A DNA stretch of 64,000 nt from Mumia flava (GTDB lineage Bacteria; Actinomycetota; Actinomycetes; Propionibacteriales; Nocardioidaceae), in assembly GCF_002797495.1 (NCBI RefSeq), contig NZ_PGEZ01000001.1:1922001-1986000 (forward strand). Direction: 5' to 3'. The notes under the pieces were generated by a model. It had not been told where the DNA came from, ran no database searches, and saw only the letters and a program-made list of their open reading frames with translations. Each line of letters opens with the position of its first letter. The stretch's first letter is position 1. Position numbers and translations under genes: made by a program. Of this stretch, positions 1 to 64,000 are shown one piece after another.

Positions 1-1964
1 TTGCCGCGCATGCCCCAGACGATGTTGCTCTGGAGCTGGTTCACGAGGTCCGAGCTGGTCTCGAGGCTGCTGGTGAGGTCGCCGTCGGTGCCGACGACCA
101 CGCCGACGAGGTCGGAGGCGTCCGGGGCCTCGTCGACGCCGGAGACCTCGACGTAGCGGAACCCGTGGAAGGTGAACGACGGCTCGAACGTCTCGGGCTC
201 GTCGGTCGCGAAGGTGTAGTGGTCGGTCGCCTTCGCGGTGCGCAGGTTCGCGGTGTACAGCGTGCCGTCGGGGTTCAGGACCTCCCCGTGGCGGATCTGT
301 ACGGTCTGGCCCGGCTCGCCCAGCAGGGTCAGGCGGACGTGCCCGACCATGTTCTGGCCCAGGTCGTAGAGGTAGACGCCCTCGGTCGGCGAGTCGATCT
401 GCTCCGCCCCGTCGAGCTCCTCGGTGACGCGGACCGGCACGGTCGTCTCCGGCTCGAGCACGTCGGTCGGCTCGTCGCGCACGGTGACGCCGTCCCACCC
501 GTCGGCGTCGAAGCCGGGCTCGTCCCAGCCGTCGAGGGCGGCGGCGACGCGCGCGTCGTACGACTCGCCGTCGAGCAGGTCCGCCTCGCGGGTCGGCCCG
601 GCCGTCGTCTGCCAGGTGTCGTCGGTCCGGACGGTCTCGCGGGTGCCGTCGGCGTAGTCGACGACGAGCTCGGCGATCACGGAGTTGTCCGTGCCGTACA
701 CGTCGGTGCCGAACATCGCGACCTTGCCGGTGTACCAGCCGGGCGCGACCTCGGCGCCGAGCACGTTCGCACCCGTGCGGACCTGCTCGGTCACGTCGTA
801 GGTCTGGTAGTCGATCCTCTTGTCGTACGCGGTCCAGCCGGGTGCCAGCTCGTCGTCGCCGACCTTCTCCCCGTTGAGCCGCAGCTCGTAGACGCCGCGC
901 GCCGAGGCGTAGACGCGGGCCCGCCGGACCTCCTTGTCGCCGAGGTCGACCTCCGTGCGCAGCAGCGGGACGGCGTCGTCGCGACGCAGCCACGCCTCGG
1001 CGTTGCCGCTGACGTCGAGGCCGTCGTCGGTGACGGTGCCTGCGACGAACGTGCGGTCGCCGTCGTCGAAGTCGGACTCGACGAGGACCTCGCCGTCGGC
1101 AGCGGTCACGGTCAGGTCGTGCACGAGGCCGGCCTCGGCGCCGTTCGTGCGGAAGCCCATGACCCCGGGGCCGTCGAACGTCGTGTCGGTGCGCTCGTCG
1201 AGGACCTCGCCGTCGACGCTCGTGGTGATCGTGTCGCCGTCGACGGCGATCGTGTAGTCGTGCTCGGCGGCGAAGTCGAAGCCCGCCGGGAACGGCGTCG
1301 CGTCGAGGACCGCGTAGCCGCCGTTCTTCACGTGCGGGCGCAACGCGTCGTCGGCCTCGCTGAGCTGCCACATGTAGGCGTGCTCGGTGTCCTCACCGCG
1401 GAAGTAGACGCCGAGCGCTCCGCTGATCCGCGACGCGGTGAAGTCGATCGTGTAGTCGGTCCACTCGGCGCCGATCGCGTCGCTGTCCGCGCCGATCCAC
1501 TCGGCCTCCCACGGCTCGTCGCCGAGGCCGGTGCCGAACCGTGCGGGCTCGCTCCAGTCCGACGTCTCGCCCTGGTCGTCGGTCACGCGGACGGACCAGA
1601 CGTAGTCGGTGCGCGGCTCGAGCGCCGGGCCGTCGTAGCGGACGTCGACCGACGTCGGCGACGTGACCGTCCCGCTGTCCCAGACGTCGGGGTCGTCGAG
1701 CGCGTCGGCCGAGGTGGCGACGTGGACCTCGTAGGCCTGCTGGGTGACGCCGCGACGCTCGGACGTGAGCTTCCAGCTCAGCGCCGGGGCTGCGAGCCCG
1801 ATGCCGAGGGGGTCGTCGAGCGCGTTGACCGTCAGGTCGGTGACGGCGGGCGCGGGCGGGGATGCGGTACGGACGGTGGCGGGGCCGGCGGCGGAGGCCG
1901 CGGCCGCCGGTGCCACCGCGGCGACGAGCGATGCGGCGATCACGCCGGCGATCTGCTTGCGCAC
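1..1964 (-). CDS. Secreted alpha-L-rhamnosidase, GH78 (3' end beyond window)
   Basis: The GTG at 1964 is chosen because a GAGGAG-type ribosome site lies just upstream and the protein opens with a signal peptide (basic RKQ, then a long Ala-rich core). About 654 codons are visible. After the signal comes an Fn3-like segment of the kind that opens bacterial rhamnosidases (PLGIG...LSWKL). A concanavalin-like insert follows at roughly residues 130-300. Next is the rhamnosidase N-terminal beta domain (VRRARVYASARGVYELRLNG, APGWTAYDKRIDYQTYDVT). The conserved YLYDLGQNMVGHVRL strand and FHGFRYVEVSG come before the start of the helical barrel. The catalytic (alpha/alpha)6 domain lies past the left edge. 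GH78 enzymes release terminal L-rhamnose from plant or microbial glycans; the exact substrate cannot be told from this part. Confidence 0.88.
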   Translation of the reverse strand, partial: MRKQIAGVIAASLVAAVAPAAAASAAGPATVRTASPPAPAVTDLTVNALDDPLGIGLAAPALSWKLTSERRGVTQQAYEVHVATSADALDDPDVWDSGTVTSPTSVDVRYDGPALEPRTDYVWSVRVTDDQGETSDWSEPARFGTGLGDEPWEAEWIGADSDAIGAEWTDYTIDFTASRISGALGVYFRGEDTEHAYMWQLSEADDALRPHVKNGGYAVLDATPFPAGFDFAAEHDYTIAVDGDTITTSVDGEVLDERTDTTFDGPGVMGFRTNGAEAGLVHDLTVTAADGEVLVESDFDDGDRTFVAGTVTDDGLDVSGNAEAWLRRDDAVPLLRTEVDLGDKEVRRARVYASARGVYELRLNGEKVGDDELAPGWTAYDKRIDYQTYDVTEQVRTGANVLGAEVAPGWYTGKVAMFGTDVYGTDNSVIAELVVDYADGTRETVRTDDTWQTTAGPTREADLLDGESYDARVAAALDGWDEPGFDADGWDGVTVRDEPTDVLEPETTVPVRVTEELDGAEQIDSPTEGVYLYDLGQNMVGHVRLTLLGEPGQTVQIRHGEVLNPDGTLYTANLRTAKATDHYTFATDEPETFEPSFTFHGFRYVEVSGVDEAPDASDLVGVVVGTDGDLTSSLETSSDLVNQLQSNIVWGMRG

Positions 1965-2007
1965 GGGGACTCCTCACGGGGTCGGAGAGATCGGATCCAG
2001 GTGGTTG

Positions 2008-2030
2008 GAACGATTCATGAGAACGTTTCA
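2008..2030 (-). promoter_or_regulatory. Tandem LacI-like operator half-motifs upstream of rhamnosidase
   Basis: Read on the minus strand, TGAAACGTTC (2030-2021) and TGAATCGTTC (2017-2008) repeat with a 13-nt period, about 45-65 nt upstream of the GTG start. Operators of LacI-family regulators of glycoside-hydrolase genes in actinobacteria often contain a TGAAACGTTTCA-like core. The resemblance is visible, but the regulator is not in the window. Confidence 0.35.
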
Positions 2031-2194
2031 CGGACGTTACGCGCGTCGCCGTGTGAGCGCCACCACATGTCCGGATCCGGCCACGCCCCCGTGGGACCCG
2101 GCCGCGATCCGGGCGATCCGGGGCCGAAACCGAGCCCGCATTCCTGCCCGGATCGCCCGCACCGCGGTCGGGGCAGGGGTCTGACCTGCGGTTC

Positions 2195-2224
2195 TTTACC
2201 TCCTGGTGAAATCGCTGCTATACA
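2195..2224 (+). promoter_or_regulatory. Promoter of globin operon
   Basis: TTTACC (2195-2200) and TATACA (2219-2224) are separated by 18 nt, close to a housekeeping sigma-factor promoter. Transcription would begin around 2231, giving a leader of about 50 nt before the globin start. Confidence 0.5.
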
Positions 2225-2236
2225 GGGCGCGAACCG

Positions 2237-2255
2237 TGCGTCGCGACGCGACGCA
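2237..2255. promoter_or_regulatory. 19-bp inverted repeat overlapping the globin operon start region
   Basis: Two perfect 9-base arms, TGCGTCGCG and CGCGACGCA, flank a single A. The element begins 13 nt after the -10 box, where a repressor would block transcription. It resembles no operator I can name; a GC-rich leader hairpin is the alternative. Confidence 0.45.
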
Positions 2256-2280
2256 ACCTCACCCCCGGAGGGAACGCTTC

Positions 2281-2670
2281 ATGACCGAGGTCGAGACACG
2301 TCCGGACGAGCAGACGCCGTACGAGCGGATCGGTGGCGGCAGCGCGGTGAGCGCCGTGGTGGACGCCTTCTACCAGCGCGTCGTCGCCGACCCGCAGCTC
2401 GCGCCGTACTTCTCCGAGGTCGACATGGCGCAGCTCAAGCGGCACCAGGCCCAGCTGATCTCGCACCTGCTGGACGGACCGGTGAGCTACGAGGGCCGCG
2501 AGCTCGGCGAGGCCCACGCCGGTCTCGGCATCACCGACGCCGACTACGGCCGGGTCGTCGGCCACCTCGTGAGCGTGCTGGTCGAGGCCGGTGTGCCGGA
2601 GGACATCCTGGCGTCCCTCGGTGGGACGCTCGAGGCGGTCCAGCCCGACATCGTGAGCCGGACCTCCTAG
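2281..2670 (+). CDS. glbN: Truncated haemoglobin, group I type
   Basis: This 129-residue 2-on-2 globin probably binds O2 and NO and supports NO dioxygenation. The ATG at 2281 is preceded by GGAGGG; an upstream in-frame ATG at 2206 lies before the promoter and is rejected. Visible family features are YERIGGGSAV near the start, a B10-position Tyr31, glutamines at 56 and 58 in the distal E helix, and the proximal His79 in EAHAGLGI. The length matches group I proteins with a short N-terminal extension. The gene stops 3 bases before the flavohaemoglobin start, so the two globins are almost certainly co-transcribed. Which subgroup (N or O) it belongs to is less certain than its being a truncated globin. 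Confidence 0.9.
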   Translation: MTEVETRPDEQTPYERIGGGSAVSAVVDAFYQRVVADPQLAPYFSEVDMAQLKRHQAQLISHLLDGPVSYEGRELGEAHAGLGITDADYGRVVGHLVSVLVEAGVPEDILASLGGTLEAVQPDIVSRTS

Positions 2671-2673
2671 GTC

Positions 2674-3837
2674 GTGGACCCGGCCGCGCTCAAGGACAGC
2701 TGGGCCGTCGTCGCCAAGCACGGCGACGACGTGCCCCTGTTCTTCTACTCGCACCTGTTCCTGTCCCACCCCGACGTCCGGTCGATGTTCCCGGTCTCGA
2801 TGTCGGCGCAGCGCGACAAGCTCGTCACCGCCCTCGGCACGATCGTCAGCCACGTCGACCGCATCGACATGGTCGAGTCGTTCATCGCGCAGCTCGGCAG
2901 CGACCACCGCCGGTTCCGGGTCGAGCCCGACCAGTACAACGCCGTCGGAGCCTCGCTGCTCGCGACGCTGCGCCACTTCCTCGACGAGCAGTGGACCGAC
3001 GAGCTGGCCGCGGACTGGGCGGCTGCGTACGGCGTCATCGCCAAGGCCATGGTCACCGGTGCGGAGGAGGCCGCCAAGCAGGCGCCGTCGTGGTGGGACG
3101 CCGAGGTCGTCGAGATGGACCGCCGCACCCTCGACGTCGCCGTCATCCGCCTGCGCCCCGACCAGCCGTTCCCGTTCCAGCCCGGTCAGTCGTTCGCGCT
3201 CGAGGCGCCGCAGCGCCCCCGGCTCTGGCGCTACTTCAGCCCGGCCAACGCCCCGCGCGAGGACGGAACGATCGACCTGCACGTCCAGATCGTCGACGGC
3301 GGCCAGGTCAGCAGTGCGCTCGTGAAGGAGCTCCGGCCCGGCGACTCGGTCCGGCTCAGCGCCCCCATCGGCGAGGCGCTGACCGTGGACGACATGGACC
3401 GCGACCTCCTGCTGGTGGCCGGCGGGACCGGCCTCGCGCCCCTCAAGGCCGTCGTCGAGCAGATCGACCGGCACTGGCGCGCAACCGGCCGCGGGCCCAA
3501 GGTCCACCTGTTCCACGGGGCACGGATGCCGTGGAACCTCTACGACGACGCTGCGATGAAGGAGCTGGCGGATCGCCCCTGGCTGGACTACGAGACGGCC
3601 GTCTCCGACGACGCGACCTATCCCGGAGCGCGGGGCGAGGTCGGCCGGGTCGCCGCGAAGCGTCAACGCTGGTCCGGTCGGCGCGCGCTCGTGTGCGGTT
3701 CACCGGCGATGGTCGAGGCGACCGTCGCCCAGCTGGCAGCCGCCGGCATCGACAAGGACGACATTCGCTTCGAGGACTTCGGCGGGACCGGCTACCGGCC
3801 GGGAACCGACCTGGTGAGGACGGGTGATCCGGCATGA
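2674..3837 (+). CDS. hmp: Flavohaemoglobin (nitric oxide dioxygenase)
   Basis: The 387-residue protein has an N-terminal globin domain (about 1-135; distal-side Tyr25, proximal His78 in GSDHRRF). It continues into a ferredoxin-reductase-like FAD domain (RLWRYFSPAN) and an NAD(P) domain (VAGGTGLAPLKAVV, C-terminal FEDFGG). Such enzymes use NAD(P)H and O2 to convert NO to nitrate in the cytoplasm. The FAD motif reads RYFS where the usual form is RxYS. The start is GTG at 2674, three bases after the preceding stop, and the 3' end overlaps the DivIVA-domain gene by 4 bases. The annotation could also be given as globin-domain oxidoreductase. Confidence 0.9.
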   Translation: MDPAALKDSWAVVAKHGDDVPLFFYSHLFLSHPDVRSMFPVSMSAQRDKLVTALGTIVSHVDRIDMVESFIAQLGSDHRRFRVEPDQYNAVGASLLATLRHFLDEQWTDELAADWAAAYGVIAKAMVTGAEEAAKQAPSWWDAEVVEMDRRTLDVAVIRLRPDQPFPFQPGQSFALEAPQRPRLWRYFSPANAPREDGTIDLHVQIVDGGQVSSALVKELRPGDSVRLSAPIGEALTVDDMDRDLLLVAGGTGLAPLKAVVEQIDRHWRATGRGPKVHLFHGARMPWNLYDDAAMKELADRPWLDYETAVSDDATYPGARGEVGRVAAKRQRWSGRRALVCGSPAMVEATVAQLAAAGIDKDDIRFEDFGGTGYRPGTDLVRTGDPA

Positions 3838-4448
3838 CCTCCACTGACGTCAGCAAGATCGCGGCCGAGATCCGTCGCGCGACCTTCACCATCCGTCGGC
3901 GCGGGTTCGACGAGGACGAGGTGCTCGACTACCTTGCGCAGCTCGCCGAGTCCGTCCAGCACCTGGAGGACGACAACGCGTCCCTGCGACGCGAGCTCGA
4001 CGCGAAACGCGCCGAGCTCGAGGAGAAGGCCGAGGCCGGCACCGAGATCAGCGCCCAGGCCGTGATCATGTTCGCCGAGGCGCAGAAGGTCGCCGACAGC
4101 CTGATCGACGAGGCCGTCCAGCACGCCCGGGACCTGATGATGTCCGCACGGACCCAGCAGCGCGACATCGTGAAGGAGGCGCACGCCGCAGCCGAGGAGG
4201 CCGCGTCGAAGGCCGAGGCGGCCGCGACGCGACTGCCGGCCACGACCGACGGCGCCGCACCGGTCGAGCGCACCGAGGGCGGCGCGGTCTACGACCACCC
4301 GGTCCCCGAGATCGAGTACGTCCGGACGTTCGCGAAGGTCGCCCAGATCCAGCTGCGCTCGGTGCTCGAGGCGCTGACCGAGCAGGTCGACGCCCTCGGC
4401 GAGATGCCGGACCTGCGCCGCGACGACCGGCGCGGAGACGACCGCTGA
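3834..4448 (+). CDS. DivIVA-domain coiled-coil protein
   Basis: This 204-residue protein starts in an ATGA overlap with the flavohaemoglobin stop. Residues about 12-55 carry a DivIVA-type N-terminal segment (TFTIRRRGFDEDEVLDYLAQL), followed by a Glu/Ala/Lys-rich coiled coil to about residue 140. A linker and a helical C-terminus ending in Asp/Arg repeats follow. DivIVA/Wag31 homologues mark poles and curved membrane in actinobacteria, but this is not the canonical wag31, which lies in the division cluster. Its tight coupling to two globin genes is the odd feature. It may be a scaffold or simply a stress-linked DivIVA-like protein; its role is unknown. Confidence 0.82.
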   Translation: MTSTDVSKIAAEIRRATFTIRRRGFDEDEVLDYLAQLAESVQHLEDDNASLRRELDAKRAELEEKAEAGTEISAQAVIMFAEAQKVADSLIDEAVQHARDLMMSARTQQRDIVKEAHAAAEEAASKAEAAATRLPATTDGAAPVERTEGGAVYDHPVPEIEYVRTFAKVAQIQLRSVLEALTEQVDALGEMPDLRRDDRRGDDR

Positions 4449-4457
4449 GGCGAGCGG

Positions 4458-5156
4458 CTACATCGCTTCCTTGATGCCCCGCCCGATCAGGACGACGTTC
4501 GCCGGCCACGCGGTCGCGAAGCCCACCAGCATCGCGACCTGCATCATCAGCCAGTAGGTCACCTGGTCGGGCGCGAGGTGCGGGTCGGGGAAGAGCACGA
4601 ACACCACCACCGCCATCCAGCCGAACATCCCGACCTCCCACGCGGTCAGCGACCAGAAGTCCGCCTTCGCCGCCACCCGCAGGCCGTCGCGCACGCCGAG
4701 ACCGCGCATCGGCGCGATCGCGAAGTACTGGAACGCGATCCCCAGCGCCAGCGCGAACGCGTACGAGAAGGCCCACTCGTACGGGAGCGCGAGCCCGGCG
4801 ACGTTCAGGCCGAGCCAGAAGACGAGGAACGCGGCGAGGACGTCACCGAGCGTGCAGCCGGCACCGCAGTGCGTGACGCCGAGCCCGATCGAGGCCCAGC
4901 GCGGCTTGTCCGGCGGTCCGTCGCGGTCGTGCTCACGCAGCCACCGTGGGCTCGTGGTGCGACCGAGGCGCCAGTACGCCCAGACCGCGAACGGACCGGC
5001 GTACAGCGCCGTGATCGGCCAGACCGCCTCCATCACGCCCATCGGCAGGCGGTAGCCGCGCACGAAGACGTCCGCGGCGATCAGCAGCGCGCAGGCGAAT
5101 GCGACGGCGAGGCTCGCCCAGGCGACGGCGACCAACCAGTCCGGCGGGTGGCTCAC
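4458..5156 (-). CDS. DUF4396 family membrane protein
   Basis: The 232-residue integral membrane protein has about six hydrophobic segments. Its central signature THCGAGCTLGD (His96, Cys97, Cys101) marks the DUF4396 family. The Cys/His cluster at a membrane boundary suggests metal binding, and relatives are often found near copper or other metal-handling genes; that link is not visible here. It converges with the DivIVA-domain gene (9 bases apart) and has no obvious operon partner. Function unknown. Confidence 0.75.
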   Translation of the reverse strand: MSHPPDWLVAVAWASLAVAFACALLIAADVFVRGYRLPMGVMEAVWPITALYAGPFAVWAYWRLGRTTSPRWLREHDRDGPPDKPRWASIGLGVTHCGAGCTLGDVLAAFLVFWLGLNVAGLALPYEWAFSYAFALALGIAFQYFAIAPMRGLGVRDGLRVAAKADFWSLTAWEVGMFGWMAVVVFVLFPDPHLAPDQVTYWLMMQVAMLVGFATAWPANVVLIGRGIKEAM

Positions 5157-5236
5157 GGCTCCCCTTCCCCTCGGTCGTGTCGTCCGCCTCCCAGCCTGAC
5201 CGACCCCTCCGGGACTCGCAGGCGGACGCGACGAGA

Positions 5237-5256
5237 CCCCGGGACTGCCCCCGGGG
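5237..5256 (-). terminator. GC-rich hairpin after the 36-residue ORF
   Basis: CCCCGGG and CCCGGGG form a perfect 7-bp stem with a 6-nt loop, 31 bases downstream of the small ORF on the minus strand and before the DUF4396 gene. No T-run is present. It would separate the small ORF from the gene beyond it. Confidence 0.45.
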
Positions 5257-5287
5257 CCGTGGTCGAGCGCGCCGCACCGGTCGCGGG

Positions 5288-5398
5288 TCAGATCCTCCGC
5301 AGATCCTCGTACCCGCCGTCGGCCCCGCGGAGCCGCACCTTCCGCGGCCCCCGGGCCCGCACCTTCGTCGCCCCTGCTGCCTCGTGCGTGGTGACCAT
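5288..5398 (-). CDS. Small 36-residue basic protein, candidate Crp-regulon member
   Basis: No known family is recognised. The peptide is Arg/Lys/Gly-rich (MVTTHEAAGATKVRARGPRK at the start) and without a membrane segment. The ATG at 5398 is supported by a strong GGAGGA site 8 bases upstream. A perfect TGTCA-N6-TGACA palindrome lies 78 bases upstream, matching the one in front of the MFS gene, and a hairpin follows the stop codon. These three signals make it a better candidate than its length suggests. It could still be a spurious ORF in an intergenic region, or a leader for a regulatory RNA. Confidence 0.5.
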   Translation of the reverse strand: MVTTHEAAGATKVRARGPRKVRLRGADGGYEDLRRI

Positions 5399-5475
5399 CG
5401 TGATCGCTCCTCCGACCCGGCCGGCCCTGGTGACCGGCGACGACCCCAGACTGCGCCGACCGGTGCGGGCGGCGG

Positions 5476-5491
5476 TGTCAGCGTCCTGACA
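5476..5491. promoter_or_regulatory. Crp/Fnr-type operator upstream of the 36-residue ORF
   Basis: TGTCA and TGACA are separated by 6 bases, a perfect palindrome of the half-site spacing used by Crp-family dimers. It lies just beyond the 3' end of the Crp-like gene and upstream of the small ORF. On the minus strand a CAGTCT box starts 22 nt after it (5453-5448), the same geometry as at the MFS promoter. A weaker second site (half match plus TGACA at 5510-5514) lies alongside. Confidence 0.6.
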
Positions 5492-5536
5492 CATCCAGCG
5501 TCCGATCGCTGACACAGCACCTCGGGCGCCGGAGGG

Positions 5537-6241
5537 TCAGCGGTGCGCCAGCCGGCGCAGGGCCGCCGGGTCGGTCACGTCGATCGCGCCGCGCCGCAGG
5601 GCGACGACGCCGCGTTCCTCCAGTCGGCGCAGCACCTGGTTCACCGACGGACGCGCCCCGCCGACCAGCTGAGCGAGGTCGCTCTGGGTCAGCGGCACGG
5701 TCACCGGACCGGGTCCGGCCGCGTACAGGCGGCACAGCTCGTCCAGGCGACGGTGGACCCGCCGGTCGAGTCCTTCGTACATCGCCTCGACCAGCCGTAC
5801 GCTCAGCTCCTCGACCCGGCGGGCGAGCAGAACGGTGAGCAGCCGCTCGATCCCCGGGTGCCGCTGACGCAGACCTCCGAACGTCGACGCCGACAGGGCC
5901 AGCGTCTCCGCGGGCTCCAGCGCCAGCACCGTCGCCGTGCGCTCCTGTGCGGCCCCGGGCATGAGCGCGAGCTCGCCGAAGTAGCTGCCCGGGCCCAGCA
6001 CGTTGAGGATCGCCGAGTCGCCCTCGGAGTTCGACGCGCGGACAGCGAAACGGCCCCGCGCCACGAGGTGCAGGCTGTCCGCCCGGTCGCCCTCCCGGAC
6101 CACCGCCTCGCCGCGGGCGTAGCGGCGGTGGCGAGCGCTCGCGAGCACCCGCTGCCGCTCGTCGTCGGCCAGCGACGCCAGCACCGCCCAGTCCACGGCC
6201 GAAGTCAAGCACGGTCCTCGGCCGCGTGCGCCGTGTTCCAC
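5537..6241 (-). CDS. Crp/Fnr-family transcription regulator
   Basis: This 234-residue protein has an N-terminal cyclic-nucleotide-binding beta barrel and a C-terminal winged helix. The phosphate-binding cassette is preserved: GELALM, then ERTATV, which supply the Glu, Arg and Thr that contact cAMP in Crp. The DNA-binding end reads LTQSDLAQLVGGARPSVNQV. The GTG at 6241 gives the longest product; a TTG at 6208 with GAGGA 7 bases upstream would remove 11 residues and is a serious alternative. The gene is divergent from the MFS-cNMP gene, and a perfect palindrome lies between them, so autoregulation and control of the MFS gene are likely. Ligand identity is inferred. Confidence 0.88.
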   Translation of the reverse strand: MEHGARGRGPCLTSAVDWAVLASLADDERQRVLASARHRRYARGEAVVREGDRADSLHLVARGRFAVRASNSEGDSAILNVLGPGSYFGELALMPGAAQERTATVLALEPAETLALSASTFGGLRQRHPGIERLLTVLLARRVEELSVRLVEAMYEGLDRRVHRRLDELCRLYAAGPGPVTVPLTQSDLAQLVGGARPSVNQVLRRLEERGVVALRRGAIDVTDPAALRRLAHR

Positions 6242-6254
6242 CCTTCTGACCGAG

Positions 6255-6270
6255 TGTCACCACGCTGACA
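6255..6270. promoter_or_regulatory. Crp/Fnr-type operator in the divergent crp/MFS promoter
   Basis: TGTCA-CCACGC-TGACA is a perfect 5-6-5 palindrome. If the MFS mRNA is leaderless and begins at 6305, the operator centre lies at -42.5, next to the -41.5 position used by class II Crp activators. It also sits 14-29 bases upstream of the regulator's GTG. Confidence 0.65.
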
Positions 6271-6291
6271 GACCCGGCGTCGAACCCTCCC

Positions 6292-6297
6292 TAGCGT
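6292..6297 (+). promoter_or_regulatory. -10 box of the MFS-cNMP gene (leaderless start)
   Basis: TAGCGT fits the actinobacterial TANNNT -10 pattern and ends 7 bases before the ATG at 6305. No ribosome site is visible, so the transcript probably begins at the start codon. Confidence 0.5.
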
Positions 6298-6304
6298 CGG
6301 CCTC

Positions 6305-7939
6305 ATGGACACCGCCACCCTCACCGCCGCCGGACGCCGGCCGTACCGCAGCGCGCTGGCCAGCCGCGACTTCCGCCGACTCTTCACCGCGATCGCGGTG
6401 TGGGAGACCGGCGCCTGGTCCTACACGATCGTCCTGACCGCCTACGTCTTCACGCAGAACGGCTCCGCGACGGCCGTCGCCTGGCTCGCCACGAGCCGAT
6501 GGATCACGGGCTTCCTGATCGCCCCGTACGCCGGGGTGCTCGCGGACCGGTTCGACCGCCGGCGGCTGATGGTCACCTGCGCGTCGCTGTCGTCCGTCGC
6601 GATGCTCGCGATGGCCGGGGTGGTCGCGCTCGGGCTCCCGCTGTGGATGCTCGTCGCGCTCTCGATCACGAACGCCGTGCTCGAGTCGCCGAACCGCCCG
6701 GCGTCGGGGGCGATGGTTCCCGAGATCGTCGGGGACCGCGACCTGCCGGCAGCGAACGCGATGATGAACGTGCTGGAGAACGCCGTCGTGGCGGTCGGTC
6801 CCGCGCTGGGCGGTCTCCTGCTCCTGGTCGCCGACCCGGTGGCGGGCGTCCTGCTGAACGCGTGCACGTACGCCGTGGCGGCGCTGCTGATCGGGAGCCT
6901 GTCGCTGAGGTCGCGCGGCGCGGCCGGGGCCGGCGAGGGCGCGTTGCGCCAGGTCGCCGAGGGCGTCGGAGCGCTCCTCGGCAGCCGCGTCGCCGCCGGG
7001 GCGGCGATCGCGACGGCCCTGTGCTCGGGGATCTACGGTGCGACGGTGGTGGTGCTGGTGCCGCTCGCGCACGACATCGGGATCGGCGAGGGCGGGTACG
7101 GCTGGCTGCTCACCGCGGCCGCGCTGGGGAGCATCGCGGGGGCGCCGCTCGCGAGCCGGCTCTCGGGCCTTCCCCGCCTCGAGATCGTCGTCGCCACGGC
7201 GATCGTCGCGGAGGCGATCCCGTTCGCGTTCGCCGCGATGACCGACGACCTGCTCGTGCTCGCGCTGCTGATGGCGTTCTCGGGGGCGGCGATGACGGTC
7301 GTCGACGTCATCGCCCTGACCCTGGTGCAGCGCTCCGTCCCCGACGGGGTGCTGGGACGGGCGCTCGCGACCTTCGACGCGTTCACCCTCGCCGGCATCG
7401 CCGCCTCGGGGGTCGCCGCCGGGCTCGTGCTGGACGCCGCCGGGATCGAGACGACGCTCGTCGCGATCGCGGTCGCGTTCAGTCTCCTCGCGGTGGTGTG
7501 CCTGCCGCTTCTCCGCGGCGCGCGGGTCCGTGACGGGCAGACCGAGCAGCGCGTCGAGCTGCTGGAGCGTCTCGACCTGTTCCGCGGTGTCGCGACGCCG
7601 GCCCTGGAGACGCTCGCGGGGCGCGCCGAGCGCGTGGAGGCCTCCTCCGGCACGGTCCTGGTCCGTGAGGGGGAGCCGGCGGGCGATCTGTGGCTGCTGG
7701 AGTCCGGGACCCTGGCCGCGCACTCGCGCGACCAGCGCTTCCCGAAGGTCGTCGCCCCCGGGTACGTCGGCGAGATCGGCCTCCTGCACACGCGGCCACG
7801 CACCGCGACGGTGGTCGTCGACGAACCCGCGGTCCTGCTCCGCGTCCCCGGCGTCGACTTCCTGCGCGCCCTGGGCACCGGGGAGCCGTCCGACTCACTG
7901 GTCCGGCTCGCCGACGAGCGGGTGCGGCGGACACGCTGA
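6305..7939 (+). CDS. MFS transporter with C-terminal cyclic-nucleotide-binding domain
   Basis: The 544-residue protein begins with a 12-helix major facilitator core (about 15-405). This core is of the MFS_3/EntS-like exporter type and has a loop motif GVLADRFDRRRLM after helix 2. A cNMP-binding domain occupies about 415-535: LFRGVATPALETLAGRAERV, then GEIGLLHTRPRTATV, which keeps the Gly-Glu and Arg-Thr of the phosphate-binding cassette. An exporter gated or tuned by a cyclic nucleotide is the natural reading, but the substrate is unknown. It is divergent from the Crp-like gene across the palindrome and is followed 63 bases later by the first cyclase gene. No ribosome site is visible. Confidence 0.87.
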   Translation: MDTATLTAAGRRPYRSALASRDFRRLFTAIAVWETGAWSYTIVLTAYVFTQNGSATAVAWLATSRWITGFLIAPYAGVLADRFDRRRLMVTCASLSSVAMLAMAGVVALGLPLWMLVALSITNAVLESPNRPASGAMVPEIVGDRDLPAANAMMNVLENAVVAVGPALGGLLLLVADPVAGVLLNACTYAVAALLIGSLSLRSRGAAGAGEGALRQVAEGVGALLGSRVAAGAAIATALCSGIYGATVVVLVPLAHDIGIGEGGYGWLLTAAALGSIAGAPLASRLSGLPRLEIVVATAIVAEAIPFAFAAMTDDLLVLALLMAFSGAAMTVVDVIALTLVQRSVPDGVLGRALATFDAFTLAGIAASGVAAGLVLDAAGIETTLVAIAVAFSLLAVVCLPLLRGARVRDGQTEQRVELLERLDLFRGVATPALETLAGRAERVEASSGTVLVREGEPAGDLWLLESGTLAAHSRDQRFPKVVAPGYVGEIGLLHTRPRTATVVVDEPAVLLRVPGVDFLRALGTGEPSDSLVRLADERVRRTR

Positions 7940-7990
7940 CGGAGCCGAAGAGATCTCCACGTTTGTGCGGCTGAACCCGCCGCGCGGGGA

Positions 7991-7996
7991 TAGTCT
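7991..7996 (+). promoter_or_regulatory. -10 box of first cyclase gene (leaderless start)
   Basis: TAGTCT matches TANNNT and ends 6 bases before the ATG at 8003. There is no Shine-Dalgarno sequence, so leaderless translation is likely. Confidence 0.45.
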
Positions 7997-8002
7997 CCGG
8001 GC

Positions 8003-11000
8003 ATGGACCGTGTCGCCGGCCCCGGTCTCGACTGCGCCGCCTGCGGTCGGGTCCTCCAGGCCGGTTCCCGCTTCTGCACCGAGTGCGGCGCGCCCGTGAC
8101 GGTGCGGTGCGCAGCCTGCGGTGCCGACCTGGTGGGCGGCGCGAAGTTCTGCTCCCAGTGCGGCACCGCCGTCTCGGCCGACAGCGACCCGCCCCCGACC
8201 CGGGGGAACCAGGGGCGCGTCGCAGAGCGCCGCGTCACCAGCGTGCTGTTCGGCGACCTCGTCGGGTTCACCGCGCTGTCGGAAGGCCGCGACCCGGAGC
8301 AGGTCCGCGACCTGTTGTCGACGTACTTCGACCAGTGCCGCGAGGTGGTCGCGCGCTACGGCGGCACGATCGAGAAGTTCATCGGTGACGCTGTGATGGC
8401 CGTGTGGGGAGTGCCGACGACCACCGACTCCGACGCCGAGCGTGCGGTCAGGGCCGGGCTCGACCTGATCGCTGCCGTCCGCTCCTTCGGCAGCGAGCAC
8501 GGGGCGCCCGACCTGGCGATGCGGGTCGGCGTCGTCACCGGGGAGGTCGCAGTCACCCTCGGGGCGCAGGGACAGGGCATGGTCGCCGGGGACGCCGTCA
8601 ACACCGCCTCGCGGGTCCAGGCGATCGCACCGCCGAACGCGGTCTGGGTCGACGAGCAGACGCACGCCCTGACGTCGGAGGCGATCACCTACCGCGACGT
8701 CGGTCAGCACGCCGTGAAGGGGAAGGCGCAGCCTCTGTCGCTCGCGCAGGCCCGTGCGCTCAGCTCGGAGAGCACCGCCGGGGTCGCTGTGGACCTGGTC
8801 GGGTACCACCGCGAGCTCGCACTGCTCAAGAACGAGTTCGCGGCGGCCCAGTCGAGCTCGGCGGGCCGCATGCTGCTGCTCGTCGGTGAGCCCGGAGTCG
8901 GCAAGACCCGCCTCGGCCACGAGTTCGAGGCGTTCATCGACGGGCTGCCCGAGTCGATCCGCTGGCACCGCGGCCGCTGTCTCGCCTACGGCGACGGCGT
9001 CGCGTACTCGGCCCTCGTCGGCGCGGTCCGTGGCCGGATCGGCGCCGAGGACGGAGACGACCCCGAGCTGCTGCGCGAGAAGCTGAGGACCTCGCTGCGC
9101 CGGTGGGTGCCTGATCCGGACGAGGCCGCGTGGCTCACACCGCGCCTGGAGGTGCTGCTCGGGACATCGGGCGCGTCCTTCGAGCGCGACGAGCTGTTCG
9201 CCGCCTGGCTGATGTGGTTCGAGCGGATCGGCGCCGACGGAGCCCCGGTGGTGTGGGTGGTCGACGACCTCCACGCCGCCGACGACTCGTTCCTCGACCT
9301 GCTCGACCACCTCGTACGGTCCTCGTCGGTCGCACTGTTCGTCGTCGGGCTCGCCCGACCCGAGCTCGTGGAGAACCGACCTGCGTCGGCCACCGGGCGC
9401 CGGACCACGACCGTGCACCTCGACGGGCTCAGCGACGCCGAGATGTCCCAGCTGTTCGACGCCCTGGTCGGTGGGCTCGACGACGAGACCCGTCATCGGC
9501 TCGTCGCGCGGGCGGCCGGGATCCCGCTGTACGCGATCGAGACCGTACGGTCGCTGCTCGACCGCGGACTGACCGAGGAGCGTGACGGCCGACTCGTGCT
9601 GCTCGGCGACGCCGCCCCGGACGACATCCTCGACCCCGCGACCACGGCCGGGCTCCAGGTCCTGATCTCCAGCCGCCTCGACATGCTCGGCGACGAGCGC
9701 CGCGCGCTGCTGCAGGACGCGGCGGTGCTGGGCCAGACGTTCTCCGCGCGGGTCCTCGGTGCGGTCTCCGGGCGCGACGTCGGCGAGGTCACCGCGATGC
9801 TCGACACCCTGGTGGCACGCGACCTGCTGACGGTGATCCGCGACCGGCTCTCGTCGGAGGACGGGCAGTACGCCTTCGTCCAGTCGCCGGTCCGCCAGGT
9901 CGCCTACCAGATGCTGTCGCGCCGCGACCGGCGCCGACGCCACCTCGCGGCCGCCGACGCGCTGGAGCCGCAGGCCGACTCCGCGGGCGAGCTCGCCACC
10001 GTCGTCGCGCAGCACCTCACCGAGGCGCTGCAGCTCACCGAGGCGCTGCAGCTCACCGACCCCGACGACCCGTCGTACGACGAGCTGCGAGCGCGCTCGG
10101 ACGCATGGCAGATCACGTCGGCCGAGCGTGTCCGTGCGCTCGGCGCGCTCGACGAGGCGCTGGCCGCCTACGAGCGGATCATCGCGTCGGTGTCCGCACC
10201 GGACCGCCTCGTGCAGCTCCGCCTGGAGGCCGCCGAGATCGCCTACGACCTCGGACGCCACGACCGGGTGATCAGCCACGGGCGGGCGGTGATCGAGGCC
10301 GACGGCGCCACGCCCGACGCCGTCGGCCGGGCACGCATGTGGTCCTCCCACTCTGCTCGGAGCCTCGGCCGGACCCAGGACTCGGAGGCGTTCCTCGCCC
10401 CGTACCCCGACGAGGCTGCCCTGGCCGGGCTCGACACCGTCGTCGCATCCCGCATCGCCGGGTCGCGCAGCATCACCCTGAGCGACCTGGGCAGGCACAC
10501 CGAGGCCGCCCTGTGGGCCGACGTCGCACTCCAGCGGGCAGAGGCGGCCCAGGACGCGCAGGCCACCTACCTGGCGCTCAACACGATGGCGATGCGCGCC
10601 TTCCAGATCGAGACGCCGACGCTGGAGGACGCACTGATGGAGGCGTGCCTGCGGTTCGCGCGCGAGCACAGTCTGCGTCGCGAGCTGGTCCAGGCGCTGG
10701 TGAACCGCTCCGACTCGCTGCTCTCGGCCGATCCCAAGCGAGCACGTGACTGCGCGACGGAGGCGCTCGAGCTCGGCCTCGCCTCCGGCATGCCCAGCGT
10801 GACCTCGTACGCGCAGGCGAACCTGATGCTGGTCCAGCTCGCGGCGGGCGAGTGGGACCAGCTGATCGAGACCGGGCGGGGGCGGCCGGCAGCCGACGGG
10901 TTCGAATCGGTCGACAAGATCTTCGACTTCGCCAGCATCGTCGCCCTCCACAACCTGGTCGCGCTCGCCCGCGGGGACGACCCGGTGGCGCCCGAGGCCT

Positions 11001-11551
11001 GGGAGCGCCCGGACGTCGAGACCGGCGGCCAGCACGAGCAGTACCTGCTCATGCACCTGGGGGTGCTCGCGTGCCATCGCGGCGACGACGACGCGGCGAT
11101 CGCGCTGCTCAGCCGCTCGACGGAGGTGGCCGACGAGCTGTTCGGGCTGGGGGAGGAGGCCTACCTGACGTGGGCGCTGGCGATCGAGCGAGCGGTCGCG
11201 CTCGGCCGGCCGAGTGTCGCACGCGAGGTGCTCGCGAGGATCGACGACGAGCGTGCACGGACCGCCCGGCCGCGCCTGCGCTACGAACGGCTCCGGCTGC
11301 GTGGGACGGTGAACGCGGCGACCGGGGAGGTCCCGCCCGATCAGGTCGAGCACGACCTGCGCGAGGCGATCGCCGGTCTCGCGTCGTTCGGCTCGGTCCC
11401 GACCCGGGCCCGGGCGGAGGCGGTGCTGGGGCGCTGGCTGGCGGAGCAGGGCCGTGCCGACGAGGCCGGTCCGCTGCTCGACTCGGCCACGCAGGCGTTC
11501 GCCTCGCTGCGGGCGACCCGGTGGTCGGCCGAGTACGGTCTGACCCCATGA
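8003..11551 (+). CDS. Zinc-ribbon / class III nucleotide cyclase / AAA ATPase / TPR-like protein (copy 1)
   Basis: The 1182-residue cytoplasmic protein opens with two zinc ribbons (Cys11, 14, 25, 28 and Cys36, 39, 50, 53). A class III cyclase domain (about 75-255) follows, with metal ligands Asp85 (FGDLVGFT) and Asp129 (KFIGD), adenine-position Lys125, and transition-state Asn200 and Arg204. The residue expected to be Asp or Thr for purine selection is Met193, seven before Asn200. An AAA/STAND-type ATPase comes next, with Walker A GEPGVGKT near 293-301 and Walker B VVWVVDD near 415. The rest is a long helical repeat region. It probably makes cAMP under control of ATP binding and an unknown input; low or altered activity is possible given Met193. 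The 3' end overlaps the VOC gene by 4 bases. Confidence 0.87.
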   Translation: MDRVAGPGLDCAACGRVLQAGSRFCTECGAPVTVRCAACGADLVGGAKFCSQCGTAVSADSDPPPTRGNQGRVAERRVTSVLFGDLVGFTALSEGRDPEQVRDLLSTYFDQCREVVARYGGTIEKFIGDAVMAVWGVPTTTDSDAERAVRAGLDLIAAVRSFGSEHGAPDLAMRVGVVTGEVAVTLGAQGQGMVAGDAVNTASRVQAIAPPNAVWVDEQTHALTSEAITYRDVGQHAVKGKAQPLSLAQARALSSESTAGVAVDLVGYHRELALLKNEFAAAQSSSAGRMLLLVGEPGVGKTRLGHEFEAFIDGLPESIRWHRGRCLAYGDGVAYSALVGAVRGRIGAEDGDDPELLREKLRTSLRRWVPDPDEAAWLTPRLEVLLGTSGASFERDELFAAWLMWFERIGADGAPVVWVVDDLHAADDSFLDLLDHLVRSSSVALFVVGLARPELVENRPASATGRRTTTVHLDGLSDAEMSQLFDALVGGLDDETRHRLVARAAGIPLYAIETVRSLLDRGLTEERDGRLVLLGDAAPDDILDPATTAGLQVLISSRLDMLGDERRALLQDAAVLGQTFSARVLGAVSGRDVGEVTAMLDTLVARDLLTVIRDRLSSEDGQYAFVQSPVRQVAYQMLSRRDRRRRHLAAADALEPQADSAGELATVVAQHLTEALQLTEALQLTDPDDPSYDELRARSDAWQITSAERVRALGALDEALAAYERIIASVSAPDRLVQLRLEAAEIAYDLGRHDRVISHGRAVIEADGATPDAVGRARMWSSHSARSLGRTQDSEAFLAPYPDEAALAGLDTVVASRIAGSRSITLSDLGRHTEAALWADVALQRAEAAQDAQATYLALNTMAMRAFQIETPTLEDALMEACLRFAREHSLRRELVQALVNRSDSLLSADPKRARDCATEALELGLASGMPSVTSYAQANLMLVQLAAGEWDQLIETGRGRPAADGFESVDKIFDFASIVALHNLVALARGDDPVAPEAWERPDVETGGQHEQYLLMHLGVLACHRGDDDAAIALLSRSTEVADELFGLGEEAYLTWALAIERAVALGRPSVAREVLARIDDERARTARPRLRYERLRLRGTVNAATGEVPPDQVEHDLREAIAGLASFGSVPTRARAEAVLGRWLAEQGRADEAGPLLDSATQAFASLRATRWSAEYGLTP

Positions 11552-11949
11552 CGTCCCGGATCTCGCACACGACCTTCGACGCGCACGACACCCGGGCCCA
11601 GGCGGCGTGGTGGGCCGAGGTGCTCGGCTACACCGTCGAGCCGGACCTCGACCCGGACGAGCCGGACGTGGAGATCCTGCCCCGCGACGACACGCCCCCA
11701 GGCGCGGGGGTGCTGCTGTTCCAGGTCGTGCCCGAGGGAAAGACGGTGAAGAACCGCCTGCACCTCGACCTGCGCCCGACCGACCGCTCGCGCGACGAGG
11801 AGGTCGAGCGGGTGCTCGGCCTCGGTGCGACCCAGCTGGCCGACCTGCGCAACCCCGACGGCACGGGCTGGGTCGTGCTGGCCGACCCGGAGGGCAACGA
11901 GTTCTGCATCCTGCGCAGCGACGCGGAGGTCGCGGCGACGACGGGGTGA
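11548..11949 (+). CDS. VOC (glyoxalase/bleomycin-resistance fold) protein
   Basis: This 133-residue single-domain protein starts in an ATGA overlap with the first cyclase gene and is therefore translationally coupled to it. The beta-alpha-beta-beta-beta fold markers are SHTTFDAHD at the start, a central LHLDLRP strand, and GWVVLADPEGNEFCIL near the end. VOC members bind a metal and act on or sequester small molecules; His and Glu candidates are present (His7, the His of LHLDL, Glu of GNEFC), but no specific reaction can be assigned. It separates two paralogous cyclase genes. Confidence 0.82.
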   Translation: MTSRISHTTFDAHDTRAQAAWWAEVLGYTVEPDLDPDEPDVEILPRDDTPPGAGVLLFQVVPEGKTVKNRLHLDLRPTDRSRDEEVERVLGLGATQLADLRNPDGTGWVVLADPEGNEFCILRSDAEVAATTG

Positions 11950-12006
11950 GGTCCTCCGCAGGCCCCGCCCCGTGAACATCGCGGGCGTTCCGGGTCCGAT
12001 CGGCGT

Positions 12007-12012
12007 TAACCT
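12007..12012 (+). promoter_or_regulatory. -10 box of second cyclase gene (leaderless start)
   Basis: TAACCT matches TANNNT and ends 7 bases before the ATG at 12020, with no ribosome site. The layout repeats that of the first cyclase gene. Confidence 0.45.
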
Positions 12013-12019
12013 CCCGAGC

Positions 12020-15000
12020 ATGGAGCGTCTCCGCGGTGGGACCCTCGACTGCACGACCTGCGGTCAGACCCTGCCCGCGGGCACCCGCTTCTGCACGCGA
12101 TGCGGGGCGCCCGTGGAACGGCCCTGCCGCGCCTGCGCCTCACCCGTCCCCGCGGGCGCGCGCTTCTGTCCCCAGTGCGGCACCAGCACGGCGGCGGCGA
12201 CGGAGGGGTCGATGGTGCCGGCGACGATCGGGACCGGCCCGGTCCGCGTCGCCGAGCGGCGCGTGACGAGCGTGCTGTTCGGCGACCTCGTGGGCTTCAC
12301 GACGCTGTCCGAGCAGCGCGACCCCGACGCCGTACGGGAGCTGCTGTCGACCTACTTCGACCGCTGCCGCACCGTGATCGCGCGTTACGGCGGCACGATC
12401 GAGAAGTTCATCGGCGATGCGGTGATGGCGGTCTGGGGCGTGCCGACCGCCACCGACGACGACGCCGAGCGCGCGGTCCGGGCGGGCCGGGAGCTGATCG
12501 CGGCGGTGCGGGAGTTCGGCAGCGAGCACGGCGCCCCCGACCTGGCCATGCGGGTCGGGGTGGTCACCGGCGAGGTCGCCGTGACGCTGGGATCGACCGA
12601 GGAGGGCATGGTCGCCGGCGACACCGTCAACACTGCCGCGCGGGTCCAGTCGCTCGCGACCCCCAACCAGGTCTGGGTCGACGAGCAGACGCGCGAGATG
12701 ACCACGCACGCGATCGCGTACCGCGCGGCCGGGAGCCACACACTCAAGGGGAAGGCGCTCCCGCTGGAGCTGTGGGAGGTCAACGGGATCGCCCCCGACA
12801 GCGCGGCGGGCGTCGCGGTCCCGCTGGTCGGGTACGCCCGCGAGCTGGGGCTGCTGAAGAGCGAGTTCCAGGCCGCGCGGGCGTCGTCGTCGGGTCGGAT
12901 GCTCCTGCTGGTCGGCGACCCGGGCACGGGCAAGACCCGACTGGGCAGCGAGTTCGAGGAGTACGCCGACGAGCTCGCGTACCGGGTGCGGTGGCACCGC
13001 GGCCGCTGCCTCGCGTTCGGCGACGGGGTCGCGTACTCCGCCCTGGTCGGTGCGGTACGGGGTCGGATCGGCGCCGAGGACACCGACGACGTCCCGACCC
13101 TCGTGACCAAGCTGCACAGCGCGGTCGCCCAGTGGGTGCCCGACCCGGAGGAGGCCGCGTGGATCACGCCGCGGCTCGAGACGCTGCTGGGGCTGAGCAG
13201 CGGGTCGTACGAGCGTGACGACCTCTTTGCCGCGTGGCAGACGTGGTTCGAGCGCCTCGGCGCCGACGGTGCGCCGGTCGTCTGGCTGGTCGACGACCTG
13301 CACGCCGCCGACGGGGCGTTCCTCGAGCTCGTCGACCACCTCGTCCGCGCGTCCGCCGTGGCGCTGTTCGTGATCGGGCTCGCGCGTCCGGAGATCCTCG
13401 AGGAGCACCCGGAGGTGGCGACCGGTCGACGGACCACGACGGTGCACCTGGAAGGGCTGTCCGAGCCCGAGATGGCCGAGCTGTTCGCCGGGCTCGTGGA
13501 CGGGCTCGCCCCCGCCGCGCGCGACGTCCTCGTCGAACGGTCGGCGGGCGTCCCGCTGTACGCGATCGAGATCGTCCGCTCGTTGATCGACCGCGGCCTG
13601 ACGCTCGGTGAGGTCGGTCGGCTCCGCCTGCGCGAGGACGCCGACCCCGAGCAGATCCTCGATCCGGCGACGACGGCCGGCCTCCAGGTCCTGATCACCA
13701 GCCGGCTCGACCTGCTCGGCGAGGAGCGCCGGACCCTGCTCCAGGACGCCGCCGTGATCGGTCAGACCTTCTCCGCCCAGGTGCTCGCCGCAGCGTCCGG
13801 CCGCGACGAGCAGGAGGTCGCCTCGATCCTCGACGAGCTGGTGGCGCGCGACCTGCTCACCGTCGTGCGCGAGCGGCTGTCGGCGGACGACGGTCAGTAC
13901 GCCTTCGTCCAGACCCCGGTCCGCCAGGTCGCGTACCAGATGCTGGCGCGTCGCGACCGTCGCATCCGCCACCTCGCTGCCGCGGACGCGCTCGAGCCCT
14001 TGGCCGAGACCTCGGGCGACCTGACCACGATCGTCGCCGAGCACCTGGTCGAGGCGCTGCGGCTCACCGGTCCGCACGACCCGGGACGGGACGGCCTCGT
14101 ACGCCGGGTCCGCCGGTGGCAGATCGCGTCCGCGGAACGTGTCCGGGCGCTCGGCGCGCTCGGTGAGGCGCTCGTGCTGTACGGGCGGGTGATCGACGAG
14201 CTCGACGACCCCGAGGAGGCGGTGCGCCTGCACCTGGTCGCCGCCGAGATCGCGTTCGAGCTGGGCAACCCCGAGATCGTCGTCCAGCACGCCACGGCGG
14301 TCTTCGAGAGCGGGCACGCAGGCGCCGACGACGAGGCGCAGGCCCGGATGTGGGCCGCGAACGCCACCCGCATCCTCGGCCGGCTCGAGGACGCCGAACG
14401 GATCCTCACCCCGTACGCCACCGCTGACGCCCTCGACGGCGTGAACGACGTGATCGCGTCGTTCGTCGCCGGTGCGTGGGCCGCGGTCACGCTCGAACAG
14501 GGCCGCGCCGAGGAGTCCGCCCGCTGGGACCAGGTCGCGTTGTTGCGCGCGGAGGCGGCCGACGACGCCCGTGCGACGTACCTCGCCCTGAACTCCATGG
14601 CGCTGAACGCCCAGCAGGCCGGTACGCGTGCGCTCCAGGACGCACTCCTGGAGGCGGGTCTGCGGTTCGCGCGCGAGCACGGACTGCGTCGCGAGCTCGT
14701 GCAGGCCCTCGTGAACCGGTCGGACGCGCTGATCTCCGTCGACCCGAAGCGGGCGTTCGGCTATGCCACCGAGGCACTCGACCTGGCGCTCGCCTCGGGG
14801 ATGGCCGGGATCGCGGCGTACGGGCAGACCAACCTCATGCTCGTCCAGTACGTGACCGGCGCGTGGGACGAGCTGACCGAGACCGCGAGCCGCAGGCCGG
14901 CTGCCGACGGCCTGGACAGCGAGGAGCGGCTGTACGACTACGGGGCGGTCGTCGCGCTCCAGAACCTGGTAGCGACCGCGCGCGGGTCCGAGGCGGTGGC

Positions 15001-15565
15001 CCCGCCGACCTGGGAGGAGCTGGACCCCACGAGCGGGGGCCAGCACGGCCAGATCCTGCTCATGCATCTCGGGACGCTCGCGGCCGCCCGCGGCGACGAC
15101 CGGCAGGCCATCGGGCTGCTGCGTCGCTCGTTCGAGCTCGCCGGCACCGTCACCGGGATCAGCGAGGAGGCGGTCCTGGTGTGGACGCTGGCGATCGAGC
15201 GCGCGGTGGCGACCGGCGACCTGGACGTCGCGCGCTCGCTGCTGGCCGAGCTCGACGACGTCCAGGTGCTGCGTGAGCGGCACCACGCCGAACGACTCCG
15301 GCTCAGCGGCACCGTCGCCGCAGCCGACCCGTCGAGCGACCCGGCGCTCGTCGAGGCCGACCTCCGTGCCGCCGTCTCCGAGCTGAGCGACTTCGGCGCT
15401 CCGCCGAGCCGTGCGCGGGCCGAGGCGACGCTGGGACGGTGGCTCGGGTCGCGGGGGCGGGCCGACGAGGCCGACGCCCTGCTGCTGTCGGCGGCGGGGA
15501 CCTTCCGCGAGCTCGGCGCGACCCGCTGGCTCGACGAGTTCGGGCTGGCCGACCGCACTCCGTGA
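12020..15565 (+). CDS. Zinc-ribbon / class III nucleotide cyclase / AAA ATPase / TPR-like protein (copy 2)
   Basis: This 1181-residue paralogue is almost the same length as copy 1. The eight zinc-ribbon cysteines fall at identical positions (11, 14, 25, 28, 36, 39, 50, 53). The cyclase motifs FGDLVGFT, KFIGD and GDTVNTAARVQ are present, again with Met where the second purine-selecting residue is expected. The ATPase has Walker A GDPGTGKT and Walker B VVWLVDD. Identity with copy 1 is high through the cyclase and ATPase domains and drifts in the helical C-terminus. The ATG at 12020 is chosen by alignment with copy 1 and by the -10 box just upstream. Tandem duplication followed by divergence of the sensor part is the simplest explanation. 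Confidence 0.87.
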   Translation: MERLRGGTLDCTTCGQTLPAGTRFCTRCGAPVERPCRACASPVPAGARFCPQCGTSTAAATEGSMVPATIGTGPVRVAERRVTSVLFGDLVGFTTLSEQRDPDAVRELLSTYFDRCRTVIARYGGTIEKFIGDAVMAVWGVPTATDDDAERAVRAGRELIAAVREFGSEHGAPDLAMRVGVVTGEVAVTLGSTEEGMVAGDTVNTAARVQSLATPNQVWVDEQTREMTTHAIAYRAAGSHTLKGKALPLELWEVNGIAPDSAAGVAVPLVGYARELGLLKSEFQAARASSSGRMLLLVGDPGTGKTRLGSEFEEYADELAYRVRWHRGRCLAFGDGVAYSALVGAVRGRIGAEDTDDVPTLVTKLHSAVAQWVPDPEEAAWITPRLETLLGLSSGSYERDDLFAAWQTWFERLGADGAPVVWLVDDLHAADGAFLELVDHLVRASAVALFVIGLARPEILEEHPEVATGRRTTTVHLEGLSEPEMAELFAGLVDGLAPAARDVLVERSAGVPLYAIEIVRSLIDRGLTLGEVGRLRLREDADPEQILDPATTAGLQVLITSRLDLLGEERRTLLQDAAVIGQTFSAQVLAAASGRDEQEVASILDELVARDLLTVVRERLSADDGQYAFVQTPVRQVAYQMLARRDRRIRHLAAADALEPLAETSGDLTTIVAEHLVEALRLTGPHDPGRDGLVRRVRRWQIASAERVRALGALGEALVLYGRVIDELDDPEEAVRLHLVAAEIAFELGNPEIVVQHATAVFESGHAGADDEAQARMWAANATRILGRLEDAERILTPYATADALDGVNDVIASFVAGAWAAVTLEQGRAEESARWDQVALLRAEAADDARATYLALNSMALNAQQAGTRALQDALLEAGLRFAREHGLRRELVQALVNRSDALISVDPKRAFGYATEALDLALASGMAGIAAYGQTNLMLVQYVTGAWDELTETASRRPAADGLDSEERLYDYGAVVALQNLVATARGSEAVAPPTWEELDPTSGGQHGQILLMHLGTLAAARGDDRQAIGLLRRSFELAGTVTGISEEAVLVWTLAIERAVATGDLDVARSLLAELDDVQVLRERHHAERLRLSGTVAAADPSSDPALVEADLRAAVSELSDFGAPPSRARAEATLGRWLGSRGRADEADALLLSAAGTFRELGATRWLDEFGLADRTP

Positions 15566-15667
15566 CTCCGCCGTCCGTACGGGACCAAGGTCCCGGCGCT
15601 GCGGACCTCTCGGCCGTGTCACCGGCCGCGGCACGGCGCCCACCCTGGGAGGACAGTCGAAGGTGGG

Positions 15668-16102
15668 GTGATCGTGGTGTTCGAGCTGAGCCAGATGGGT
15701 GCGCGCGGATCCATGACGGACGTGGACGTCGACCGGTGCTGGGAACTGATGGCGAGCAGACCCGTCGGTCGACTCGGGATGGTCGTCGACTCCGCCGTGG
15801 CGATCCTCCCGGTGAACCACACCGTGCAGGACGGCGCCGTGTACTTCCGCACCAGCGCGTACGGGACGATCGCGCGGCACGTCGACGGGAGCGTCGTTGC
15901 CTTCGAGGTCGACCGGATCGTCGACGAGGACTGGTCGGGGTGGTCGGTCCAGGTCCAGGGGTGCGCCCGCAAGGTCGACGACCCGGAGACCCTCGCGCGA
16001 CTGTGGACCCCCACGCGGCTCCACCCGTGGGCCCCGGGGATCCGCAACGTATGGATCGAGATCAGGCCGGACCGCGTGACCGGCCGGGTCGTGCGATCCT
16101 GA
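15668..16102 (+). CDS. Pyridoxamine 5'-phosphate oxidase-fold protein
   Basis: This 144-residue protein shows the split-barrel flavin-binding pattern of small PPOx-like or F420-related proteins: CWELMASRPVGRLGMVVD, a strand with PVNHTVQDGAVYFRT, and WSVQVQGCARKV. Such proteins bind FMN, F420 or haem; the cofactor is not obvious here. GTG at 15668 is used; GTG codons at 15674 and 15677 fit an AGGTGGGG ribosome site equally well. It follows the second cyclase gene on the same strand by about 100 bases and may be independent. Confidence 0.75.
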   Translation: MIVVFELSQMGARGSMTDVDVDRCWELMASRPVGRLGMVVDSAVAILPVNHTVQDGAVYFRTSAYGTIARHVDGSVVAFEVDRIVDEDWSGWSVQVQGCARKVDDPETLARLWTPTRLHPWAPGIRNVWIEIRPDRVTGRVVRS

Positions 16103-16156
16103 CGACGGCTCCTCGAAGCACGCCGGCCGGGAGCTCACCCGGGGGAAGGGGTCCTG

Positions 16157-16594
16157 ATGCCTGACGGCGTCGCCGTGACCCCGGGGCCTGGTGTCCCCGA
16201 CGGCCTCACGATCCCGGAGTCCGAGCTCTCGGAGCGTTTCTCCCGCTCACCCGGCCCGGGCGGTCAGTCCGTGAACACGGCCGACAGCCGCGTCGAGCTC
16301 ACCTACGACGTGAACGCGTCGGAGGTGCTGACGGCGGCCCAGCGGCGACGCGTCGTCCGTTCTCTCGGCCGGTCCACGATCACCGTGGTCGCGTCCGAGC
16401 ACCGCTCGCAGCTGCGCAACCGTTCCGCGGCCCGCGAGCGGCTCGGGGCACGCCTGCGCGCCGCGCTCGCGCCTCCGCCGCGGCGACGTGTCCCCACCAA
16501 GCCGACCCGCGGTTCGCAGCGACGGCGGCTCGACGCGAAGCGGCGGCGCGGCGAGACGAAGGCCCGGCGCGGTCGCGTGTCCGGGGAGGACTGA
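16157..16594 (+). CDS. arfB: Alternative ribosome-rescue factor / peptidyl-tRNA hydrolase ArfB
   Basis: This 145-residue protein has the release-factor catalytic loop SPGPGGQSVNT with the GGQ that triggers peptidyl-tRNA hydrolysis. It ends in a strongly basic tail (Arg/Lys-rich from about residue 105) that in the family enters the empty mRNA channel. It rescues ribosomes stalled without a stop codon. The start is ATG at 16157. A strong bidirectional hairpin 43 bases after the stop ends the transcript. Confidence 0.9.
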   Translation: MPDGVAVTPGPGVPDGLTIPESELSERFSRSPGPGGQSVNTADSRVELTYDVNASEVLTAAQRRRVVRSLGRSTITVVASEHRSQLRNRSAARERLGARLRAALAPPPRRRVPTKPTRGSQRRRLDAKRRRGETKARRGRVSGED

Positions 16595-16636
16595 CGCCGA
16601 GGACCTCGAGCCGCCGCCTGCGCCCCTGAACGACGA

Positions 16637-16662
16637 AGCCCCAGGTCCGAAGACCTGGGGCT
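16637..16662. terminator. Bidirectional terminator between arfB and tRNA-Leu
   Basis: AGCCCCAGGTC and GACCTGGGGCT form a perfect 11-bp stem around a 4-nt CGAA loop, between the convergent arfB and tRNA-Leu genes. Only a short T-rich stretch (GCTTGT) follows on the plus strand. Confidence 0.8.
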
Positions 16663-16667
16663 GCTTG

Positions 16668-16750
16668 TGCGCGAGGGGGGATTTGAACCCCCACGTCCTT
16701 GCGGACACTGGCACCTGAAGCCAGCGCGTCTGCCATTCCGCCACTCGCGC
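16668..16750 (-). tRNA. tRNA-Leu (CAG)
   Basis: The 83-nt cloverleaf has acceptor arms GCGCGAG/CTCGCGC and an anticodon loop with CAG. It has the long variable arm of type II tRNAs and the T-loop GGTTCAAATCC. The discriminator is A and CCA is not encoded. Confidence 0.95.
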
Positions 16751-17142
16751 GTGCGTCCGACCACGGCGGGGCGGATGCAGGGACCAGACTAACAGGGCAG
16801 TCCACGCCGACCGGCCGGCGGGTGGGGTCGGGGTCTCGATCGCTCGCTTCGCTCGCGCCTCGACCGCCGGGGGTTCGCTCGCTTCGCTCGCGCCTCGACC
16901 GCCGGGGGTTCGCTCGCTACGCTCGCGCCTCGACCACCGGGGGTTCGCTCGCTACGCTCGCGCCTCGACCACCGGGGGTTTCGGCGGGCCCGACGCGACG
17001 GGGCGCTCCGGGGCTGTGGGCGGATCCGACGGGTCGGCGGCGTCGACCGATACGATCGGGGTCACGTACGCCGTGCGACCGTTGATGCGGTCCGCGGCGA
17101 CGACGACGACACGGCACCGCAGGGTACGGGGAGGAAGGGACG
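16751..17142. other. Intergenic stretch holding a tandem repeat and the fhaA leader
   Basis: About 390 bases without a convincing gene. It contains four 35-bp tandem units (listed separately) and then the fhaA upstream region. A possible -10 TACGAT lies near 17050, and a GGGGAGGAAGG ribosome site lies just before the fhaA ATG. Confidence 0.6.
16841..16980 (+). repeat. Four tandem 35-bp units of a dispersed repeat
   Basis: Units start at 16841, 16876, 16911 and 16946 and differ only by two substitutions (cttc/ctac and accg/acca). Each begins CGCTCGCT, contains CGCTCGCGCCTCGACC and ends CCGGGGGTT. The array is preceded by GGGTCTCGAT, which makes it the same family as the repeat at 28858 in the opposite orientation. 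It does not code for anything recognisable. Confidence 0.9.
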
Positions 17143-18087
17143 ATGGGCGTGCTGCAGCGCTTCGAGCAGCGACTCGAGAACGCGGTCTCCGGGGCGTTCG
17201 CCCGGGTCTTCCAGAGCGCTGTGCAACCGGTCGAGATCGCGGCCGCGCTGCAGCGTGAGATCGACTCCGGAGCCCAGATCCTCTCGCGCGACCGTGTGCT
17301 CGTCCCGAACGACTTCACCGTCGAGCTCTCGCAGGCGGACTTCGACCGGCTCGCACCGTACGGCGGGACGCTGTCCGGCGAGCTCTCCGAGCTGGTCCAC
17401 GAGCACGTGAACGAGCAGCGCTACACGCTGGCCGGTCCGCTGCGGCTGGACTTCGTCCCGCAGATGGACCTGTCGACCGGACGATTCCGGATCCACTCCC
17501 GTGCCTCTGCGGCCGTGGTCCCCGCCGCCGGCACGCGGATGACCGACACCGCGGTCGCGAAGGCCCCGGTCGTCCTCGAGGTCAACGGCATCCGGCACCC
17601 GGTCGAGCCGCCCGGCGTCGTGATCGGGCGCGGGACCGACGCGCAGATGCGGATCAACGATCCGGGCGTCTCGCGCAAGCACGCTCAGCTGCGGGTGATC
17701 CCCGAAGGTGCAGGCGTCCGGGTGACGATCGAGGACCTCGGCTCGACGAACGGCCTGGTCGTCGACGGCCGCCGTACGACCCACGCCGTGCTCTCCGACG
17801 GGTCGCAGATCCAGATCGGCAACACCCTCGTGGTGGTCCGCAACCCGCACGCGGGGGGTCGGGTCTCGACAGCCTCGACCGGCGGCGGCCCCGGTCCGGC
17901 CGGCGGGCCTCCGAGCCCTCCGGGCGGCGCCCCGAGCCCCGGTGGCGGCCCTGTCCCGAGCGGCCCGCCGCCGTCCGTCCCGAGGCCGCCCGCAGGACCC
18001 CCGGCCGGCGGGCCTCCACCTGCGCCGCAGGCCGGGCTCCGCCCCGGTCCGCTCGCCGGTGACCCCAGGCCCGGTGATCATCGATGA
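17143..18087 (+). CDS. fhaA: FHA-domain protein FhaA
   Basis: The 314-residue protein has the DUF3662 N-terminal domain (about 1-120, MGVLQRFEQRLENAVSGAFA) and an FHA phosphothreonine-binding domain (about 145-232; GRGTDAQ, SRKHAQL, STNGL). A Pro/Gly-rich tail follows. In mycobacteria FhaA binds phosphorylated partners of PknB, including MviN, and restrains peptidoglycan synthesis. The ATG follows a GGGGAGGAAGG site. It overlaps fhaB by 4 bases and is the first gene of the operon. The tail codons around 17854-17886 look like a captured intergenic repeat. Confidence 0.93.
   Translation: MGVLQRFEQRLENAVSGAFARVFQSAVQPVEIAAALQREIDSGAQILSRDRVLVPNDFTVELSQADFDRLAPYGGTLSGELSELVHEHVNEQRYTLAGPLRLDFVPQMDLSTGRFRIHSRASAAVVPAAGTRMTDTAVAKAPVVLEVNGIRHPVEPPGVVIGRGTDAQMRINDPGVSRKHAQLRVIPEGAGVRVTIEDLGSTNGLVVDGRRTTHAVLSDGSQIQIGNTLVVVRNPHAGGRVSTASTGGGPGPAGGPPSPPGGAPSPGGGPVPSGPPPSVPRPPAGPPAGGPPPAPQAGLRPGPLAGDPRPGDHR
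17854..17886 (+). repeat. Degenerate copy of the dispersed repeat inside fhaA
   Basis: GGTCGGGTCTCGAC followed by AGCCTCGACCGGCGG matches the edges of the repeat family (GGTCGGGGTCTCGAT ... GCCTCGACCGCCGG) with the inner units missing. It encodes part of the flexible FhaA linker, so insertion would be tolerated. Confidence 0.45.
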
Positions 18088-18563
18088 CCGAGCTGACGCT
18101 GACCCTGATCAAGCTCGGGTTCCTCGCCGTCCTGTGGCTGTTCGTGCTGTCCGCGGTGTCGGTGATCCGCTCCGACGTCTTCGGCGCCAAGGTCGAGGGT
18201 GCGGGCAAGGCGCCCAAGCAGCCGAAGCAGCCCAAGCAGCCCAAGGCCCGCAAGCCCAAGCGCGGGATGCCCTCGAAGCTCGTGGTGACCGAGGGCCCCA
18301 ACGCCGGCCAGATGGTCCCCCTGACGGGCGCCGACGTGCTCCTCGGCCGCGGGACCGATGCCGCGATCCGGCTGGACGACGACTACGTCTCCACCCGGCA
18401 CGCACGGTTCTCGACCAACGGCCAGCAGTGGTTCGTCGACGACATGGGCTCGACCAACGGGACCTACGTCGGCAGCACGCGTGTGACCAAGGCGCAGCCC
18501 GTTCCGGTGGACCTGTCGACTCCCGTACGGTTGGGCAAGACCGTCGTCGAGCTTCGGAAGTAG
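18084..18563 (+). CDS. fhaB: FHA-domain membrane protein FhaB (FipA)
   Basis: This 159-residue protein has one N-terminal transmembrane helix (about 6-28), a Lys/Pro-rich linker (KQPKQPKQPK) and a C-terminal FHA domain (LLGRGTDAAIRL, STRHARF, STNGTYV). In mycobacteria FhaB/FipA links septal and elongation complexes and is a PknB-family partner. It overlaps fhaA and precedes pstP by 6 bases. Confidence 0.93.
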   Translation: MTELTLTLIKLGFLAVLWLFVLSAVSVIRSDVFGAKVEGAGKAPKQPKQPKQPKARKPKRGMPSKLVVTEGPNAGQMVPLTGADVLLGRGTDAAIRLDDDYVSTRHARFSTNGQQWFVDDMGSTNGTYVGSTRVTKAQPVPVDLSTPVRLGKTVVELRK

Positions 18564-18569
18564 GGCGTC

Positions 18570-19886
18570 GTGGCCCCTCAGAATCCTCGTCTCGGGTACG
18601 AGTACGTCGCCCTGTCGGACGTAGGCCGCCGGCGCTCCTCGAACCAGGACTCGGGATTCGCCAGCAGCCACCTGCTCGTGATCGCCGACGGGATGGGCGG
18701 CGCCGCCGCCGGCGACCTCGCCTCCGCGGAAGCGATGAACGTCGTACGGCGGCTCGAGGTCCCAGCGAACGGCGACGTCCTCGAGGCGCTCGCCGGCGCC
18801 GTCCACCGCGCGAACGACCGCCTCGCCGAGGTGATCGAGGACGAGCCGAGCGTCGAGGGCATGGGCACGACGATGACGGCGCTGCTGTGGGACGGCGAGA
18901 AGTTCGGGCTCGCCCACATCGGTGACTCGCGCGCGTACGTCCTGCGCGACGGGACGCTGCACCAGATCACGAAGGACCACACGCTCGTGCAGAGCCTCGT
19001 GGACGAGGGCCGGCTCACCCCGGAGGGTGCGCGCTCCCACCCGAACCGCTCCCTGATCCTGCGGGTGCTGCTCGGCCGCGACGACGCCGAGCCCGACCTC
19101 CAGCTGGTCGAGCCGCGGGTCGGCGACCGGTTCCTGCTGTGCAGCGACGGTCTCTCCGACATGGTCGACGACGCCGGGATCGCCGACGTGCTCGGGCACG
19201 CCGGCAACGTCGACGCCGCGGCTGTGGAGCTGGTCCAACGGGCGCTCGACGGCGGCGGCGCCGACAACGTCACGGTGGTGCTCGCGGAGATCGTCGACCT
19301 CGACGCCCCCACCGGTCACGAGGTGGCGTCGGACGACGGCCAGGAGATGCTCGTCGGTGCAGCCTCGGAGCAGCCGCGCGGCCCCGGGTCGACCACGACG
19401 ACCGCGACCGGGATGCAGCCGGTGCCCGACGACGAGGAGGGTCGCGGCACCACCGGGGGACGGCGCGACGAGCCGGTCGATCCCGAGCAGCTGCGCTACG
19501 CACCCCAGGCCCCGCGTCGGTACGCCTGGCTGCGCCGCCTGATCGTGATCGCGGTCGTGGTCGGGATCATCGCGGCCGGGCTCAAGCTCGCCTACGACTG
19601 GACCCAGAGCCAGTACTACGTCGGGAGCCAGGACGGCGTGGTGGTGATCTACCGCGGCGTCCAGGCCGACATCCCCGTGATCGAGCTCAACAGCGTCGAC
19701 GAGGTCACCGACGTCACGCTGGACTCGCTCCCGACGTTCCGCGTCAACCAGGTCGACGAGGGCATCCAGTCCAGCTCCCAGGCCGACGCCCGCGCCACCG
19801 TGCAGAGCCTGCGCGAGATCGCCGCCCGTTGCGCCGACCCGGCCCAGGCCAACCTCCCCGGCACCGAGTGCGAGGGGGCCGAGTGA
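18570..19886 (+). CDS. pstP: PP2C-family Ser/Thr phosphatase PstP
   Basis: The 438-residue protein has a PP2C catalytic domain (about 8-245) with the metal-binding motifs SDVGRRRSSNQD, IADGMGG, GDSRAYVLRDG, CSDGLSDMV and GADNVTVV. A linker, one transmembrane helix (about 322-343) and an extracellular tail follow. It removes phosphates placed by PknB on cell-wall and division proteins. The GTG at 18570 begins six bases after fhaB, and the stop overlaps the rodA start. Confidence 0.94.
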   Translation: MAPQNPRLGYEYVALSDVGRRRSSNQDSGFASSHLLVIADGMGGAAAGDLASAEAMNVVRRLEVPANGDVLEALAGAVHRANDRLAEVIEDEPSVEGMGTTMTALLWDGEKFGLAHIGDSRAYVLRDGTLHQITKDHTLVQSLVDEGRLTPEGARSHPNRSLILRVLLGRDDAEPDLQLVEPRVGDRFLLCSDGLSDMVDDAGIADVLGHAGNVDAAAVELVQRALDGGGADNVTVVLAEIVDLDAPTGHEVASDDGQEMLVGAASEQPRGPGSTTTTATGMQPVPDDEEGRGTTGGRRDEPVDPEQLRYAPQAPRRYAWLRRLIVIAVVVGIIAAGLKLAYDWTQSQYYVGSQDGVVVIYRGVQADIPVIELNSVDEVTDVTLDSLPTFRVNQVDEGIQSSSQADARATVQSLREIAARCADPAQANLPGTECEGAE

Positions 19887-21271
19887 GCACACCTGCCCCG
19901 TCCACGCCCGCCGTCGTCCACCGCAAGCGGCGCAACGCCGAGGCGGCCCTGATCGCGCTCGCCCTGGTGATCGTGATCTTCGCGTTCTGCGCTGTCGGGC
20001 TCGGGACGCGCGGGGAGATCCCGCCGTTCGTGGGCGGCCTCGCGGCGCTGGTCACGCTGATCGCCGTCGCGACGCACGTCGTCGTCCGGTTCGTCGCCCC
20101 GTACGCCGACCCGGTGCTCGTCCCGCTCGTCGTCGCCCTGAACGGCCTCGGGATCGCGATGCTGTACAGGCTCGACCTCGCCGGGGTGGGACGTGTCGGC
20201 GGCGGATCGCAGGAGTTCGCCGGCAAGCAGATGATCTGGACAGGCGTCGGTCTCGCGGCCTTCGTCGCGGTCCTCCTGGTCGTACGAGACCACCGCAAGC
20301 TCCAGCGCTACACCTACACCTTCGGCCTCGCCGCCCTCGTGCTGCTGGTCCTCCCGCTGCTGCCCGTGATCGGCAAGACGATCAACGGTGCGCGGATCTG
20401 GGTCGGTGTCGGCCCGCTGAGCCTCCAGCCCGGCGAGTTCGCCAAGATCTGCCTGGCGATCTTCTTCGCCGGCTACCTGGTCGTGAAGCGCGACGCACTC
20501 GCGCTGGCGGGTCGGCGGATCCTGGGGGTCGACCTGCCGCGCGGGCGTGACCTCGGGCCGATCCTCGTCGGCTGGCTCGCGAGCCTCGGGATCCTGGTCT
20601 TCCAGCGTGACCTCGGCTCGTCGCTGCTGTTCTTCGGCCTCTTCGTCGTGATGCTCTACGTGGCGACCGAACGACCGGGCTGGCTGGTGGTCGGCACGCT
20701 GCTGTTCGTGGGTGGCGCCGCCTTCGCCGCCACGACGATCTCGCACGTCCAGAGCCGGATCGACGCGTGGCTGCACCCGTTCCCCGTGACCGCCGGCAGC
20801 GACCAGCTCGTGCAGGGCCTGTTCGGGATGGCGTGGGGCGGACTCCTCGGGCGAGGTCTGGGTCAGGGAAGCCCGTACCTCACACCGTTCTCCTACTCCG
20901 ACTTCATCTTCGCCTCGATGGGCGAGGAGCTGGGTCTGGCCGGCGCGATGGCGATCCTGCTGATGTACGGCCTGCTGGTCGAGCGCGGACTGCGGATCGC
21001 CCTGCTGTGCCGCGACGGATTCGGCAAGCTGCTCGCCACCGGGCTCGCCGTCTCGATCGCGCTCCAGGTGTTCGTCGTCGTCGGCGGCGTGACGCGGGTG
21101 ATCCCGCTGACCGGTCTGACCACCCCGTTCATGTCGTACGGCGGCTCGTCGATCCTCGCGAACTGGATGATCGTCGCGCTGCTGCTGCGGATCAGCGACC
21201 AGAGCCGACGGCCTCCGCCGGAGACCGCGCCGGTCCAGTTCGACGACTCGACGCAGGTGGTGAAGCTGTGA
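19883..21271 (+). CDS. rodA: Peptidoglycan glycosyltransferase RodA (SEDS family)
   Basis: The 462-residue polytopic protein has about ten or more membrane segments. It carries the SEDS signatures GARIWVGVGPLSLQPGEFAKI, FQRDLGSSLL and TTPFMSYGGSSILANW, and polymerises lipid II for side-wall growth together with its cognate PBP. The GTG at 19883 overlaps the pstP stop by 4 bases; the 3' end overlaps pbpA by 4. The C-terminal tail is short and Pro/Asp-rich. Confidence 0.94.
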   Translation: MSTPAPSTPAVVHRKRRNAEAALIALALVIVIFAFCAVGLGTRGEIPPFVGGLAALVTLIAVATHVVVRFVAPYADPVLVPLVVALNGLGIAMLYRLDLAGVGRVGGGSQEFAGKQMIWTGVGLAAFVAVLLVVRDHRKLQRYTYTFGLAALVLLVLPLLPVIGKTINGARIWVGVGPLSLQPGEFAKICLAIFFAGYLVVKRDALALAGRRILGVDLPRGRDLGPILVGWLASLGILVFQRDLGSSLLFFGLFVVMLYVATERPGWLVVGTLLFVGGAAFAATTISHVQSRIDAWLHPFPVTAGSDQLVQGLFGMAWGGLLGRGLGQGSPYLTPFSYSDFIFASMGEELGLAGAMAILLMYGLLVERGLRIALLCRDGFGKLLATGLAVSIALQVFVVVGGVTRVIPLTGLTTPFMSYGGSSILANWMIVALLLRISDQSRRPPPETAPVQFDDSTQVVKL

Positions 21272-22740
21272 ACCGCCCCGTCCGCGTGATGTCGATCATC
21301 TGCCTGGGGCTCTTCCTCTCGCTGCTGATCTCGACGAACTACATCCAGTTCTTCAACGCCGACACCCTGAACGCCAAGAACGGCAACCGCCGGGTGATCG
21401 ACGAGGAGTTCTCCCGCGACCGCGGGCCGATCCTGGTCGCCGGCAAGCCGATCGCCGAGTCGGTCGCGAGCGACGACCGCTGGGAGTTCCAACGGACGTA
21501 CCCGAACGGCCGGCTGTTCGCCGACATCACCGGGTACTTCTCCTACACCTACGGCCGCAGCGGCCTGGAGCAGTCCCAGGACGACATCCTGTCCGGCAGC
21601 GACAGCAGGCTGTTCGTCAACCGCGTCGTCGACCTGATCGGGTCCAACCAGCCGCGCGGCGGCTCCGTCTCGGTCACGATCAACCGCAAGGCGCAGCGCG
21701 CCGCCGCCGACGGGCTCGACGCCCTCCCCGGCGACGCGCAGGGCGCCGTCGTGGCCCTCGACCCGTCCACCGGGGCGATCCTCGCGATGACCGGCAGCCC
21801 GACCTACAACCCGAACCGCCTGGCCAGCCACGACCTCGACGACGTCCAGAAGGCGTGGGACGAGCTCACCTCGAACCCTGACGAGCCGATGCTCAACCGC
21901 GGCACGCAGCAGATCCTGCCTCCGGGCTCGACCTTCAAGCTCGTGACCGCGGCCGCCGCGATGGAGAGCCTCGACCTCAATCCCGACAGCCAGGTGAAGG
22001 CGGGCTCCGCGCTGACCTTCCCCGGGATGGACTACGCGCTGGTGAACGAGGGCGGCAGCAACTGCGGCGGCGACCGGATCACGCTGACGCAGGCGCTCGA
22101 GGTCTCCTGCAACGTCGCCTTCGGCAACCTCGCGCTCGAGATGGGTCAGGATGCGCTCGCCGACCAGGCCGCGGCGTTCGGGTTCGGTGAGAACGACTTC
22201 GACCAGCTCGCCTCGAACGCCAGCCAGTTCACGGCCGAGTCCGACACCGAGCTGAACGATCCCCAGCTCGCCCAGAGCGGCATCGGCCAGTTCGAGGTCG
22301 CGGCCACGCCGCTGCAGATGGCGATGGTGACCGGCGCGATCGCCAACGGCGGCGCCCTGATGAAGCCGTACCTCGTCTCCACCGTGCGCTCTCCGGACCT
22401 GAAGGTGCTGGAGACGGCCGACCCGGAGAAGATCCGCGACGCCACGTCGTCGCGGACCGCCGCCGGGGTCAGCCAGATGATGGTCGACGTGGTCGACAAC
22501 GGGACGGGCACCTCGGCCGCGATCCCCGGGATCGACGTCGGGGGCAAGACCGGGACCGCCCAGTCCACCGCGTCGCGCCCGCCCTACGCGTGGTTCGTGT
22601 CGTTCGCACCGGCCGACGACCCGAAGGTCGCGGTGGCGGTGGTGGTGGAGTCCTCGAGCACCGGGCGCGGGGACATCTCGGGCGGCCGGCTCGCCGGTCC
22701 GATCGCCCGTTCGGTGATGGAAGCGGTGCTGGGACAGTGA
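21268..22740 (+). CDS. pbpA: Class B penicillin-binding protein PbpA
   Basis: The 490-residue transpeptidase has an N-terminal membrane anchor (about 8-25) and a dimerisation/pedestal region. The transpeptidase domain carries the three active-site motifs SxxK (GSTFKLV), SxN (SCN) and KTG (GKTGTAQS). It cross-links peptidoglycan made by RodA. The start is GTG in a 4-base overlap with rodA. After the stop a hairpin plus T-run intervenes before pknB, so expression of the kinase may be partly separate. Confidence 0.94.
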   Translation: MNRPVRVMSIICLGLFLSLLISTNYIQFFNADTLNAKNGNRRVIDEEFSRDRGPILVAGKPIAESVASDDRWEFQRTYPNGRLFADITGYFSYTYGRSGLEQSQDDILSGSDSRLFVNRVVDLIGSNQPRGGSVSVTINRKAQRAAADGLDALPGDAQGAVVALDPSTGAILAMTGSPTYNPNRLASHDLDDVQKAWDELTSNPDEPMLNRGTQQILPPGSTFKLVTAAAAMESLDLNPDSQVKAGSALTFPGMDYALVNEGGSNCGGDRITLTQALEVSCNVAFGNLALEMGQDALADQAAAFGFGENDFDQLASNASQFTAESDTELNDPQLAQSGIGQFEVAATPLQMAMVTGAIANGGALMKPYLVSTVRSPDLKVLETADPEKIRDATSSRTAAGVSQMMVDVVDNGTGTSAAIPGIDVGGKTGTAQSTASRPPYAWFVSFAPADDPKVAVAVVVESSSTGRGDISGGRLAGPIARSVMEAVLGQ

Positions 22741-22750
22741 GCGCGGTGCA

Positions 22751-22778
22751 CGGGCCCTTCGCGCGGCCCGCTATTTTT
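22751..22778 (+). terminator. Intrinsic terminator or attenuator between pbpA and pknB
   Basis: CGGGCC and GGCCCG form a 6-bp stem with an 8-nt loop, followed within three bases by TATTTTTG, a rare T-run in this GC-rich DNA. It lies inside an otherwise contiguous operon, so partial termination is more likely than a full stop. Confidence 0.5.
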
Positions 22779-22807
22779 GAGCAGTTGTGTGAAGGAAGCA
22801 GGAGACG

Positions 22808-24622
22808 ATGACGGAAACGCCTCCCGGACCCGGACAGGGCTTCGCGGGCCCCCCGACCGAGTACGGCCGCCTGGGCGACCGGTACGAGATCGGCGGGCTG
22901 CTCGGACGTGGTGGCATGGCGGACGTGCGGATCGGTCGCGACCTGCGGCTCGGCCGGACGGTCGCGATCAAGCGGCTGCGCACCGACCTGGCCAGCGACC
23001 CGACCTTCCTCGCCCGGTTCCGGCGCGAGGCGCAGTCGGCCGCCGCCCTGAACCACCCGTCGATCGTCGCCGTCTACGACACCGGCGAGGCGACCGGCCC
23101 TGACGGCCACACGGTGCCGTTCATCGTGATGGAGTACGTCGAGGGGCGCACCCTGCGCGACCTGCTGCGCGAGATGGAGCGGGACGGCCGCAAGATCCTC
23201 CCGGAGCGCTCCCTCGAGGTCACCGCCGACATCCTGGCGGCCCTCGACTACAGCCACCGGGCGGGCATCATCCACCGCGACATCAAGCCGGCGAACGTCA
23301 TGCTGACGCCGGGCGGCCAGGTCAAGGTGATGGACTTCGGGATCGCCCGCGCCGTCGCCGACTCCTCGTCGGCCATGACCCAGACGGCCGCGGTCGTCGG
23401 CACCGCCCAGTACCTCTCCCCGGAGCAGGCGCGCGGCGAGACCGTCGACGCACGCTCCGACATCTACTCGACCGGATGCCTGCTCTACGAGCTGCTGACC
23501 GGCCGACCGCCGTTCCAGGGCGACAGCCCCGTCTCCGTCGCGTACCAGCACGTCCGCGAGGAGGCACCGCCGCCGTCGACGTTCAACCCTGAGGTCTCGC
23601 CGCAGGTCGACCGCGTCGTCGCGCGCGCGCTGGCGAAGCGCACCGAGGACCGCTACCAGAGCGCCGCCGACATGCGTGCCGACATCGAGCGCGTGCTCGC
23701 CGGTCAGCCCACGGCCGCGATGGCGGCGCCCACCGCGGCGTACGCTGCCGTGCCGCCGGCGCCGCCGACCGACACGCTGCCCCCCGCGAACCTCCCTCCG
23801 GCCGAGGAGGAGGAGGGCAAGAAGAAGACCTGGATCTGGGTCCTCTCCGCGCTGGCAGCCGTGCTCCTGATCGGCCTCGCGGCCTGGGGGGTGCCCAAGC
23901 TCATCGGAGACGACCCGCCGCCGGTCGACACGGTCGCCATGCCCGATGTCAGCGGCAAGACCCAGCGTGCCGCCGAGCGTCAGCTCACCGGGCCGGACTA
24001 CGAGTTCACGATCGGCGAGGTCATCCCGCAGCCGAGCGCTGACGTCGAGGAGGGCAACGTCATCTCGACCGATCCGCCCGCCGAGACCGAGGTCGAGGTC
24101 GGGGCGGACACCATGGTCGACATCGTGGTCAGCACCGGTCCCGAGAAGGTGACGGTCCCGTACCTCGTGGGCAAGAAGCTCAAGGCGGCCCGTGAGGAGC
24201 TCGAGAGTCTCGGGCTCAGCGCCGAGGTCGTCGAGACCGACTCCGACCGTCCCCGCAACGAGGTGATCAACACGTCCCCGTCGTTCGGCGCCGAGGTCGA
24301 CCCCGGCACGTCGGTGACCCTGACGATCTCGAAGGGTCAGGCCGAGGTCCCCGACGTGGTCGGGATGTCGCGCGAGGATGCCGAGCAGACGCTGAGCGAT
24401 GCGGGCTTCGACGTCCGGGTGATCGAGACCGCCTCCGACGAGGAGGCGGGGACGGTGCTCGAGCAGATCCCGGGCTCGGGTGAGAAGGTCGACCCGGGCG
24501 AGACGATCGTCATCACCGTCTCGACCGGCCCCGAGGAGACCGACGAGCCGACGCCGGAGGACCCCGGGTTCACCGACGAGAACGGTGACGGCATCCCCGA
24601 CGACGTCCAGACCGGACCGTAG
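22808..24622 (+). CDS. pknB: PASTA-domain Ser/Thr protein kinase PknB
   Basis: The 604-residue protein has a Hanks-type kinase domain (about 26-295; GRGGMADV, catalytic HRDIKPANV, DFG, activation loop TQTAAVVGTAQYLSPEQA). A juxtamembrane Pro-rich region, one transmembrane helix (about 340-362) and three extracellular PASTA repeats follow, and then an acidic tail. PASTA domains sense muropeptides or lipid II, and the kinase phosphorylates cell-wall and division proteins, opposed by PstP. Mycobacterial PknB has four PASTA repeats; this one has three. The tail reads TDENGDGIPDD, like a calcium-binding thrombospondin-3/EF-hand loop. No pknA precedes it. Confidence 0.94.
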   Translation: MTETPPGPGQGFAGPPTEYGRLGDRYEIGGLLGRGGMADVRIGRDLRLGRTVAIKRLRTDLASDPTFLARFRREAQSAAALNHPSIVAVYDTGEATGPDGHTVPFIVMEYVEGRTLRDLLREMERDGRKILPERSLEVTADILAALDYSHRAGIIHRDIKPANVMLTPGGQVKVMDFGIARAVADSSSAMTQTAAVVGTAQYLSPEQARGETVDARSDIYSTGCLLYELLTGRPPFQGDSPVSVAYQHVREEAPPPSTFNPEVSPQVDRVVARALAKRTEDRYQSAADMRADIERVLAGQPTAAMAAPTAAYAAVPPAPPTDTLPPANLPPAEEEEGKKKTWIWVLSALAAVLLIGLAAWGVPKLIGDDPPPVDTVAMPDVSGKTQRAAERQLTGPDYEFTIGEVIPQPSADVEEGNVISTDPPAETEVEVGADTMVDIVVSTGPEKVTVPYLVGKKLKAAREELESLGLSAEVVETDSDRPRNEVINTSPSFGAEVDPGTSVTLTISKGQAEVPDVVGMSREDAEQTLSDAGFDVRVIETASDEEAGTVLEQIPGSGEKVDPGETIVITVSTGPEETDEPTPEDPGFTDENGDGIPDDVQTGP

Positions 24623-24633
24623 GGCGTCGCTTC

Positions 24634-25371
24634 TCAGCCCAGCCGCTGGGCGTACTGCAGGTCGACCGAGGTGGAGTACGCCGGCGCGACCACCTGCGAC
24701 CGGGTCGTGATGTCGAGCCCGAGCTGGTACTCCTCGACGTAGTCGCGGTAGATGTCGACGGCCTGGGACCGTCCGAGCGCGGTGTAGAGCGTCGTGGGGT
24801 TGCCGACCGCCTCGATCACGTACGGCGGGGAGTACGGCACGCCGTCGAGGATGACGGTGTTGCCGACGCACTTGATGCCGGTCGTCGAGATCAGCCGCTG
24901 GCCCTGAAGGGTGATCGCCTCCGCGCCGCCGGCCCACAGGGCGTTGACGAACGCCTGGATGTCCTGCTGGTGCACGACGAGGAGGTTGGGGTCGAGTCCG
25001 CTGACCTCGACCTCGCGCGGGGCGTCGTCGAGAGCGACCTGGAGACCCGGGCCCGTGACCTCGGTGAAGCCCGCCCCCGACCGCAGCGCGTCGGCCTCCG
25101 CGCGGACGTCGTCGATCCGCTCGTTGTCGACCTCCTGGGTCAGGTCGTCGATCTGCGAGCGCAGGTCGTCGATCACCTGCTGCTCGGAGTCGACCTTGCT
25201 GCGCCGCTCCTGGACCAGGGTGGGGAGGTCGACGTCGTCGTCGCGGAGATCGGTCCCGTCGGCATTCACCGCGCTCATCGCGAACAACCCGCCGGCGGCC
25301 AGCATGACCACCGGGACCGCGAACGACCAGGGCGTGCGTCGCCGCCGGTCGGGGTCCTCGGTGTCGCTCAC
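24634..25371 (-). CDS. DUF881 family membrane-anchored protein
   Basis: The 245-residue protein has an N-terminal transmembrane helix (about 14-36) and a coiled coil (about 55-95). An extracellular DUF881 domain contains the typical DPNLLVVHQQDIQAFVNALW, the strand with ISTTGIKCVGNTVIL and the DGVPYSPPYVIEAVG segment. The family is common beside crgA in actinobacteria, as here, and is presumed to act in the cell envelope. It converges with pknB (11 bases) and is divergent from crgA. Exact role unknown. Confidence 0.85.
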   Translation of the reverse strand: MSDTEDPDRRRRTPWSFAVPVVMLAAGGLFAMSAVNADGTDLRDDDVDLPTLVQERRSKVDSEQQVIDDLRSQIDDLTQEVDNERIDDVRAEADALRSGAGFTEVTGPGLQVALDDAPREVEVSGLDPNLLVVHQQDIQAFVNALWAGGAEAITLQGQRLISTTGIKCVGNTVILDGVPYSPPYVIEAVGNPTTLYTALGRSQAVDIYRDYVEEYQLGLDITTRSQVVAPAYSTSVDLQYAQRLG

Positions 25372-25479
25372 GGGTGCTCTCCTTCTCGGCCACCAGGGGC
25401 GCAGACTACGCTAGCCGAGAGAACCAACCACGACGCCGCCCGTCCGCGGGCGAGCCTGACCTGCCCGAGGTGTTACCCC

Positions 25480-25794
25480 GTGTCCGAAGCCGAGTCGTCC
25501 AAGTCCGCCGCCGAGTCGGATCCGTCGCGCTCCGGCAACCCTGCCAAGCGCGCAGAAGCCGACGCGAAGCAGAAGTCCGCTGCGACGGCCAAGAAGACGA
25601 AGCCGGTCAAGATCGGCAACCGCTGGGCGGCCCCGCTGATGATCGCGTGCGCCGTGATCGGCCTGGTGTGGATCGTGCTGTTCTACACAGCCGGCAACGA
25701 CATCCCGGTGATGCAGGATCTCCAGGGCTGGAACCTCGTGATCGGGATGGGCTTCATCGTCGCGGCGTTCGGCTTCGCGATGAAGTGGGAGTGA
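25480..25794 (+). CDS. crgA: Cell-division protein CrgA
   Basis: The 104-residue protein has a Lys/Ala/Ser-rich cytoplasmic N-terminus and two transmembrane helices (about 50-70 and 83-101). Family residues include NRWAAPLMIACAVIGLVWIV and the final FGFAMKWE. CrgA connects FtsZ-ring proteins with PBPs in mycobacteria and inhibits sporulation septation in Streptomyces. The GTG at 25480 is used because CGAGG lies upstream and the product has the normal length. Confidence 0.93.
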   Translation: MSEAESSKSAAESDPSRSGNPAKRAEADAKQKSAATAKKTKPVKIGNRWAAPLMIACAVIGLVWIVLFYTAGNDIPVMQDLQGWNLVIGMGFIVAAFGFAMKWE

Positions 25795-25846
25795 GCCTCG
25801 CGCGCGAGCGTGCTCGTCCCCAGCTGTGAGTGATCCTGGGGAAATC

Positions 25847-25902
25847 ACACCGCTGTCATTCTCCACATTGGTGAACAACTCTGTGGAGAACGACAGCGGT
25901 GT
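25847..25902. terminator. 21-bp-arm inverted repeat between crgA and rhomboid genes
   Basis: The arms 25847-25867 and 25882-25902 pair over 21 positions with a single mismatch around a 14-nt loop. The element lies between two convergent genes, so a bidirectional terminator is the first reading. Each arm contains the 9-mer TTCTCCACA/TGTGGAGAA, a near DnaA-box sequence also present in the dnaA-dnaN gap. No T-run is present. Confidence 0.6.
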
Positions 25903-25908
25903 CATTCG

Positions 25909-26808
25909 TCAGGTGAGCTGGGCCGTCCGAGCGATGGTAGCGACGAGGATCCCGAGCCACAGCACCCCGAAGGTGGCGTACTGGACGAGCGCTCGCCGCT
26001 CCCGGGGCGCGTAGGCGAAGGCGGCGCCGAGGAGGAGACCGGTGAGAAAACCCCCGAGGTGACCCTGCCAGCTGATGCTGGATCCAAAGAGCGTGAAGGC
26101 GACGTTGAGACCCAGCAGCACGAGCAGGGGCCGCAAGTCAGCGCCCTGCTTGTACATCACCACGAGCGCCATCGCGAAGAGTCCGAAGATCGCCCCGGAG
26201 GCGCCGGCCGTCAGCCCGTAGACGGGCGAGAGCCAGTACACGAACACCGAAGACCCGACCGCTGCTGTGAGGTACGCCGCGAGGAAGCGAGCCGAACCGA
26301 GATAGCGTTCGAGCAGCGGGCCGAACAGGTACAAGGCGTACATGTTCAGCAGGATGTGCAGCCAGTTCCAGTGCAGGAACGCCGAAGTCAGCATGCGCCA
26401 GTAGGCGCCATCGGCGACGCCGGTGAGAAGCTGCTCGTCCGGAGTCCTGGGGTGCGCCACGACCGACCGGGCAAGCATGGCGCCCCACTCCATCAAGGCG
26501 CTGACCCCACCCCCGGTCACGGTGGCGATCACGAAGACGACGACGTTGATCCCGATCAGGGTCATCGACACCGTCCCGGGCCGCCCGGGCACCAGGCCAC
26601 CCGCCGCCGTGCGCGGCTGCCGGACCTGGGCCTGCCCGACCCGCAGGCAGGTCGGGCACTGGTAGCCGACCGAGGCCTCGCGCATGCAGTCCGGGCAGAT
26701 CGGCTTGCCGCAGCGCTGGCAGGAGATGTACGTCTCCCGGTCGGGGTGCAGGTAGCAGTGCGGCGGGGCAGGCGCGCCGGGCGCCGGCCCCTCGGGCGGC
26801 TGGGTCAC
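25909..26808 (-). CDS. Rhomboid-family intramembrane serine protease with N-terminal zinc finger
   Basis: The 299-residue protein starts with a B-box-like Cys/His finger (about 17-58, HCYLHPDRETYISCQRCGKP plus CPDC and CPTC pairs). It continues into a six-helix rhomboid domain with the catalytic serine in GASG and the histidine in QGHLGG. The N-terminal HWNWLHILLNM loop is typical. Rhomboids cleave membrane helices; the substrate is unknown. It lies 7 bases downstream of the cyclophilin gene on the same strand and probably shares its transcript. Confidence 0.9.
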   Translation of the reverse strand: MTQPPEGPAPGAPAPPHCYLHPDRETYISCQRCGKPICPDCMREASVGYQCPTCLRVGQAQVRQPRTAAGGLVPGRPGTVSMTLIGINVVVFVIATVTGGGVSALMEWGAMLARSVVAHPRTPDEQLLTGVADGAYWRMLTSAFLHWNWLHILLNMYALYLFGPLLERYLGSARFLAAYLTAAVGSSVFVYWLSPVYGLTAGASGAIFGLFAMALVVMYKQGADLRPLLVLLGLNVAFTLFGSSISWQGHLGGFLTGLLLGAAFAYAPRERRALVQYATFGVLWLGILVATIARTAQLT

Positions 26809-26815
26809 TACCGGG

Positions 26816-27337
26816 TCAGCTCTCGACGACGACGGTCTCGATCACGACCGGATCGACCGGGCGGTCCATCCGACCGGTGGCGGTGGTCCCGATCGCGTCG
26901 ACGACGCGCTTGCTGTCGTCGTCGGCGACCTCGCCGAAGATCGTGTGGCGACGGTTCAGGTGCGGCGTCGCGACGGTCGTGATGAAGAACTGGGAGCCGT
27001 TCGTCCCCGGCCCGGCGTTGGCCATCGCGAGGAGGTACGGCTTGTCGAACTGCAGGTCGGGGTGGAACTCGTCCTCGAACTCGAAGCCGGGGCCGCCGGT
27101 GCCGTTCCCGACCGGGTCGCCGCCCTGGATCATGAACGAGTCGATGACGCGGTGGAACGTCAGGCCGTCGTAGAACGGGTCGTTGCGATCGGCGCCCGTC
27201 TCCGGGTCACGCCACGTCTTGCTGCCGGTCGCCAGGCCGACGAAGTTGTCGACGGTCTTCGGCGCGTGGTCGCCGAACATGGTGATCACGATGTCGCCGC
27301 GGTTCGTCTTCAGCGTCACGGTGGGCTGGTTCGCCAC
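26816..27337 (-). CDS. Cyclophilin-type peptidyl-prolyl cis-trans isomerase
   Basis: The 173-residue cytoplasmic cyclophilin carries the catalytic FHRVIDSFMIQGGDP segment and later NGSQFFITT and HTIFGEV. It catalyses proline isomerisation in folding proteins. The GTG at 27337, with GAGAGGGAC upstream, gives the standard short form; longer in-frame extensions upstream have no family match. It is the first gene of a two-gene unit with the rhomboid protease. Confidence 0.93.
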   Translation of the reverse strand: MANQPTVTLKTNRGDIVITMFGDHAPKTVDNFVGLATGSKTWRDPETGADRNDPFYDGLTFHRVIDSFMIQGGDPVGNGTGGPGFEFEDEFHPDLQFDKPYLLAMANAGPGTNGSQFFITTVATPHLNRRHTIFGEVADDDSKRVVDAIGTTATGRMDRPVDPVVIETVVVES

Positions 27338-27488
27338 GATGTCCCTCTCGTTCGGAGCTGTCTCGCCCCGATCCTCCCATGCCGCACCAGCCCGCCAGCG
27401 GATCGCCTCGACTGCACTCCATCGGCGCTCACGCCGTCGGCTCGGTAGCGTGGGAGGTCCCAGATGTCGATCAGTGGAAGGGCGAGGC

Positions 27489-28076
27489 ATGCTGCGCAAG
27501 AAGAAGTCGAAGCGCGAGGCCGCCACCGAGAAGGCCGGCGAGCTGTGGAACGAGGCGTCGTCGACGCTGTCCGACGCTGCCGGCAGCCTGAGCGAGAGCG
27601 TGGGCCCGACGATCGACCGCGCCAAGGAAGCGGCAGCACCGACCGTCGCCGACGCCACCGCCCGGGCGAAGGAGGCCGGCGAGGTGTCCAAGAAGAAGGC
27701 GAAGAAGGCCCGCAAGGAGGCCGCCGCCCTCGCGGCCGTGGCTGCGGCCGCTGCGTCGGAGAAGGCCGACAAGTACGCGGAGTCGACCGCGGAGGCCGCC
27801 GAGGAGCCCAAGAAGAAGAAGCACCGGCTGCGCAAGCTGGTCTTCGTGGCCGCCATCGGCGGCGCCATCGCGTTCGTGGCGAAGAAGCTCAGCGGCGACT
27901 CGTCCGGCGGGTCCTACACGCCGCCGCCTCCGCCGCCCGCACCCGTACGCCCGGTCGGGACGCCGACGGACTCATCGAGCGGCACCGCGGCCAGCGACGA
28001 CCCGCTGGCGGACGAGGGCAAGGAGACGGACCCGTCGACGCCGGCGGAGCCGTCATCCGATAAGAACGACGGGTGA
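27489..28076 (+). CDS. Lys/Ala-rich single-span membrane-associated protein
   Basis: No family is recognised beyond a YtxH-like look. The 195-residue protein has a basic start (MLRKKKSKREA) and a long Ala/Lys/Glu helical segment (about 15-110) likely to form an amphipathic or coiled helix. One hydrophobic segment follows (about 118-136, LRKLVFVAAIGGAIAFVAKK), then a Pro-rich and Asp/Glu/Ser-rich tail. The ATG at 27489 follows GGGCGAGG. It overlaps the enoyl-CoA hydratase gene by 4 bases, but no functional link is evident. Confidence 0.75.
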   Translation: MLRKKKSKREAATEKAGELWNEASSTLSDAAGSLSESVGPTIDRAKEAAAPTVADATARAKEAGEVSKKKAKKARKEAAALAAVAAAAASEKADKYAESTAEAAEEPKKKKHRLRKLVFVAAIGGAIAFVAKKLSGDSSGGSYTPPPPPPAPVRPVGTPTDSSSGTAASDDPLADEGKETDPSTPAEPSSDKNDG

Positions 28077-28849
28077 CTGTCGAGCTCTCCCGTGACAACG
28101 GCGGCGTCGCGATCCTCACGATCGCGGCGCCGCCGGTCAACTTGTACACCACCGACCTGCACGACGCCTTCGAGGCAGCGTTGGACGCGATCGAGGCCGA
28201 ACCGCCCCGGGCGTTGCTGATCAGGGCCGAGGGCAGGGTCGTCTCCGGAGGCGTCGACGTCGGGCTCTTCGACGCGCAGTCCTCGGCTGCGGAGGGCAAG
28301 GTGCTCTTCGACCGGATGCTCGAGCTCCCGCTGCGGATCGCTGCGCTCGATCTGCCGGTCGTGTTCGCGGCCCACGGCCTGTGCCTGACCTGGGCTCTCG
28401 AGGTCGCGCTCGCCTGCGACCTGATCGTCGCGTCCGACCGTGCGCGGTTCGGGCTCGTCGAGAAGGTCGTCGGCCTGACCCCGACGATGGGCGGGACACA
28501 GCGATTCGCCTCCCGCGCCGGCATCGGTCGGGCGAAGGAGTTCGTGATGACCGGCGACCTCTACGACGCGGCGACCCTCGAGCGTTGGGGCGTGGTGAAC
28601 CGCGTGCACCCCGCCGACGAGCTGGACGACGCCGTCGGTGCGCTGGTCGCGTCCCTCGCCGCCGGCCCGACACGCGCCCACGCCGCGACCAAGGAGGTGC
28701 TGCGGCGGGTCGAGGCCGGTGGCGTGGCAGCGGCCGACGAGGCGATCACCTCGATCGCGGCGGCGCTGTACGACACCGAGGACATGCGCAACGCGATCCG
28801 CTCGTTCCTCACCGACGGGCCCGGCAAGGCGACGTACACCGGTCGCTGA
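28073..28849 (+). CDS. Enoyl-CoA hydratase/isomerase family protein
   Basis: The 258-residue crotonase-fold protein shows an oxyanion-hole SGGVDVGLF and the two glutamates expected of hydratases, in LTWALEVALACD and FGLVEKVVGLTPTMGGTQR. It could hydrate enoyl-CoAs in fatty-acid or amino-acid catabolism; the exact substrate is not readable. The GTG at 28073 overlaps the preceding stop by 4 bases. A tandem repeat follows the stop codon. Confidence 0.87.
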   Translation: MTVELSRDNGGVAILTIAAPPVNLYTTDLHDAFEAALDAIEAEPPRALLIRAEGRVVSGGVDVGLFDAQSSAAEGKVLFDRMLELPLRIAALDLPVVFAAHGLCLTWALEVALACDLIVASDRARFGLVEKVVGLTPTMGGTQRFASRAGIGRAKEFVMTGDLYDAATLERWGVVNRVHPADELDDAVGALVASLAAGPTRAHAATKEVLRRVEAGGVAAADEAITSIAAALYDTEDMRNAIRSFLTDGPGKATYTGR

Positions 28850-28857
28850 ACGCCTCC

Positions 28858-28980
28858 CGCCGGTCGAGGCCGAGCGGAGCCGCACCCGCCGGTCGAGGCC
28901 GAGCGGAGCCGCACCCGCCGGTCGAGGCCGAGCGGAGCCGTACCCGCCGGTCGAGGCCGAGCGGAGCGAGGATCGAGACC
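28858..28980 (-). repeat. Tandem 29-bp units of the dispersed repeat, reverse orientation
   Basis: Units start at 28858, 28887, 28916 and 28945, each CGCCGGTCGAGGCCGAGCGG plus a short remainder; the fourth runs into GAGGATCGAGACCCC. The reverse complement reads GGGGTCTCGATCC ... CTCGGCCTCGACC, matching the array at 16841. It fills the gap between the convergent enoyl-CoA hydratase and DUF3817 genes. Confidence 0.9.
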
Positions 28981-28981
28981 C

Positions 28982-29329
28982 CTACTCCGAGGCGAGCGCT
29001 GCCTGCTCCGCGGCCATCGCCTCGCGGGTGCGCTCGGTCGCGCGGTGCTCGGCGAGGAAGCTCACGAACGGGATCGTCGCCAGCAGCATCGTGGCGATGG
29101 TGAAGCCGACCGGCCACCCTGCGCGCCGCGACAGCATCGCGGTGACGACCAGCAGGATCATGTAGAAGAGTCCGTGCACCGGCGAGATCGACGCGGTGAG
29201 CTCGCCGAAGGAGTAGAGCCCGGATCCTTCGTCGACCAGCATCTTCAGGATCCACCCGCCGACGACGAAGATCACGAAGACGCTGACGATCAGCGCGAAG
29301 ACCCGGTAGGTCGTGAGAAGCCGTTCCAC
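28982..29329 (-). CDS. DUF3817 family membrane protein
   Basis: The 115-residue protein has three hydrophobic segments (about 9-30, 47-65, 72-92) and the family features YRVFALIVSVFVIFVV and SPVHGLFYMILLV. It is a small integral membrane protein of unknown function, common in actinobacteria and sometimes found beside SURF1 genes, as here (9 bases downstream of it). The GTG at 29329 is used. Confidence 0.85.
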   Translation of the reverse strand: MERLLTTYRVFALIVSVFVIFVVGGWILKMLVDEGSGLYSFGELTASISPVHGLFYMILLVVTAMLSRRAGWPVGFTIATMLLATIPFVSFLAEHRATERTREAMAAEQAALASE

Positions 29330-29338
29330 GTCGCCAGG

Positions 29339-30169
29339 TTACTCAGCGGTCGCAAGCGGCTTCGGTGCGGGCCGGGCGCCGGACGGACGGTCGCCACCCG
29401 GTCCGTTGCGCAGGTCGGTGCACATCCGCCACCACATGAACACCGCGAACGCGCCGAAGATCCACCACTGGATCGCGTACGCGAGGTTGCGCAGACCCGC
29501 GCTCCAGGAGACCTCGGGATCCGGCGGTGCGACCGGCGCCAGGTCCGCGCTCTCGGGCGGGGTCTGGTCCGTGACGATCCCGTACCCGCCGTACAGGTCG
29601 TAGGGGAGGTCGTTGACCAGCGCCGGGATCCGTACGCCGTCGATCACACGGGAGTCGGGGTCGAGTCCGCTCCCGCGGGCGTCGCCTGCCTGCAGGACCG
29701 CGGAGATCGTGACCTGGCCGGCGGCGGGCTCGGGAACGTCGCCCGCCTCCGCCGACCACCCCCGGACGACGAGCAGCGCCGGCGGACGCCCGGCCGCGCC
29801 CGCCTCGACGCCGTCGACCAGGACCGGGGCCACCAGCCAGTAGCCGTCCGTGCCGTCCTGGTCGCGTCCGGAGACCCACACCTGGTCGCCGGCGGGAGCG
29901 TACGTGCCGGTGAGCTCGACCGGGCGATGGTTGGCCGTCGCCGTGAAGGCGTCGTCGGGACCGAGGACCTCGGTGAGGGCGACCTCCGGGACCGCCTGCT
30001 GGTCGGCGCGCTCGTGCTCGCGCCGGGTGTCGTACACCCCCATCTGCCACAGCCCCATGAACAAGCAGAACACCACCGCCACGACGACCAGCGCGTGCAG
30101 CCCCCACAGGCGCCGCGAGAACCATCCGACCCGTGGGCCGGATGGCTGGTCGTCGTGCGGTGCGGTCAC
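29339..30169 (-). CDS. SURF1 family cytochrome oxidase assembly protein
   Basis: The 276-residue protein has two transmembrane helices, near each end (about 25-45 and 228-247), with an extracytoplasmic domain between. This is the SURF1 layout: [11 protein letters not shown] after helix 1, VRGW and [17 protein letters not shown] at helix 2. SURF1 helps haem a insertion into aa3-type cytochrome c oxidase. The start overlaps the glyA stop by 4 bases, so it may be translated from the glyA transcript. The oxidase genes are not in the window. Confidence 0.88.
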
Positions 30170-31458
30170 GCCAGCGGGCTCAGCGAGGGGTAGAGCGGGA
30201 ACCGCTCCGTCAGGGCGGCGACGCGCTTGCGGAGGCCGTCGAGATCAGCGACCTCGGGCTGCAGCGCCTCGGCGATGATGTCGGCGACCTCACGGAACTC
30301 GTCGGCGCCGAAGCCGCGGGTGGCGAGCGCCGGCGTGCCGATCCGCAGGCCGGAGGTGATCATCGGCGGCCGCGGGTCGTTCGGGACCGCGTTGCGGTTG
30401 ACGGTGATGCCGACCTCGTGGAGGCGGTCCTCGGCCTGCTGGCCGTCGAGCGAAGACTCGCGCAGGTCGACGAGCACGAGATGGACGTCGGTGCCGCCGG
30501 TGAGGACGTTGACGCCCACCTGGGTCATGTCGTCGGCCGTGAGCCGCTCGGCGAGGAGCTTCGCGCCCTCGACCGTGCGCTGCTGGCGGTCGGCGAACTC
30601 CGGCTGCGCCGCCATCTTGAACGCGACGGCCTTCGCTGCGATCACGTGCTCGAGCGGACCGCCCTGCTGTCCGGGGAAGACCGCCGAGCGGATCTTCTTG
30701 CCGATCTCGGGATCGTTCGTCATCACGACTCCGCCGCGGGGGCCGCCGAGCGTCTTGTGGGTCGTCGACGTGACGACGTGCGCGTGCGGGAGCGGGCTCG
30801 GGTGCAGACCGGCGGCGACCAGCCCGGCGAAGTGGGCCATGTCGACCATGAGCTTCGCGCCGACCTCGTCGGCGATCGCCCGGAACTCGGCGAAGTCGAG
30901 CTGGCGGGGGTACGCGGACCAGCCGGCGATGATCAGCGCCGGGCGGTGCTCGTTCGCGAGCCGCCGGACCTCCTCCATGTCGACGAGGTTGTCGCCCTCG
31001 CGGACGTGGTAGGCCACGACGTCGTACAGCTTGCCGGAGAAGTTCAGTCGCATGCCGTGCGTGAGGTGACCACCGTGCGCGAGGTCCAGGCCGAGGATCG
31101 TGTCGCCGGGCTTGATCAGCGCGTGCATCGCGGCGGCGTTCGCCTGCGCGCCCGAGTGCGGCTGCACGTTGGCGTACTCCGCGTCGAACAGCGCCTTCAA
31201 CCGGTCGATCGCGAGGGTCTCGGTCACGTCGACGAACTCGCAGCCGCCGTAGTAGCGCTTGCCCGGGTAGCCCTCGGCGTACTTGTTGGTCATCACCGAG
31301 CCCTGCGCCTGCAGCACACCGAGCGGGGCGAAGTTCTCCGACGCGATCATCTCGAGGGTGTCGCGCTGGCGGCCGAGCTCCGCGTCGATGGCGGCCGCGA
31401 CCTCGGGGTCGAACGACGCGAGCGACTGGTTGAGCGCGGAGTGCTGGGTGCTGGTCAT
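30166..31458 (-). CDS. glyA: Serine hydroxymethyltransferase
   Basis: The 430-residue PLP enzyme interconverts serine and glycine and feeds one-carbon units to tetrahydrofolate. The PLP lysine lies in [15 protein letters not shown], and [19 protein letters not shown] and [11 protein letters not shown] are conserved substrate-site segments. The ATG at 31458 follows AGGAG at a good distance; upstream in-frame extension is not conserved. The 95-nt leader before the preceding gene has partial likeness to a ZTP riboswitch (see findings). SURF1 and DUF3817 genes lie downstream on the same strand. Confidence 0.96.
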
Positions 31459-31553
31459 CGCATGAGCTCCTGGGGACAGGCCGACGAGGTGCGCGACGGC
31501 ACGCGCGCGCCGCTCCCAGGGTAACGAACCGGGCGAACCGACCCGCCGGCCGC

Positions 31554-31913
31554 TCAGCCGTCGGCGCGGGCCCGGTGCCGACGGCCGAGGAACGTCCAGG
31601 CGAGCAGCGCGATCCCGACGGGCCAGGTCAGGAAGTAGCCTGCGGTCGGCAGGAGCGTCATGAAGACGGTGGCAAGCCGCACGTAGGTGAGCTCTCCGCC
31701 GTCGACGCGGTCCCGGCGGCGGCCGTACTGCCGGGCCAGGCTCAGGAGGTTCGCGACGCCGGCGACGGCCAGGAAGCCGCGGACCCACGCGGACGCGTCC
31801 TCGCCGAGCAGCAGCCCCGCGGCGATCGCGACGGCCATGGTCGCGGCGAGCACGAGGACGTGCACCGTGACCCAGCGGGGCGCGTCGCCGATCGGCGCGC
31901 GGGGCTCAGCCAA
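31554..31913 (-). CDS. Small polytopic membrane protein next to T7SS-like gene
   Basis: This 119-residue protein of unrecognised family has three to four predicted helices (about 16-36, 43-60, 77-107) and a basic tail. It overlaps the upstream putative secreted-protein gene by 8 bases and is the last gene of the cluster. A membrane protein directly behind a candidate type VII effector would fit an immunity protein, but nothing in the sequence proves it. Confidence 0.7.
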
Positions 31914-33249
31914 GGTGGCCGCCCGGGGCGTACTTCGTGGTGTCCTTCAGGTCGCCGTACGGGCCGACACCGTCCCAGACGCCGGGGATGCCGCCGAGCG
32001 ACTTGTCGAGCGCGTCGACGCCCGTCCCGACCTGCGCCGCGCGCAGCGCGGCCGTCGCCGAGCGGGAGTACATCGGCGACACCAGGTCGGGGAACTGGGT
32101 CCGCAGGGCCGCGAGCTCCTTGCGCATCGCCGCCGCCCCGTCGTCCAGGCCCGCCAGCAGCGTCTCCACGCGCGTGACGTCCGGGAGCTCCTTGGTCAGC
32201 CACGCGTGCTTGGTCGTGGTGTACGCGGTGCGTCCCGCCATCCAGCGCGAGATCGGGTTGGACCTGGTCAGCCAGACCCCGGGCTTGCGGAACCACCGGG
32301 CGTTGGTGAACGCCTCACGCGCCGCCGTGACCGCGCGGCCGCGCGCCAGGTTGGCCGCACGCGGGGCGATCGCCCGCAACGTCGCCGTCCGGCCGACCTT
32401 GGCCAGGCTCGCAGCGATCTTGCCGGTGCCGAGCGTGAGCACACCGACGAGGTCGATCGCGAAGTCGGCCCACGACCCGTTGCCGCTCGCCGCGAGCATG
32501 AATCTGATCCCCACCCCGACCAGTGCGATCGCCGCCACCAGCGCCAGCACCCACCCGGCCGGCGTGCAGAACAGCGCCACCACCGCGACCACCGTCACGA
32601 CCCAGCCGATGATGTCCGCGACGGTCTTCAGCCACCCGGCGTTGTCGTCGATCCAGTTCTTGAACCGGTCCCAGCGGCTGTCCTTCATGTCGTCGTCGGA
32701 GGCGTCGCGGATCGCCTTCGCGACGGACTCGGCCTTCTCGTCGTACGGCTCCAGCGCGCGGCGGGCCCGTCCGCGGGCGGCCTCCATCGCCCCGACCGCG
32801 TTGTCGTGGTGGCGCTGCTGGCGGTCCCGTGCGTCCTGCTGGTCCGGGGTCAGCTCCGGCCCGCCGTACGGGCGCGGCATCGGCTCCGGGTTCTGGTCGA
32901 GCGACCTCTGGGCCTCCTCCGCGTCCTGGAGCGCACCCCACGTCTCGGTCCTCGCGGTCTGGACGGGCTCCCACCACTGTCCGAGCTGGCTGCCGACGGT
33001 CTCGAACCGCCCCTGGGCACGCTCGAGGTCGTCCGCGGTGTCGCGGCACGACTCCCGCAGCCCGTCGGCGTACTCGCCCTTGAGGATCTCGTCGTCGTCG
33101 GCAAGGTTGCGCAGCCGCCGGACCTGGCTCTCGATCTTGTTCGCGACCCGGGTGTAGTGCGTGCCGGCGTCCTGGATGTCGGTCCACGACCCCGGGACCG
33201 GGTCCTCGTCGTAGCCGAGCAGGTGCCAGTCGCCGTGGCGCGCGCTCAT
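31906..33249 (-). CDS. Putative type VII secretion substrate with membrane-spanning centre
   Basis: The 447-residue protein has an N-terminal helical domain (about 10-125) of the putative T7SS-signal style: DPVPGSWTDIQDAGTHYTRV, many helices, QWWEPVQTAR. A Gln/Arg-rich linker and two or three hydrophobic segments follow (about 215-275, WVVTVVAVVALFCTPAGWVLA). The helical C-terminus has no toxin motif I recognise. The gene overlaps the WXG100-like gene by 4 bases and the small membrane protein gene by 8. It could be a T7SS effector or a structural partner of the small protein. Confidence 0.7.
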   Translation of the reverse strand: MSARHGDWHLLGYDEDPVPGSWTDIQDAGTHYTRVANKIESQVRRLRNLADDDEILKGEYADGLRESCRDTADDLERAQGRFETVGSQLGQWWEPVQTARTETWGALQDAEEAQRSLDQNPEPMPRPYGGPELTPDQQDARDRQQRHHDNAVGAMEAARGRARRALEPYDEKAESVAKAIRDASDDDMKDSRWDRFKNWIDDNAGWLKTVADIIGWVVTVVAVVALFCTPAGWVLALVAAIALVGVGIRFMLAASGNGSWADFAIDLVGVLTLGTGKIAASLAKVGRTATLRAIAPRAANLARGRAVTAAREAFTNARWFRKPGVWLTRSNPISRWMAGRTAYTTTKHAWLTKELPDVTRVETLLAGLDDGAAAMRKELAALRTQFPDLVSPMYSRSATAALRAAQVGTGVDALDKSLGGIPGVWDGVGPYGDLKDTTKYAPGGHLG

Positions 33250-33539
33250 CCCTCACGCTCCTCGTCGAGCTGCTTGGCGAGCTCGGCGTCGGCGCCGCGG
33301 AAGGTCTCGAGGGTGTTGCTGACCTTCTCCCCGCAGTCCTGGAGCTTCTGCGAGAGCTTCTTGCGGTTGTAGTCCATGTTGCCGGCGAAGTCACCCATCG
33401 CATCGCGGACCTTCGGATGGCTCCACACGCTCGTGCTGTCGCTGACGTCGTCCTCGATGCCGTCGAACTCGCTCTTGAGCTGGCTCATCACCCGCTCGCT
33501 GTCCTCCAGCCTGTAGTAGTCGACCTTCAGGTCAGCCAC
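33246..33539 (-). CDS. WXG100/ESAT-6-like small helical protein
   Basis: This 97-residue protein has two predicted helices around a central Trp (DSTSVWSHPKVRDAMGDF), the size and layout of ESX-type helical hairpins, though W-S-H replaces the strict WXG. The GTG at 33539 overlaps the previous gene by 8 bases; longer upstream extensions lie inside that gene. It ends Glu/Asp-rich. Such proteins usually pair with a partner for export by an EccC ATPase, which is absent from this window. Confidence 0.72.
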   Translation of the reverse strand: MADLKVDYYRLEDSERVMSQLKSEFDGIEDDVSDSTSVWSHPKVRDAMGDFAGNMDYNRKKLSQKLQDCGEKVSNTLETFRGADAELAKQLDEEREG

Positions 33540-34161
33540 CGGACCCCTCCTCGTCGTACTCCCAGCGCCACGTCGACATGATCGCGTCGAACAGCTCGAT
33601 GCGAAGGTCGCCCTCGCCGTCGGCTCCGGTGATCGGATCACCGACCGTCGCGAACGACGACAGGATCCAGTATCGCGGAGCTCCCGGCAAGGCCGTCACG
33701 TACTCCACCCGCTTCGACGGCGCCGAGTCCGCGTCCGGCGGGGGCACCTCCACGAGCCGTCGCACCCACACGGTGTCGGCGACCGTGACCGGCTCGGTGC
33801 CTGGATCCCGCAGCAACGAGGCCATCACCTGCGGGACCTCGTCGGCCTCCATCAACGCGCTCGGTGTGACCTCGCTCACGACGAACGACGCTTCGACCGC
33901 GTAGCCGTGGATCGCGTCGAGCGGGATGTACAGGTCGACGCCGCCCTTGTCGGCGGACTCGCGCGCCTGCGTCATCATCGCCGCGACCAGCTCGCGCTTC
34001 TTGGGTCCGACCTGGTCCGGCGGGATCTCCTTCGGCGTGTGGTGCTCGGCGACGTCGTCGACGATCGCGCGGACCGCGTCCTCGGTGCCGCGGCGCAACG
34101 GGATGCGCGTCCAGGGCGGCGGAAGCGCGACCCGGTAGCCGCTGACCGGCCGCGCGCTCAC
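33532..34161 (-). CDS. Conserved-cluster protein of unknown function (209 residues)
   Basis: No family is recognised with confidence. The protein begins YRVALPPPWTRIPL and contains an alpha-helical stretch (about 25-75) with alternating strands. It ends with APRYWILSSFATVGDP and an aromatic helix (AIMSTWRWEYDEE). The order of elements recalls Mog1/PsbP-like folds used by some secretion chaperones; this is only an impression. The GTG at 34161 overlaps the gene upstream by 4 bases, and the 3' end overlaps the WXG100-like gene by 8. Confidence 0.65.
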   Translation of the reverse strand: MSARPVSGYRVALPPPWTRIPLRRGTEDAVRAIVDDVAEHHTPKEIPPDQVGPKKRELVAAMMTQARESADKGGVDLYIPLDAIHGYAVEASFVVSEVTPSALMEADEVPQVMASLLRDPGTEPVTVADTVWVRRLVEVPPPDADSAPSKRVEYVTALPGAPRYWILSSFATVGDPITGADGEGDLRIELFDAIMSTWRWEYDEEGSGG

Positions 34162-34826
34162 GACTCGCCTCCGACGACCACGGCGGCCGCGAGGTCGTCC
34201 AGGTCCGGCAGCGCCTCGATCGTCGCCGCGGGATCGAGCCCGCCGCACCGCAGCACCGCGACGACGTCGGACCCGGCGAAGCGCCGGACGTAGCGGACCC
34301 GTGAGGTCACCTCGGGCTCGGCGACCCAGGAGACGATGCGTTCCCACCCGGGGGCGTCGGTGACTCTCTCCCGCGACACCTCACCGGCGCTCTCGTCCGG
34401 GCTGACGGCGCCGTGCAGGTCGACGAGCCATGCTGCGGGGTCGTTCGAGGGCGGGGCGATGCCGAGGTCGTGCGCGATGTCGGCCGCGTCCTGCGCGGCG
34501 TACAGCTCGAGGCCGACCGGGACCGGTGCGTCCGCGATCGTCCGGAGCCGCAAGAACGTCAGGTCGGCGTGCGTGTCCCACTGCGAGAAGGAGGTCAGCA
34601 GGGCGAGGAGGTACTCGCGCAGGGCCACGCCGTTCGGCTCCGCCTCCAGCTCGAAGTCGCTCGCCACCGCGTACTGCGCCTCCGAGACCCACGAGGCGCG
34701 CTCCTCGGCGCTCCACCCGCCACCGGGCCCGGTCAGCCATACGGCGACGTCCGGACGGACCTCGACCTCGGGTCGCGGGTCCGCCGGGTCGCTCGGACCA
34801 CCTGCTGCACTCTCCACCCCGCGCAC
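34158..34826 (-). CDS. Conserved-cluster protein of unknown function (222 residues)
   Basis: First gene of the five-gene overlapping cluster. The GTG at 34826 is chosen because AGGA lies 6 bases upstream; GTG codons at 34901 and 34817 are alternatives. The product has no signal peptide or membrane span. The core GWSAEERASWVSEAQYAVAS is followed by VALREYLLALLTSF, and the end, TSRVRYVRRFAGSDVVAVLR, resembles in style the end of the next protein. The two may be distant paralogues with a shared fold. Function unknown. Confidence 0.62.
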   Translation of the reverse strand: MRGVESAAGGPSDPADPRPEVEVRPDVAVWLTGPGGGWSAEERASWVSEAQYAVASDFELEAEPNGVALREYLLALLTSFSQWDTHADLTFLRLRTIADAPVPVGLELYAAQDAADIAHDLGIAPPSNDPAAWLVDLHGAVSPDESAGEVSRERVTDAPGWERIVSWVAEPEVTSRVRYVRRFAGSDVVAVLRCGGLDPAATIEALPDLDDLAAAVVVGGES

Positions 34827-35028
34827 TCTAGATCCTGCGAGGCCCACCGGGTCACCCACGGCTCGCTCTCGGTAACAGTCGGGTGAAGACCGCGCCCGCA
34901 CCCTAGGGATCGAACCGCTCCAGGAGTAGCGTGCCGTCCGGTTTCCCTTTCCGAAATCCCTACCGATCTGGCCGCGAATGCCCGTGAATTATCGCGGCGC
35001 GGCCCGACTTGACGCGAGGAGTTACGAC

Positions 35029-36621
35029 GTGAAGAAGTATCGCGCAGCGGCCGCAATCGCCGGCGCTGCTGCTCTCACCCTCGGTGTGGGCGCGTGCGGG
35101 GCAGGCAACGACGGATCGGACCCGGACTCAGGATCCGACTCCCTCGTCCTCGGCACGACCGACAAGGTGGTCTCCATCGACCCGGCGGGAGCGTACGACA
35201 ACGGCTCGCTGATGGTGCAGACCCAGGTCTACCAGTACCTCCTGAACTTCCCGGAGGGCGCCGACTCACCGCAGCCCGACGCAGCCGAGTCGTGCGACTT
35301 CGACACCCCGACGACCTACACCTGCACGCTGAAGGACGGGCTGACCTTCGCCAACGGCAACCCGCTGACGGCCGAGTCGGTCGCGTTCTCCTTCCAGCGG
35401 ATCGTCGACATCGACGACCCGAACGGGCCTGCGTCGCTGCTCACCAACATGGCGAGCGTCGAGGCGACCGACGACACGACCGTCGTCTTCACCCTCAAGA
35501 CCCCGAACGACCAGACCTTCCCGCAGGTCCTCGTCACCTCGGCCGGCCCGATCGTCGACGAGTCGGTCTACCCGGCGGACGCGGTGCTGTCCGACGAGGA
35601 GGCCGTCGAGGCCCAGGGCTTCTCCGGCCCGTACACGATCGGCTCGTACGAGAAGAACCAGCTCGCCGAGTTCGAGGCCAACGACGACTACGACGGCGCG
35701 TACAACGCCGCCCAGATCCCGCAGGTCACGATCAAGTACTACGCGGACGCGAACAACCTCAAGCTCGACATCGAGAAGCAGAACATCGACGTCGCGTGGC
35801 GCTCGCTGTCGCCCACCGACATCGAGAGCCTCGAGGACACCGACGGCGTCACGGTGCACACCGGGGCCGGCGGCGAGCTGCGCTACATCGTGTTCAACCT
35901 GAAGACGATGCCGGGCGCGGACGACGCCCAGAAGCTGGCCGTGCGCCAGGCGGCGGCGTCGCTGGTGGACCGCCAGGCGATCTCCGAGCAGGTCTACAAG
36001 GGCACCTACGTCCCGGCGTACTCGGTCATCCCCGAGGGTCTGCCGGGCGCGACGACCCCGTTCGAGGAGCTGTACGGCTCCGCACCGGACGCGGACGCGG
36101 CGGCGAAGTACCTCTCCGACGCCGGCGTCTCGACACCGGTCGAGCTGAACCTGCAGTACAACCCCGACCACTACGGCTCCAGCTCGGACCAGGAGTACAA
36201 CGAGGTCAAGCGTCAGCTCGAGGAGTCCGGGCTGTTCACGGTCAACCTCCAGTCGACCGAGTGGACCACCTACTCCGAGGAGCGCGTCGCCGACGCCTAC
36301 CCGGCGTACCAGCTCGGCTGGTTCCCGGACTTCCCCGACGCCGACAACTACCTCACGCCGTTCTTCGCGCCGAACAACTTCCTCCAGTCGCACTACGAGG
36401 ACCCCGCGATGACGAAGCTGCTCGACGCCGAGCGGACGGAGTCCGACCCGGCGACGCGCGAGGACCTGATGGGCCAGGCACAGCAGATGGTGGCCGAGCA
36501 GCTGCCGATCCTCCCGCTGCTGTCGGGCGCTCAGGTCGCGGTCGCGACCGACGAGGTGCAGGGGGTGGAGAACACGCTCGACGCCGCGTTCAAGTTCCGC
36601 CTCACCTCGCTGTCCAAGTGA
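35029..36621 (+). CDS. ABC transporter substrate-binding lipoprotein, peptide/nickel (DppA/OppA) family
   Basis: The 530-residue lipoprotein has a basic start and hydrophobic stretch ending in a lipobox (VGAC, Cys about 22), a Gly/Asp/Ser linker, and an SBP_bac_5 domain. Typical segments are DGLTFANGNPLTAESVAFSF and YPAYQLGWFPDFPDADNYL. It captures peptides or similar solutes outside the membrane and hands them to the permeases encoded next. The GTG at 35029 is chosen because GAGGAG lies 8 bases upstream. Two strong hairpins separate it from the permease genes, consistent with higher expression of the binding protein. Confidence 0.92.
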   Translation: MKKYRAAAAIAGAAALTLGVGACGAGNDGSDPDSGSDSLVLGTTDKVVSIDPAGAYDNGSLMVQTQVYQYLLNFPEGADSPQPDAAESCDFDTPTTYTCTLKDGLTFANGNPLTAESVAFSFQRIVDIDDPNGPASLLTNMASVEATDDTTVVFTLKTPNDQTFPQVLVTSAGPIVDESVYPADAVLSDEEAVEAQGFSGPYTIGSYEKNQLAEFEANDDYDGAYNAAQIPQVTIKYYADANNLKLDIEKQNIDVAWRSLSPTDIESLEDTDGVTVHTGAGGELRYIVFNLKTMPGADDAQKLAVRQAAASLVDRQAISEQVYKGTYVPAYSVIPEGLPGATTPFEELYGSAPDADAAAKYLSDAGVSTPVELNLQYNPDHYGSSSDQEYNEVKRQLEESGLFTVNLQSTEWTTYSEERVADAYPAYQLGWFPDFPDADNYLTPFFAPNNFLQSHYEDPAMTKLLDAERTESDPATREDLMGQAQQMVAEQLPILPLLSGAQVAVATDEVQGVENTLDAAFKFRLTSLSK

Positions 36622-36626
36622 TCAGC

Positions 36627-36650
36627 GGTCCCGTCGGGCTCGACGGGACC
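36627..36650 (+). terminator. First hairpin after the substrate-binding protein gene
   Basis: GGTCCCGTC and GACGGGACC form a perfect 9-bp stem with a 6-nt loop, starting 5 bases after the stop codon. With the next hairpin it makes a tandem structure likely to stabilise or partly terminate the upstream mRNA. Confidence 0.6.
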
Positions 36651-36656
36651 CGATGA

Positions 36657-36696
36657 GCCCGGGCGGGCCGCGGCACCGGTCGCGGCCCGCCCGGGC
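36657..36696 (+). terminator. Second, 16-bp hairpin between binding protein and permease genes
   Basis: The arms 36657-36672 and 36681-36696 are perfectly complementary over 16 all-GC pairs around an 8-nt loop. Its stability is extreme, but no T-run follows. Such elements commonly set the ratio of binding protein to permease. Confidence 0.65.
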
Positions 36697-36764
36697 CTGC
36701 CAGCGCACGAGCCCCGTACGGGATCGTCGTCCGCACATCAGTCGTAAGAAGGGAGCGGTGCCTC

Positions 36765-37856
36765 ATGGCGACCGCCGAGACGTTCTCGGTGCCGGACCGG
36801 CCCCAGAGCCCCGAGCCGCAGACCCGCAGACGCGGAGGGCTCAGTCCGCTGGCCCGCTACTTCCTGGTCCGGGTCCTCCTCGTGATCCCGATGATGTTCA
36901 TCCTCGTGACGTTCGTCTTCCTCCTGATGCGGGTGATCGGCGACCCGATCACCGCCGCCCAGGGCGGGCGGCTCTCGCCCGAGCAGATCGCGGAGCGCAA
37001 GGCGCAGGCCGGGCTCGACGCCCCGCTGCTGCAGCAGTACTGGGACTACCTGACCGGCATCCTCCACGGCGACTTCGGCACCGCGATGACCGACGGCCGC
37101 GAGATCTCCGACGTGCTCGTCGTGAACGGGGCCGCGACGCTCGAGCTCGCGTTCTGGGCGTTGATCATCGCGTTCGGCGTCGGCGTGCCGCTGGGGCGGA
37201 TGGCGGCGCGCAACCGCGACCGCTGGCCGGACGCCGCGCTGCGGCTGTTCTCGATCCTCGTCTACGCCACACCCGTCTTCTTCCTCGGACTGCTGCTCAA
37301 GCTCGCGTTCGTCCCGCTGGGGCTCCCGGTCGCCGGTCGCGCGAGCACGTCGACCGAGCTGGCGCTGCAGGACGTCGACCCCCAGACGCACATCATGATC
37401 ATCGACGCGATCCTCTGGGGAGACCCCGCGTACGTCGGCGACGTCCTCCTGCACGCGATCCTGCCGGCGCTCGCGCTCGGGCTGCTCACCAGCGGCGTGT
37501 TCCTGCGGCTGGTCCGGGTGAACCTGATCCAGACGCAGCGCGCCGACTACGTCACCGCCGCCCGCGCCCGCGGCGTGACCGAGCGCCGGGTGGAGCGCAA
37601 GCACGCCTTCCGCAACGCGCTCGTCCCCGTGGTCACGGTGATGGGTCTCCAGGTGGCCCTGCTCCTCAGCGGTGCCGTCCTCACCGAGACCACCTTCGAG
37701 TGGCAGGGCATCGGCTACACGCTCGCCCAGTACCTGATCAAGCGCGACTTCATCGCCGTGCAGGGCATCGTGACGGTGATCGCGCTCGTCGTCGCGCTCG
37801 CGAGCCTCGTCATCGACGTGATCGTCGCCTTCGTGGACCCCCGGGTCCGGTTCTGA
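36765..37856 (+). CDS. ABC transporter permease, DppB/OppB type
   Basis: The 363-residue protein has six transmembrane helices and the binding-protein-dependent permease signature in the loop AARARGVTERRVERKHAFRN. The N-terminal FLVRVLLVIPMMFILVTFVF is typical of the OppB subfamily. It forms one half of the membrane pore. The ATG at 36765 follows GAAGGGAG. The gene ends 10 bases before the fused permease-ATPase gene. Confidence 0.93.
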   Translation: MATAETFSVPDRPQSPEPQTRRRGGLSPLARYFLVRVLLVIPMMFILVTFVFLLMRVIGDPITAAQGGRLSPEQIAERKAQAGLDAPLLQQYWDYLTGILHGDFGTAMTDGREISDVLVVNGAATLELAFWALIIAFGVGVPLGRMAARNRDRWPDAALRLFSILVYATPVFFLGLLLKLAFVPLGLPVAGRASTSTELALQDVDPQTHIMIIDAILWGDPAYVGDVLLHAILPALALGLLTSGVFLRLVRVNLIQTQRADYVTAARARGVTERRVERKHAFRNALVPVVTVMGLQVALLLSGAVLTETTFEWQGIGYTLAQYLIKRDFIAVQGIVTVIALVVALASLVIDVIVAFVDPRVRF

Positions 37857-37866
37857 GGAGGATCCC

Positions 37867-40527
37867 GTGCGCTCCCTGATCGTCTCGACCCGCGGCCTCC
37901 AGCGGGCCATGCTCCTGGTCGGAATCACCCTCGTCGTCCTGTTCGTCGTCCTCGCCGTGTTCGCGCCGTGGATCGCTCCGTACGGCTTCAACCAGACCGG
38001 CGTCGACGGCGTCCGGTTCGGCACGCAGCAACCCCCGTCGGCACAGAACTGGTGGGGGACGACCGTCGGCGGCCAGGACGTCTTCTCCCGCGTGATCTAC
38101 GGCGCCCGTACGGCGGTGTCGGTGATCGTGCTGGCGGTGACGCTGTCGCTGTCGGTCGGGGTGCCGCTCGGGCTGCTGTCGGGCTATCTCGGCGGCACGC
38201 TCGACCGTGCGCTCGTGCTCGTCACCGACGCGCTGTACGCGTTCCCGTCGCTGCTGCTCGCGATCGTCGTGTCGATCGTCCTCGCCGGGGGATCGTCGGG
38301 GGTCGTGGGCGGCATCCTCGCGGCGGCGATCTCGATCACGGTCGTGTTCATCCCGCAGTACTTCCGGGTCGTACGCAACGCGACGCTCGCCGTGAAGGCC
38401 GAGCCGTACGTCGACGCTGCGCGGGTGATCGGGACCCGGACCCCGCGGATCCTGTTCGGGCACGTCCTGTCGAACGTCCGCCAGACGGTTCCCGTGATCG
38501 CGACCCTGAACGCCTCCGAGGCGATCCTCACGCTCGCCGGCCTCGGGTTCCTGGGCTTCGGGATCGAGCCCTCGTCGGCCGCGGAGTGGGGCTACGACCT
38601 GAACAAGGCCATGCCGGACGCCACGAACGGCATCTGGTGGACCGGTGTGTTCCCGGGTCTGGCGATCGTGCTCATGGTGATCGGCGTGACGCTGGTCGGC
38701 GAGAGCCTCAACGACGTCCTCAACCCGATGCTGCGCACGCGGACCGGTTCTGTCACGACGGCCGACGAGGAGGAGGTCGAGCGCGAGTACGCGCAGGCCG
38801 TCACGTCGTCCGGGCTGGACGAGGCGGAGCTCGACGACGCGGCGCGGATCGACCCGGACGTACGGCGGGTCGCGGCGCTCAGCCTGACCGACCTGGCCGT
38901 GAGCTTCCGCACCGACGCCGAGCCGGTGCGCGCCGTGGACCGGATCAGCTTCGACGTGGCGCCCGGCGAGGTCGTCGCGGTCGTGGGCGAGTCCGGGTCC
39001 GGCAAGTCCGTGAGCTCGCGGGCCGTCCTGGGCCTGCTGCCTGCGACCGCCGAGGTCTCGGGGTCCGCGACGATCCGCAGCGAGGAGGGCGAGGTGACCG
39101 AGCTCCTCGGGCTCCCGCCGCGACGGCTCCGGACCATCCGGGGGCGGCGGATCGCCATGATCTTCCAGGAGCCGGGCACGGCGCTCGACCCCGTCCGTAC
39201 GATCGGCTGGCAGATCGTGGAGACGCTGCGCGCTCACACGCAGCTGTCCCGCACGGACGCGCAGGCGCGCGCGGTCGAGCTGCTCGAGCTGGTCGGGCTC
39301 CCCGATCCCGAGGACCGCGTCGACTACTACCCGCACCAGCTGTCGGGCGGTCAGAAGCAACGCGTGATGATCGCGATGGCGATCGCGCTGGAGCCCGACG
39401 TGATCATCGCCGACGAGCCCACGACCGCCCTCGACGTCACCGTCCAGGCGGCGATCATCGAGCTCCTCCTCGACCTGCGTGAGCGGCTGGGCACGGCGAT
39501 CGTGCTGATCACCCACAACATGGGCGTCGTCGCCGACATGGCCGACCGTGCGGTCGTGATGTATCGCGGCCGCATCATCGAGCAGGCTCCGACCGACCGG
39601 CTCTTCGCCGCACCGAGGCACCCGTACACGCGCCGGCTGCTCGGCGCCGTGCCGCACCTCGGCCACGGCACCGGGGGACCCGACGTCGCCGAGGACGCGC
39701 CGCCGGTGCTGACCACCAGCGGTCTCGTGGTGGAGTTCCGAGGCGGCCTGGGACGACCGGACTTCCGCGCGGTCGACGACGTCGACCTGCAGATCCGACG
39801 CGGCGAGGTGCTCGGGCTGGTCGGCGAGTCGGGGTCCGGCAAGTCGACCCTGGGCCGGGTGGCGGTGGGCCTCCAGAAGCCCACCGCCGGCACGGTCACC
39901 GTCGCCGGCACCGACATCGGCGGGATGTCCGACCGCGCGCTGCGGGACCTGCGGGGACGTTTCGGGTTCGTCTTCCAGGACCCGGCCGCGTCGCTCAACC
40001 CCCACATGACGATCAGCGACTGCGTGGCCGAGCCGCTGCGCGTCCAGAGCGGGCTCTCCGACACGCAGCGCCGGGCGAAGGTCGCCGCGCTGCTCGAGCG
40101 GGTCGAGCTCCCGCCGGCCTTCGCGCGGCGCTACCCGCACGAGCTCTCGGGGGGACAGCGCCAGCGGGTGAGTCTGGCGCGGGCCCTCGCGCTCGATCCC
40201 GACCTCCTGATCGCCGACGAGCCGACCTCGGCGCTCGACGTGTCGGTCCAGGCGACCGTCCTCGACCTGTTCGGCGAGCTCCAGCGCGAGCTCGGGTTCG
40301 CCTGCCTGTTCATCACCCACGACCTCGCCGTCGTGGATGCCGTCGCGAACCGGGTCGCGGTGATGCGCGGCGGTCGGATCGTCGAGGAGGGCAGCCGAGC
40401 CGACGTCCTGCGGAACCCGCGCGAGGACTACACCCGGCAGCTGATCGCCGCTGCCCCGGTGCCGGACCCGGCCGAGCAGCGCCGCCGGCGTGCGGAGCGT
40501 GGCTCGCTGCTGTCCGACGTGGACTGA
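37867..40527 (+). CDS. Fused ABC transporter: DppC-type permease plus two ATPase domains
   Basis: The 886-residue polypeptide joins three normally separate subunits. Residues about 1-300 form a DppC-type permease (six helices, RNATLAVKAEPYVDAARVIG). A linker (about 300-340) leads to ATPase 1 (Walker A GESGSGKS near 373, LSGGQKQR near 492, IIADEPTTALD) and ATPase 2 (Walker A GESGSGKST near 653, LSGGQRQR near 760, IADEPTSALD). Both ATPases look intact. No stop or frameshift separates the parts, so this is one protein. The GTG at 37867 follows GGAGGA. With the binding protein and DppB-type permease it completes a peptide/nickel-type importer; the substrate is unknown. Confidence 0.92.
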   Translation: MRSLIVSTRGLQRAMLLVGITLVVLFVVLAVFAPWIAPYGFNQTGVDGVRFGTQQPPSAQNWWGTTVGGQDVFSRVIYGARTAVSVIVLAVTLSLSVGVPLGLLSGYLGGTLDRALVLVTDALYAFPSLLLAIVVSIVLAGGSSGVVGGILAAAISITVVFIPQYFRVVRNATLAVKAEPYVDAARVIGTRTPRILFGHVLSNVRQTVPVIATLNASEAILTLAGLGFLGFGIEPSSAAEWGYDLNKAMPDATNGIWWTGVFPGLAIVLMVIGVTLVGESLNDVLNPMLRTRTGSVTTADEEEVEREYAQAVTSSGLDEAELDDAARIDPDVRRVAALSLTDLAVSFRTDAEPVRAVDRISFDVAPGEVVAVVGESGSGKSVSSRAVLGLLPATAEVSGSATIRSEEGEVTELLGLPPRRLRTIRGRRIAMIFQEPGTALDPVRTIGWQIVETLRAHTQLSRTDAQARAVELLELVGLPDPEDRVDYYPHQLSGGQKQRVMIAMAIALEPDVIIADEPTTALDVTVQAAIIELLLDLRERLGTAIVLITHNMGVVADMADRAVVMYRGRIIEQAPTDRLFAAPRHPYTRRLLGAVPHLGHGTGGPDVAEDAPPVLTTSGLVVEFRGGLGRPDFRAVDDVDLQIRRGEVLGLVGESGSGKSTLGRVAVGLQKPTAGTVTVAGTDIGGMSDRALRDLRGRFGFVFQDPAASLNPHMTISDCVAEPLRVQSGLSDTQRRAKVAALLERVELPPAFARRYPHELSGGQRQRVSLARALALDPDLLIADEPTSALDVSVQATVLDLFGELQRELGFACLFITHDLAVVDAVANRVAVMRGGRIVEEGSRADVLRNPREDYTRQLIAAAPVPDPAEQRRRRAERGSLLSDVD

Positions 40528-40564
40528 GGCCGCGCACGAGCGTGACCGCGCGTAGGGTCTCAGG

Positions 40565-41344
40565 GTGAAGCCGTTCCTGCTGCTCAGCATCCGGGCGGAC
40601 GACGCCGCCGCGGACGACGAGTACGCAGCGTTCCTGCGGTTCAGCGGTCTCGAGCCGTCGGACCTGCATCGTCACCGGCTCGATCGCGACCCGCTGCCGC
40701 CGTTCGACCTCGAGGCCTTCGCCGGGATCGTCCTCGGCGGCGGGCCGTACAACGCGAGCGACCCGGAGCACCAGAAGAGCCCCGCGCAGCGGCGCGCCGA
40801 AGAGGATCTCGCCCTCCTCCTCGATCGCGTGGTCGCCGCCGACTTCCCGTTCCTCGGTGCGTGCTACGGGATCGGAGCCCTGGGGACGCACCAGGGCGCC
40901 GTGGTCGACCGCACGTACGCCGAGCCGATCGGGTCGGTCCCGATCACGCTGACGGAGGACGGCTGCGCCGACGGGGTCTTCGGCGTGCTGCCGCGGCGGT
41001 TCGACGCGTTCGTCGGACACAAGGAGGCGATCACGTCGCTGCCGCCGCACGCCGTCCGGCTCGCCGGTTCGGCTGCGTGCCCCGTGCAGGCGTTCCGGGT
41101 CGGCCGGCACGTCTACGCCACGCAGTTCCACCCCGAGCTCGACGTGGACGGGCTGTGCCTGCGGATCGAGACGTACCGCCACGCCGGGTACTTCGACCCG
41201 TCGGAGGTCGACGCCCTGCTGGCGGTGGCACGGTCCAGCGTCGTGATGCACCCCACCGACGTGCTGCCGCGGTTCGTCCAGGTCGCCCGGGCGCGGTCGG
41301 CGCTGTTGCAGGAGCCCGCGTCGTCGCGCAGGCTCGGGGGATGA
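40565..41344 (+). CDS. Class I glutamine amidotransferase-like protein
   Basis: The 259-residue protein resembles GMP-synthase-type stand-alone amidotransferases. It has a nucleophile Cys in FLGACYGIG and a catalytic His and Glu in YATQFHPEL, and GGGPYNASD and GHKEAITSLP are typical. It probably transfers or hydrolyses an amide, or removes gamma-glutamyl groups; the substrate is unknown. The GTG at 40565 starts 38 bases after the ABC gene. The 3' end overlaps the HAD gene by 4 bases. Confidence 0.85.
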   Translation: MKPFLLLSIRADDAAADDEYAAFLRFSGLEPSDLHRHRLDRDPLPPFDLEAFAGIVLGGGPYNASDPEHQKSPAQRRAEEDLALLLDRVVAADFPFLGACYGIGALGTHQGAVVDRTYAEPIGSVPITLTEDGCADGVFGVLPRRFDAFVGHKEAITSLPPHAVRLAGSAACPVQAFRVGRHVYATQFHPELDVDGLCLRIETYRHAGYFDPSEVDALLAVARSSVVMHPTDVLPRFVQVARARSALLQEPASSRRLGG

Positions 41345-42030
41345 CCGCACCCAGCCGCGCACGAGCCGCCGTCCTGTTCGACGTCGACGGGACGCTGATC
41401 GACTCCAACTACCTGCACGTCTCCGCCTGGCACACCGCCTTCGCGCAGCACGGCATGGCGGTGGACGACTGGCGCACCCACCGGGCGATCGGGATGGACG
41501 GGGAGCGACTTCTCGACACCCTCGTGCCGGACGCCGACGAGGACGCACGCCGCGCGGTCAAGGAGGCGCACGCGGCGGAGTACGCGGCGCGGGCCGGGGA
41601 GCTGCGCGCGTTCACGGGAGCACGGGATCTGCTGTCCCGGTGCCAGGAGATCGGACTGGCCGTGGTGCTCGCCACCTCGGCGCCGCCCGACGAGCTCGAG
41701 CGGGCGCGGAGCGTGCTCGACTGCGACGACCTGGTCGATGCGGTGACGAGCGCCGACGACGTCGACGAGGCCAAGCCGGAACCGGGGATCGTCGAGGTCG
41801 CGCTCGAGCGCGCCGGGATCCCCGCCGAGCGGGCCGTGCTCGTGGGCGACGCCATGTGGGACGGTCACGCCGCGGTGCGCGCAGGCGTCACCTTCGTGGC
41901 CGTGCGGTCGGGCGGGGTCGGGACGGACGAGCTCCGGGACGCCGGAGCGGTCGAGGTCGTCGACGACGTCGCCTCCCTCGCGGACGGGCTCACCACGAGC
42001 GCCGTCGGAGCGCTCGCCCGTCGCCCCTGA
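41341..42030 (+). CDS. HAD-family hydrolase (phosphoglycolate phosphatase-like)
   Basis: The 229-residue protein has the nucleophile motif FDVDGTLID, motif II in LATSAPP, the lysine in EAKPEP and motif IV in VLVGDAMWD. An alpha-helical cap lies between motifs I and II. These are phosphomonoesterases of small metabolites; the substrate cannot be predicted. The ATG at 41341 overlaps the amidotransferase stop. Confidence 0.9.
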   Translation: MTAPSRARAAVLFDVDGTLIDSNYLHVSAWHTAFAQHGMAVDDWRTHRAIGMDGERLLDTLVPDADEDARRAVKEAHAAEYAARAGELRAFTGARDLLSRCQEIGLAVVLATSAPPDELERARSVLDCDDLVDAVTSADDVDEAKPEPGIVEVALERAGIPAERAVLVGDAMWDGHAAVRAGVTFVAVRSGGVGTDELRDAGAVEVVDDVASLADGLTTSAVGALARRP

Positions 42031-42077
42031 CGGCGTGACGGTTGCCGCGACGCGCCGCCGCTGCGAGCATCCGACTC

Positions 42078-42890
42078 ATGACACCCCTCCCCAGCACCGC
42101 GCACGTCAGCACCCGCCCGGGTCGTCACGACGATCTCGCCGTGCACCACTGGCCGAACCCGCAGGCGACCTGGATCGCCGTGCTCGTGCACGGCTACGGC
42201 GAGCACCTCGGCCGGTACGAGGAGGTGGCGCGCCGCCTCGGCGACGACGGGGCGCTGGTGGTCGGACCGGATCACGTCGGGCACGGGCGCTCCGGCGGGG
42301 AACGTGTCTCGATCGCCGACTTCGAGCCCGTGGTCGACGATCTGCACGACGTCGTCGCGGACGCCCGTGCGGACCATCCGGGCCTGCCGGTCGTGCTGAT
42401 CGGACACTCGATGGGTGGGATGATCGCCGCTCGCTACGCGCAGCGCTACGGTGACGGCCTGTCCGCGTTGATCCTCTCGGGTCCGGTGCTCGGGTCGTGG
42501 GCCGCCCTCGCCCTGGCCGACCTGCCGGAGATCCCGGAGATCCCGATCGACGTCGCGACGCTCTCGCGCGACCCGGCGGTCGGTGAGGCGTACAGCAACG
42601 ATCCGCTGGTGTGGCACGGGACGTTCCGGCGGGAGACGCTGCTCGCGCTGAGGTCCGAGCTGGAGCTGATCACCGAGGCGGGCGACCTCGGCGACCTGCC
42701 GACGCTGTGGATGCACGGGTCGGAGGACGAGCTGGTGCCGATCGACGCGACGCGAGCAGGGATCGAGGCGATCCGAGGAACCGACCTCACCGAGCGGATC
42801 TACCCCGGGGCGCGGCACGAGATCTTCAACGAGACGAACCGAGCGGACGTGCTGGCGACCACCACCGCGTTCGCTCTCGAGCACGTGTAG
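42078..42890 (+). CDS. Alpha/beta hydrolase (monoacylglycerol lipase-like)
   Basis: The 270-residue serine hydrolase has an oxyanion segment LVHGYGEHLGRYEEVAR and nucleophile elbow GHSMGG. The likely acid is in GSEDELV and the histidine in ARHEIFNE, the order and spacing of monoacylglycerol lipases. The ATG at 42078 removes 12 unrelated residues from the longest reading frame. It is followed 5 bases later by a GDSL/SGNH hydrolase gene, suggesting a small lipolytic pair. Confidence 0.9.
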   Translation: MTPLPSTAHVSTRPGRHDDLAVHHWPNPQATWIAVLVHGYGEHLGRYEEVARRLGDDGALVVGPDHVGHGRSGGERVSIADFEPVVDDLHDVVADARADHPGLPVVLIGHSMGGMIAARYAQRYGDGLSALILSGPVLGSWAALALADLPEIPEIPIDVATLSRDPAVGEAYSNDPLVWHGTFRRETLLALRSELELITEAGDLGDLPTLWMHGSEDELVPIDATRAGIEAIRGTDLTERIYPGARHEIFNETNRADVLATTTAFALEHV

Positions 42891-42895
42891 GCCCG

Positions 42896-43663
42896 GTGTA
42901 CGCGCGCTTCGTCGCCCTGGGCGACAGCACGACCGAGGGCGTCGGCGACGAGCCGTACCGCGACGGCACTCCGAGCGGGTGGGCTGATCGTCTCGCGGTC
43001 CGGATGGCACGGGCCTGGCCCGGGCTGCGGTACGCGAACCTGGCGGTCCGCGGCACGGTGACCCGTCAGGTCCGGACCCACCAGGTCGGTCCCGCCTGCG
43101 CTCTCGAGCCGGATCTCGCCAGCGTCCTGGTCGGGATGAACGACCTTATCCGGCCGCGCTTCGACGGGGGCACGGTCGCCGCCGACATCGACGCGGTCGC
43201 GGCGCGGTTGCGCGACGCCGGTGCGGACGTCCTCCTGATGACCTTCCCCGATCTGTCGAGCGTCTCGCCGGTCGGTCGACTGCTGAGAGGTCGGGTCGAC
43301 GACCTCTCCGACCGGATCCGGGAGATCGCGAGCCGACGTGGGGCGCTGCTGCTCGACGCCGCCGCCGTCCCCGCCGCCGGCGACCCCCGGGTGTGGGCGG
43401 ACGACCGCCTGCACCTCAACCCGGAGGGTCACCTGCTGCTGGCCGACGCGATGGCCGACCTGGTGGGTGTCCCCGGTGCCGACGACCGCTGGCGTCACCC
43501 GCTCCCGCCACCACCGGCCCGCAGGATCGCCGAGCGTGCGCTCGGTGAGGCTGCGTGGTTCGGCACGCACGTCGGCCCGTGGCTGGGGCGACGTCTGAGC
43601 GGCCGGTCGTCCGGGGACGGCCGGGTCGCCAAGCGACCGCACCTGACGTCGGTCGAGACCTGA
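42896..43663 (+). CDS. SGNH/GDSL-family hydrolase
   Basis: The 255-residue protein opens with block I (FVALGDSTTEGVGDEP, Ser nucleophile). It continues with the NLAVRG Gly, the GMND Asn block and the C-terminal DDRLHLNPEGH block with catalytic Asp and His. SGNH enzymes are esterases or acyltransferases. The GTG at 42896 lies 5 bases after the lipase-like gene. The C-terminal extension (about 205-255) is basic and lacks a signal for export. Confidence 0.87.
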   Translation: MYARFVALGDSTTEGVGDEPYRDGTPSGWADRLAVRMARAWPGLRYANLAVRGTVTRQVRTHQVGPACALEPDLASVLVGMNDLIRPRFDGGTVAADIDAVAARLRDAGADVLLMTFPDLSSVSPVGRLLRGRVDDLSDRIREIASRRGALLLDAAAVPAAGDPRVWADDRLHLNPEGHLLLADAMADLVGVPGADDRWRHPLPPPPARRIAERALGEAAWFGTHVGPWLGRRLSGRSSGDGRVAKRPHLTSVET

Positions 43664-43669
43664 GGTCGG

Positions 43670-43831
43670 TCAGCGGCCGAGCAGTCGTCCGAGGAGGCCG
43701 GGTCGTTGCTCGGAGTCGTGCCCCGCGCAGCGGCGGTCAGCAGGGACGTTGCGCATCACGTCGTCGACGTGGCGTCCACATCCGGTCCAGGTGGTCTTGC
43801 CACAGGTCCGGCAGGTGGCGGGCTGGCACAT
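43670..43831 (-). CDS. 53-residue Cys-rich zinc-ribbon-like protein
   Basis: The product begins MCQPATCRTCGKTTWTGCGR and continues with HVDDVMRNVP and RRCAGH. Its cysteines are arranged as CxxxxCxxC, then a lone C and a CxGH, a pattern of a widespread small bacterial protein of unknown function. The ATG at 43831 has AAGGAG upstream. It follows the CsoR-family gene by 46 bases on the same strand and is likely the third gene of the sulfur-reductase operon. The cysteines could bind metal or react with sulfane sulfur. Confidence 0.8.
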   Translation of the reverse strand: MCQPATCRTCGKTTWTGCGRHVDDVMRNVPADRRCAGHDSEQRPGLLGRLLGR

Positions 43832-43877
43832 GGGGTGCTCCTTCGGCTCGGGTCGAACGGGTCGGGGGGTCGCGCGG

Positions 43878-44153
43878 TCAGGCCAGCATGAGGAAGAGCT
43901 TCTCGAGCTCGTCGGTGGTGAGCCCGTCCTCGTCGGTCGCGGCCTGCTCGGGGTCGGCGATGCAGTCCTTCAGTGCCGTGGAGACGATCGCGAACCCGGC
44001 GCGGTCCAGCGCACTCGAGACGGCGGCGAGCTGGGTGACCACGTCGCGGCACCGACCGCCGGTCTCGACAGCGGTGATCACCGCGTCCAGCTGGCCGCGG
44101 GCCCGCTTGAGCCGGTTCAGGATCTTGCGCTGGGTCTCGGCATCGGTGGCCAT
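43878..44153 (-). CDS. CsoR/CstR-family (DUF156) transcription regulator
   Basis: The 91-residue all-helical regulator shows NRLKRARGQLDAV and GGRCRDVVTQLAAV. The cysteines at 35 and 64 keep the 29-residue separation of the family, but the copper-binding histidine position (60) is Ala. Loss of that His with both Cys retained is the hallmark of persulfide-sensing CstR rather than copper-sensing CsoR. The neighbouring CoA-disulfide reductase-rhodanese gene supports this. The ATG at 44153 follows GAGGAGA. It probably represses its own operon through the palindrome at 45917-45930. Confidence 0.9.
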   Translation of the reverse strand: MATDAETQRKILNRLKRARGQLDAVITAVETGGRCRDVVTQLAAVSSALDRAGFAIVSTALKDCIADPEQAATDEDGLTTDELEKLFLMLA

Positions 44154-44190
44154 GGGGTCTCCTCGGTCGGTGGCGGGCAGGGCGTCGGCG

Positions 44191-45906
44191 TCACGACGCT
44201 CGGGCGAGCGGGTCGTCGGTGGTGAGGATCTGGTCGGCCGTCGCAGCGAGCGTCGCTCGCAGGGTCAGCATGCCGCCGGACAGCGAGGCCGAGTCGAGTC
44301 CCGCCTGCGCCAGGATCCGATGGGCCAGGTGCGAGCGGACCCCGGATCCGCACAGGGTGCGGACCGGGCGTCCACCCGCCGCCGAACGCACCTCGGAGAT
44401 GCGCTCGCGCAGGTCGGTGTGGGGGACGTTCACCGACCCGGGCAGGTGGCCGGAGGCGAACTCCGCCTCGCTGCGCACGTCCAGGACCAGCGAGGTCCGC
44501 AGCGTGTCCTCGAGCTCGTCGGCGTACCAGAGCCGCAGGGTCCCGTCGAGAACGTTCGAGCCGACCAGCCCGGCGAGGTTCACCGGGTCCTTGGCCTGCC
44601 CGTACGGCGGGGCGTACGCGAGGTCGAGGTCGATGAGGTCGGCGACGGTCGCGTGGTTGCGCAACGCGGTCGCGAGCACGTCGATGCGCTTGTCGACCCC
44701 GGACGAACCGACGGCCTGGGCCCCGAGGAGCAGCCCGTCGCCCGCACGGACGTGCACGACCAGGTGGAGGGGCTCGGCACCGGGGAAGTATCCGGCGTGG
44801 TGGAGCGGATGGAGGTGCAGGGTGTGCACGGCGATCCCGGCCTCGGCGACGGCGCGCCGGCTCGCGCCGGTCGTCGCCGCGGTCAGGTCGCCGACACGCA
44901 CGACGGTCGTGCCGAGTGGAGCGGGGATCGGTCGGCTCGCGTCCGGACCGCGCACGATCGCGTCGGCGACGAGGCGGCCGGCACGGTTCGCCGGGCCGGC
45001 CAGCGCGACGGGACGGCGCAGGCCGGTGACGGCGTCGGTGCTCGCGACGGCGTCGCCGACGGCCCACACGTCGGGCAGGTTCGTCCGTCCGTGCTCGTCG
45101 GTCACCACGGCGCCGCGCTCGCACACGACCCCCGCGGCCTCGAAGGTCTCGGTGTCCGGCCGCACGCCCGCGGAGAGCACGATCAGGTCCGCCTCCAGCA
45201 CGGTCCCGTCAGCGAGCAGGACCTCGTCGCCGCCCTCGCGCGGCACGATCTCGGTGGCCGCGGTGCCAGGACGGGTCCGGACGCCGATCCGGCCGAGCTC
45301 GGCGGCGACGAGGTGCGCCAGCTCCGGGTCGAGCGCGGGAAGCACGTGAGGAGCGACGTCGACCAGCTCGACCTCGAGCCCACGCCCGGCCAGCGCCTCG
45401 GCGGCCTCCACCCCGATGAACCCGGCACCGAGCACGACCGCACGACGCGCGCCGTCGTCCACGCGCTCGCGCAGCGTGATCGCGTCGTCGACCGTCCGCA
45501 GGGTGCGGACGCGCGGTGAGTCCAACCCGCGGATCGCCGGCCGCACCGCACGGGCACCAGGGGAGAGGACGAGGGTGTCGTACGGGAGCTCGTGCGTGCC
45601 GCTCGCGGTCCGGACCGTGACCGTCTTCGCCCGTGCGTCGAGCGCCACGACGTCGTGCCCCGTCCGGACATCCAGGTCGAGGGCGGCGCGCAGGCTCTGC
45701 GGAGTCTGGACCAGCAGGGCCGCCGCGTCGTCGATCTCACCGCCGACGTGGTACGGCAGGCCGCAGTTCGCGAACGAGACGTGCTCGCCGCGCTCGAGCA
45801 CCGTGATCTCGGCACGCTCGTCGAGCCGGCGGGCACGGGCGGCGCAGCTCATGCCGCCGGCGACGCCACCGACGACCACGATCCGATGCTCCGGGGAGTC
45901 GCTCAT
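44191..45906 (-). CDS. CoA-disulfide/persulfide reductase fused to rhodanese
   Basis: The 571-residue flavoprotein has an FAD/NAD(P) disulfide-reductase core (IVVVGGVAGGMSCAARARR, redox Cys48 in FANCGLPYHVGG, VVLGAGFIGVEAAEAL). A C-terminal rhodanese domain (about 465-560) has active-site Cys519 in LCGSGVRS. Such fusions reduce CoA disulfide, CoA persulfide or polysulfide with NAD(P)H, and the rhodanese half moves sulfane sulfur. It is the first gene of an operon with the CstR-like regulator and a Cys-rich small protein. The ATG at 45906 sits where transcription should begin, so the mRNA is probably leaderless. Confidence 0.9.
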   Translation of the reverse strand: MSDSPEHRIVVVGGVAGGMSCAARARRLDERAEITVLERGEHVSFANCGLPYHVGGEIDDAAALLVQTPQSLRAALDLDVRTGHDVVALDARAKTVTVRTASGTHELPYDTLVLSPGARAVRPAIRGLDSPRVRTLRTVDDAITLRERVDDGARRAVVLGAGFIGVEAAEALAGRGLEVELVDVAPHVLPALDPELAHLVAAELGRIGVRTRPGTAATEIVPREGGDEVLLADGTVLEADLIVLSAGVRPDTETFEAAGVVCERGAVVTDEHGRTNLPDVWAVGDAVASTDAVTGLRRPVALAGPANRAGRLVADAIVRGPDASRPIPAPLGTTVVRVGDLTAATTGASRRAVAEAGIAVHTLHLHPLHHAGYFPGAEPLHLVVHVRAGDGLLLGAQAVGSSGVDKRIDVLATALRNHATVADLIDLDLAYAPPYGQAKDPVNLAGLVGSNVLDGTLRLWYADELEDTLRTSLVLDVRSEAEFASGHLPGSVNVPHTDLRERISEVRSAAGGRPVRTLCGSGVRSHLAHRILAQAGLDSASLSGGMLTLRATLAATADQILTTDDPLARAS

Positions 45907-45912
45907 GCGTCG

Positions 45913-45940
45913 ATATTACCCCCCGGGGTATCGCTTTCAA
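45913..45940 (-). promoter_or_regulatory. Promoter with CsoR/CstR-type operator for the sulfur operon
   Basis: On the minus strand TTGAAA (45940-45935) and TAATAT (45918-45913) are 16 nt apart, an unusually good sigma-70-like promoter for this DNA. Between them TACCCC-CC-GGGGTA (45917-45930) forms a G-tract palindrome typical of CsoR-family operators. The -10 box ends 6 bases before the ATG, predicting a leaderless mRNA. Confidence 0.75.
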
Positions 45941-46047
45941 GCCCGTCGGGCTGAGACCCGCCGTCCCGCGCGTGCAACCGGGCGCGCGGTGAGTCCTCGG
46001 CGGGACTACCTTCGCGATATCCCCCGCACACCGGGGAGGTGCTCGCG

Positions 46048-46632
46048 ATGCGACAGAGGCTGGGGGCCGCGCTGCTGGCAGTCGTGCTGCTCGCGGGATG
46101 CGGCGGCGAGGACGGCGGCACCGACGACGGGGACGGCGGGTCCGGGAACGGCGGCGGGTCGGGCGGCGGGAGCGGCGGAGGAGGAGGCGGTGGGGGAGGC
46201 GGTGGGGGAGCCACCGGGTCCCCGATCGACGTCCCGAGCGTGCCCGACCCCGGACAACCGCTCGCCGGCCTCGAGGACGCGATCCGCGGGGTCGTCGTCG
46301 ACGCCTGCGGGGACGGCACCGAGTGCGTCGAGATCGTGTGGGGCGACGGGCCCTGCTACCAGGGCTTCGACCCGCCCGGCGGGACCGAGATCGAGCGTGG
46401 CTCCACCCTCCAGGTCGTGACCGACGACTCCTGCGGCACGGACGAGGGTGACGGCACGGACGACGGGGACGGCACCGACGACGGCGACGGCACCGACGAC
46501 GGCGGCACGGACGACGGCGGCACGGACGACGGTGAGGCACCCGCGGAGCAGAGCGTCGACGAGGGCGACGGTGGAGAGATCACCGAGGGCCTCGGTCATC
46601 CGAGCGACAGCGCGCCGGTGGAGGCGCGGTGA
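46048..46632 (+). CDS. Low-complexity lipoprotein
   Basis: The 194-residue protein has a lipoprotein signal (LLAVVLLAGC, Cys about 18). It then has a glycine-rich linker (about 30-55), a short folded region with four cysteines (about 60-125; VDACGDGTEC, GDGPCYQG, DDSCGTDEG) and Asp/Gly/Thr repeats (GTDDGD units). No family is recognised. The ATG at 46048 fits GGGGAGG 8 bases upstream better than the GTG at 46039. It overlaps the next membrane-protein gene by 4 bases, so the two probably act together at the cell surface. Confidence 0.78.
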   Translation: MRQRLGAALLAVVLLAGCGGEDGGTDDGDGGSGNGGGSGGGSGGGGGGGGGGGGATGSPIDVPSVPDPGQPLAGLEDAIRGVVVDACGDGTECVEIVWGDGPCYQGFDPPGGTEIERGSTLQVVTDDSCGTDEGDGTDDGDGTDDGDGTDDGGTDDGGTDDGEAPAEQSVDEGDGGEITEGLGHPSDSAPVEAR

Positions 46633-47528
46633 CCGACGCCGAGACGGACACCACGGTCACCGTCTCGCGGCTCGCGCGGATCGTCGGGCAGGTCGTCGCC
46701 CCCGTCACCCTGCTGACGGCGCTGCTCTTCTTCTTCGGCTGGTCGCGCGCGGCGGCGCTCTTCGGCTACTTCGGGCTCGACACGACGGTTCTCCACCTGA
46801 GCACGACCGACTACCTCCTCGGCGCCCAGGACGGCCTGTTCGTACCGGTCGCCGTGGTGGCCCTGCTGACGGTGGGAGCGAGCTGGGTCGTCGCGGTCGC
46901 CCCCGATGCCCTCCGTCGTGTCCTCACCGCGCGCGCGACACCGGCGGTCGCTCTGGTCCTCGGTGCGTTGCTCACCCTCGAAGGGATCCTCGGTCTGTTC
47001 GGGCGCGCTCCCGTGGACGGTCTCGTCGTGGCCCCGTTGTCGCTGGTCGCCGGCGTCCTCCTGCTCGCAGCGGTCCTGCGCGCGCGAGCGGCACGGGTGA
47101 CTCCGGCACAACGGCGGGCACGGGCGTTCGAGACGGTCGCGGTGTTCGTCGTCGTCGCGCTCGCGCTCTTCTGGGCCGTGGCCGACTACTCCGCCGCGGT
47201 CGGCCGGCAGCGCGCCGCCGACCTCGTGGATGGTCTCCCGACCGGACCGACCGTCCTCGTGCACAGCACCCGCGACCTGGGAATCCCGGCGGGCGAAGGC
47301 GTCCGGCTGTGCGAGGCGGACACGGCGGAGGTTCCGTCCGAGGACGAGGGCTACCGGCTGACGTACGCGGGCCTCGCCCTGCTGATCGTCGCCGGCGACC
47401 AGTACGTGCTGCTGCCGACCTCGTGGACGCGTGAGCGCGGGAGCACCTATCTGGTCGGTGTCTCCGACGAGGTCCGGCTCGACGTCCGACCCGCCGGAGC
47501 CGACGCGTCAGCGCCCGCAGGCTGCTGA
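46629..47528 (+). CDS. Polytopic membrane protein of unknown function
   Basis: The 299-residue protein has about five hydrophobic segments (about 20-45, 70-92, 102-125, 130-150, 172-192). A probably extracytoplasmic C-terminal domain (about 195-299) follows, with two cysteines. No family is recognised. The GTG at 46629 lies in a 4-base overlap with the lipoprotein gene. A tRNA-Ala lies 30 bases downstream on the other strand. Confidence 0.75.
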   Translation: MTDAETDTTVTVSRLARIVGQVVAPVTLLTALLFFFGWSRAAALFGYFGLDTTVLHLSTTDYLLGAQDGLFVPVAVVALLTVGASWVVAVAPDALRRVLTARATPAVALVLGALLTLEGILGLFGRAPVDGLVVAPLSLVAGVLLLAAVLRARAARVTPAQRRARAFETVAVFVVVALALFWAVADYSAAVGRQRAADLVDGLPTGPTVLVHSTRDLGIPAGEGVRLCEADTAEVPSEDEGYRLTYAGLALLIVAGDQYVLLPTSWTRERGSTYLVGVSDEVRLDVRPAGADASAPAGC

Positions 47529-47557
47529 ACCGGTGCGGGGCGACCCAGCACGACGGG

Positions 47558-47630
47558 TGGAGCTGAGGGGACTCGAACCCCTAACCCCCTGCTTGCAAAG
47601 CAGGTGCGCTACCAATTGCGCCACAGCCCC
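47558..47630 (-). tRNA. tRNA-Ala (TGC)
   Basis: The 73-nt cloverleaf has acceptor arms GGGGCTG/CAGCTCC (one G-U pair), anticodon TGC in CTTTGCAAG and T-loop GGTTCGAGTCC. The discriminator is A and CCA is not encoded. Confidence 0.96.
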
Positions 47631-47664
47631 TGGCACCGCGATCCGGAGACCGCGGGAACCGGTC

Positions 47665-47778
47665 TCAGACCTGGTCGGTGGCCTCCGACCACGGCTCCTC
47701 GGTCTTGCCGGACTTCTTCTTCTTCACAACGAAGAACACGCCCGCGGCAGCCACGAGCGCGACGATGATCTTCTTCAT
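47665..47778 (-). CDS. DLW-39 family small membrane protein
   Basis: The 37-residue peptide has one membrane-inserting segment (MKKIIVALVAAAGVFFVVKK) and ends EPWSEATDQV, matching the terminal D/E-L/P-W-x-E-A-T-D pattern of DLW-39 proteins. These are typically found beside tRNA-Ala and tRNA-Ile near gyrA in actinobacteria, as here. The ATG at 47778 follows GAGGAGA. Function unknown. Confidence 0.82.
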   Translation of the reverse strand: MKKIIVALVAAAGVFFVVKKKKSGKTEEPWSEATDQV

Positions 47779-47914
47779 CCGGGTCTCCTCACGATGGGTG
47801 CTGGGGGATCGGCGATCCCTCCCGGCGCGGCAGCGCCGGGCGACGACCGCCACCCGCAGACACGGTACCAGCGGGCCGGCCGCACCCGTAGGGTGCCCGG
47901 CCACGACGAAACGG

Positions 47915-47989
47915 TGGGCCTAACAGGACTTGAACCTGTGACCTCTTCCTTATCAGGGAAGCGCTCTAACCAAGCTGAGCTATAGGCCC
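47915..47989 (-). tRNA. tRNA-Ile (GAT)
   Basis: The 75-nt cloverleaf has acceptor arms GGGCCTA/TAGGCCC, anticodon GAT in CTGATAAG and T-loop GGTTCAAGTCC. The discriminator is A and CCA is not encoded. It lies 90 bases after the DUF3566 gene on the same strand. Confidence 0.96.
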
Positions 47990-48079
47990 CTCTCACCTGC
48001 TCAGGTGAGCCGACGGAGACTTTACCCGGTGACCCCGAGCGGCCCCAAATCGGGTCCGCCCGGGCTCACCGGACACAGG

Positions 48080-49411
48080 TCAGTCGTCCTCGGCGAGCGT
48101 CACCTCGAACCCGCCGAGCAGGTGCGCGGCCAGGTTGTAGAGGAACGCGCCGACGGTTGCGAGGGCCGTGATCAGGACGACGTCGATCGCTGCGATCACG
48201 ATCGTCAGCCCGATGATCCGGCCGAACCCGACGTACTCGGAGATGTCGAAGGCGTCGGCGTTGTCGTTCAGGACGGTGGCGACGCTCTGGTTGATCGCCT
48301 CCCACACGCCGGCGGCGCCGAGCACGGCCCAGACGATCGTCACCGCGACGACGGTCACGATGCCGAGGGCGATCGCCAGGGCGAACGACATCTTCATCAC
48401 CGACCACGGGTCGACCCGGTGGATCCGCAGGCGGGCCTTCCGGCTGGGGGAGGCCGCAGCCGGCTGCGTCGACGTCGCCGGCTCGTCGTACGGCTTCGGT
48501 CGGCGCGCCGGGGCCGGCACCGGCTCCGCCACCGCAGGCTGGACGCGGGTCGCGTCGCCGGGTCCGTCGAGACCGTCCTGCGAGCGCTCAGCGGCAGCGG
48601 CGATCGATCCCGCCGTCGCCGCCGGCATCGGCACACCCTTGCGTCGCGGTGCGTCCGGGGAACCCGTGGGTGCCGTGGGGCGGGTCGTCGGCTGGGCCGG
48701 TGCGCCGGTGGTCGGGGCCGTCGGTGCGACCGCCGCTTCCGCGCGCGGACCGGCAGCGGCACCCGCGGCCGGTCGGGCCGAGGGGTCGGGCTTGGTGGAC
48801 CCCGTGTCCTTGCGTGCTGTCCCGGACGGCTGCGATGTCGGCGCGCCGGAGGAGGCCGGGCCCGGAGCCGGGGAGTCCGGCTTCGTCCTCGGCGGGCTCG
48901 GTGGTGCGGGCTTGGCTGCCTCGGGCTGGGCCGGCGTGGGCTGGGCCGGCGTGGGCTGGGCCGGCGTGGGCTGGGCCGGCGTGGGCTGGGCGGGCGTCGG
49001 CTGTGCGGGCGTCGGCTGTGCGGGCGTCGGCGGCGCGGGCCGCGACGCCTCCGACGGTGCAGGCGCGGGCCGTGCCGACTTCGGGGCCTCCGGCTTGGGG
49101 GCCTCGGGCGCCTCCTTCGCCGGAGCGTCCGGGGCCGGTGCCGCGGGCCGGGGTGCGTCCGACCGCGGAGCAGCCGACTTCGACGGTCCGGGGGAGACCG
49201 GCTCACCCGGACGCGGGCGGGACGGTGCCTGCGGCGCGCCGTTGCGGGTCTCCTGGTGACGTCCGTTCGTCGTCGGAGGCGACGGTGGCGTCGGGGTCAG
49301 GCTCCCCGGGGTCGGCCGCGACGGGCGCTGGCCCCCGTTGGTCGAGCTGGACTCGGGTGCGTTCTGGCGTGGCCGCTGCGGCGCAGGCGCGTTCGGCTTG
49401 CGGTCCGTCAT
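48080..49411 (-). CDS. DUF3566 membrane protein with long Pro/Ala-rich N-terminus
   Basis: The 443-residue protein has a disordered Pro/Ala/Thr/Ser-rich first 320 residues, including seven tandem PTPAQ pentamers. A C-terminal DUF3566 domain with two or three helices follows ([51 protein letters not shown]). The family lies downstream of gyrA in most actinobacteria and in mycobacteria has been linked to growth and division. It overlaps the gyrA stop by 4 bases, so it is translationally coupled to gyrase. Confidence 0.9.
48924..49028 (-). repeat. Seven tandem 15-bp units in the DUF3566 gene
   Basis: Units beginning GGCTGGGCCGGCGTG (plus strand) repeat seven times with small changes in the last three and encode PTPAQ pentamers. 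Unit number is likely variable between strains through slippage. Confidence 0.9.
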
Positions 49412-51975
49412 CTCGCCTCCTCGGCGTCGGAATCGTCGCTGCGCGACGCTGTCGCCTCAGGGTTCTCCTCGGCGTCGGACTCCTCGACAGTATCCAACAG
49501 TGTCGAGTTCTCCTCATTCCGCGTGAGTGCGACCACCTCGTCGTCCCCCCGCACACCGACGAACTTCACGCCCATGGTGTCACGTCCGGTCTCGGAGACG
49601 TCCGCCACGCGAGACCGCGTCACCTGGCCGCTCGCCTTGATCGCGATGATCTCGTCGTCGTCGTCGACGACCACGGCGCCGACCAGGCTACCTCGGTCGT
49701 CGTGGAGCTTCATGGCCTTGATCCCGAGGCCGCCACGCCCCTGCACGCGGTACTGGGCGACCGGAGTCTTCTTCGCGTACCCGCCGTCCGTCGCGGTGAA
49801 GACGTAGTCCGCCTCCTCCTCGGTGCCCGGTGGGATCACCCGCATCGACAGCAGCTCGTCGCCGTCACGGAACTTCATCCCGGTCACACCGGACGTCGCC
49901 CGGCCCATCGGGCGCAGCTGCTCGTCGTCGGCGGTGAACCGGATCGACTGCCCCTTGCGGGAGAACAGGATCAGGTCGTCGTCGGAGCTCACCAGCTCCG
50001 CACCCACCAGCGCGTCGTCGGGATCGCGGAAGTTCAGAGCGATCACGCCGGCCTGCCGGGCGCTGTTGTACTCGATCAGCGGAGTCTTCTTGACCAGGCC
50101 GTTGCGGGTGGCGAGCACGAGGTACGGGGACTGCTCGTAGTCACGGATCGCGAGCACCTGGGCGATCTGCTCGTCGGGCTGGAACTGCAGCAGCCCGGCG
50201 ACGTGACCGCCCTTGGCGTCGCGACCCGCCTCGGGGAGCTGGTACGCCTTCGCGCGGTAGACGCGGCCTGCGGTGGTGAAGAACAGGATCCACTGGTGCG
50301 TCGTGGTGGCGAACAGGTGGTCGACGACGTCGTCGCCGCGCAGCGTCGCGCCCCGGACGCCCCGGCCGCCGCGCTTCTGCACGCGGTACAGGTCGGTCCG
50401 CGTGCGCTTGACGTACCCGCCGCGCGTGATCGTCACCACGACGTCCTCGTCGGGGATCAGGTCCTCCATCGACAGGTCGCCGTCCGCCGGGATGATCCGG
50501 CTGCGGCGCTCGTCGCCGTACTTCTCGACGATCTCACCGAGCTCGTCGGCCACGATCGAGCGCTGCCGCGCGATGTTGGCGAGGATGTCGCGGTAGTCGG
50601 CGATCGTCTCCTCGAGCTCGGCCAGCTCGTCGATGATCTTCTGGCGCTCCAGGGCGGCCAGCCGCCTCAGCTGCATGTCGAGGATCGCCCGGGCCTGCGC
50701 CTCGTCGATCTCGAGCAGCCGGATCAGGCCGTCGCTCGCGTCCTCGGTGGTCTGGCTCGCCCGGATCAGCGCGATGACCTCGTCGAGCATGTCGAGCGCC
50801 TTGACCAGGCCGCGCAGGATGTGCGCACGCTCCTCGGCCTTGCGCAGGAGGTACTCGGTGCGCCGGCGGACGACCTCGACCTGGTGGTCGACCCAGTGCG
50901 TCACGAACTGGTCGAGCGTCAGGGTGCGCGGCACGTCGTCGACGAGCGCGAGCATGTTCGCGGAGAAGTTGGTCTGGAGCTCGGTGTGCTTGTAGAGGTT
51001 GTTCAGGACGACCCGAGCGACGGCGTCGCGGCGCAGCTCCACGACGAGGCGGCGACCCACCCGCGAGCTCGACTCGTCACGGACGTCCGCGATCCCCTGG
51101 ACCCGGCCGGAGTTCACCAGATCGGCGATCTTCTGGAGGAGGTTGTCCGGGTTGACCTGGTACGGGAGCTCCTTGACGACCAAGGAGATCTTGCCCTTGC
51201 CGTCCTCCTCGATGTCGACGACGGCACGCATCGTGACCGAGCCGCGACCGGTGCGGTAGACGTCCTCGATGCCCTTCGTCCCGACGATCAGGCCGTGGGT
51301 CGGGAAGTCGGGACCCTTGATCCGCTCCATCAACGCCTCGAGCAGGTCCTCGCGGGTCGCGTCGGGGTGCTCCAGCGCCCAGATCGCGCCGGCGGCCACC
51401 TCGCGGAGGTTGTGCGGCGGGATGTTCGTCGCCATCCCGACCGCGATCCCGGCCGAGCCGTTCACCAGCAGGTTCGGGATCCGTGCCGGAAGGACCGTCG
51501 GCTCGAGCGAGCGACCGTCGTAGTTCGGGGTGAAGTCGACGGTCTCCTTCTCGATGTCGCGGACCATCTCCATCGCGATCGGCGCCATCCGGCACTCGGT
51601 GTAGCGCATCGCCGCTGCGTCGTCGTTGCCGGGCGACCCGAAGTTGCCCTGCCCGTCGACCATCGGGTAGCGCAGCACCCACGGCTGCGCCAGACGGACG
51701 AGGGTGTCGTAGATCGCGGTGTCGCCGTGCGGGTGGTACTGGCCCATCACGTCGCCGACGACACGCGAGCACTTGCTGTAGCCGCGGTCGGGGCGGTAGC
51801 CGCCGTCGTACATCGCGTAGAGGACGCGGCGGTGCACGGGCTTGAGCCCGTCACGGACGTCCGGCAGCGCGCGGGCGACGATGACGCTCATCGCGTAGTC
51901 GATGTACGACCGCTGCATCTCCGTCTGCAGCTCGACCCGCTCGATGCGGCCCTGCGGTGCGGGTGTCTCGGTCAC
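49408..51975 (-). CDS. gyrA: DNA gyrase subunit A
   Basis: The 855-residue subunit breaks and rejoins DNA in gyrase. The catalytic tyrosine is in [10 protein letters not shown]. The quinolone-determining segment reads [19 protein letters not shown], with Thr-Ala at the positions that are Ser-Ala in E. coli. The GyrA box and beta-propeller C-terminus ([23 protein letters not shown]) follow, then an acidic tail. The gene follows gyrB by 89 bases and overlaps the DUF3566 gene. Confidence 0.98.
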
Positions 51976-52064
51976 GTGGTGGTTCCTTCGTACGGGGTGG
52001 TCGGCTGACGCGTCACGGGAGGCCTGGGATCAGGTGCCGGGCTCCGCCCGAGGTCGAGGCTGGG

Positions 52065-54143
<2,079 letters not shown>

Positions 54144-54222
54144 TCATCGCGGTGCACTCATGACACGTCCCGACCGATGCAAGGCAGCCGAGTGTCGGCG
54201 TACGGCCGGGACGTCGGTGTCG

Positions 54223-54228
54223 AGTATA
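54223..54228 (-). promoter_or_regulatory. Probable -10 box of the gyrB-gyrA operon
   Basis: TATACT on the minus strand is close to the TATAAT consensus and unusual in this GC-rich DNA. No convincing -35 is seen at 16-18 nt; a hairpin occupies that place. Confidence 0.4.
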
Positions 54229-54234
54229 CCCGCT

Positions 54235-54254
54235 AGGGGGCCGCTGAGCCCCCT
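54235..54254. promoter_or_regulatory. Hairpin at the gyrB promoter
   Basis: AGGGGG and CCCCCT form a 6-bp stem with an 8-nt loop in the -15 to -35 zone of the likely gyrB promoter. It may extrude under negative supercoiling or bind a regulator; coincidence is possible. Confidence 0.35.
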
Positions 54255-54445
54255 CCAACGGCGCGGAACACAGGGCCGTCCGGCCCTCAGACGTGCGTCA
54301 GAGGCCTCAGATGCCACCTGAGACGCCCCGACAGCCGCCCGTTGATGCCCCGTATGCGGTTCCGGGCGCGCAGACCGCCTGTGAGGCAGGTGTCAGGCTG
54401 CGGGCGCGGCGCCCGCCGGTTGTCGAGATGCGGCAGAGTGGAGGC

Positions 54446-55297
54446 ATGGCGTCTCCGACGGTGGCACGAGCCCCGTCCGCCGGGCACGAGCGCTCCGGCG
54501 GACGGACGTTCGCAGCTGCCCTCGCACTGCTGGTGACCTCGGTGGGGATCCTGGTGGCGGACGTCGTGTGGATGCTCCAGACGCCTCGCGGTCAGCAGGT
54601 CGACGAGGCCGCGATGGAGGCGGTCTACGCCCGCGCCGAGACGCTCGAGACGCTGCTCGGGGTCCTCGGGTACGTCTCCCTCGCATCGATGGTGCTCGTG
54701 ATGGCGGTGCTGGTGGCGATGGCGCTGCTCCGGCGGAGGTTCGCCGCGGCCCTGGCCGCCGTCGGTCTCGTGGTGGCCGCGAACGTCACCACGCAGATCC
54801 TCAAGCACGCGGTCCTCGACCGCCCCGACTACGGGTACGGCTGGTACGTCAACAGCCTGCCGAGCGGGCACACGACCGCGGCCGCGTCGATGGTCCTCGC
54901 GGCCCTCCTGGTCAGCCCCCGGGGACTTCGCTGGATGGTCGCCGCGGCCGGCTCGGCCGGGATCGTGCTCACGGGAGTCTCGACGATCGTCGCCGGCTGG
55001 CACCGCCCCGCCGACGTGGTGGCGGCGCTCGCGGTCTGCCTGGCCTGGGGCGCCTTCGCCGTCGCGGCGCTCGCGGTCCGGCGAGGGGGGAGCGCCGGCG
55101 GTTCCTTCCTCGGGACCCTCGTCTGGTCGGTTACCGGCGCGGCCCTCGCCGGCGTCGTGCTGGTCCTCGTCGGCGTCCGCCCGGACGGCGGCTGGTCCGG
55201 CTTCGCCCCCGCGGCGGCGGTCCTCGCGCTGACCGGGCTGGCCTCGGCGGTCGCCGTCACGGTCTTCGAGCGGCTGTCGGCCGTCTTCGCGCGCTGA
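54446..55297 (+). CDS. PAP2-superfamily membrane phosphatase
   Basis: The 283-residue protein has about six helices and the three acid-phosphatase motifs KHAVLDRPD, LPSGHTT and GWHRPADVV, whose His residues perform catalysis. It likely dephosphorylates a lipid phosphate such as undecaprenyl pyrophosphate or phosphatidate. The ATG at 54446 lies only one base after GGAGG; the ATG at 54428 is a plausible alternative adding six residues. It is the only plus-strand gene within the gyrA-dnaA block. Confidence 0.85.
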   Translation: MASPTVARAPSAGHERSGGRTFAAALALLVTSVGILVADVVWMLQTPRGQQVDEAAMEAVYARAETLETLLGVLGYVSLASMVLVMAVLVAMALLRRRFAAALAAVGLVVAANVTTQILKHAVLDRPDYGYGWYVNSLPSGHTTAAASMVLAALLVSPRGLRWMVAAAGSAGIVLTGVSTIVAGWHRPADVVAALAVCLAWGAFAVAALAVRRGGSAGGSFLGTLVWSVTGAALAGVVLVLVGVRPDGGWSGFAPAAAVLALTGLASAVAVTVFERLSAVFAR

Positions 55298-55346
55298 GCG
55301 GGGACGTCGGCGGTGCCCTGGCGACACCGGCCCGCCTCGCGCACCG

Positions 55347-55964
55347 TCAGCCGTAGGTGTCACGCGGACCGCGTCCACGCACGCTCCGCCCGCCCTTCGT
55401 CCAGCTCGGAGCCTGCGGACCGCGGACGTTGATCCGCACCACGGTGCCGTCACCGAGCTGCTCGTTGAGCCGCGCGACGAGACGGGGCGCGAGCATCCTC
55501 AGCTGGGTCGCCCACGCCGTCGAGTCCGCCACCACCCACAGCTCGGCGTCGGCGTAGCGCACCGGCCGGCAGTGCGCGGCGATCTCCGCACCGACGATCT
55601 GGGTCCACCGCCCGAACACCCCGTGCACGGCGACCTCGGTCTCCCAGCCGCGCTCGTCGACCAGGCGGCCGAGCGTCGCCGCGAGCAGCTGCGGGTCGCG
55701 GTCGTCGGGCCCGGCACCGCTCGACTGCGGTGCGGACCTGCGGCGGCGCCGCCGCGACGCTCCTGCCCCGCCGGCCGACGATCCGCCCGCCGCCGCACCG
55801 CGGCCCGTCGACTCGGGGCCCACGGTGCGATACCGGCGGGCGATGCTCCGCGCGAGGTCGAGGCCGTCGCCGGACGTCTCACCTTGCTCACCCGCCGCAC
55901 CCTGCTCACCCGCCGTGCCGGGCCGGTCCTGATCGGGCGGACCGTCCGGCGTCGGCTCACCCAT
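55347..55964 (-). CDS. DciA-like DUF721 protein
   Basis: The 205-residue protein has a disordered, Gly/Ser/Arg-rich N-terminus and a DUF721 core (about 95-180; [51 protein letters not shown]). DciA-type proteins load the replicative helicase DnaB in bacteria lacking DnaC/DnaI. Its position between recF and gyrB matches the usual actinobacterial order. It overlaps recF by 8 bases. Confidence 0.88.
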
Positions 55965-57093
55965 CGTCGCCCTCGACCTTCACCGACCCGTCGCCGACGA
56001 CGTACCGCCGACCCCGCAGCTGCTCGGGGACGTCGTCGGCCACCGCAGCCGTCACCAGCACCTGCTCGGCACCGACGACGCGCTCGGCCAGGTGCGCACG
56101 CCGGTCGCGGTCGAGCTCGGCGAACACGTCGTCCAGCACGAGGATCGGGTCGTCGCCGTCGGCCCGCACCAGGTCGTACGACCCGAGCCTCAGCGCGAGC
56201 GCGAACGACCACGACTCCCCGTGGCTGGCGTACCCCTTCGCAGGCATCTCGCCGAGCGACAGCACCAGCTCGTCGCGGTGCGGCCCGACCAGGCTCACCC
56301 CGCGGTCGATCTCCTCCCCGCGGCGGACCCGCATCTGCTCGGCCAGGGCCTGCGTGAGCTCGGCGCGGTCACGGGTGGGCGGTGCGTCGAACGACGGACG
56401 GTACGCCGCGACGGCCTGCGCGCGATCGGCGGCGGCCGACGCCGCGACGGCGGCGTAGGAGTCCGCGAGGTAGGGCTGGAGCTCGTCGACGAGCCTCATC
56501 CGTGCGGCGAGGATCTCGCCGCCGAACGCGGCGAGCTGCTCGTCCCACACGTCGAGGGTCCCCAGAGCGGCGTTGCGCCCGGCGGCACGTGCGGACTTGA
56601 GCAGGGAGTTGCGCTGGCGCAGCGCTCGCTCGTAGTCCGCGCGCACGCCCGCCATCCGCGGGCTGCGCAGCACCAGCAGGGCATCGAGGAAGCGGCGCCG
56701 CTCACCGGGGTCGCCCTTCACCAGCGCCAGGTCCTCGGGAGAGAAGACGACCGAGCGCACCCAGCCGAGCAGGTCGCGGGTACGGGGGAGCGGCGCGCGG
56801 TTCACCCGGGCACGGTTGGCCCGACCGGGCGTGATCTCGATCTCGAGCACCGCCTCGCGGGTGTCCCGGACGACCCTCGCGCGCACGACCGCACGGTCGG
56901 CGCCGACCCGGACCAGCGGCGCGTCCGACGAGACGCGGTGCGACCCGAGCGTCGCGAGGTAGTCGATCGCCTCGACGAGGTTCGTCTTGCCCTGGCCGTT
57001 CGACCCCACGAACGTCCCGACGCCCGGCGCGAGGTCGAGCTCGAGCTCGGGGTACGACCGGAAGTCGTGCAGCGACAGGCGGGTGACGTGCAC
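55957..57093 (-). CDS. recF: DNA replication and repair protein RecF
   Basis: The 378-residue SMC-like ATPase has Walker A GSNGQGKT, a coiled-coil insertion and the Walker B region [12 protein letters not shown]. It loads RecA at single-strand gaps with RecO and RecR. The gene lies 4 bases after gnd and overlaps the DciA-like gene, within the dnaA-gyrB block. Confidence 0.96.
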
Positions 57094-57097
57094 GGGA

Positions 57098-57973
57098 CTA
57101 CTGCGTGTGGACCGCGTGACCGCCGAACTGGTTGCGCATCGCCGCGATCGCCTTCATCGCCGGCGAGTCGTCCTGACGCGAGGCGAAGCGGGCGAACAGC
57201 GATGCGGCGATCGCGTTCATCGGGACCGCGTGCTCGATCGCGGCCTCGAGCGTCCAGCGTCCCTCGCCGGAGTCGTCGGCGTACCCGCGCAGGCGGGCCA
57301 GGTCCGGGTCGTCCGCGAGCGCGGCGGCGAACAGGTCCAGGAGCCACGACCGGATCACGGTGCCCTCGCGCCAGGAGTCGAACACCTCCGGGACGTTCTC
57401 CACCAGGTCCGCCTTCTCCAGGAGCTCGTACCCCTCGGCGTAGGACTGCATCATGCCGTACTCGATGCCGTTGTGGACCATCTTCGCGAAGTGGCCCGCC
57501 CCGACGCCGCCGGCGCGGACGAACCCCGACTCCGGGCTCGGCCGCAGCGCGTCGAAGGCCGGCTGGACCAGCTCGATGTGGTCGGCGGATCCGCCCACCA
57601 TCAGCGCGTAGCCCTCCTGCAGGCCCCACACGCCCCCGCTCACGCCGCAGTCGACGAAACCGATCCCGCGCTCGGCCAGCTCGTCCGCGTGCCGCTTGTC
57701 GTCGGTCCAGCGGGAGTTGCCGCCGTCGACGACCACGTCGCCGGCATCCATCAGGCCACGCAGCTGGGCGATGGTCTCGTGGGTCGGGTCGCCGGAGGGC
57801 ACCATCACCCACACCACGCGTGGCGCCGGCAGCGCCTCGACCAGCGCGCCGAGGGACGTCACGTCGCACAGCGACGCGTCCCGGTCGAAGCCGACGACGG
57901 TGATCCCCGCGCGACGCATCCGCTCGCGCATGTTGCCGCCCATCTTGCCGAGTCCGATCAGTCCGATGTGCAT
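57098..57973 (-). CDS. gnd: 6-phosphogluconate dehydrogenase (decarboxylating), short form
   Basis: The 291-residue dehydrogenase has an N-terminal Rossmann motif [15 protein letters not shown], the substrate-binding [10 protein letters not shown] and the catalytic Lys in [19 protein letters not shown]. The short length matches the NAD-preferring YqeC/Gnd type common in actinobacteria between dnaN and recF, rather than the 470-residue form. It converts 6-phosphogluconate to ribulose 5-phosphate and CO2. The ATG at 57973 follows GAAGGAG. Confidence 0.95.
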
Positions 57974-58012
57974 CGGTGCTCCTTCGTGGGTCGGGTCCTG
58001 CGGCGCGAGCAC

Positions 58013-59158
58013 TCAGCTGGGCAGTCGCACCGGCATGATCAGGTAGCGGAACGTCGAGCCGGGCTGCTCACCCGCCTCCTGGACCCCGGCCAGGGACGCC
58101 GGCCGGCTGGGCTGGGTGAACGACATGTGGACCATCGGCTTCCCGAGAACCTGCAGTCCTTCGAGGAGGAAGGTCGGGTTGAAGCCGATCGCCAGGCCCT
58201 CGCCCTCCACGGTCGCCTCGAGGGTCTCCTGGGCCTGCGCGTCGTCGCCGCTGCCCGCCTCCAGCAGCACCTGGCCCTCGGAGAACGTCATCCGCACAGG
58301 CGTGTTGCGCTCCGCGACGAGCGAGACACGGCGAACGGCATCGACGAGGTCGGCGGTGCCGACGTACGCGACGGTCTCCGAGGCCGCGGAGAACAGCTGG
58401 CGCACCTTGGGGAACTCGCCCTCGAGCAGCCGCGTCGTCGTACGCCGGGTGCCGGCGGCGGTCGAGCCCTCGAACCCGATCAGGCTCTGCCCGTCGTCCT
58501 GACCCGAGACGGCGATCGTCAGGTCGCCGCCCGCGGTGAACGACTTCGCGATGTCGGAGAGGGCCTTGGCGGGGACGACCGCGGAGGTCGAGAGCGCGGG
58601 GTCGTTCGGGAACCACGGGAGCTCGCGCAGGCTCGCGCGGAACCGGTCCGTGGCGAGCAGGGCGATGGTCGAGCCCTCGAACTCGATCCGGACTCCGGTC
58701 AGCAGGGCGAGCACGTCGTCACGTCCCGCGGCCGCGACCGCCTGGCCGACGGCGGTCGCGAACTCGTCGGCACTGACCGTCCCCGCGGCGTTCGGGACGG
58801 CCGGGAGGGCGGGGTAGTCGGCGACGGGCATCGTCTGGAGGCTGAAGCGCGCACTCCCGCAGGTGACCGACACCTTCGGGCCGTCCAGGACGACGTCGAC
58901 CGGCCGGGACGGGAGGGACTTGCAGATGTCGGCCAGCAGCCGACCCGACACGAGGACGCGACCTTCGTCGGCGACGTCGGCGTCGACGGTCGTCCTGGCC
59001 GAGGTCTCGTAGTCGAACCCCGACAGGGCGATCCCGCCGTCGGTGCTCTCGACCATGAGACCGGCCAGCACCGGGACGCTCGGGGGTCGGACGGGCAGGC
59101 TGCGCGCCGTCCATGCGACGGCGTCCGCCAGCGCGTCGCGATCGATGCGGAACTTCAC
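58013..59158 (-). CDS. dnaN: DNA polymerase III beta sliding clamp
   Basis: The 381-residue clamp subunit is built from three repeats of the clamp fold and starts [20 protein letters not shown]. It ends with the clamp tail PVRLPS. Rings of two subunits tether the replicative polymerase. The GTG at 59158 is used. It follows a 443-base gap after dnaA. Confidence 0.97.
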
Positions 59159-59601
59159 GCGGAGAGCCTCCGGGTCTGGGTCTGGACAGGCCGAGCGGGT
59201 CGGGTCGCCACGACGCTGTGCGGGCGGAACGACACGTTGTTGGGAATCCTGCCACGCCCGACCGGCACCCGACCACTCAGGGACATCTGGTCCTTCATCC
59301 CCAGGTCGGAGCTGTGGAGGACTTCGTCGTACGGGAGAGATCTTGTTGTTCTCATCATCGTCTTCGCCACTGTCGAAACTGTGGAGAACCTTCGTCGGCG
59401 CTGGTCAGGCACTCTTTGCCCTCGTGGACGAGCTGGGGGACGGACGGCGCTCGGTGGGGGACGGCGGTGGACGGAGCGGGCGTCCTCCCCAACCCGTCCA
59501 CCGGTGACCGGGTGGGTCGTCCACCCGGATCCCGTGTTTTCCCCAGGAGTTTCCCCAAGTGTGGGAACACAAGAATCCGCGGTTGCGGGTGGCTCGAGAC
59601 C
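59159..59601. other. dnaA-dnaN intergenic region, possible second origin segment
   Basis: No gene is seen. DnaA-box-like sequences are present but imperfect: TGTGGAGAA at 59380-59388 and TGTGGAGGA at 59313-59321, with weaker relatives such as CGTCCACC. A somewhat AT-richer strip lies around 59338-59372. In Streptomyces and mycobacteria the origin lies in this gap, so it should be considered together with the dnaA-rpmH gap. Confidence 0.5.
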
Positions 59602-61134
59602 TCAGCCGGCCTGGCGCGCCTGCTGCTTGATCCGGTTGGTGAGCTCGGTGACATGGTTGAAGACCGTCCGACGCTCGCCCATCAGCGTGCGGATCTTCCG
59701 CTCGGCGTACATGACGGTCGTGTGGTCGCGACCGCCGAAGTGCTGGCCGATCTTCGGCAGCGAGAGGTCGGTGAGCTCACGGCACAGGTACATCGCGATC
59801 TGGCGCGCCTGGACGAGGCCGCGCGAGCGGCTGGCCCCGCAGATCTCCTCGATGGAGTACTCGAGGTAGTTCGCGGTCTGCGCGATGATGAGGCCGGCGG
59901 TGATCTCCGGCTCGCCCCCCTCGGGGATGAGGTCCTTCAGGACGATCTCGGCGAGCGAGAGGTCGACGGGCTGGTGGTTGAGGCTCGCGAACGCCGTCGC
60001 TCGGATCAGAGCGCCCTCGAGCTCGCGGATGTTCGTCTGGATCCGGCTGGCGATGAATTCGAGGACCTCGGGCGGCACGACCAGCTTCTCGATCTCCGCC
60101 TTCTTGCTCAGGATGGCGATCCGGGTCTCGAGGTCGGGCGGCTGCACGTCGGTGGTGAGTCCCCACTCGAACCGGCTGCGCAGCCGGTCCTCGAGCGACT
60201 CGAGGCCCCGGGGCGGTCGGTCCGAGGTGATGACGATCTGCTTGTTCGAGCCGTGCAGCGTGTTGAAGGTGTGGAAGAACTCCTCCTGGGTCTGGATCTT
60301 GCCCTCGAGGAACTGGATGTCGTCGATCAGGAGGACATCGGTGTCGCGGTACCGGCGTTGCAGCGCGGGCATCCGGTCGTCGCGGATCGCGTTGATGAAG
60401 TCGTTCGTGAACTCTTCGGTGCTCACGTAGCGGACCCGGGCGTTCGCGTAGAGGCTGCGCACGTAGTGCCCGATCGCGTGCAGGAGGTGCGTCTTGCCGA
60501 GGCCCGACTCGCCGTAGATCATCAACGGGTTGTAGGCCTTGCCGGGCGCCTCGGCGACCGCGACCGCGGCCGCGTGCGCGAACCGGTTGGAGGAGCCGAT
60601 GACGAAGTTCTCGAAGTGGTACCGAGGGTTGAGCCGGGTGTCTGCGCCGTTCGCCTGCGCCGGACGGTTCGTCGGGCGGGTCGGGACGAAGGCGGCCTGC
60701 GGCGAGGTCTCGTCGCCGGCGGGCCGCCGGTCGCGCGCGCTGTGGGTCGGCTCGTCCGCCTCGGGCGGAGTCGGCTCGGGAGCGGGCTCCGGCTCGTAGG
60801 AATGGGGACTTGTCGACAATTCCGACCCGGGCGTCGGCGTCCGGGACGCGGGCAGGGCGTCCGGGTCGACGGTGACCGCGATCCGGATCGGCCGGTCGAA
60901 CGACTGGGAGAGCGCCTCCTCGAGCTGCGACCGCAGCCGTACCTCCATCTGGGTCCGGGTGAAGTCGTTGGGCACGGCAACGAGCAGGGTGTTGTCGTGC
61001 AGGGCGAGCGGCACGGAGCTGGCGACCCACGCCCGGGTGGTCACCGGGAGGACGTCGGTGATGGCCTCCCACCGGCTTCGCAGAGCGGCGGTGTCGACGG
61101 GTTGCGCCTCCGGCTGCGTCTCGCTGTCGTCCAT
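59602..61134 (-). CDS. dnaA: Chromosomal replication initiator DnaA
   Basis: The 510-residue initiator has an N-terminal domain I ([14 protein letters not shown]) and a variable Pro/Glu-rich linker. The AAA+ domain has Walker [16 protein letters not shown] and Walker [13 protein letters not shown]. The C-terminal DNA-binding domain carries the DnaA signature ([31 protein letters not shown]). It binds DnaA boxes and opens the origin. The ATG at 61134 is used. Confidence 0.98.
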
Positions 61135-61599
61135 TCAGGCCCCGTCCTCGCGTTGTGGTTGTTTCCCGAGTCCACATCGTTTTCCACAGGTCGTGGAGAC
61201 TCGTCTTTCTGGCACGAATACTCCGGAATCACAGGCGTGTGATCGCTCGCCCGCCCGTTTTGTCCCTGTGGATAACCGCGTCTTGTCGGGACGCTAACAG
61301 CACCACGGAACCCCGGCAACCGATTGTCCACAGGCACTCACAGGCTCGCCACCCGGGGGTACGCTCGGGTGCGCCGCGTCACGTGGGGCAAGCCCAGGTG
61401 GGGCGTGGTTTGACCGTCCTGGGAACGACCACGTACCGTGGTGAGGTCGAGTTCGTCGACAACTGCCGCATGCCTGCGTGCGCCGAAGCGCCCTTCGCGC
61501 GCGCACGTCGGCGGGCGGTGGCCGTCGAAGCACGATCGTCCGTCCGGACTAGCGGCTGCGCTGTGTCGTGGCCAGATTCAACGAGCAGGGAGCATTCCG
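61135..61599. other. Candidate replication origin (oriC) between dnaA and rpmH
   Basis: Three good DnaA boxes are seen: TTTTCCACA (61180-61188), TGTGGATAA (61267-61275, perfect TTATCCACA on the other strand) and TTGTCCACA (61324-61332). A weaker GAGTCCACA lies at 61168-61176. All four fall within 165 bases next to the dnaA start. The strip 61205-61265 is slightly less GC-rich. The rpmH promoter lies further right. The cluster could also serve dnaA autoregulation. Confidence 0.65.
61410..61439 (+). promoter_or_regulatory. Promoter of the rpmH-rnpA operon
   Basis: TTGACC (61410-61415) and TACCGT (61434-61439) are 18 nt apart. The predicted leader to rpmH is about 155 nt, with no coding ORF of note inside. 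Confidence 0.55.
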
Positions 61600-61737
61600 G
61601 TGACCAAGCGCACCTTCCAGCCGAACAACCGCCGTCGTGCGCGCAAGCACGGGTTCCGTCTTCGCATGCGGACCCGCGCCGGTCGCGCCATCCTGGCGGA
61701 CCGCCGTCGCAAGGGCCGCGCCCGCCTGTCGGCCTGA
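61600..61737 (+). CDS. rpmH: 50S ribosomal protein L34
   Basis: The 45-residue basic protein ([20 protein letters not shown] at the start) is a complete L34 of the large ribosomal subunit. The GTG at 61600 follows AGGGAG. It is the first gene of the rpmH-rnpA-yidD-yidC-khpB-rsmG series. Confidence 0.97.
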
Positions 61738-61753
61738 CCCGGTACGCGGTGCG

Positions 61754-62116
61754 GTGCTGAGCTCGCCTCACCGCCTGCGGTCCGGCGGTGACATCAGAGC
61801 AACCACGAGGCGAGGACGTCGTGCGGGTTCCCGCACTGTCCTCGCCCACGCTCGTTTGGGGGTCCGTGGCCCCGCCGAGCCCACGCGCGTCGCGTTCGTG
61901 GTCGGCCGGCAGGTCGGCAACGCCGTGACCCGCAACCAGGTGAAGCGTCGGCTGCGTGCGCAGATGCGGCCACGCCTGACGTCGGTCCCGGGCGGCTCGG
62001 ACCTGGTCCTGCGGGCCCTGCCGGCCGCGGCGACGGCGTCGTCCCCGACTCTGTCGTCCGACCTCGACCGCGTGCTCGGCCGGCTCGCGCCGGCCCCCGA
62101 GAGGTCGGGCCGATGA
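61754..62116 (+). CDS. rnpA: Ribonuclease P protein component
   Basis: The 120-residue protein binds the RNase P RNA and helps process tRNA 5' ends. It contains [24 protein letters not shown], whose last part is the RNR motif. The GTG at 61754 ([13 protein letters not shown]) gives the normal N-terminus, 16 bases after rpmH. It overlaps yidD by 4 bases. Confidence 0.94.
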
Positions 62117-62373
62117 AGTACGTCCTGATCGCCCTGCTCAAGGCCTACCGAGCCGTGATCAGCCCGCTGTACGGGCAGGTCTGCCGCTACTACCCGTCGT
62201 GCTCGGCCTATGCCCTCGGCGCGGTCGAGACGCATGGCGCCGTGAAGGGCTCGTGGCTCGCCGTGCGCCGACTCGGGCGATGCCACCCCTGGACCGCCGG
62301 CGGCTACGATCCCGTCCCCCCTCGATCCGCCGCCGGCGGGTCGTCGTCCCCCACTTCCCCACGAGGCGTGTGA
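62113..62373 (+). CDS. yidD: Membrane protein insertion efficiency factor YidD
   Basis: The 86-residue protein has an amphipathic N-terminus ([20 protein letters not shown]) and the family cysteines in [16 protein letters not shown] and [14 protein letters not shown]. It assists YidC-dependent insertion at the membrane. It overlaps rnpA and precedes yidC by 3 bases. Confidence 0.95.
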
Positions 62374-62376
62374 CCC

Positions 62377-63390
62377 ATGGAATCGATCGGCAGCTTCTTC
62401 GGCGCGATCATGCAACCGCTGTACTACGCGGTCTCGGCCATCATGGTCGGCTGGCACTGGCTCCTGACCCAGATCGGGCTCGATCCGGACTCCGGTTGGA
62501 CGTGGGCGCTGTCGATCGTCGGGCTGACCGTCACGATCCGTGCGCTGCTGATCCCGCTGTTCGTCCGCCAGATCAAGGCCAGCCGCAACATGCAGCTGCT
62601 CCAGCCCAAGATCAAGGAGCTGCAGAAGAAGTACGGGCACGATCGGGAGAAGCTCGCTCAGGAGCAGATGAAGCTCTTCAAGGACGCGGGGACGAACCCG
62701 TTCGCGTCCTGCCTGCCGCTGCTTCTCCAGATGCCGATCTTCTTCGCCCTGTTCCGGGTGATCGACCACGCCGCGAACGGCGACGCGTACGGCGTGCTGA
62801 CCCAGGAGCAGGTCGACTCGATCCAGAACGCCACCTTCCTCGGCGTGCAGATCGCGAGCCGGTTCACCGATCCTGAGGTCTCCTCCAAGATCGTGTGCGC
62901 GATCCTCGTGGTGCTGATGACCGCGACGACGTTCCTGACGCAGCGGCAGCTGATGTCGAAGAACATGCCGAAGGACGCGATGACCGGGCCGTACGCCCAG
63001 CAGCAGAAGATGCTGCTCTACATCCTCCCCTTCGTCTTCGCCGTCGGTGGCATCGCGTTCCCGGTGGGCGTCCTCATCTACTGGACGACCTCGAACGCCT
63101 GGACGATGGGCCAGCAGTTCTACGTGATCCGGAACAACCCGGCGCCCGGCACCCCGGCGTTCGAGGCGAAGCACGCCCGGGACGTGAAGAAGGGCAAGAT
63201 CACGACGCCGGAGCCCGAGCCGGCCCCGGTCGACGAGGACGCGCAGATCCGTCGGCAGCAGCCGAAGAAGCAGTCGCGCCAGCAGCGCAAGAAGAACCCG
63301 CAGCAGCGCCGCCCGTCGGGCGGATCGACTGCACCGAAGGACGACTCCTCGGGCAAGGCCGGAGGAGATGGAGGTGGCACGAGTGAGTGA
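62377..63390 (+). CDS. yidC: Membrane protein insertase YidC
   Basis: The 337-residue Oxa1-family insertase has five membrane segments and the hydrophilic-groove arginine in LTVTIRALLIPLFVRQIKAS. It also has the C-terminal region FPVGVLIYWTTSNAWTMGQQ and a long basic Gln/Lys/Arg-rich tail typical of actinobacterial forms that bind ribosomes. Its end overlaps khpB by 8 bases. Confidence 0.97.
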   Translation: MESIGSFFGAIMQPLYYAVSAIMVGWHWLLTQIGLDPDSGWTWALSIVGLTVTIRALLIPLFVRQIKASRNMQLLQPKIKELQKKYGHDREKLAQEQMKLFKDAGTNPFASCLPLLLQMPIFFALFRVIDHAANGDAYGVLTQEQVDSIQNATFLGVQIASRFTDPEVSSKIVCAILVVLMTATTFLTQRQLMSKNMPKDAMTGPYAQQQKMLLYILPFVFAVGGIAFPVGVLIYWTTSNAWTMGQQFYVIRNNPAPGTPAFEAKHARDVKKGKITTPEPEPAPVDEDAQIRRQQPKKQSRQQRKKNPQQRRPSGGSTAPKDDSSGKAGGDGGGTSE

Positions 63391-63907
63391 GTCGCAGGTG
63401 GAAGACGTCACGACCGACGCGCAGGCTGACGAGGATCGCCCGAGTCGGCTGGACCGGCTCGAGCACGAGGGCGACGTGGCTGCCGACTTCCTCGAGGACC
63501 TGCTCGACATCGCCGACCTCGACGGCGACATCGACATGGATGTCGACGGCAACCGCGCCGTCGTCTCGGTCGTGGGCGGCCAGCTCCAGCAGCTGGTCGG
63601 CCGGGACGGGGAGGTCCTGGAGGCGCTGCAGGAGCTGACCCGGCTGGCGGTCTACCGCGAGACCGGAGAGCGCTCGCGGCTGATGCTCGACGTCGCGGGA
63701 TACCGCGCCGAGCGTCGCGAGGCTCTGACGCGCGCGGCCGAGGAGGCCGTTGCTTCCGCCAAGGAAGCGGGTGCGCCCGTCAGGCTCGATCCGATGACAC
63801 CGTTCGAGCGGAAGGTCGTGCACGACGCGGTCGCCGCTGCCGGTCTCGTGAGCGAGTCCGAGGGTGAGGAGCCCAACCGCCGGGTGGTCGTCCTTCCGAC
63901 GTCCTGA
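63383..63907 (+). CDS. khpB: RNA-binding protein KhpB (Jag), KH and R3H domains
   Basis: The 174-residue protein has an acidic N-terminus, a KH domain (about 45-105; GDIDMDVDGNRAVVSVVGG, LVGRDGEVLEALQELTRLA) and an R3H segment (about 135-150; MTPFERKVVHDAV). It binds RNA in a complex with KhpA in many Gram-positive bacteria. The GTG at 63383 is preferred because GGAGG lies 8 bases upstream; an in-frame ATG at 63368 has its ribosome site touching the codon. It overlaps the rsmG start. Confidence 0.93.
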   Translation: MSESQVEDVTTDAQADEDRPSRLDRLEHEGDVAADFLEDLLDIADLDGDIDMDVDGNRAVVSVVGGQLQQLVGRDGEVLEALQELTRLAVYRETGERSRLMLDVAGYRAERREALTRAAEEAVASAKEAGAPVRLDPMTPFERKVVHDAVAAAGLVSESEGEEPNRRVVVLPTS

Positions 63908-64000
63908 TGGATGTTTCACGTGAAACATCGGCTCCGGCCGTGGCCGGAAGTCTCTTCGGGTCCAGGCTGGACCTCGCACAGCGCTACGCGATGTCCCTGG
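63907..64000 (+). CDS. rsmG: 16S rRNA (guanine527-N7)-methyltransferase RsmG, 5' end only
   Basis: Only 31 codons are visible. The ATG at 63907 overlaps the khpB stop. The frame gives MDVSRETSAPAVAG, then SLFGSRLDLAQRYAMSL, the usual start of RsmG, and gene order supports it. The first codons contain a perfect parS site, so codons 2-7 are dictated by that site. The rest of the gene lies beyond the right edge. Confidence 0.8.
   Translation, partial: MDVSRETSAPAVAGSLFGSRLDLAQRYAMSL
63911..63928. other. parS centromere site
   Basis: ATGTTTCACGTGAAACAT is an 18-bp perfect palindrome containing the 16-bp ParB-binding parS sequence TGTTTCACGTGAAACA (63912-63927). It lies about 2.8 kb from dnaA, where parS sites cluster in actinobacteria. 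The site is inside the rsmG coding sequence. Confidence 0.95.

Follow-up and report, generated by a model that had tools for sequence, protein, structure and literature searches.

A small mobile gene cluster in Mumia flava apparently both produces a cyclic-nucleotide signal and responds to it through a dedicated DNA switch

Signals of the cAMP type in bacteria are usually regarded as global. Does one stretch of the genome of Mumia flava (Nocardioidaceae) nevertheless encode synthesis of such a signal, its sensing by a transcription factor and its sensing at a transporter side by side, as the original prediction proposed, and if so, what does the set serve? The window analyzed here, the whole stretch of DNA, is 64 kb long (GCF_002797495.1, NZ_PGEZ01000001.1, positions 1,922,001-1,986,000; genome label G000). 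Domains were called with Pfam, and 149 family genomes provided the relatives.

The Crp-family regulator occupies 5537..6196 on the minus strand, in an ORF open to 6241; its likely start is GTG 6196, the place where its orthologues start. The cNMP-binding domain (PF00027, 73.6 bits, E 1.3e-20) and the helix-turn-helix (PF13545, HTH_Crp_2, 56.1 bits, E 3.5e-15) both scored above cut-off, as in the CRP/FNR fold. Its phosphate-binding cassette looks intact by reading (GELAL..ERTA), suggesting that the protein may bind a cyclic nucleotide. Orthologues formed a group found in 18 of the 149 genomes (support 100/99), and a scan of viral contigs found no homologue. The regulator resembles the cAMP receptor proteins CRP and Vfr in its cNMP domain, its Crp-type helix-turn-helix and the cassette residues G-E and R-[ST]-A. 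On the other hand, E. coli CRP has the recognition helix RETVGRIL and the operator TGTGA..TCACA, while the window Crp has the helix RPSVNQVL (almost invariant among 13 aligned orthologues), the putative operator TGTC(A/G)..(A/G)AC and a gene placed within a local cluster.

Divergent to crp is the gene of an MFS transporter (6305..7939, plus strand), whose single chain joins the transporter part (PF07690/PF05977, i.e., MFS_1/MFS_3) to a C-terminal cNMP-binding domain (PF00027, residues 445-523, E 5.9e-13), again with an apparently intact cassette (GEIGL..PRTA). The best PDB matches of this cNMP domain were PKG and the acetyltransferase Pat; the protein is similar to the H+-antiporter type TIGR00900, below the cut-off of that model. 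Only six other genomes have full-length MFS-cNMP proteins matching at 35-38%; the remaining full-length matches listed lie at 26-32%, and a contig scan with the MFS query gave one match, a poor one. Mycobacterial Rv3728 and Rv3239c are likewise MFS proteins fused to a cNMP domain; we know of no Crp/peptide/cyclase cluster for either.

Two large cyclases follow on the plus strand: cyclase A (8003..11551) and its tandem paralogue cyclase B (12020..15565; ORF open from GTG 11825, likely start ATG 12020), which is 64% identical to A across 1184 aa, with a glyoxalase-like gene of 133 aa (11548-11949) between them. A zinc-ribbon/cyclase/AAA/TPR architecture had been predicted for both; a double zinc ribbon (DZR/Zn_Ribbon), a class III cyclase domain (Guanylate_cyc, E 1e-24 and 3.4e-23) and AAA_16 were found in each, and TPR in the first only (TPR_12, E 0.0004). 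Class III cyclases employ two metal-binding Asp, a Lys for the base, and an Asn and an Arg for the transition state; aligned to CyaB (3r5g), cyclase A keeps D85, K125, D129, N200 and R204, and B does likewise by similarity to A. At the base-specifying position, where canonical adenylate cyclases have Asp/Thr, A has Met193, and the corresponding motif of B likewise has Met. The best NCBIfam match of both was TIGR03903, a model of TOMM-system kinase/cyclase fusions that is linked to peptide clusters by name and matched across the cyclase-AAA part; the scores (203.7 and 188.5 bits) were far below its cut-off of 705.75 bits, Pfam found no kinase domain, and no TOMM gene was seen among the part of the neighbours put through Pfam.

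These genes are more than chance neighbours. Of the 18 genomes, 8 have a class III cyclase no more than 10 kb from the Crp orthologue, against 0.7 expected (P ~1e-7); such a cyclase lay at that distance in 6 of 16 after removal of two near-copies (P ~2e-5), and within 10 kb of the core Crp paralogue, the control, in 1 of 18; a further cNMP-domain protein was within 10 kb of the orthologue in 14 of 18. Two of the ten genomes with no cyclase at that distance (G017 and G039) have the orthologue on short contigs. Moreover, a full-length zinc-ribbon cyclase stood directly behind the MFS gene in 4 of 20 MFS-cNMP stretches retrieved from relatives (L046-L049), two of which (L046 and L047) have no Crp nearby. 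The MFS-cNMP gene was on a separate contig in G129 and G039 and 13 kb away in G130, and a plasmid of Miltoncostaea oceani carried a cassette of cyclase, subtilase, GAF protein and MFS-cNMP without Crp. The neighbourhood comparison of Crp, MFS and cyclase genes, the check set out with the original prediction, thus came out in its favour.

The cluster also holds candidate DNA targets, which were absent from the earlier description of the locus and were found here. Operator O1 (5476..5491, minus strand, reading TGTCAGGACGCTGACA) is an exact TGTCAN6TGACA. Operator O2 (TGTCAGCGATCGGACG, 5499..5514, minus strand) lies 23 bp upstream of O1, and O3 (6255..6270, no strand assigned), again an exact TGTCAN6TGACA, lies in the divergent gap, 58 bases before the crp start and 34 before the MFS ATG as counted from the coordinates. 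O1 and O3 are the only two exact copies in the 4.4-Mb genome (a reversed control pattern had one); since shuffling predicts 0.05 per 64 kb and ~3 per genome, it is their position that is unusual, not their number. The exact form was absent before crp of the relatives, where only the relaxed form TGTC(A/G)N7(A/G)AC(A/G) is conserved.

The relaxed form, often doubled at 23 bp, recurred ~70 bp upstream of small peptide genes in the relatives. It preceded all nine of the peptide genes found by regular expression (the proximal copy being picked by eye), 67-77 bp from the start in eight and 25 bp in one (70 from a later Met). Scored automatically, 7 of the 9 promoters matched 7 or more of the 8 core letters, as did 3.2% of shuffled promoters; the proximal operators of L035, L067, L069 and L074 had only 6 of 8, a score equalled or exceeded by the best score of 34% of shuffled promoters. 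Scored on the nine relatives, the window-derived half-site came first of the 60 palindromes with equal composition; among all 1024, 13 attained its score. The best of all 1024 was the near-variant TGTCG. With a weight matrix built from the nine relatives only, O2 was the top match in the 64-kb window (20.4 bits, a score reached in 1 of 20 shuffled windows) and O1 ranked fifth; under R1, a model trained on relatives only, O2 ranked first in its whole genome, at a non-significant E of 0.23. Among sequences not used to train it, R1 also pointed to a peptide gene in L072 (with DVEAH) that the regular expression had missed. A putative operator function of TGTC(A/G)N7(A/G)AC(A/G) is therefore supported by these comparisons, and Crp would be its binder.

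What the operator marks in the relatives is a peptide cassette. A subtilase (E up to 1e-30) was found in 11 of the 149 genomes, in all 11 within ~1.1 kb of the Crp orthologue (11 of the 18 orthologues), and was adjoined by a GAF protein in 10. All 11 genomes also encode small peptides built of acidic, His-containing DDVEGH-type repeats (DVEGH/DVEAH), so that peptide, subtilase and Crp are associated in 11 of 11; two of the peptides, when scanned, matched no Pfam or NCBIfam family. The subtilase of L066 is a Peptidase_S8 with NCBIfam matches to mycosin, QhpE and, weakly, PatA. Like the maturation subtilases QhpE and cyanobactin PatA, this L066 enzyme adjoins a small precursor-like peptide gene; unlike them, it stays below all cut-offs. 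The window genome has no orthologue of the relatives' subtilase at E up to 1e-30. The window thus lacks such a subtilase and a DVEGH peptide beside its Crp; its one candidate part of a RiPP cluster is a 36-aa ORF, against peptide genes plus subtilase in the relatives. A DVEGH-peptide search of the 149 genomes gave matches in 16, five of them known cluster members and 11 chance-like in long frames; as it recovered 5 of 11 known carriers and missed 6, it says little on absence. Regular-expression matches in L039 (4217-7900), L041 (101-1546), L043 and L049 were dropped as long frames without a repeat.

No peptide-modifying enzyme family recurred in the clustered loci, among the part of the neighbours annotated by Pfam. 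Beyond Crp, MFS/cNMP, subtilase, GAF and cyclase, only the families F4 (an ABC ATPase) and F5 recurred in more than 3 loci out of the 20 that were clustered. Genes shared by G092 and G100 (HemN-like radical SAM, DUF4870, DUF3097, HrcA, DnaJ, RNA methyltransferase) and those shared by G040, G058 and G023 (Fur, ABC ATPase, undecaprenyl diphosphate synthase, MarR, RecO, hydrolase, histidine kinase, acetyltransferase, ZnuA) were rejected as tailoring candidates, being housekeeping-like; one 119-aa family among the common neighbours had no match. A metallo-beta-lactamase-fold gene was likewise discarded as a cassette part, the G092/G100 kind and the Miltoncostaea kind not being similar (best E 0.027).

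In the window, the place of the repeat-peptide gene is taken by the 36-aa ORF (MVTTHEAAGATKVRARGPRKVRLRGADGGYEDLRRI, 5288..5398, minus strand), a putative small peptide that had been listed in the original prediction and is indeed present. Its ATG is 77 bp downstream of the operator, a spacing like that before the DVEGH-peptide genes, where the operator is often doubled too; the window thus shares with the relatives a Crp orthologue and an operator pair ~70-77 bp before a small ORF. A good ribosome site (GGAGGAG) lies upstream (for comparison, the window has 131 frames of 30-60 aa that begin with ATG, and 6 of them have GGAGG at that place), and codon-position GC (0.75/0.58/0.92) resembles that of neighbouring genes. 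The ORF has no homologue above chance level in the 341 family genomes searched: at E up to 0.1, 45 of the 341 were listed, the best besides its own at E 0.006 and most in longer frames, and these were taken as chance. It does not contain the DVEGH repeat, and a six-frame scan found no DVEGH peptide in the 64-kb window.

With modest confidence, we favour an accessory cyclic-nucleotide module that serves a small peptide and, probably, the exporter of this peptide; the window would be a reduced or diverged variant of it. The two STAND-like cyclases would make a cyclic nucleotide once the TPR/AAA part senses an input, and Crp would bind the nucleotide and then TGTC(A/G)N7(A/G)AC(A/G). Crp at O1 and O2 may turn on the 36-aa peptide gene, and Crp at O3 may control its own gene and the exporter; with just 34 bases between O3 and the start codon of the MFS gene, repression would also fit. 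The same nucleotide is predicted to gate the MFS protein via its cNMP domain, so that the pump would work when its cargo is made, the cargo being most simply the 36-aa peptide or a derived product. In the relatives the same operator would serve DVEGH-repeat peptide genes together with the subtilase and mostly the GAF protein; the window would use another peptide without that subtilase. An extension that we offer only tentatively is a self-contained intercellular peptide system, in which a Crp-controlled repeat precursor is cut by the subtilase inside the cell and exported by the cNMP-gated MFS protein, and sensing by the cyclase TPR/AAA part closes the loop. As the peptide slot varies (DVEGH repeats, DVEAH, 36-aa peptide), the window would then represent one allele of a system for signalling or competition that has diversified.

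The foremost alternative, a possible one that we consider unlikely, is a local cNMP circuit for a small-molecule efflux pump, with drug-like cargo and the 36-aa ORF as a leader or a chance ORF. The MFS_3 match and the below-cut-off similarity to TIGR00900 fit such a pump, as do the orphan status of the ORF and the lack of a relatives-type subtilase in G000 and of a DVEGH peptide in the window. It leaves aside, however, that the relatives' operator stands regularly ahead of peptide genes, that the window ORF shows this spacing too, and that peptide, subtilase and Crp go together in every subtilase genome. Of the proposal that this is a circuit controlling an efflux pump, the linkage of the gene set has held up in the co-occurrence data; the pump as the controlled output is incomplete, as the operator most consistently marks the repeat-peptide gene.

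An improbable alternative is that the module responds to metal or stress: the peptides would bind metal instead of serving as signals or antimicrobials, and the GAF protein would be a sensor. The acidic, His-holding repeats and the GAF protein agree with it, as do a Fur-family gene close to the cluster in three genomes (G040, G058, G023) and a ZnuA gene in two of these (G058, G023); but Fur and ZnuA are shared as neighbours only within a single genus, possibly as part of its core genome, and the window peptide has no DDVEGH-type motif. Still less probable is an anti-phage Pycsar-like system, i.e., a class III cyclase making cCMP/cUMP with cNMP-domain effectors, even though the window has the same two ingredients. 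In PADLOC, the cyclases matched PycC models (best E 3.2e-21), Crp and MFS matched PycTIR/TIR-effector models through their cNMP parts, and the relatives' subtilase matched a "subtilase" model (E 7.9e-18). On window proteins the matches were confined to the shared cyclase or cNMP domain, Pfam found no TIR domain in the gene set, and the set has no known effector type, although the MFS protein does combine a membrane part with a cNMP domain; Crp with its operators and the peptide points to regulated expression. Chance neighbourhood is hardly credible: cyclase and cNMP domains are common in the 18 genomes (2-17 PF00211 matches each), but the cyclase count with its paralogue control and the cyclases directly behind MFS-cNMP reject it.

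A literature search of open-licence PMC papers met no comparable gene set. The operator offers a handle for finding peptide genes by their regulation rather than their sequence, which worked once, in L072. If the proposed module is true, cyclases, Crp, operator and a pump with a nucleotide-binding domain would form a compact mobile unit, an example of a second messenger reserved for a single peptide product.

The original prediction of a Crp regulator, a divergent MFS transporter with its own cNMP-binding domain and two giant cyclase proteins was confirmed by Pfam. The Crp-type regulator is encoded on the minus strand (ORF 5537-6241; probable start 6196 from orthologues), divergent to the MFS protein whose C-terminal part is the cNMP-binding domain (MFS-cNMP; 6305-7939), the cassette of which resembles that of PKG and of the acetyltransferase Pat. 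Cyclases A (8003..11551) and B (12020..15565), both on the plus strand, each carry a double zinc ribbon, a class III cyclase domain and AAA_16 (Pfam), and are 64% identical over 1184 aa and therefore tandem duplicates; between them lies a 133-aa Glyoxalase_6 gene (11548-11949, plus strand) whose ATG overlaps the cyclase A stop. Cyclase A retains the two metal Asp, the Lys, the Asn and the Arg of the catalytic site, but its base-specifying position is Met, so that an ATP, GTP or pyrimidine substrate is not distinguishable from sequence. On the minus strand, a 36-aa ORF (5398..5288) with a GGAGGAG ribosome site and GC by codon position as in its neighbours would encode an Arg-rich product for which no homologues were found. 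Downstream of it on the same strand is a DUF4396 membrane protein gene (4458-5156), which could be transcribed by read-through from the promoter of the 36-aa ORF.

A close Crp orthologue (E 7e-55 or better) was present in 18 of 149 Nocardioidaceae genomes, the 17 besides the window's own being 45-61% identical; in the remaining family genomes the best Crp match was no better than E 2e-25 (30-38% identity among the matches listed), and G146 gave no Crp match at all in this search. In the 18 genomes all PF00211 and PF00027 places were catalogued (five and six, respectively, in the 4.40-Mb window genome, G000), and nearness or absence was read off manually. A cyclase lay within 10 kb of the Crp orthologue in eight (G000, G092, G114, G058, G006, G117, G111 and G108; that of G006 being two weak tandem domains of 35.6 and 28.3 bits within a 1200-aa protein), where the number of cyclases and the genome sizes predict 0.70 (P ~1e-7); with the near-copies G117, G111 and G108 counted once, the figure was 6/16 (P ~2e-5). 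The core Crp paralogue, used as control, had a cyclase within 10 kb in only one of the 18 genomes (G022). Thus the proposed association of cyclase and Crp genes was borne out by the gene-neighbourhood search. The other ten genomes had no cyclase within 10 kb of Crp, G017 and G039 among them being on short contigs; in G039 and G129 MFS-cNMP was on a different contig from Crp, and each such contig also held a cyclase. A second cNMP-domain protein was found within 10 kb of Crp in 14/18 genomes (exceptions G017, G039, G129 and G130). Among 20 MFS-cNMP stretches fetched from relatives as the better matches of the MFS-cNMP search, a full-length zinc-ribbon cyclase directly followed the MFS in four (L046-L049) and lay within a few kb of it in L034 and L037, and L042 and L043 had a weaker cyclase match (26-27%). 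Crp at E up to 1e-45 occurred in 11/396 phylum genomes, the window's own included, and 4/11 Crp neighbourhoods fetched outside the family held a cyclase (L105, L108, L110 and L112).

Smaller arrangements were also observed. In L077, L078 and L079 (G117, G111 and G108) crp is immediately preceded by the gene of a 437-aa class III cyclase in the same orientation and followed by that of a 136/137-aa single-domain cNMP protein, a minimal cyclase-Crp-cNMP set. Several of the 18 genomes have small cNMP-domain genes ~1 kb or less from class III cyclases and remote from Crp (for example G040, G023, G083, G100 and G112), another recurrent pair.

Gene calling and clustering of the relatives' neighbourhoods revealed a recurrent pairing of a subtilase (annotated as such in L066) with a GAF protein. 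The subtilase (E up to 1e-30) was found in 11/149 family genomes, in every case with the Crp orthologue within ~1.1 kb, and the GAF protein was called in ten of the 11 loci. The same 11 genomes carry genes for small peptides built of D-D-(V/T)-E-G-H repeats (DVEGH peptides): nine were recovered by regular expression; one with DVEAH and DVNAH (L072, G100) via the operator described below; and two in G022 by a wider expression, both on the minus strand and flanking its MFS-cNMP gene (L071 13347-13520 and 15327-15470). One G022 peptide has a single repeat and the remaining peptides two to nine; in G130 the peptide gene adjoins MFS-cNMP, 13 kb away from Crp. Two DVEGH-type peptides scanned against Pfam and NCBIfam gave no match. 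A plasmid of Miltoncostaea oceani, from another class, bears a related gene run without Crp (a cyclase/kinase, followed by genes including a sigma factor, subtilase, GAF, metallo-hydrolase and MFS-cNMP), in which the DVEGH repeat was looked for and not found.

Two palindromes had been spotted by eye in the window, TGTCAGCGTCCTGACA at 5476 and TGTCACCACGCTGACA at 6255, and these are the only exact copies of TGTCAN6TGACA in the whole genome. Since shuffles yielded 0.05 per 64 kb, or ~3 per genome, what is unusual is their placement around crp and not the count of two; the exact form was not found upstream of the relatives' crp. We scored all 1024 palindromic half-sites in the promoters of the nine DVEGH-peptide genes, 40-140 bp before the start: TGTCA, the half-site taken from the window, scored 67, attained by 13/1024, and ranked first among 60 half-sites of identical letters, the best of all being TGTCG (72). 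With a TGTC..GACA pattern, chosen after these results were seen, automatic scoring found at least 7/8 letters in 7/9 promoters versus 3.2% of shuffled promoters; the remaining two (L069 and L074) had 6/8. Side-by-side reading found a copy of TGTC(A/G)N7(A/G)AC(A/G) in 9/9 (CGTC in L070). Its distance to the start codon is 67-77 bp in eight of them; in L067 it is 25 bp, or 70 bp if counted from a later Met. The proximal copies of L035, L067, L069 and L074, picked by eye, have 6/8 letters, each weak singly, and were not top-scoring (L035, L067) or tied with another copy (L069, L074). A second copy 23 bp upstream was clear by eye in six (L035, L039, L066, L067, L070 and L074).

The window's 36-aa ORF shares this arrangement, with a copy 77 bp before its start and a second 23 bp upstream of that (5499-5514). 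For a PWM built from the nine relatives alone, the best site of the 64-kb window was 5499-5514 (20.4 bits), with 6255-6270 in fourth place and 5476-5491 in fifth; on 20 shuffled windows its maxima were 11.8-20.5, one attaining the window score. A sequence-only model from nine 45-bp stretches, in a genome-wide scan scoring 150 of 2159 first-look candidates, placed 5498-5521 at the top of 14 listed sites: the expected place ranked first, non-significant alone (E 0.23). Over 33 sources the same model gave the window site E 0.035.

Outside the training set, the model matched 75 bp before the DVEAH-peptide gene of L072, missed earlier, 79 bp before the GAF-subtilase pair of L037 and ~74 bp before the single-domain cNMP gene of L077, L078 and L079. 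A possible further target is a 145-aa protein whose start resembles a signal peptide (L074 13556-13993, plus strand); when the other strand from the model match is read, an operator-like site lies 64 bp before it. A strong match (21.5 bits; L039 8865-8907) had no clear target gene, its other-strand reading falling 41 bp before a thioesterase-like gene; those in L105, L107 and L112 were weak and unexplained. The recognition helix RPSVNQVL is near-invariant across 13 aligned Crp orthologues, which would fit a single common operator, and Crp is the putative binder.

For the other five genomes of this genus, the top Crp match was a core-type protein and the matches listed included no MFS-cNMP at full length, yet the glyoxalase gene and the tRNA-Leu and FHA genes beyond were present in all five; thus the module is accessory in the genus. 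The Glyoxalase_6 homologue occupies the same region in 5/5 without cyclases alongside, and cyclases A and B therefore appear to flank a gene older than themselves. The 20 kb fetched did not contain the left-flank genes, and hence no clean empty site was seen. In the midpoint-rooted Crp tree the rows from the 18 family genomes group together (support 100/99); inside this group, the five rows with the single-domain cNMP gene make their own clade (99/97) and the window Crp, although its placement is unresolved, falls among rows with subtilase and peptides. By parsimony this suggests, but does not prove, loss of the subtilase set in the window lineage. G000 has no orthologue of the relatives' subtilase, so peptide maturation would be absent or performed by another protease.

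In our searches of the open PMC literature, judged largely by titles and abstract starts, neither DVEGH peptides nor this gene set turned up; adenylate cyclases are recorded near some graspetide loci (PMC8939145). Domains, co-occurrence, predicted operators and a similar operator distance to peptide genes were seen, and a mechanism can be proposed: i) the cyclases would make a cyclic nucleotide, to be bound by the cNMP domains; ii) Crp would activate the peptide gene; iii) the nucleotide would gate the MFS; and iv) the MFS may export the peptide. TPR proteins of the RRNPP type sense peptides, and the TPR parts of the cyclases might do so with this one. In the window the peptide slot would be occupied by the Arg-rich 36-aa ORF, and we read the locus as a local switch through which a cyclic nucleotide would control a small peptide.
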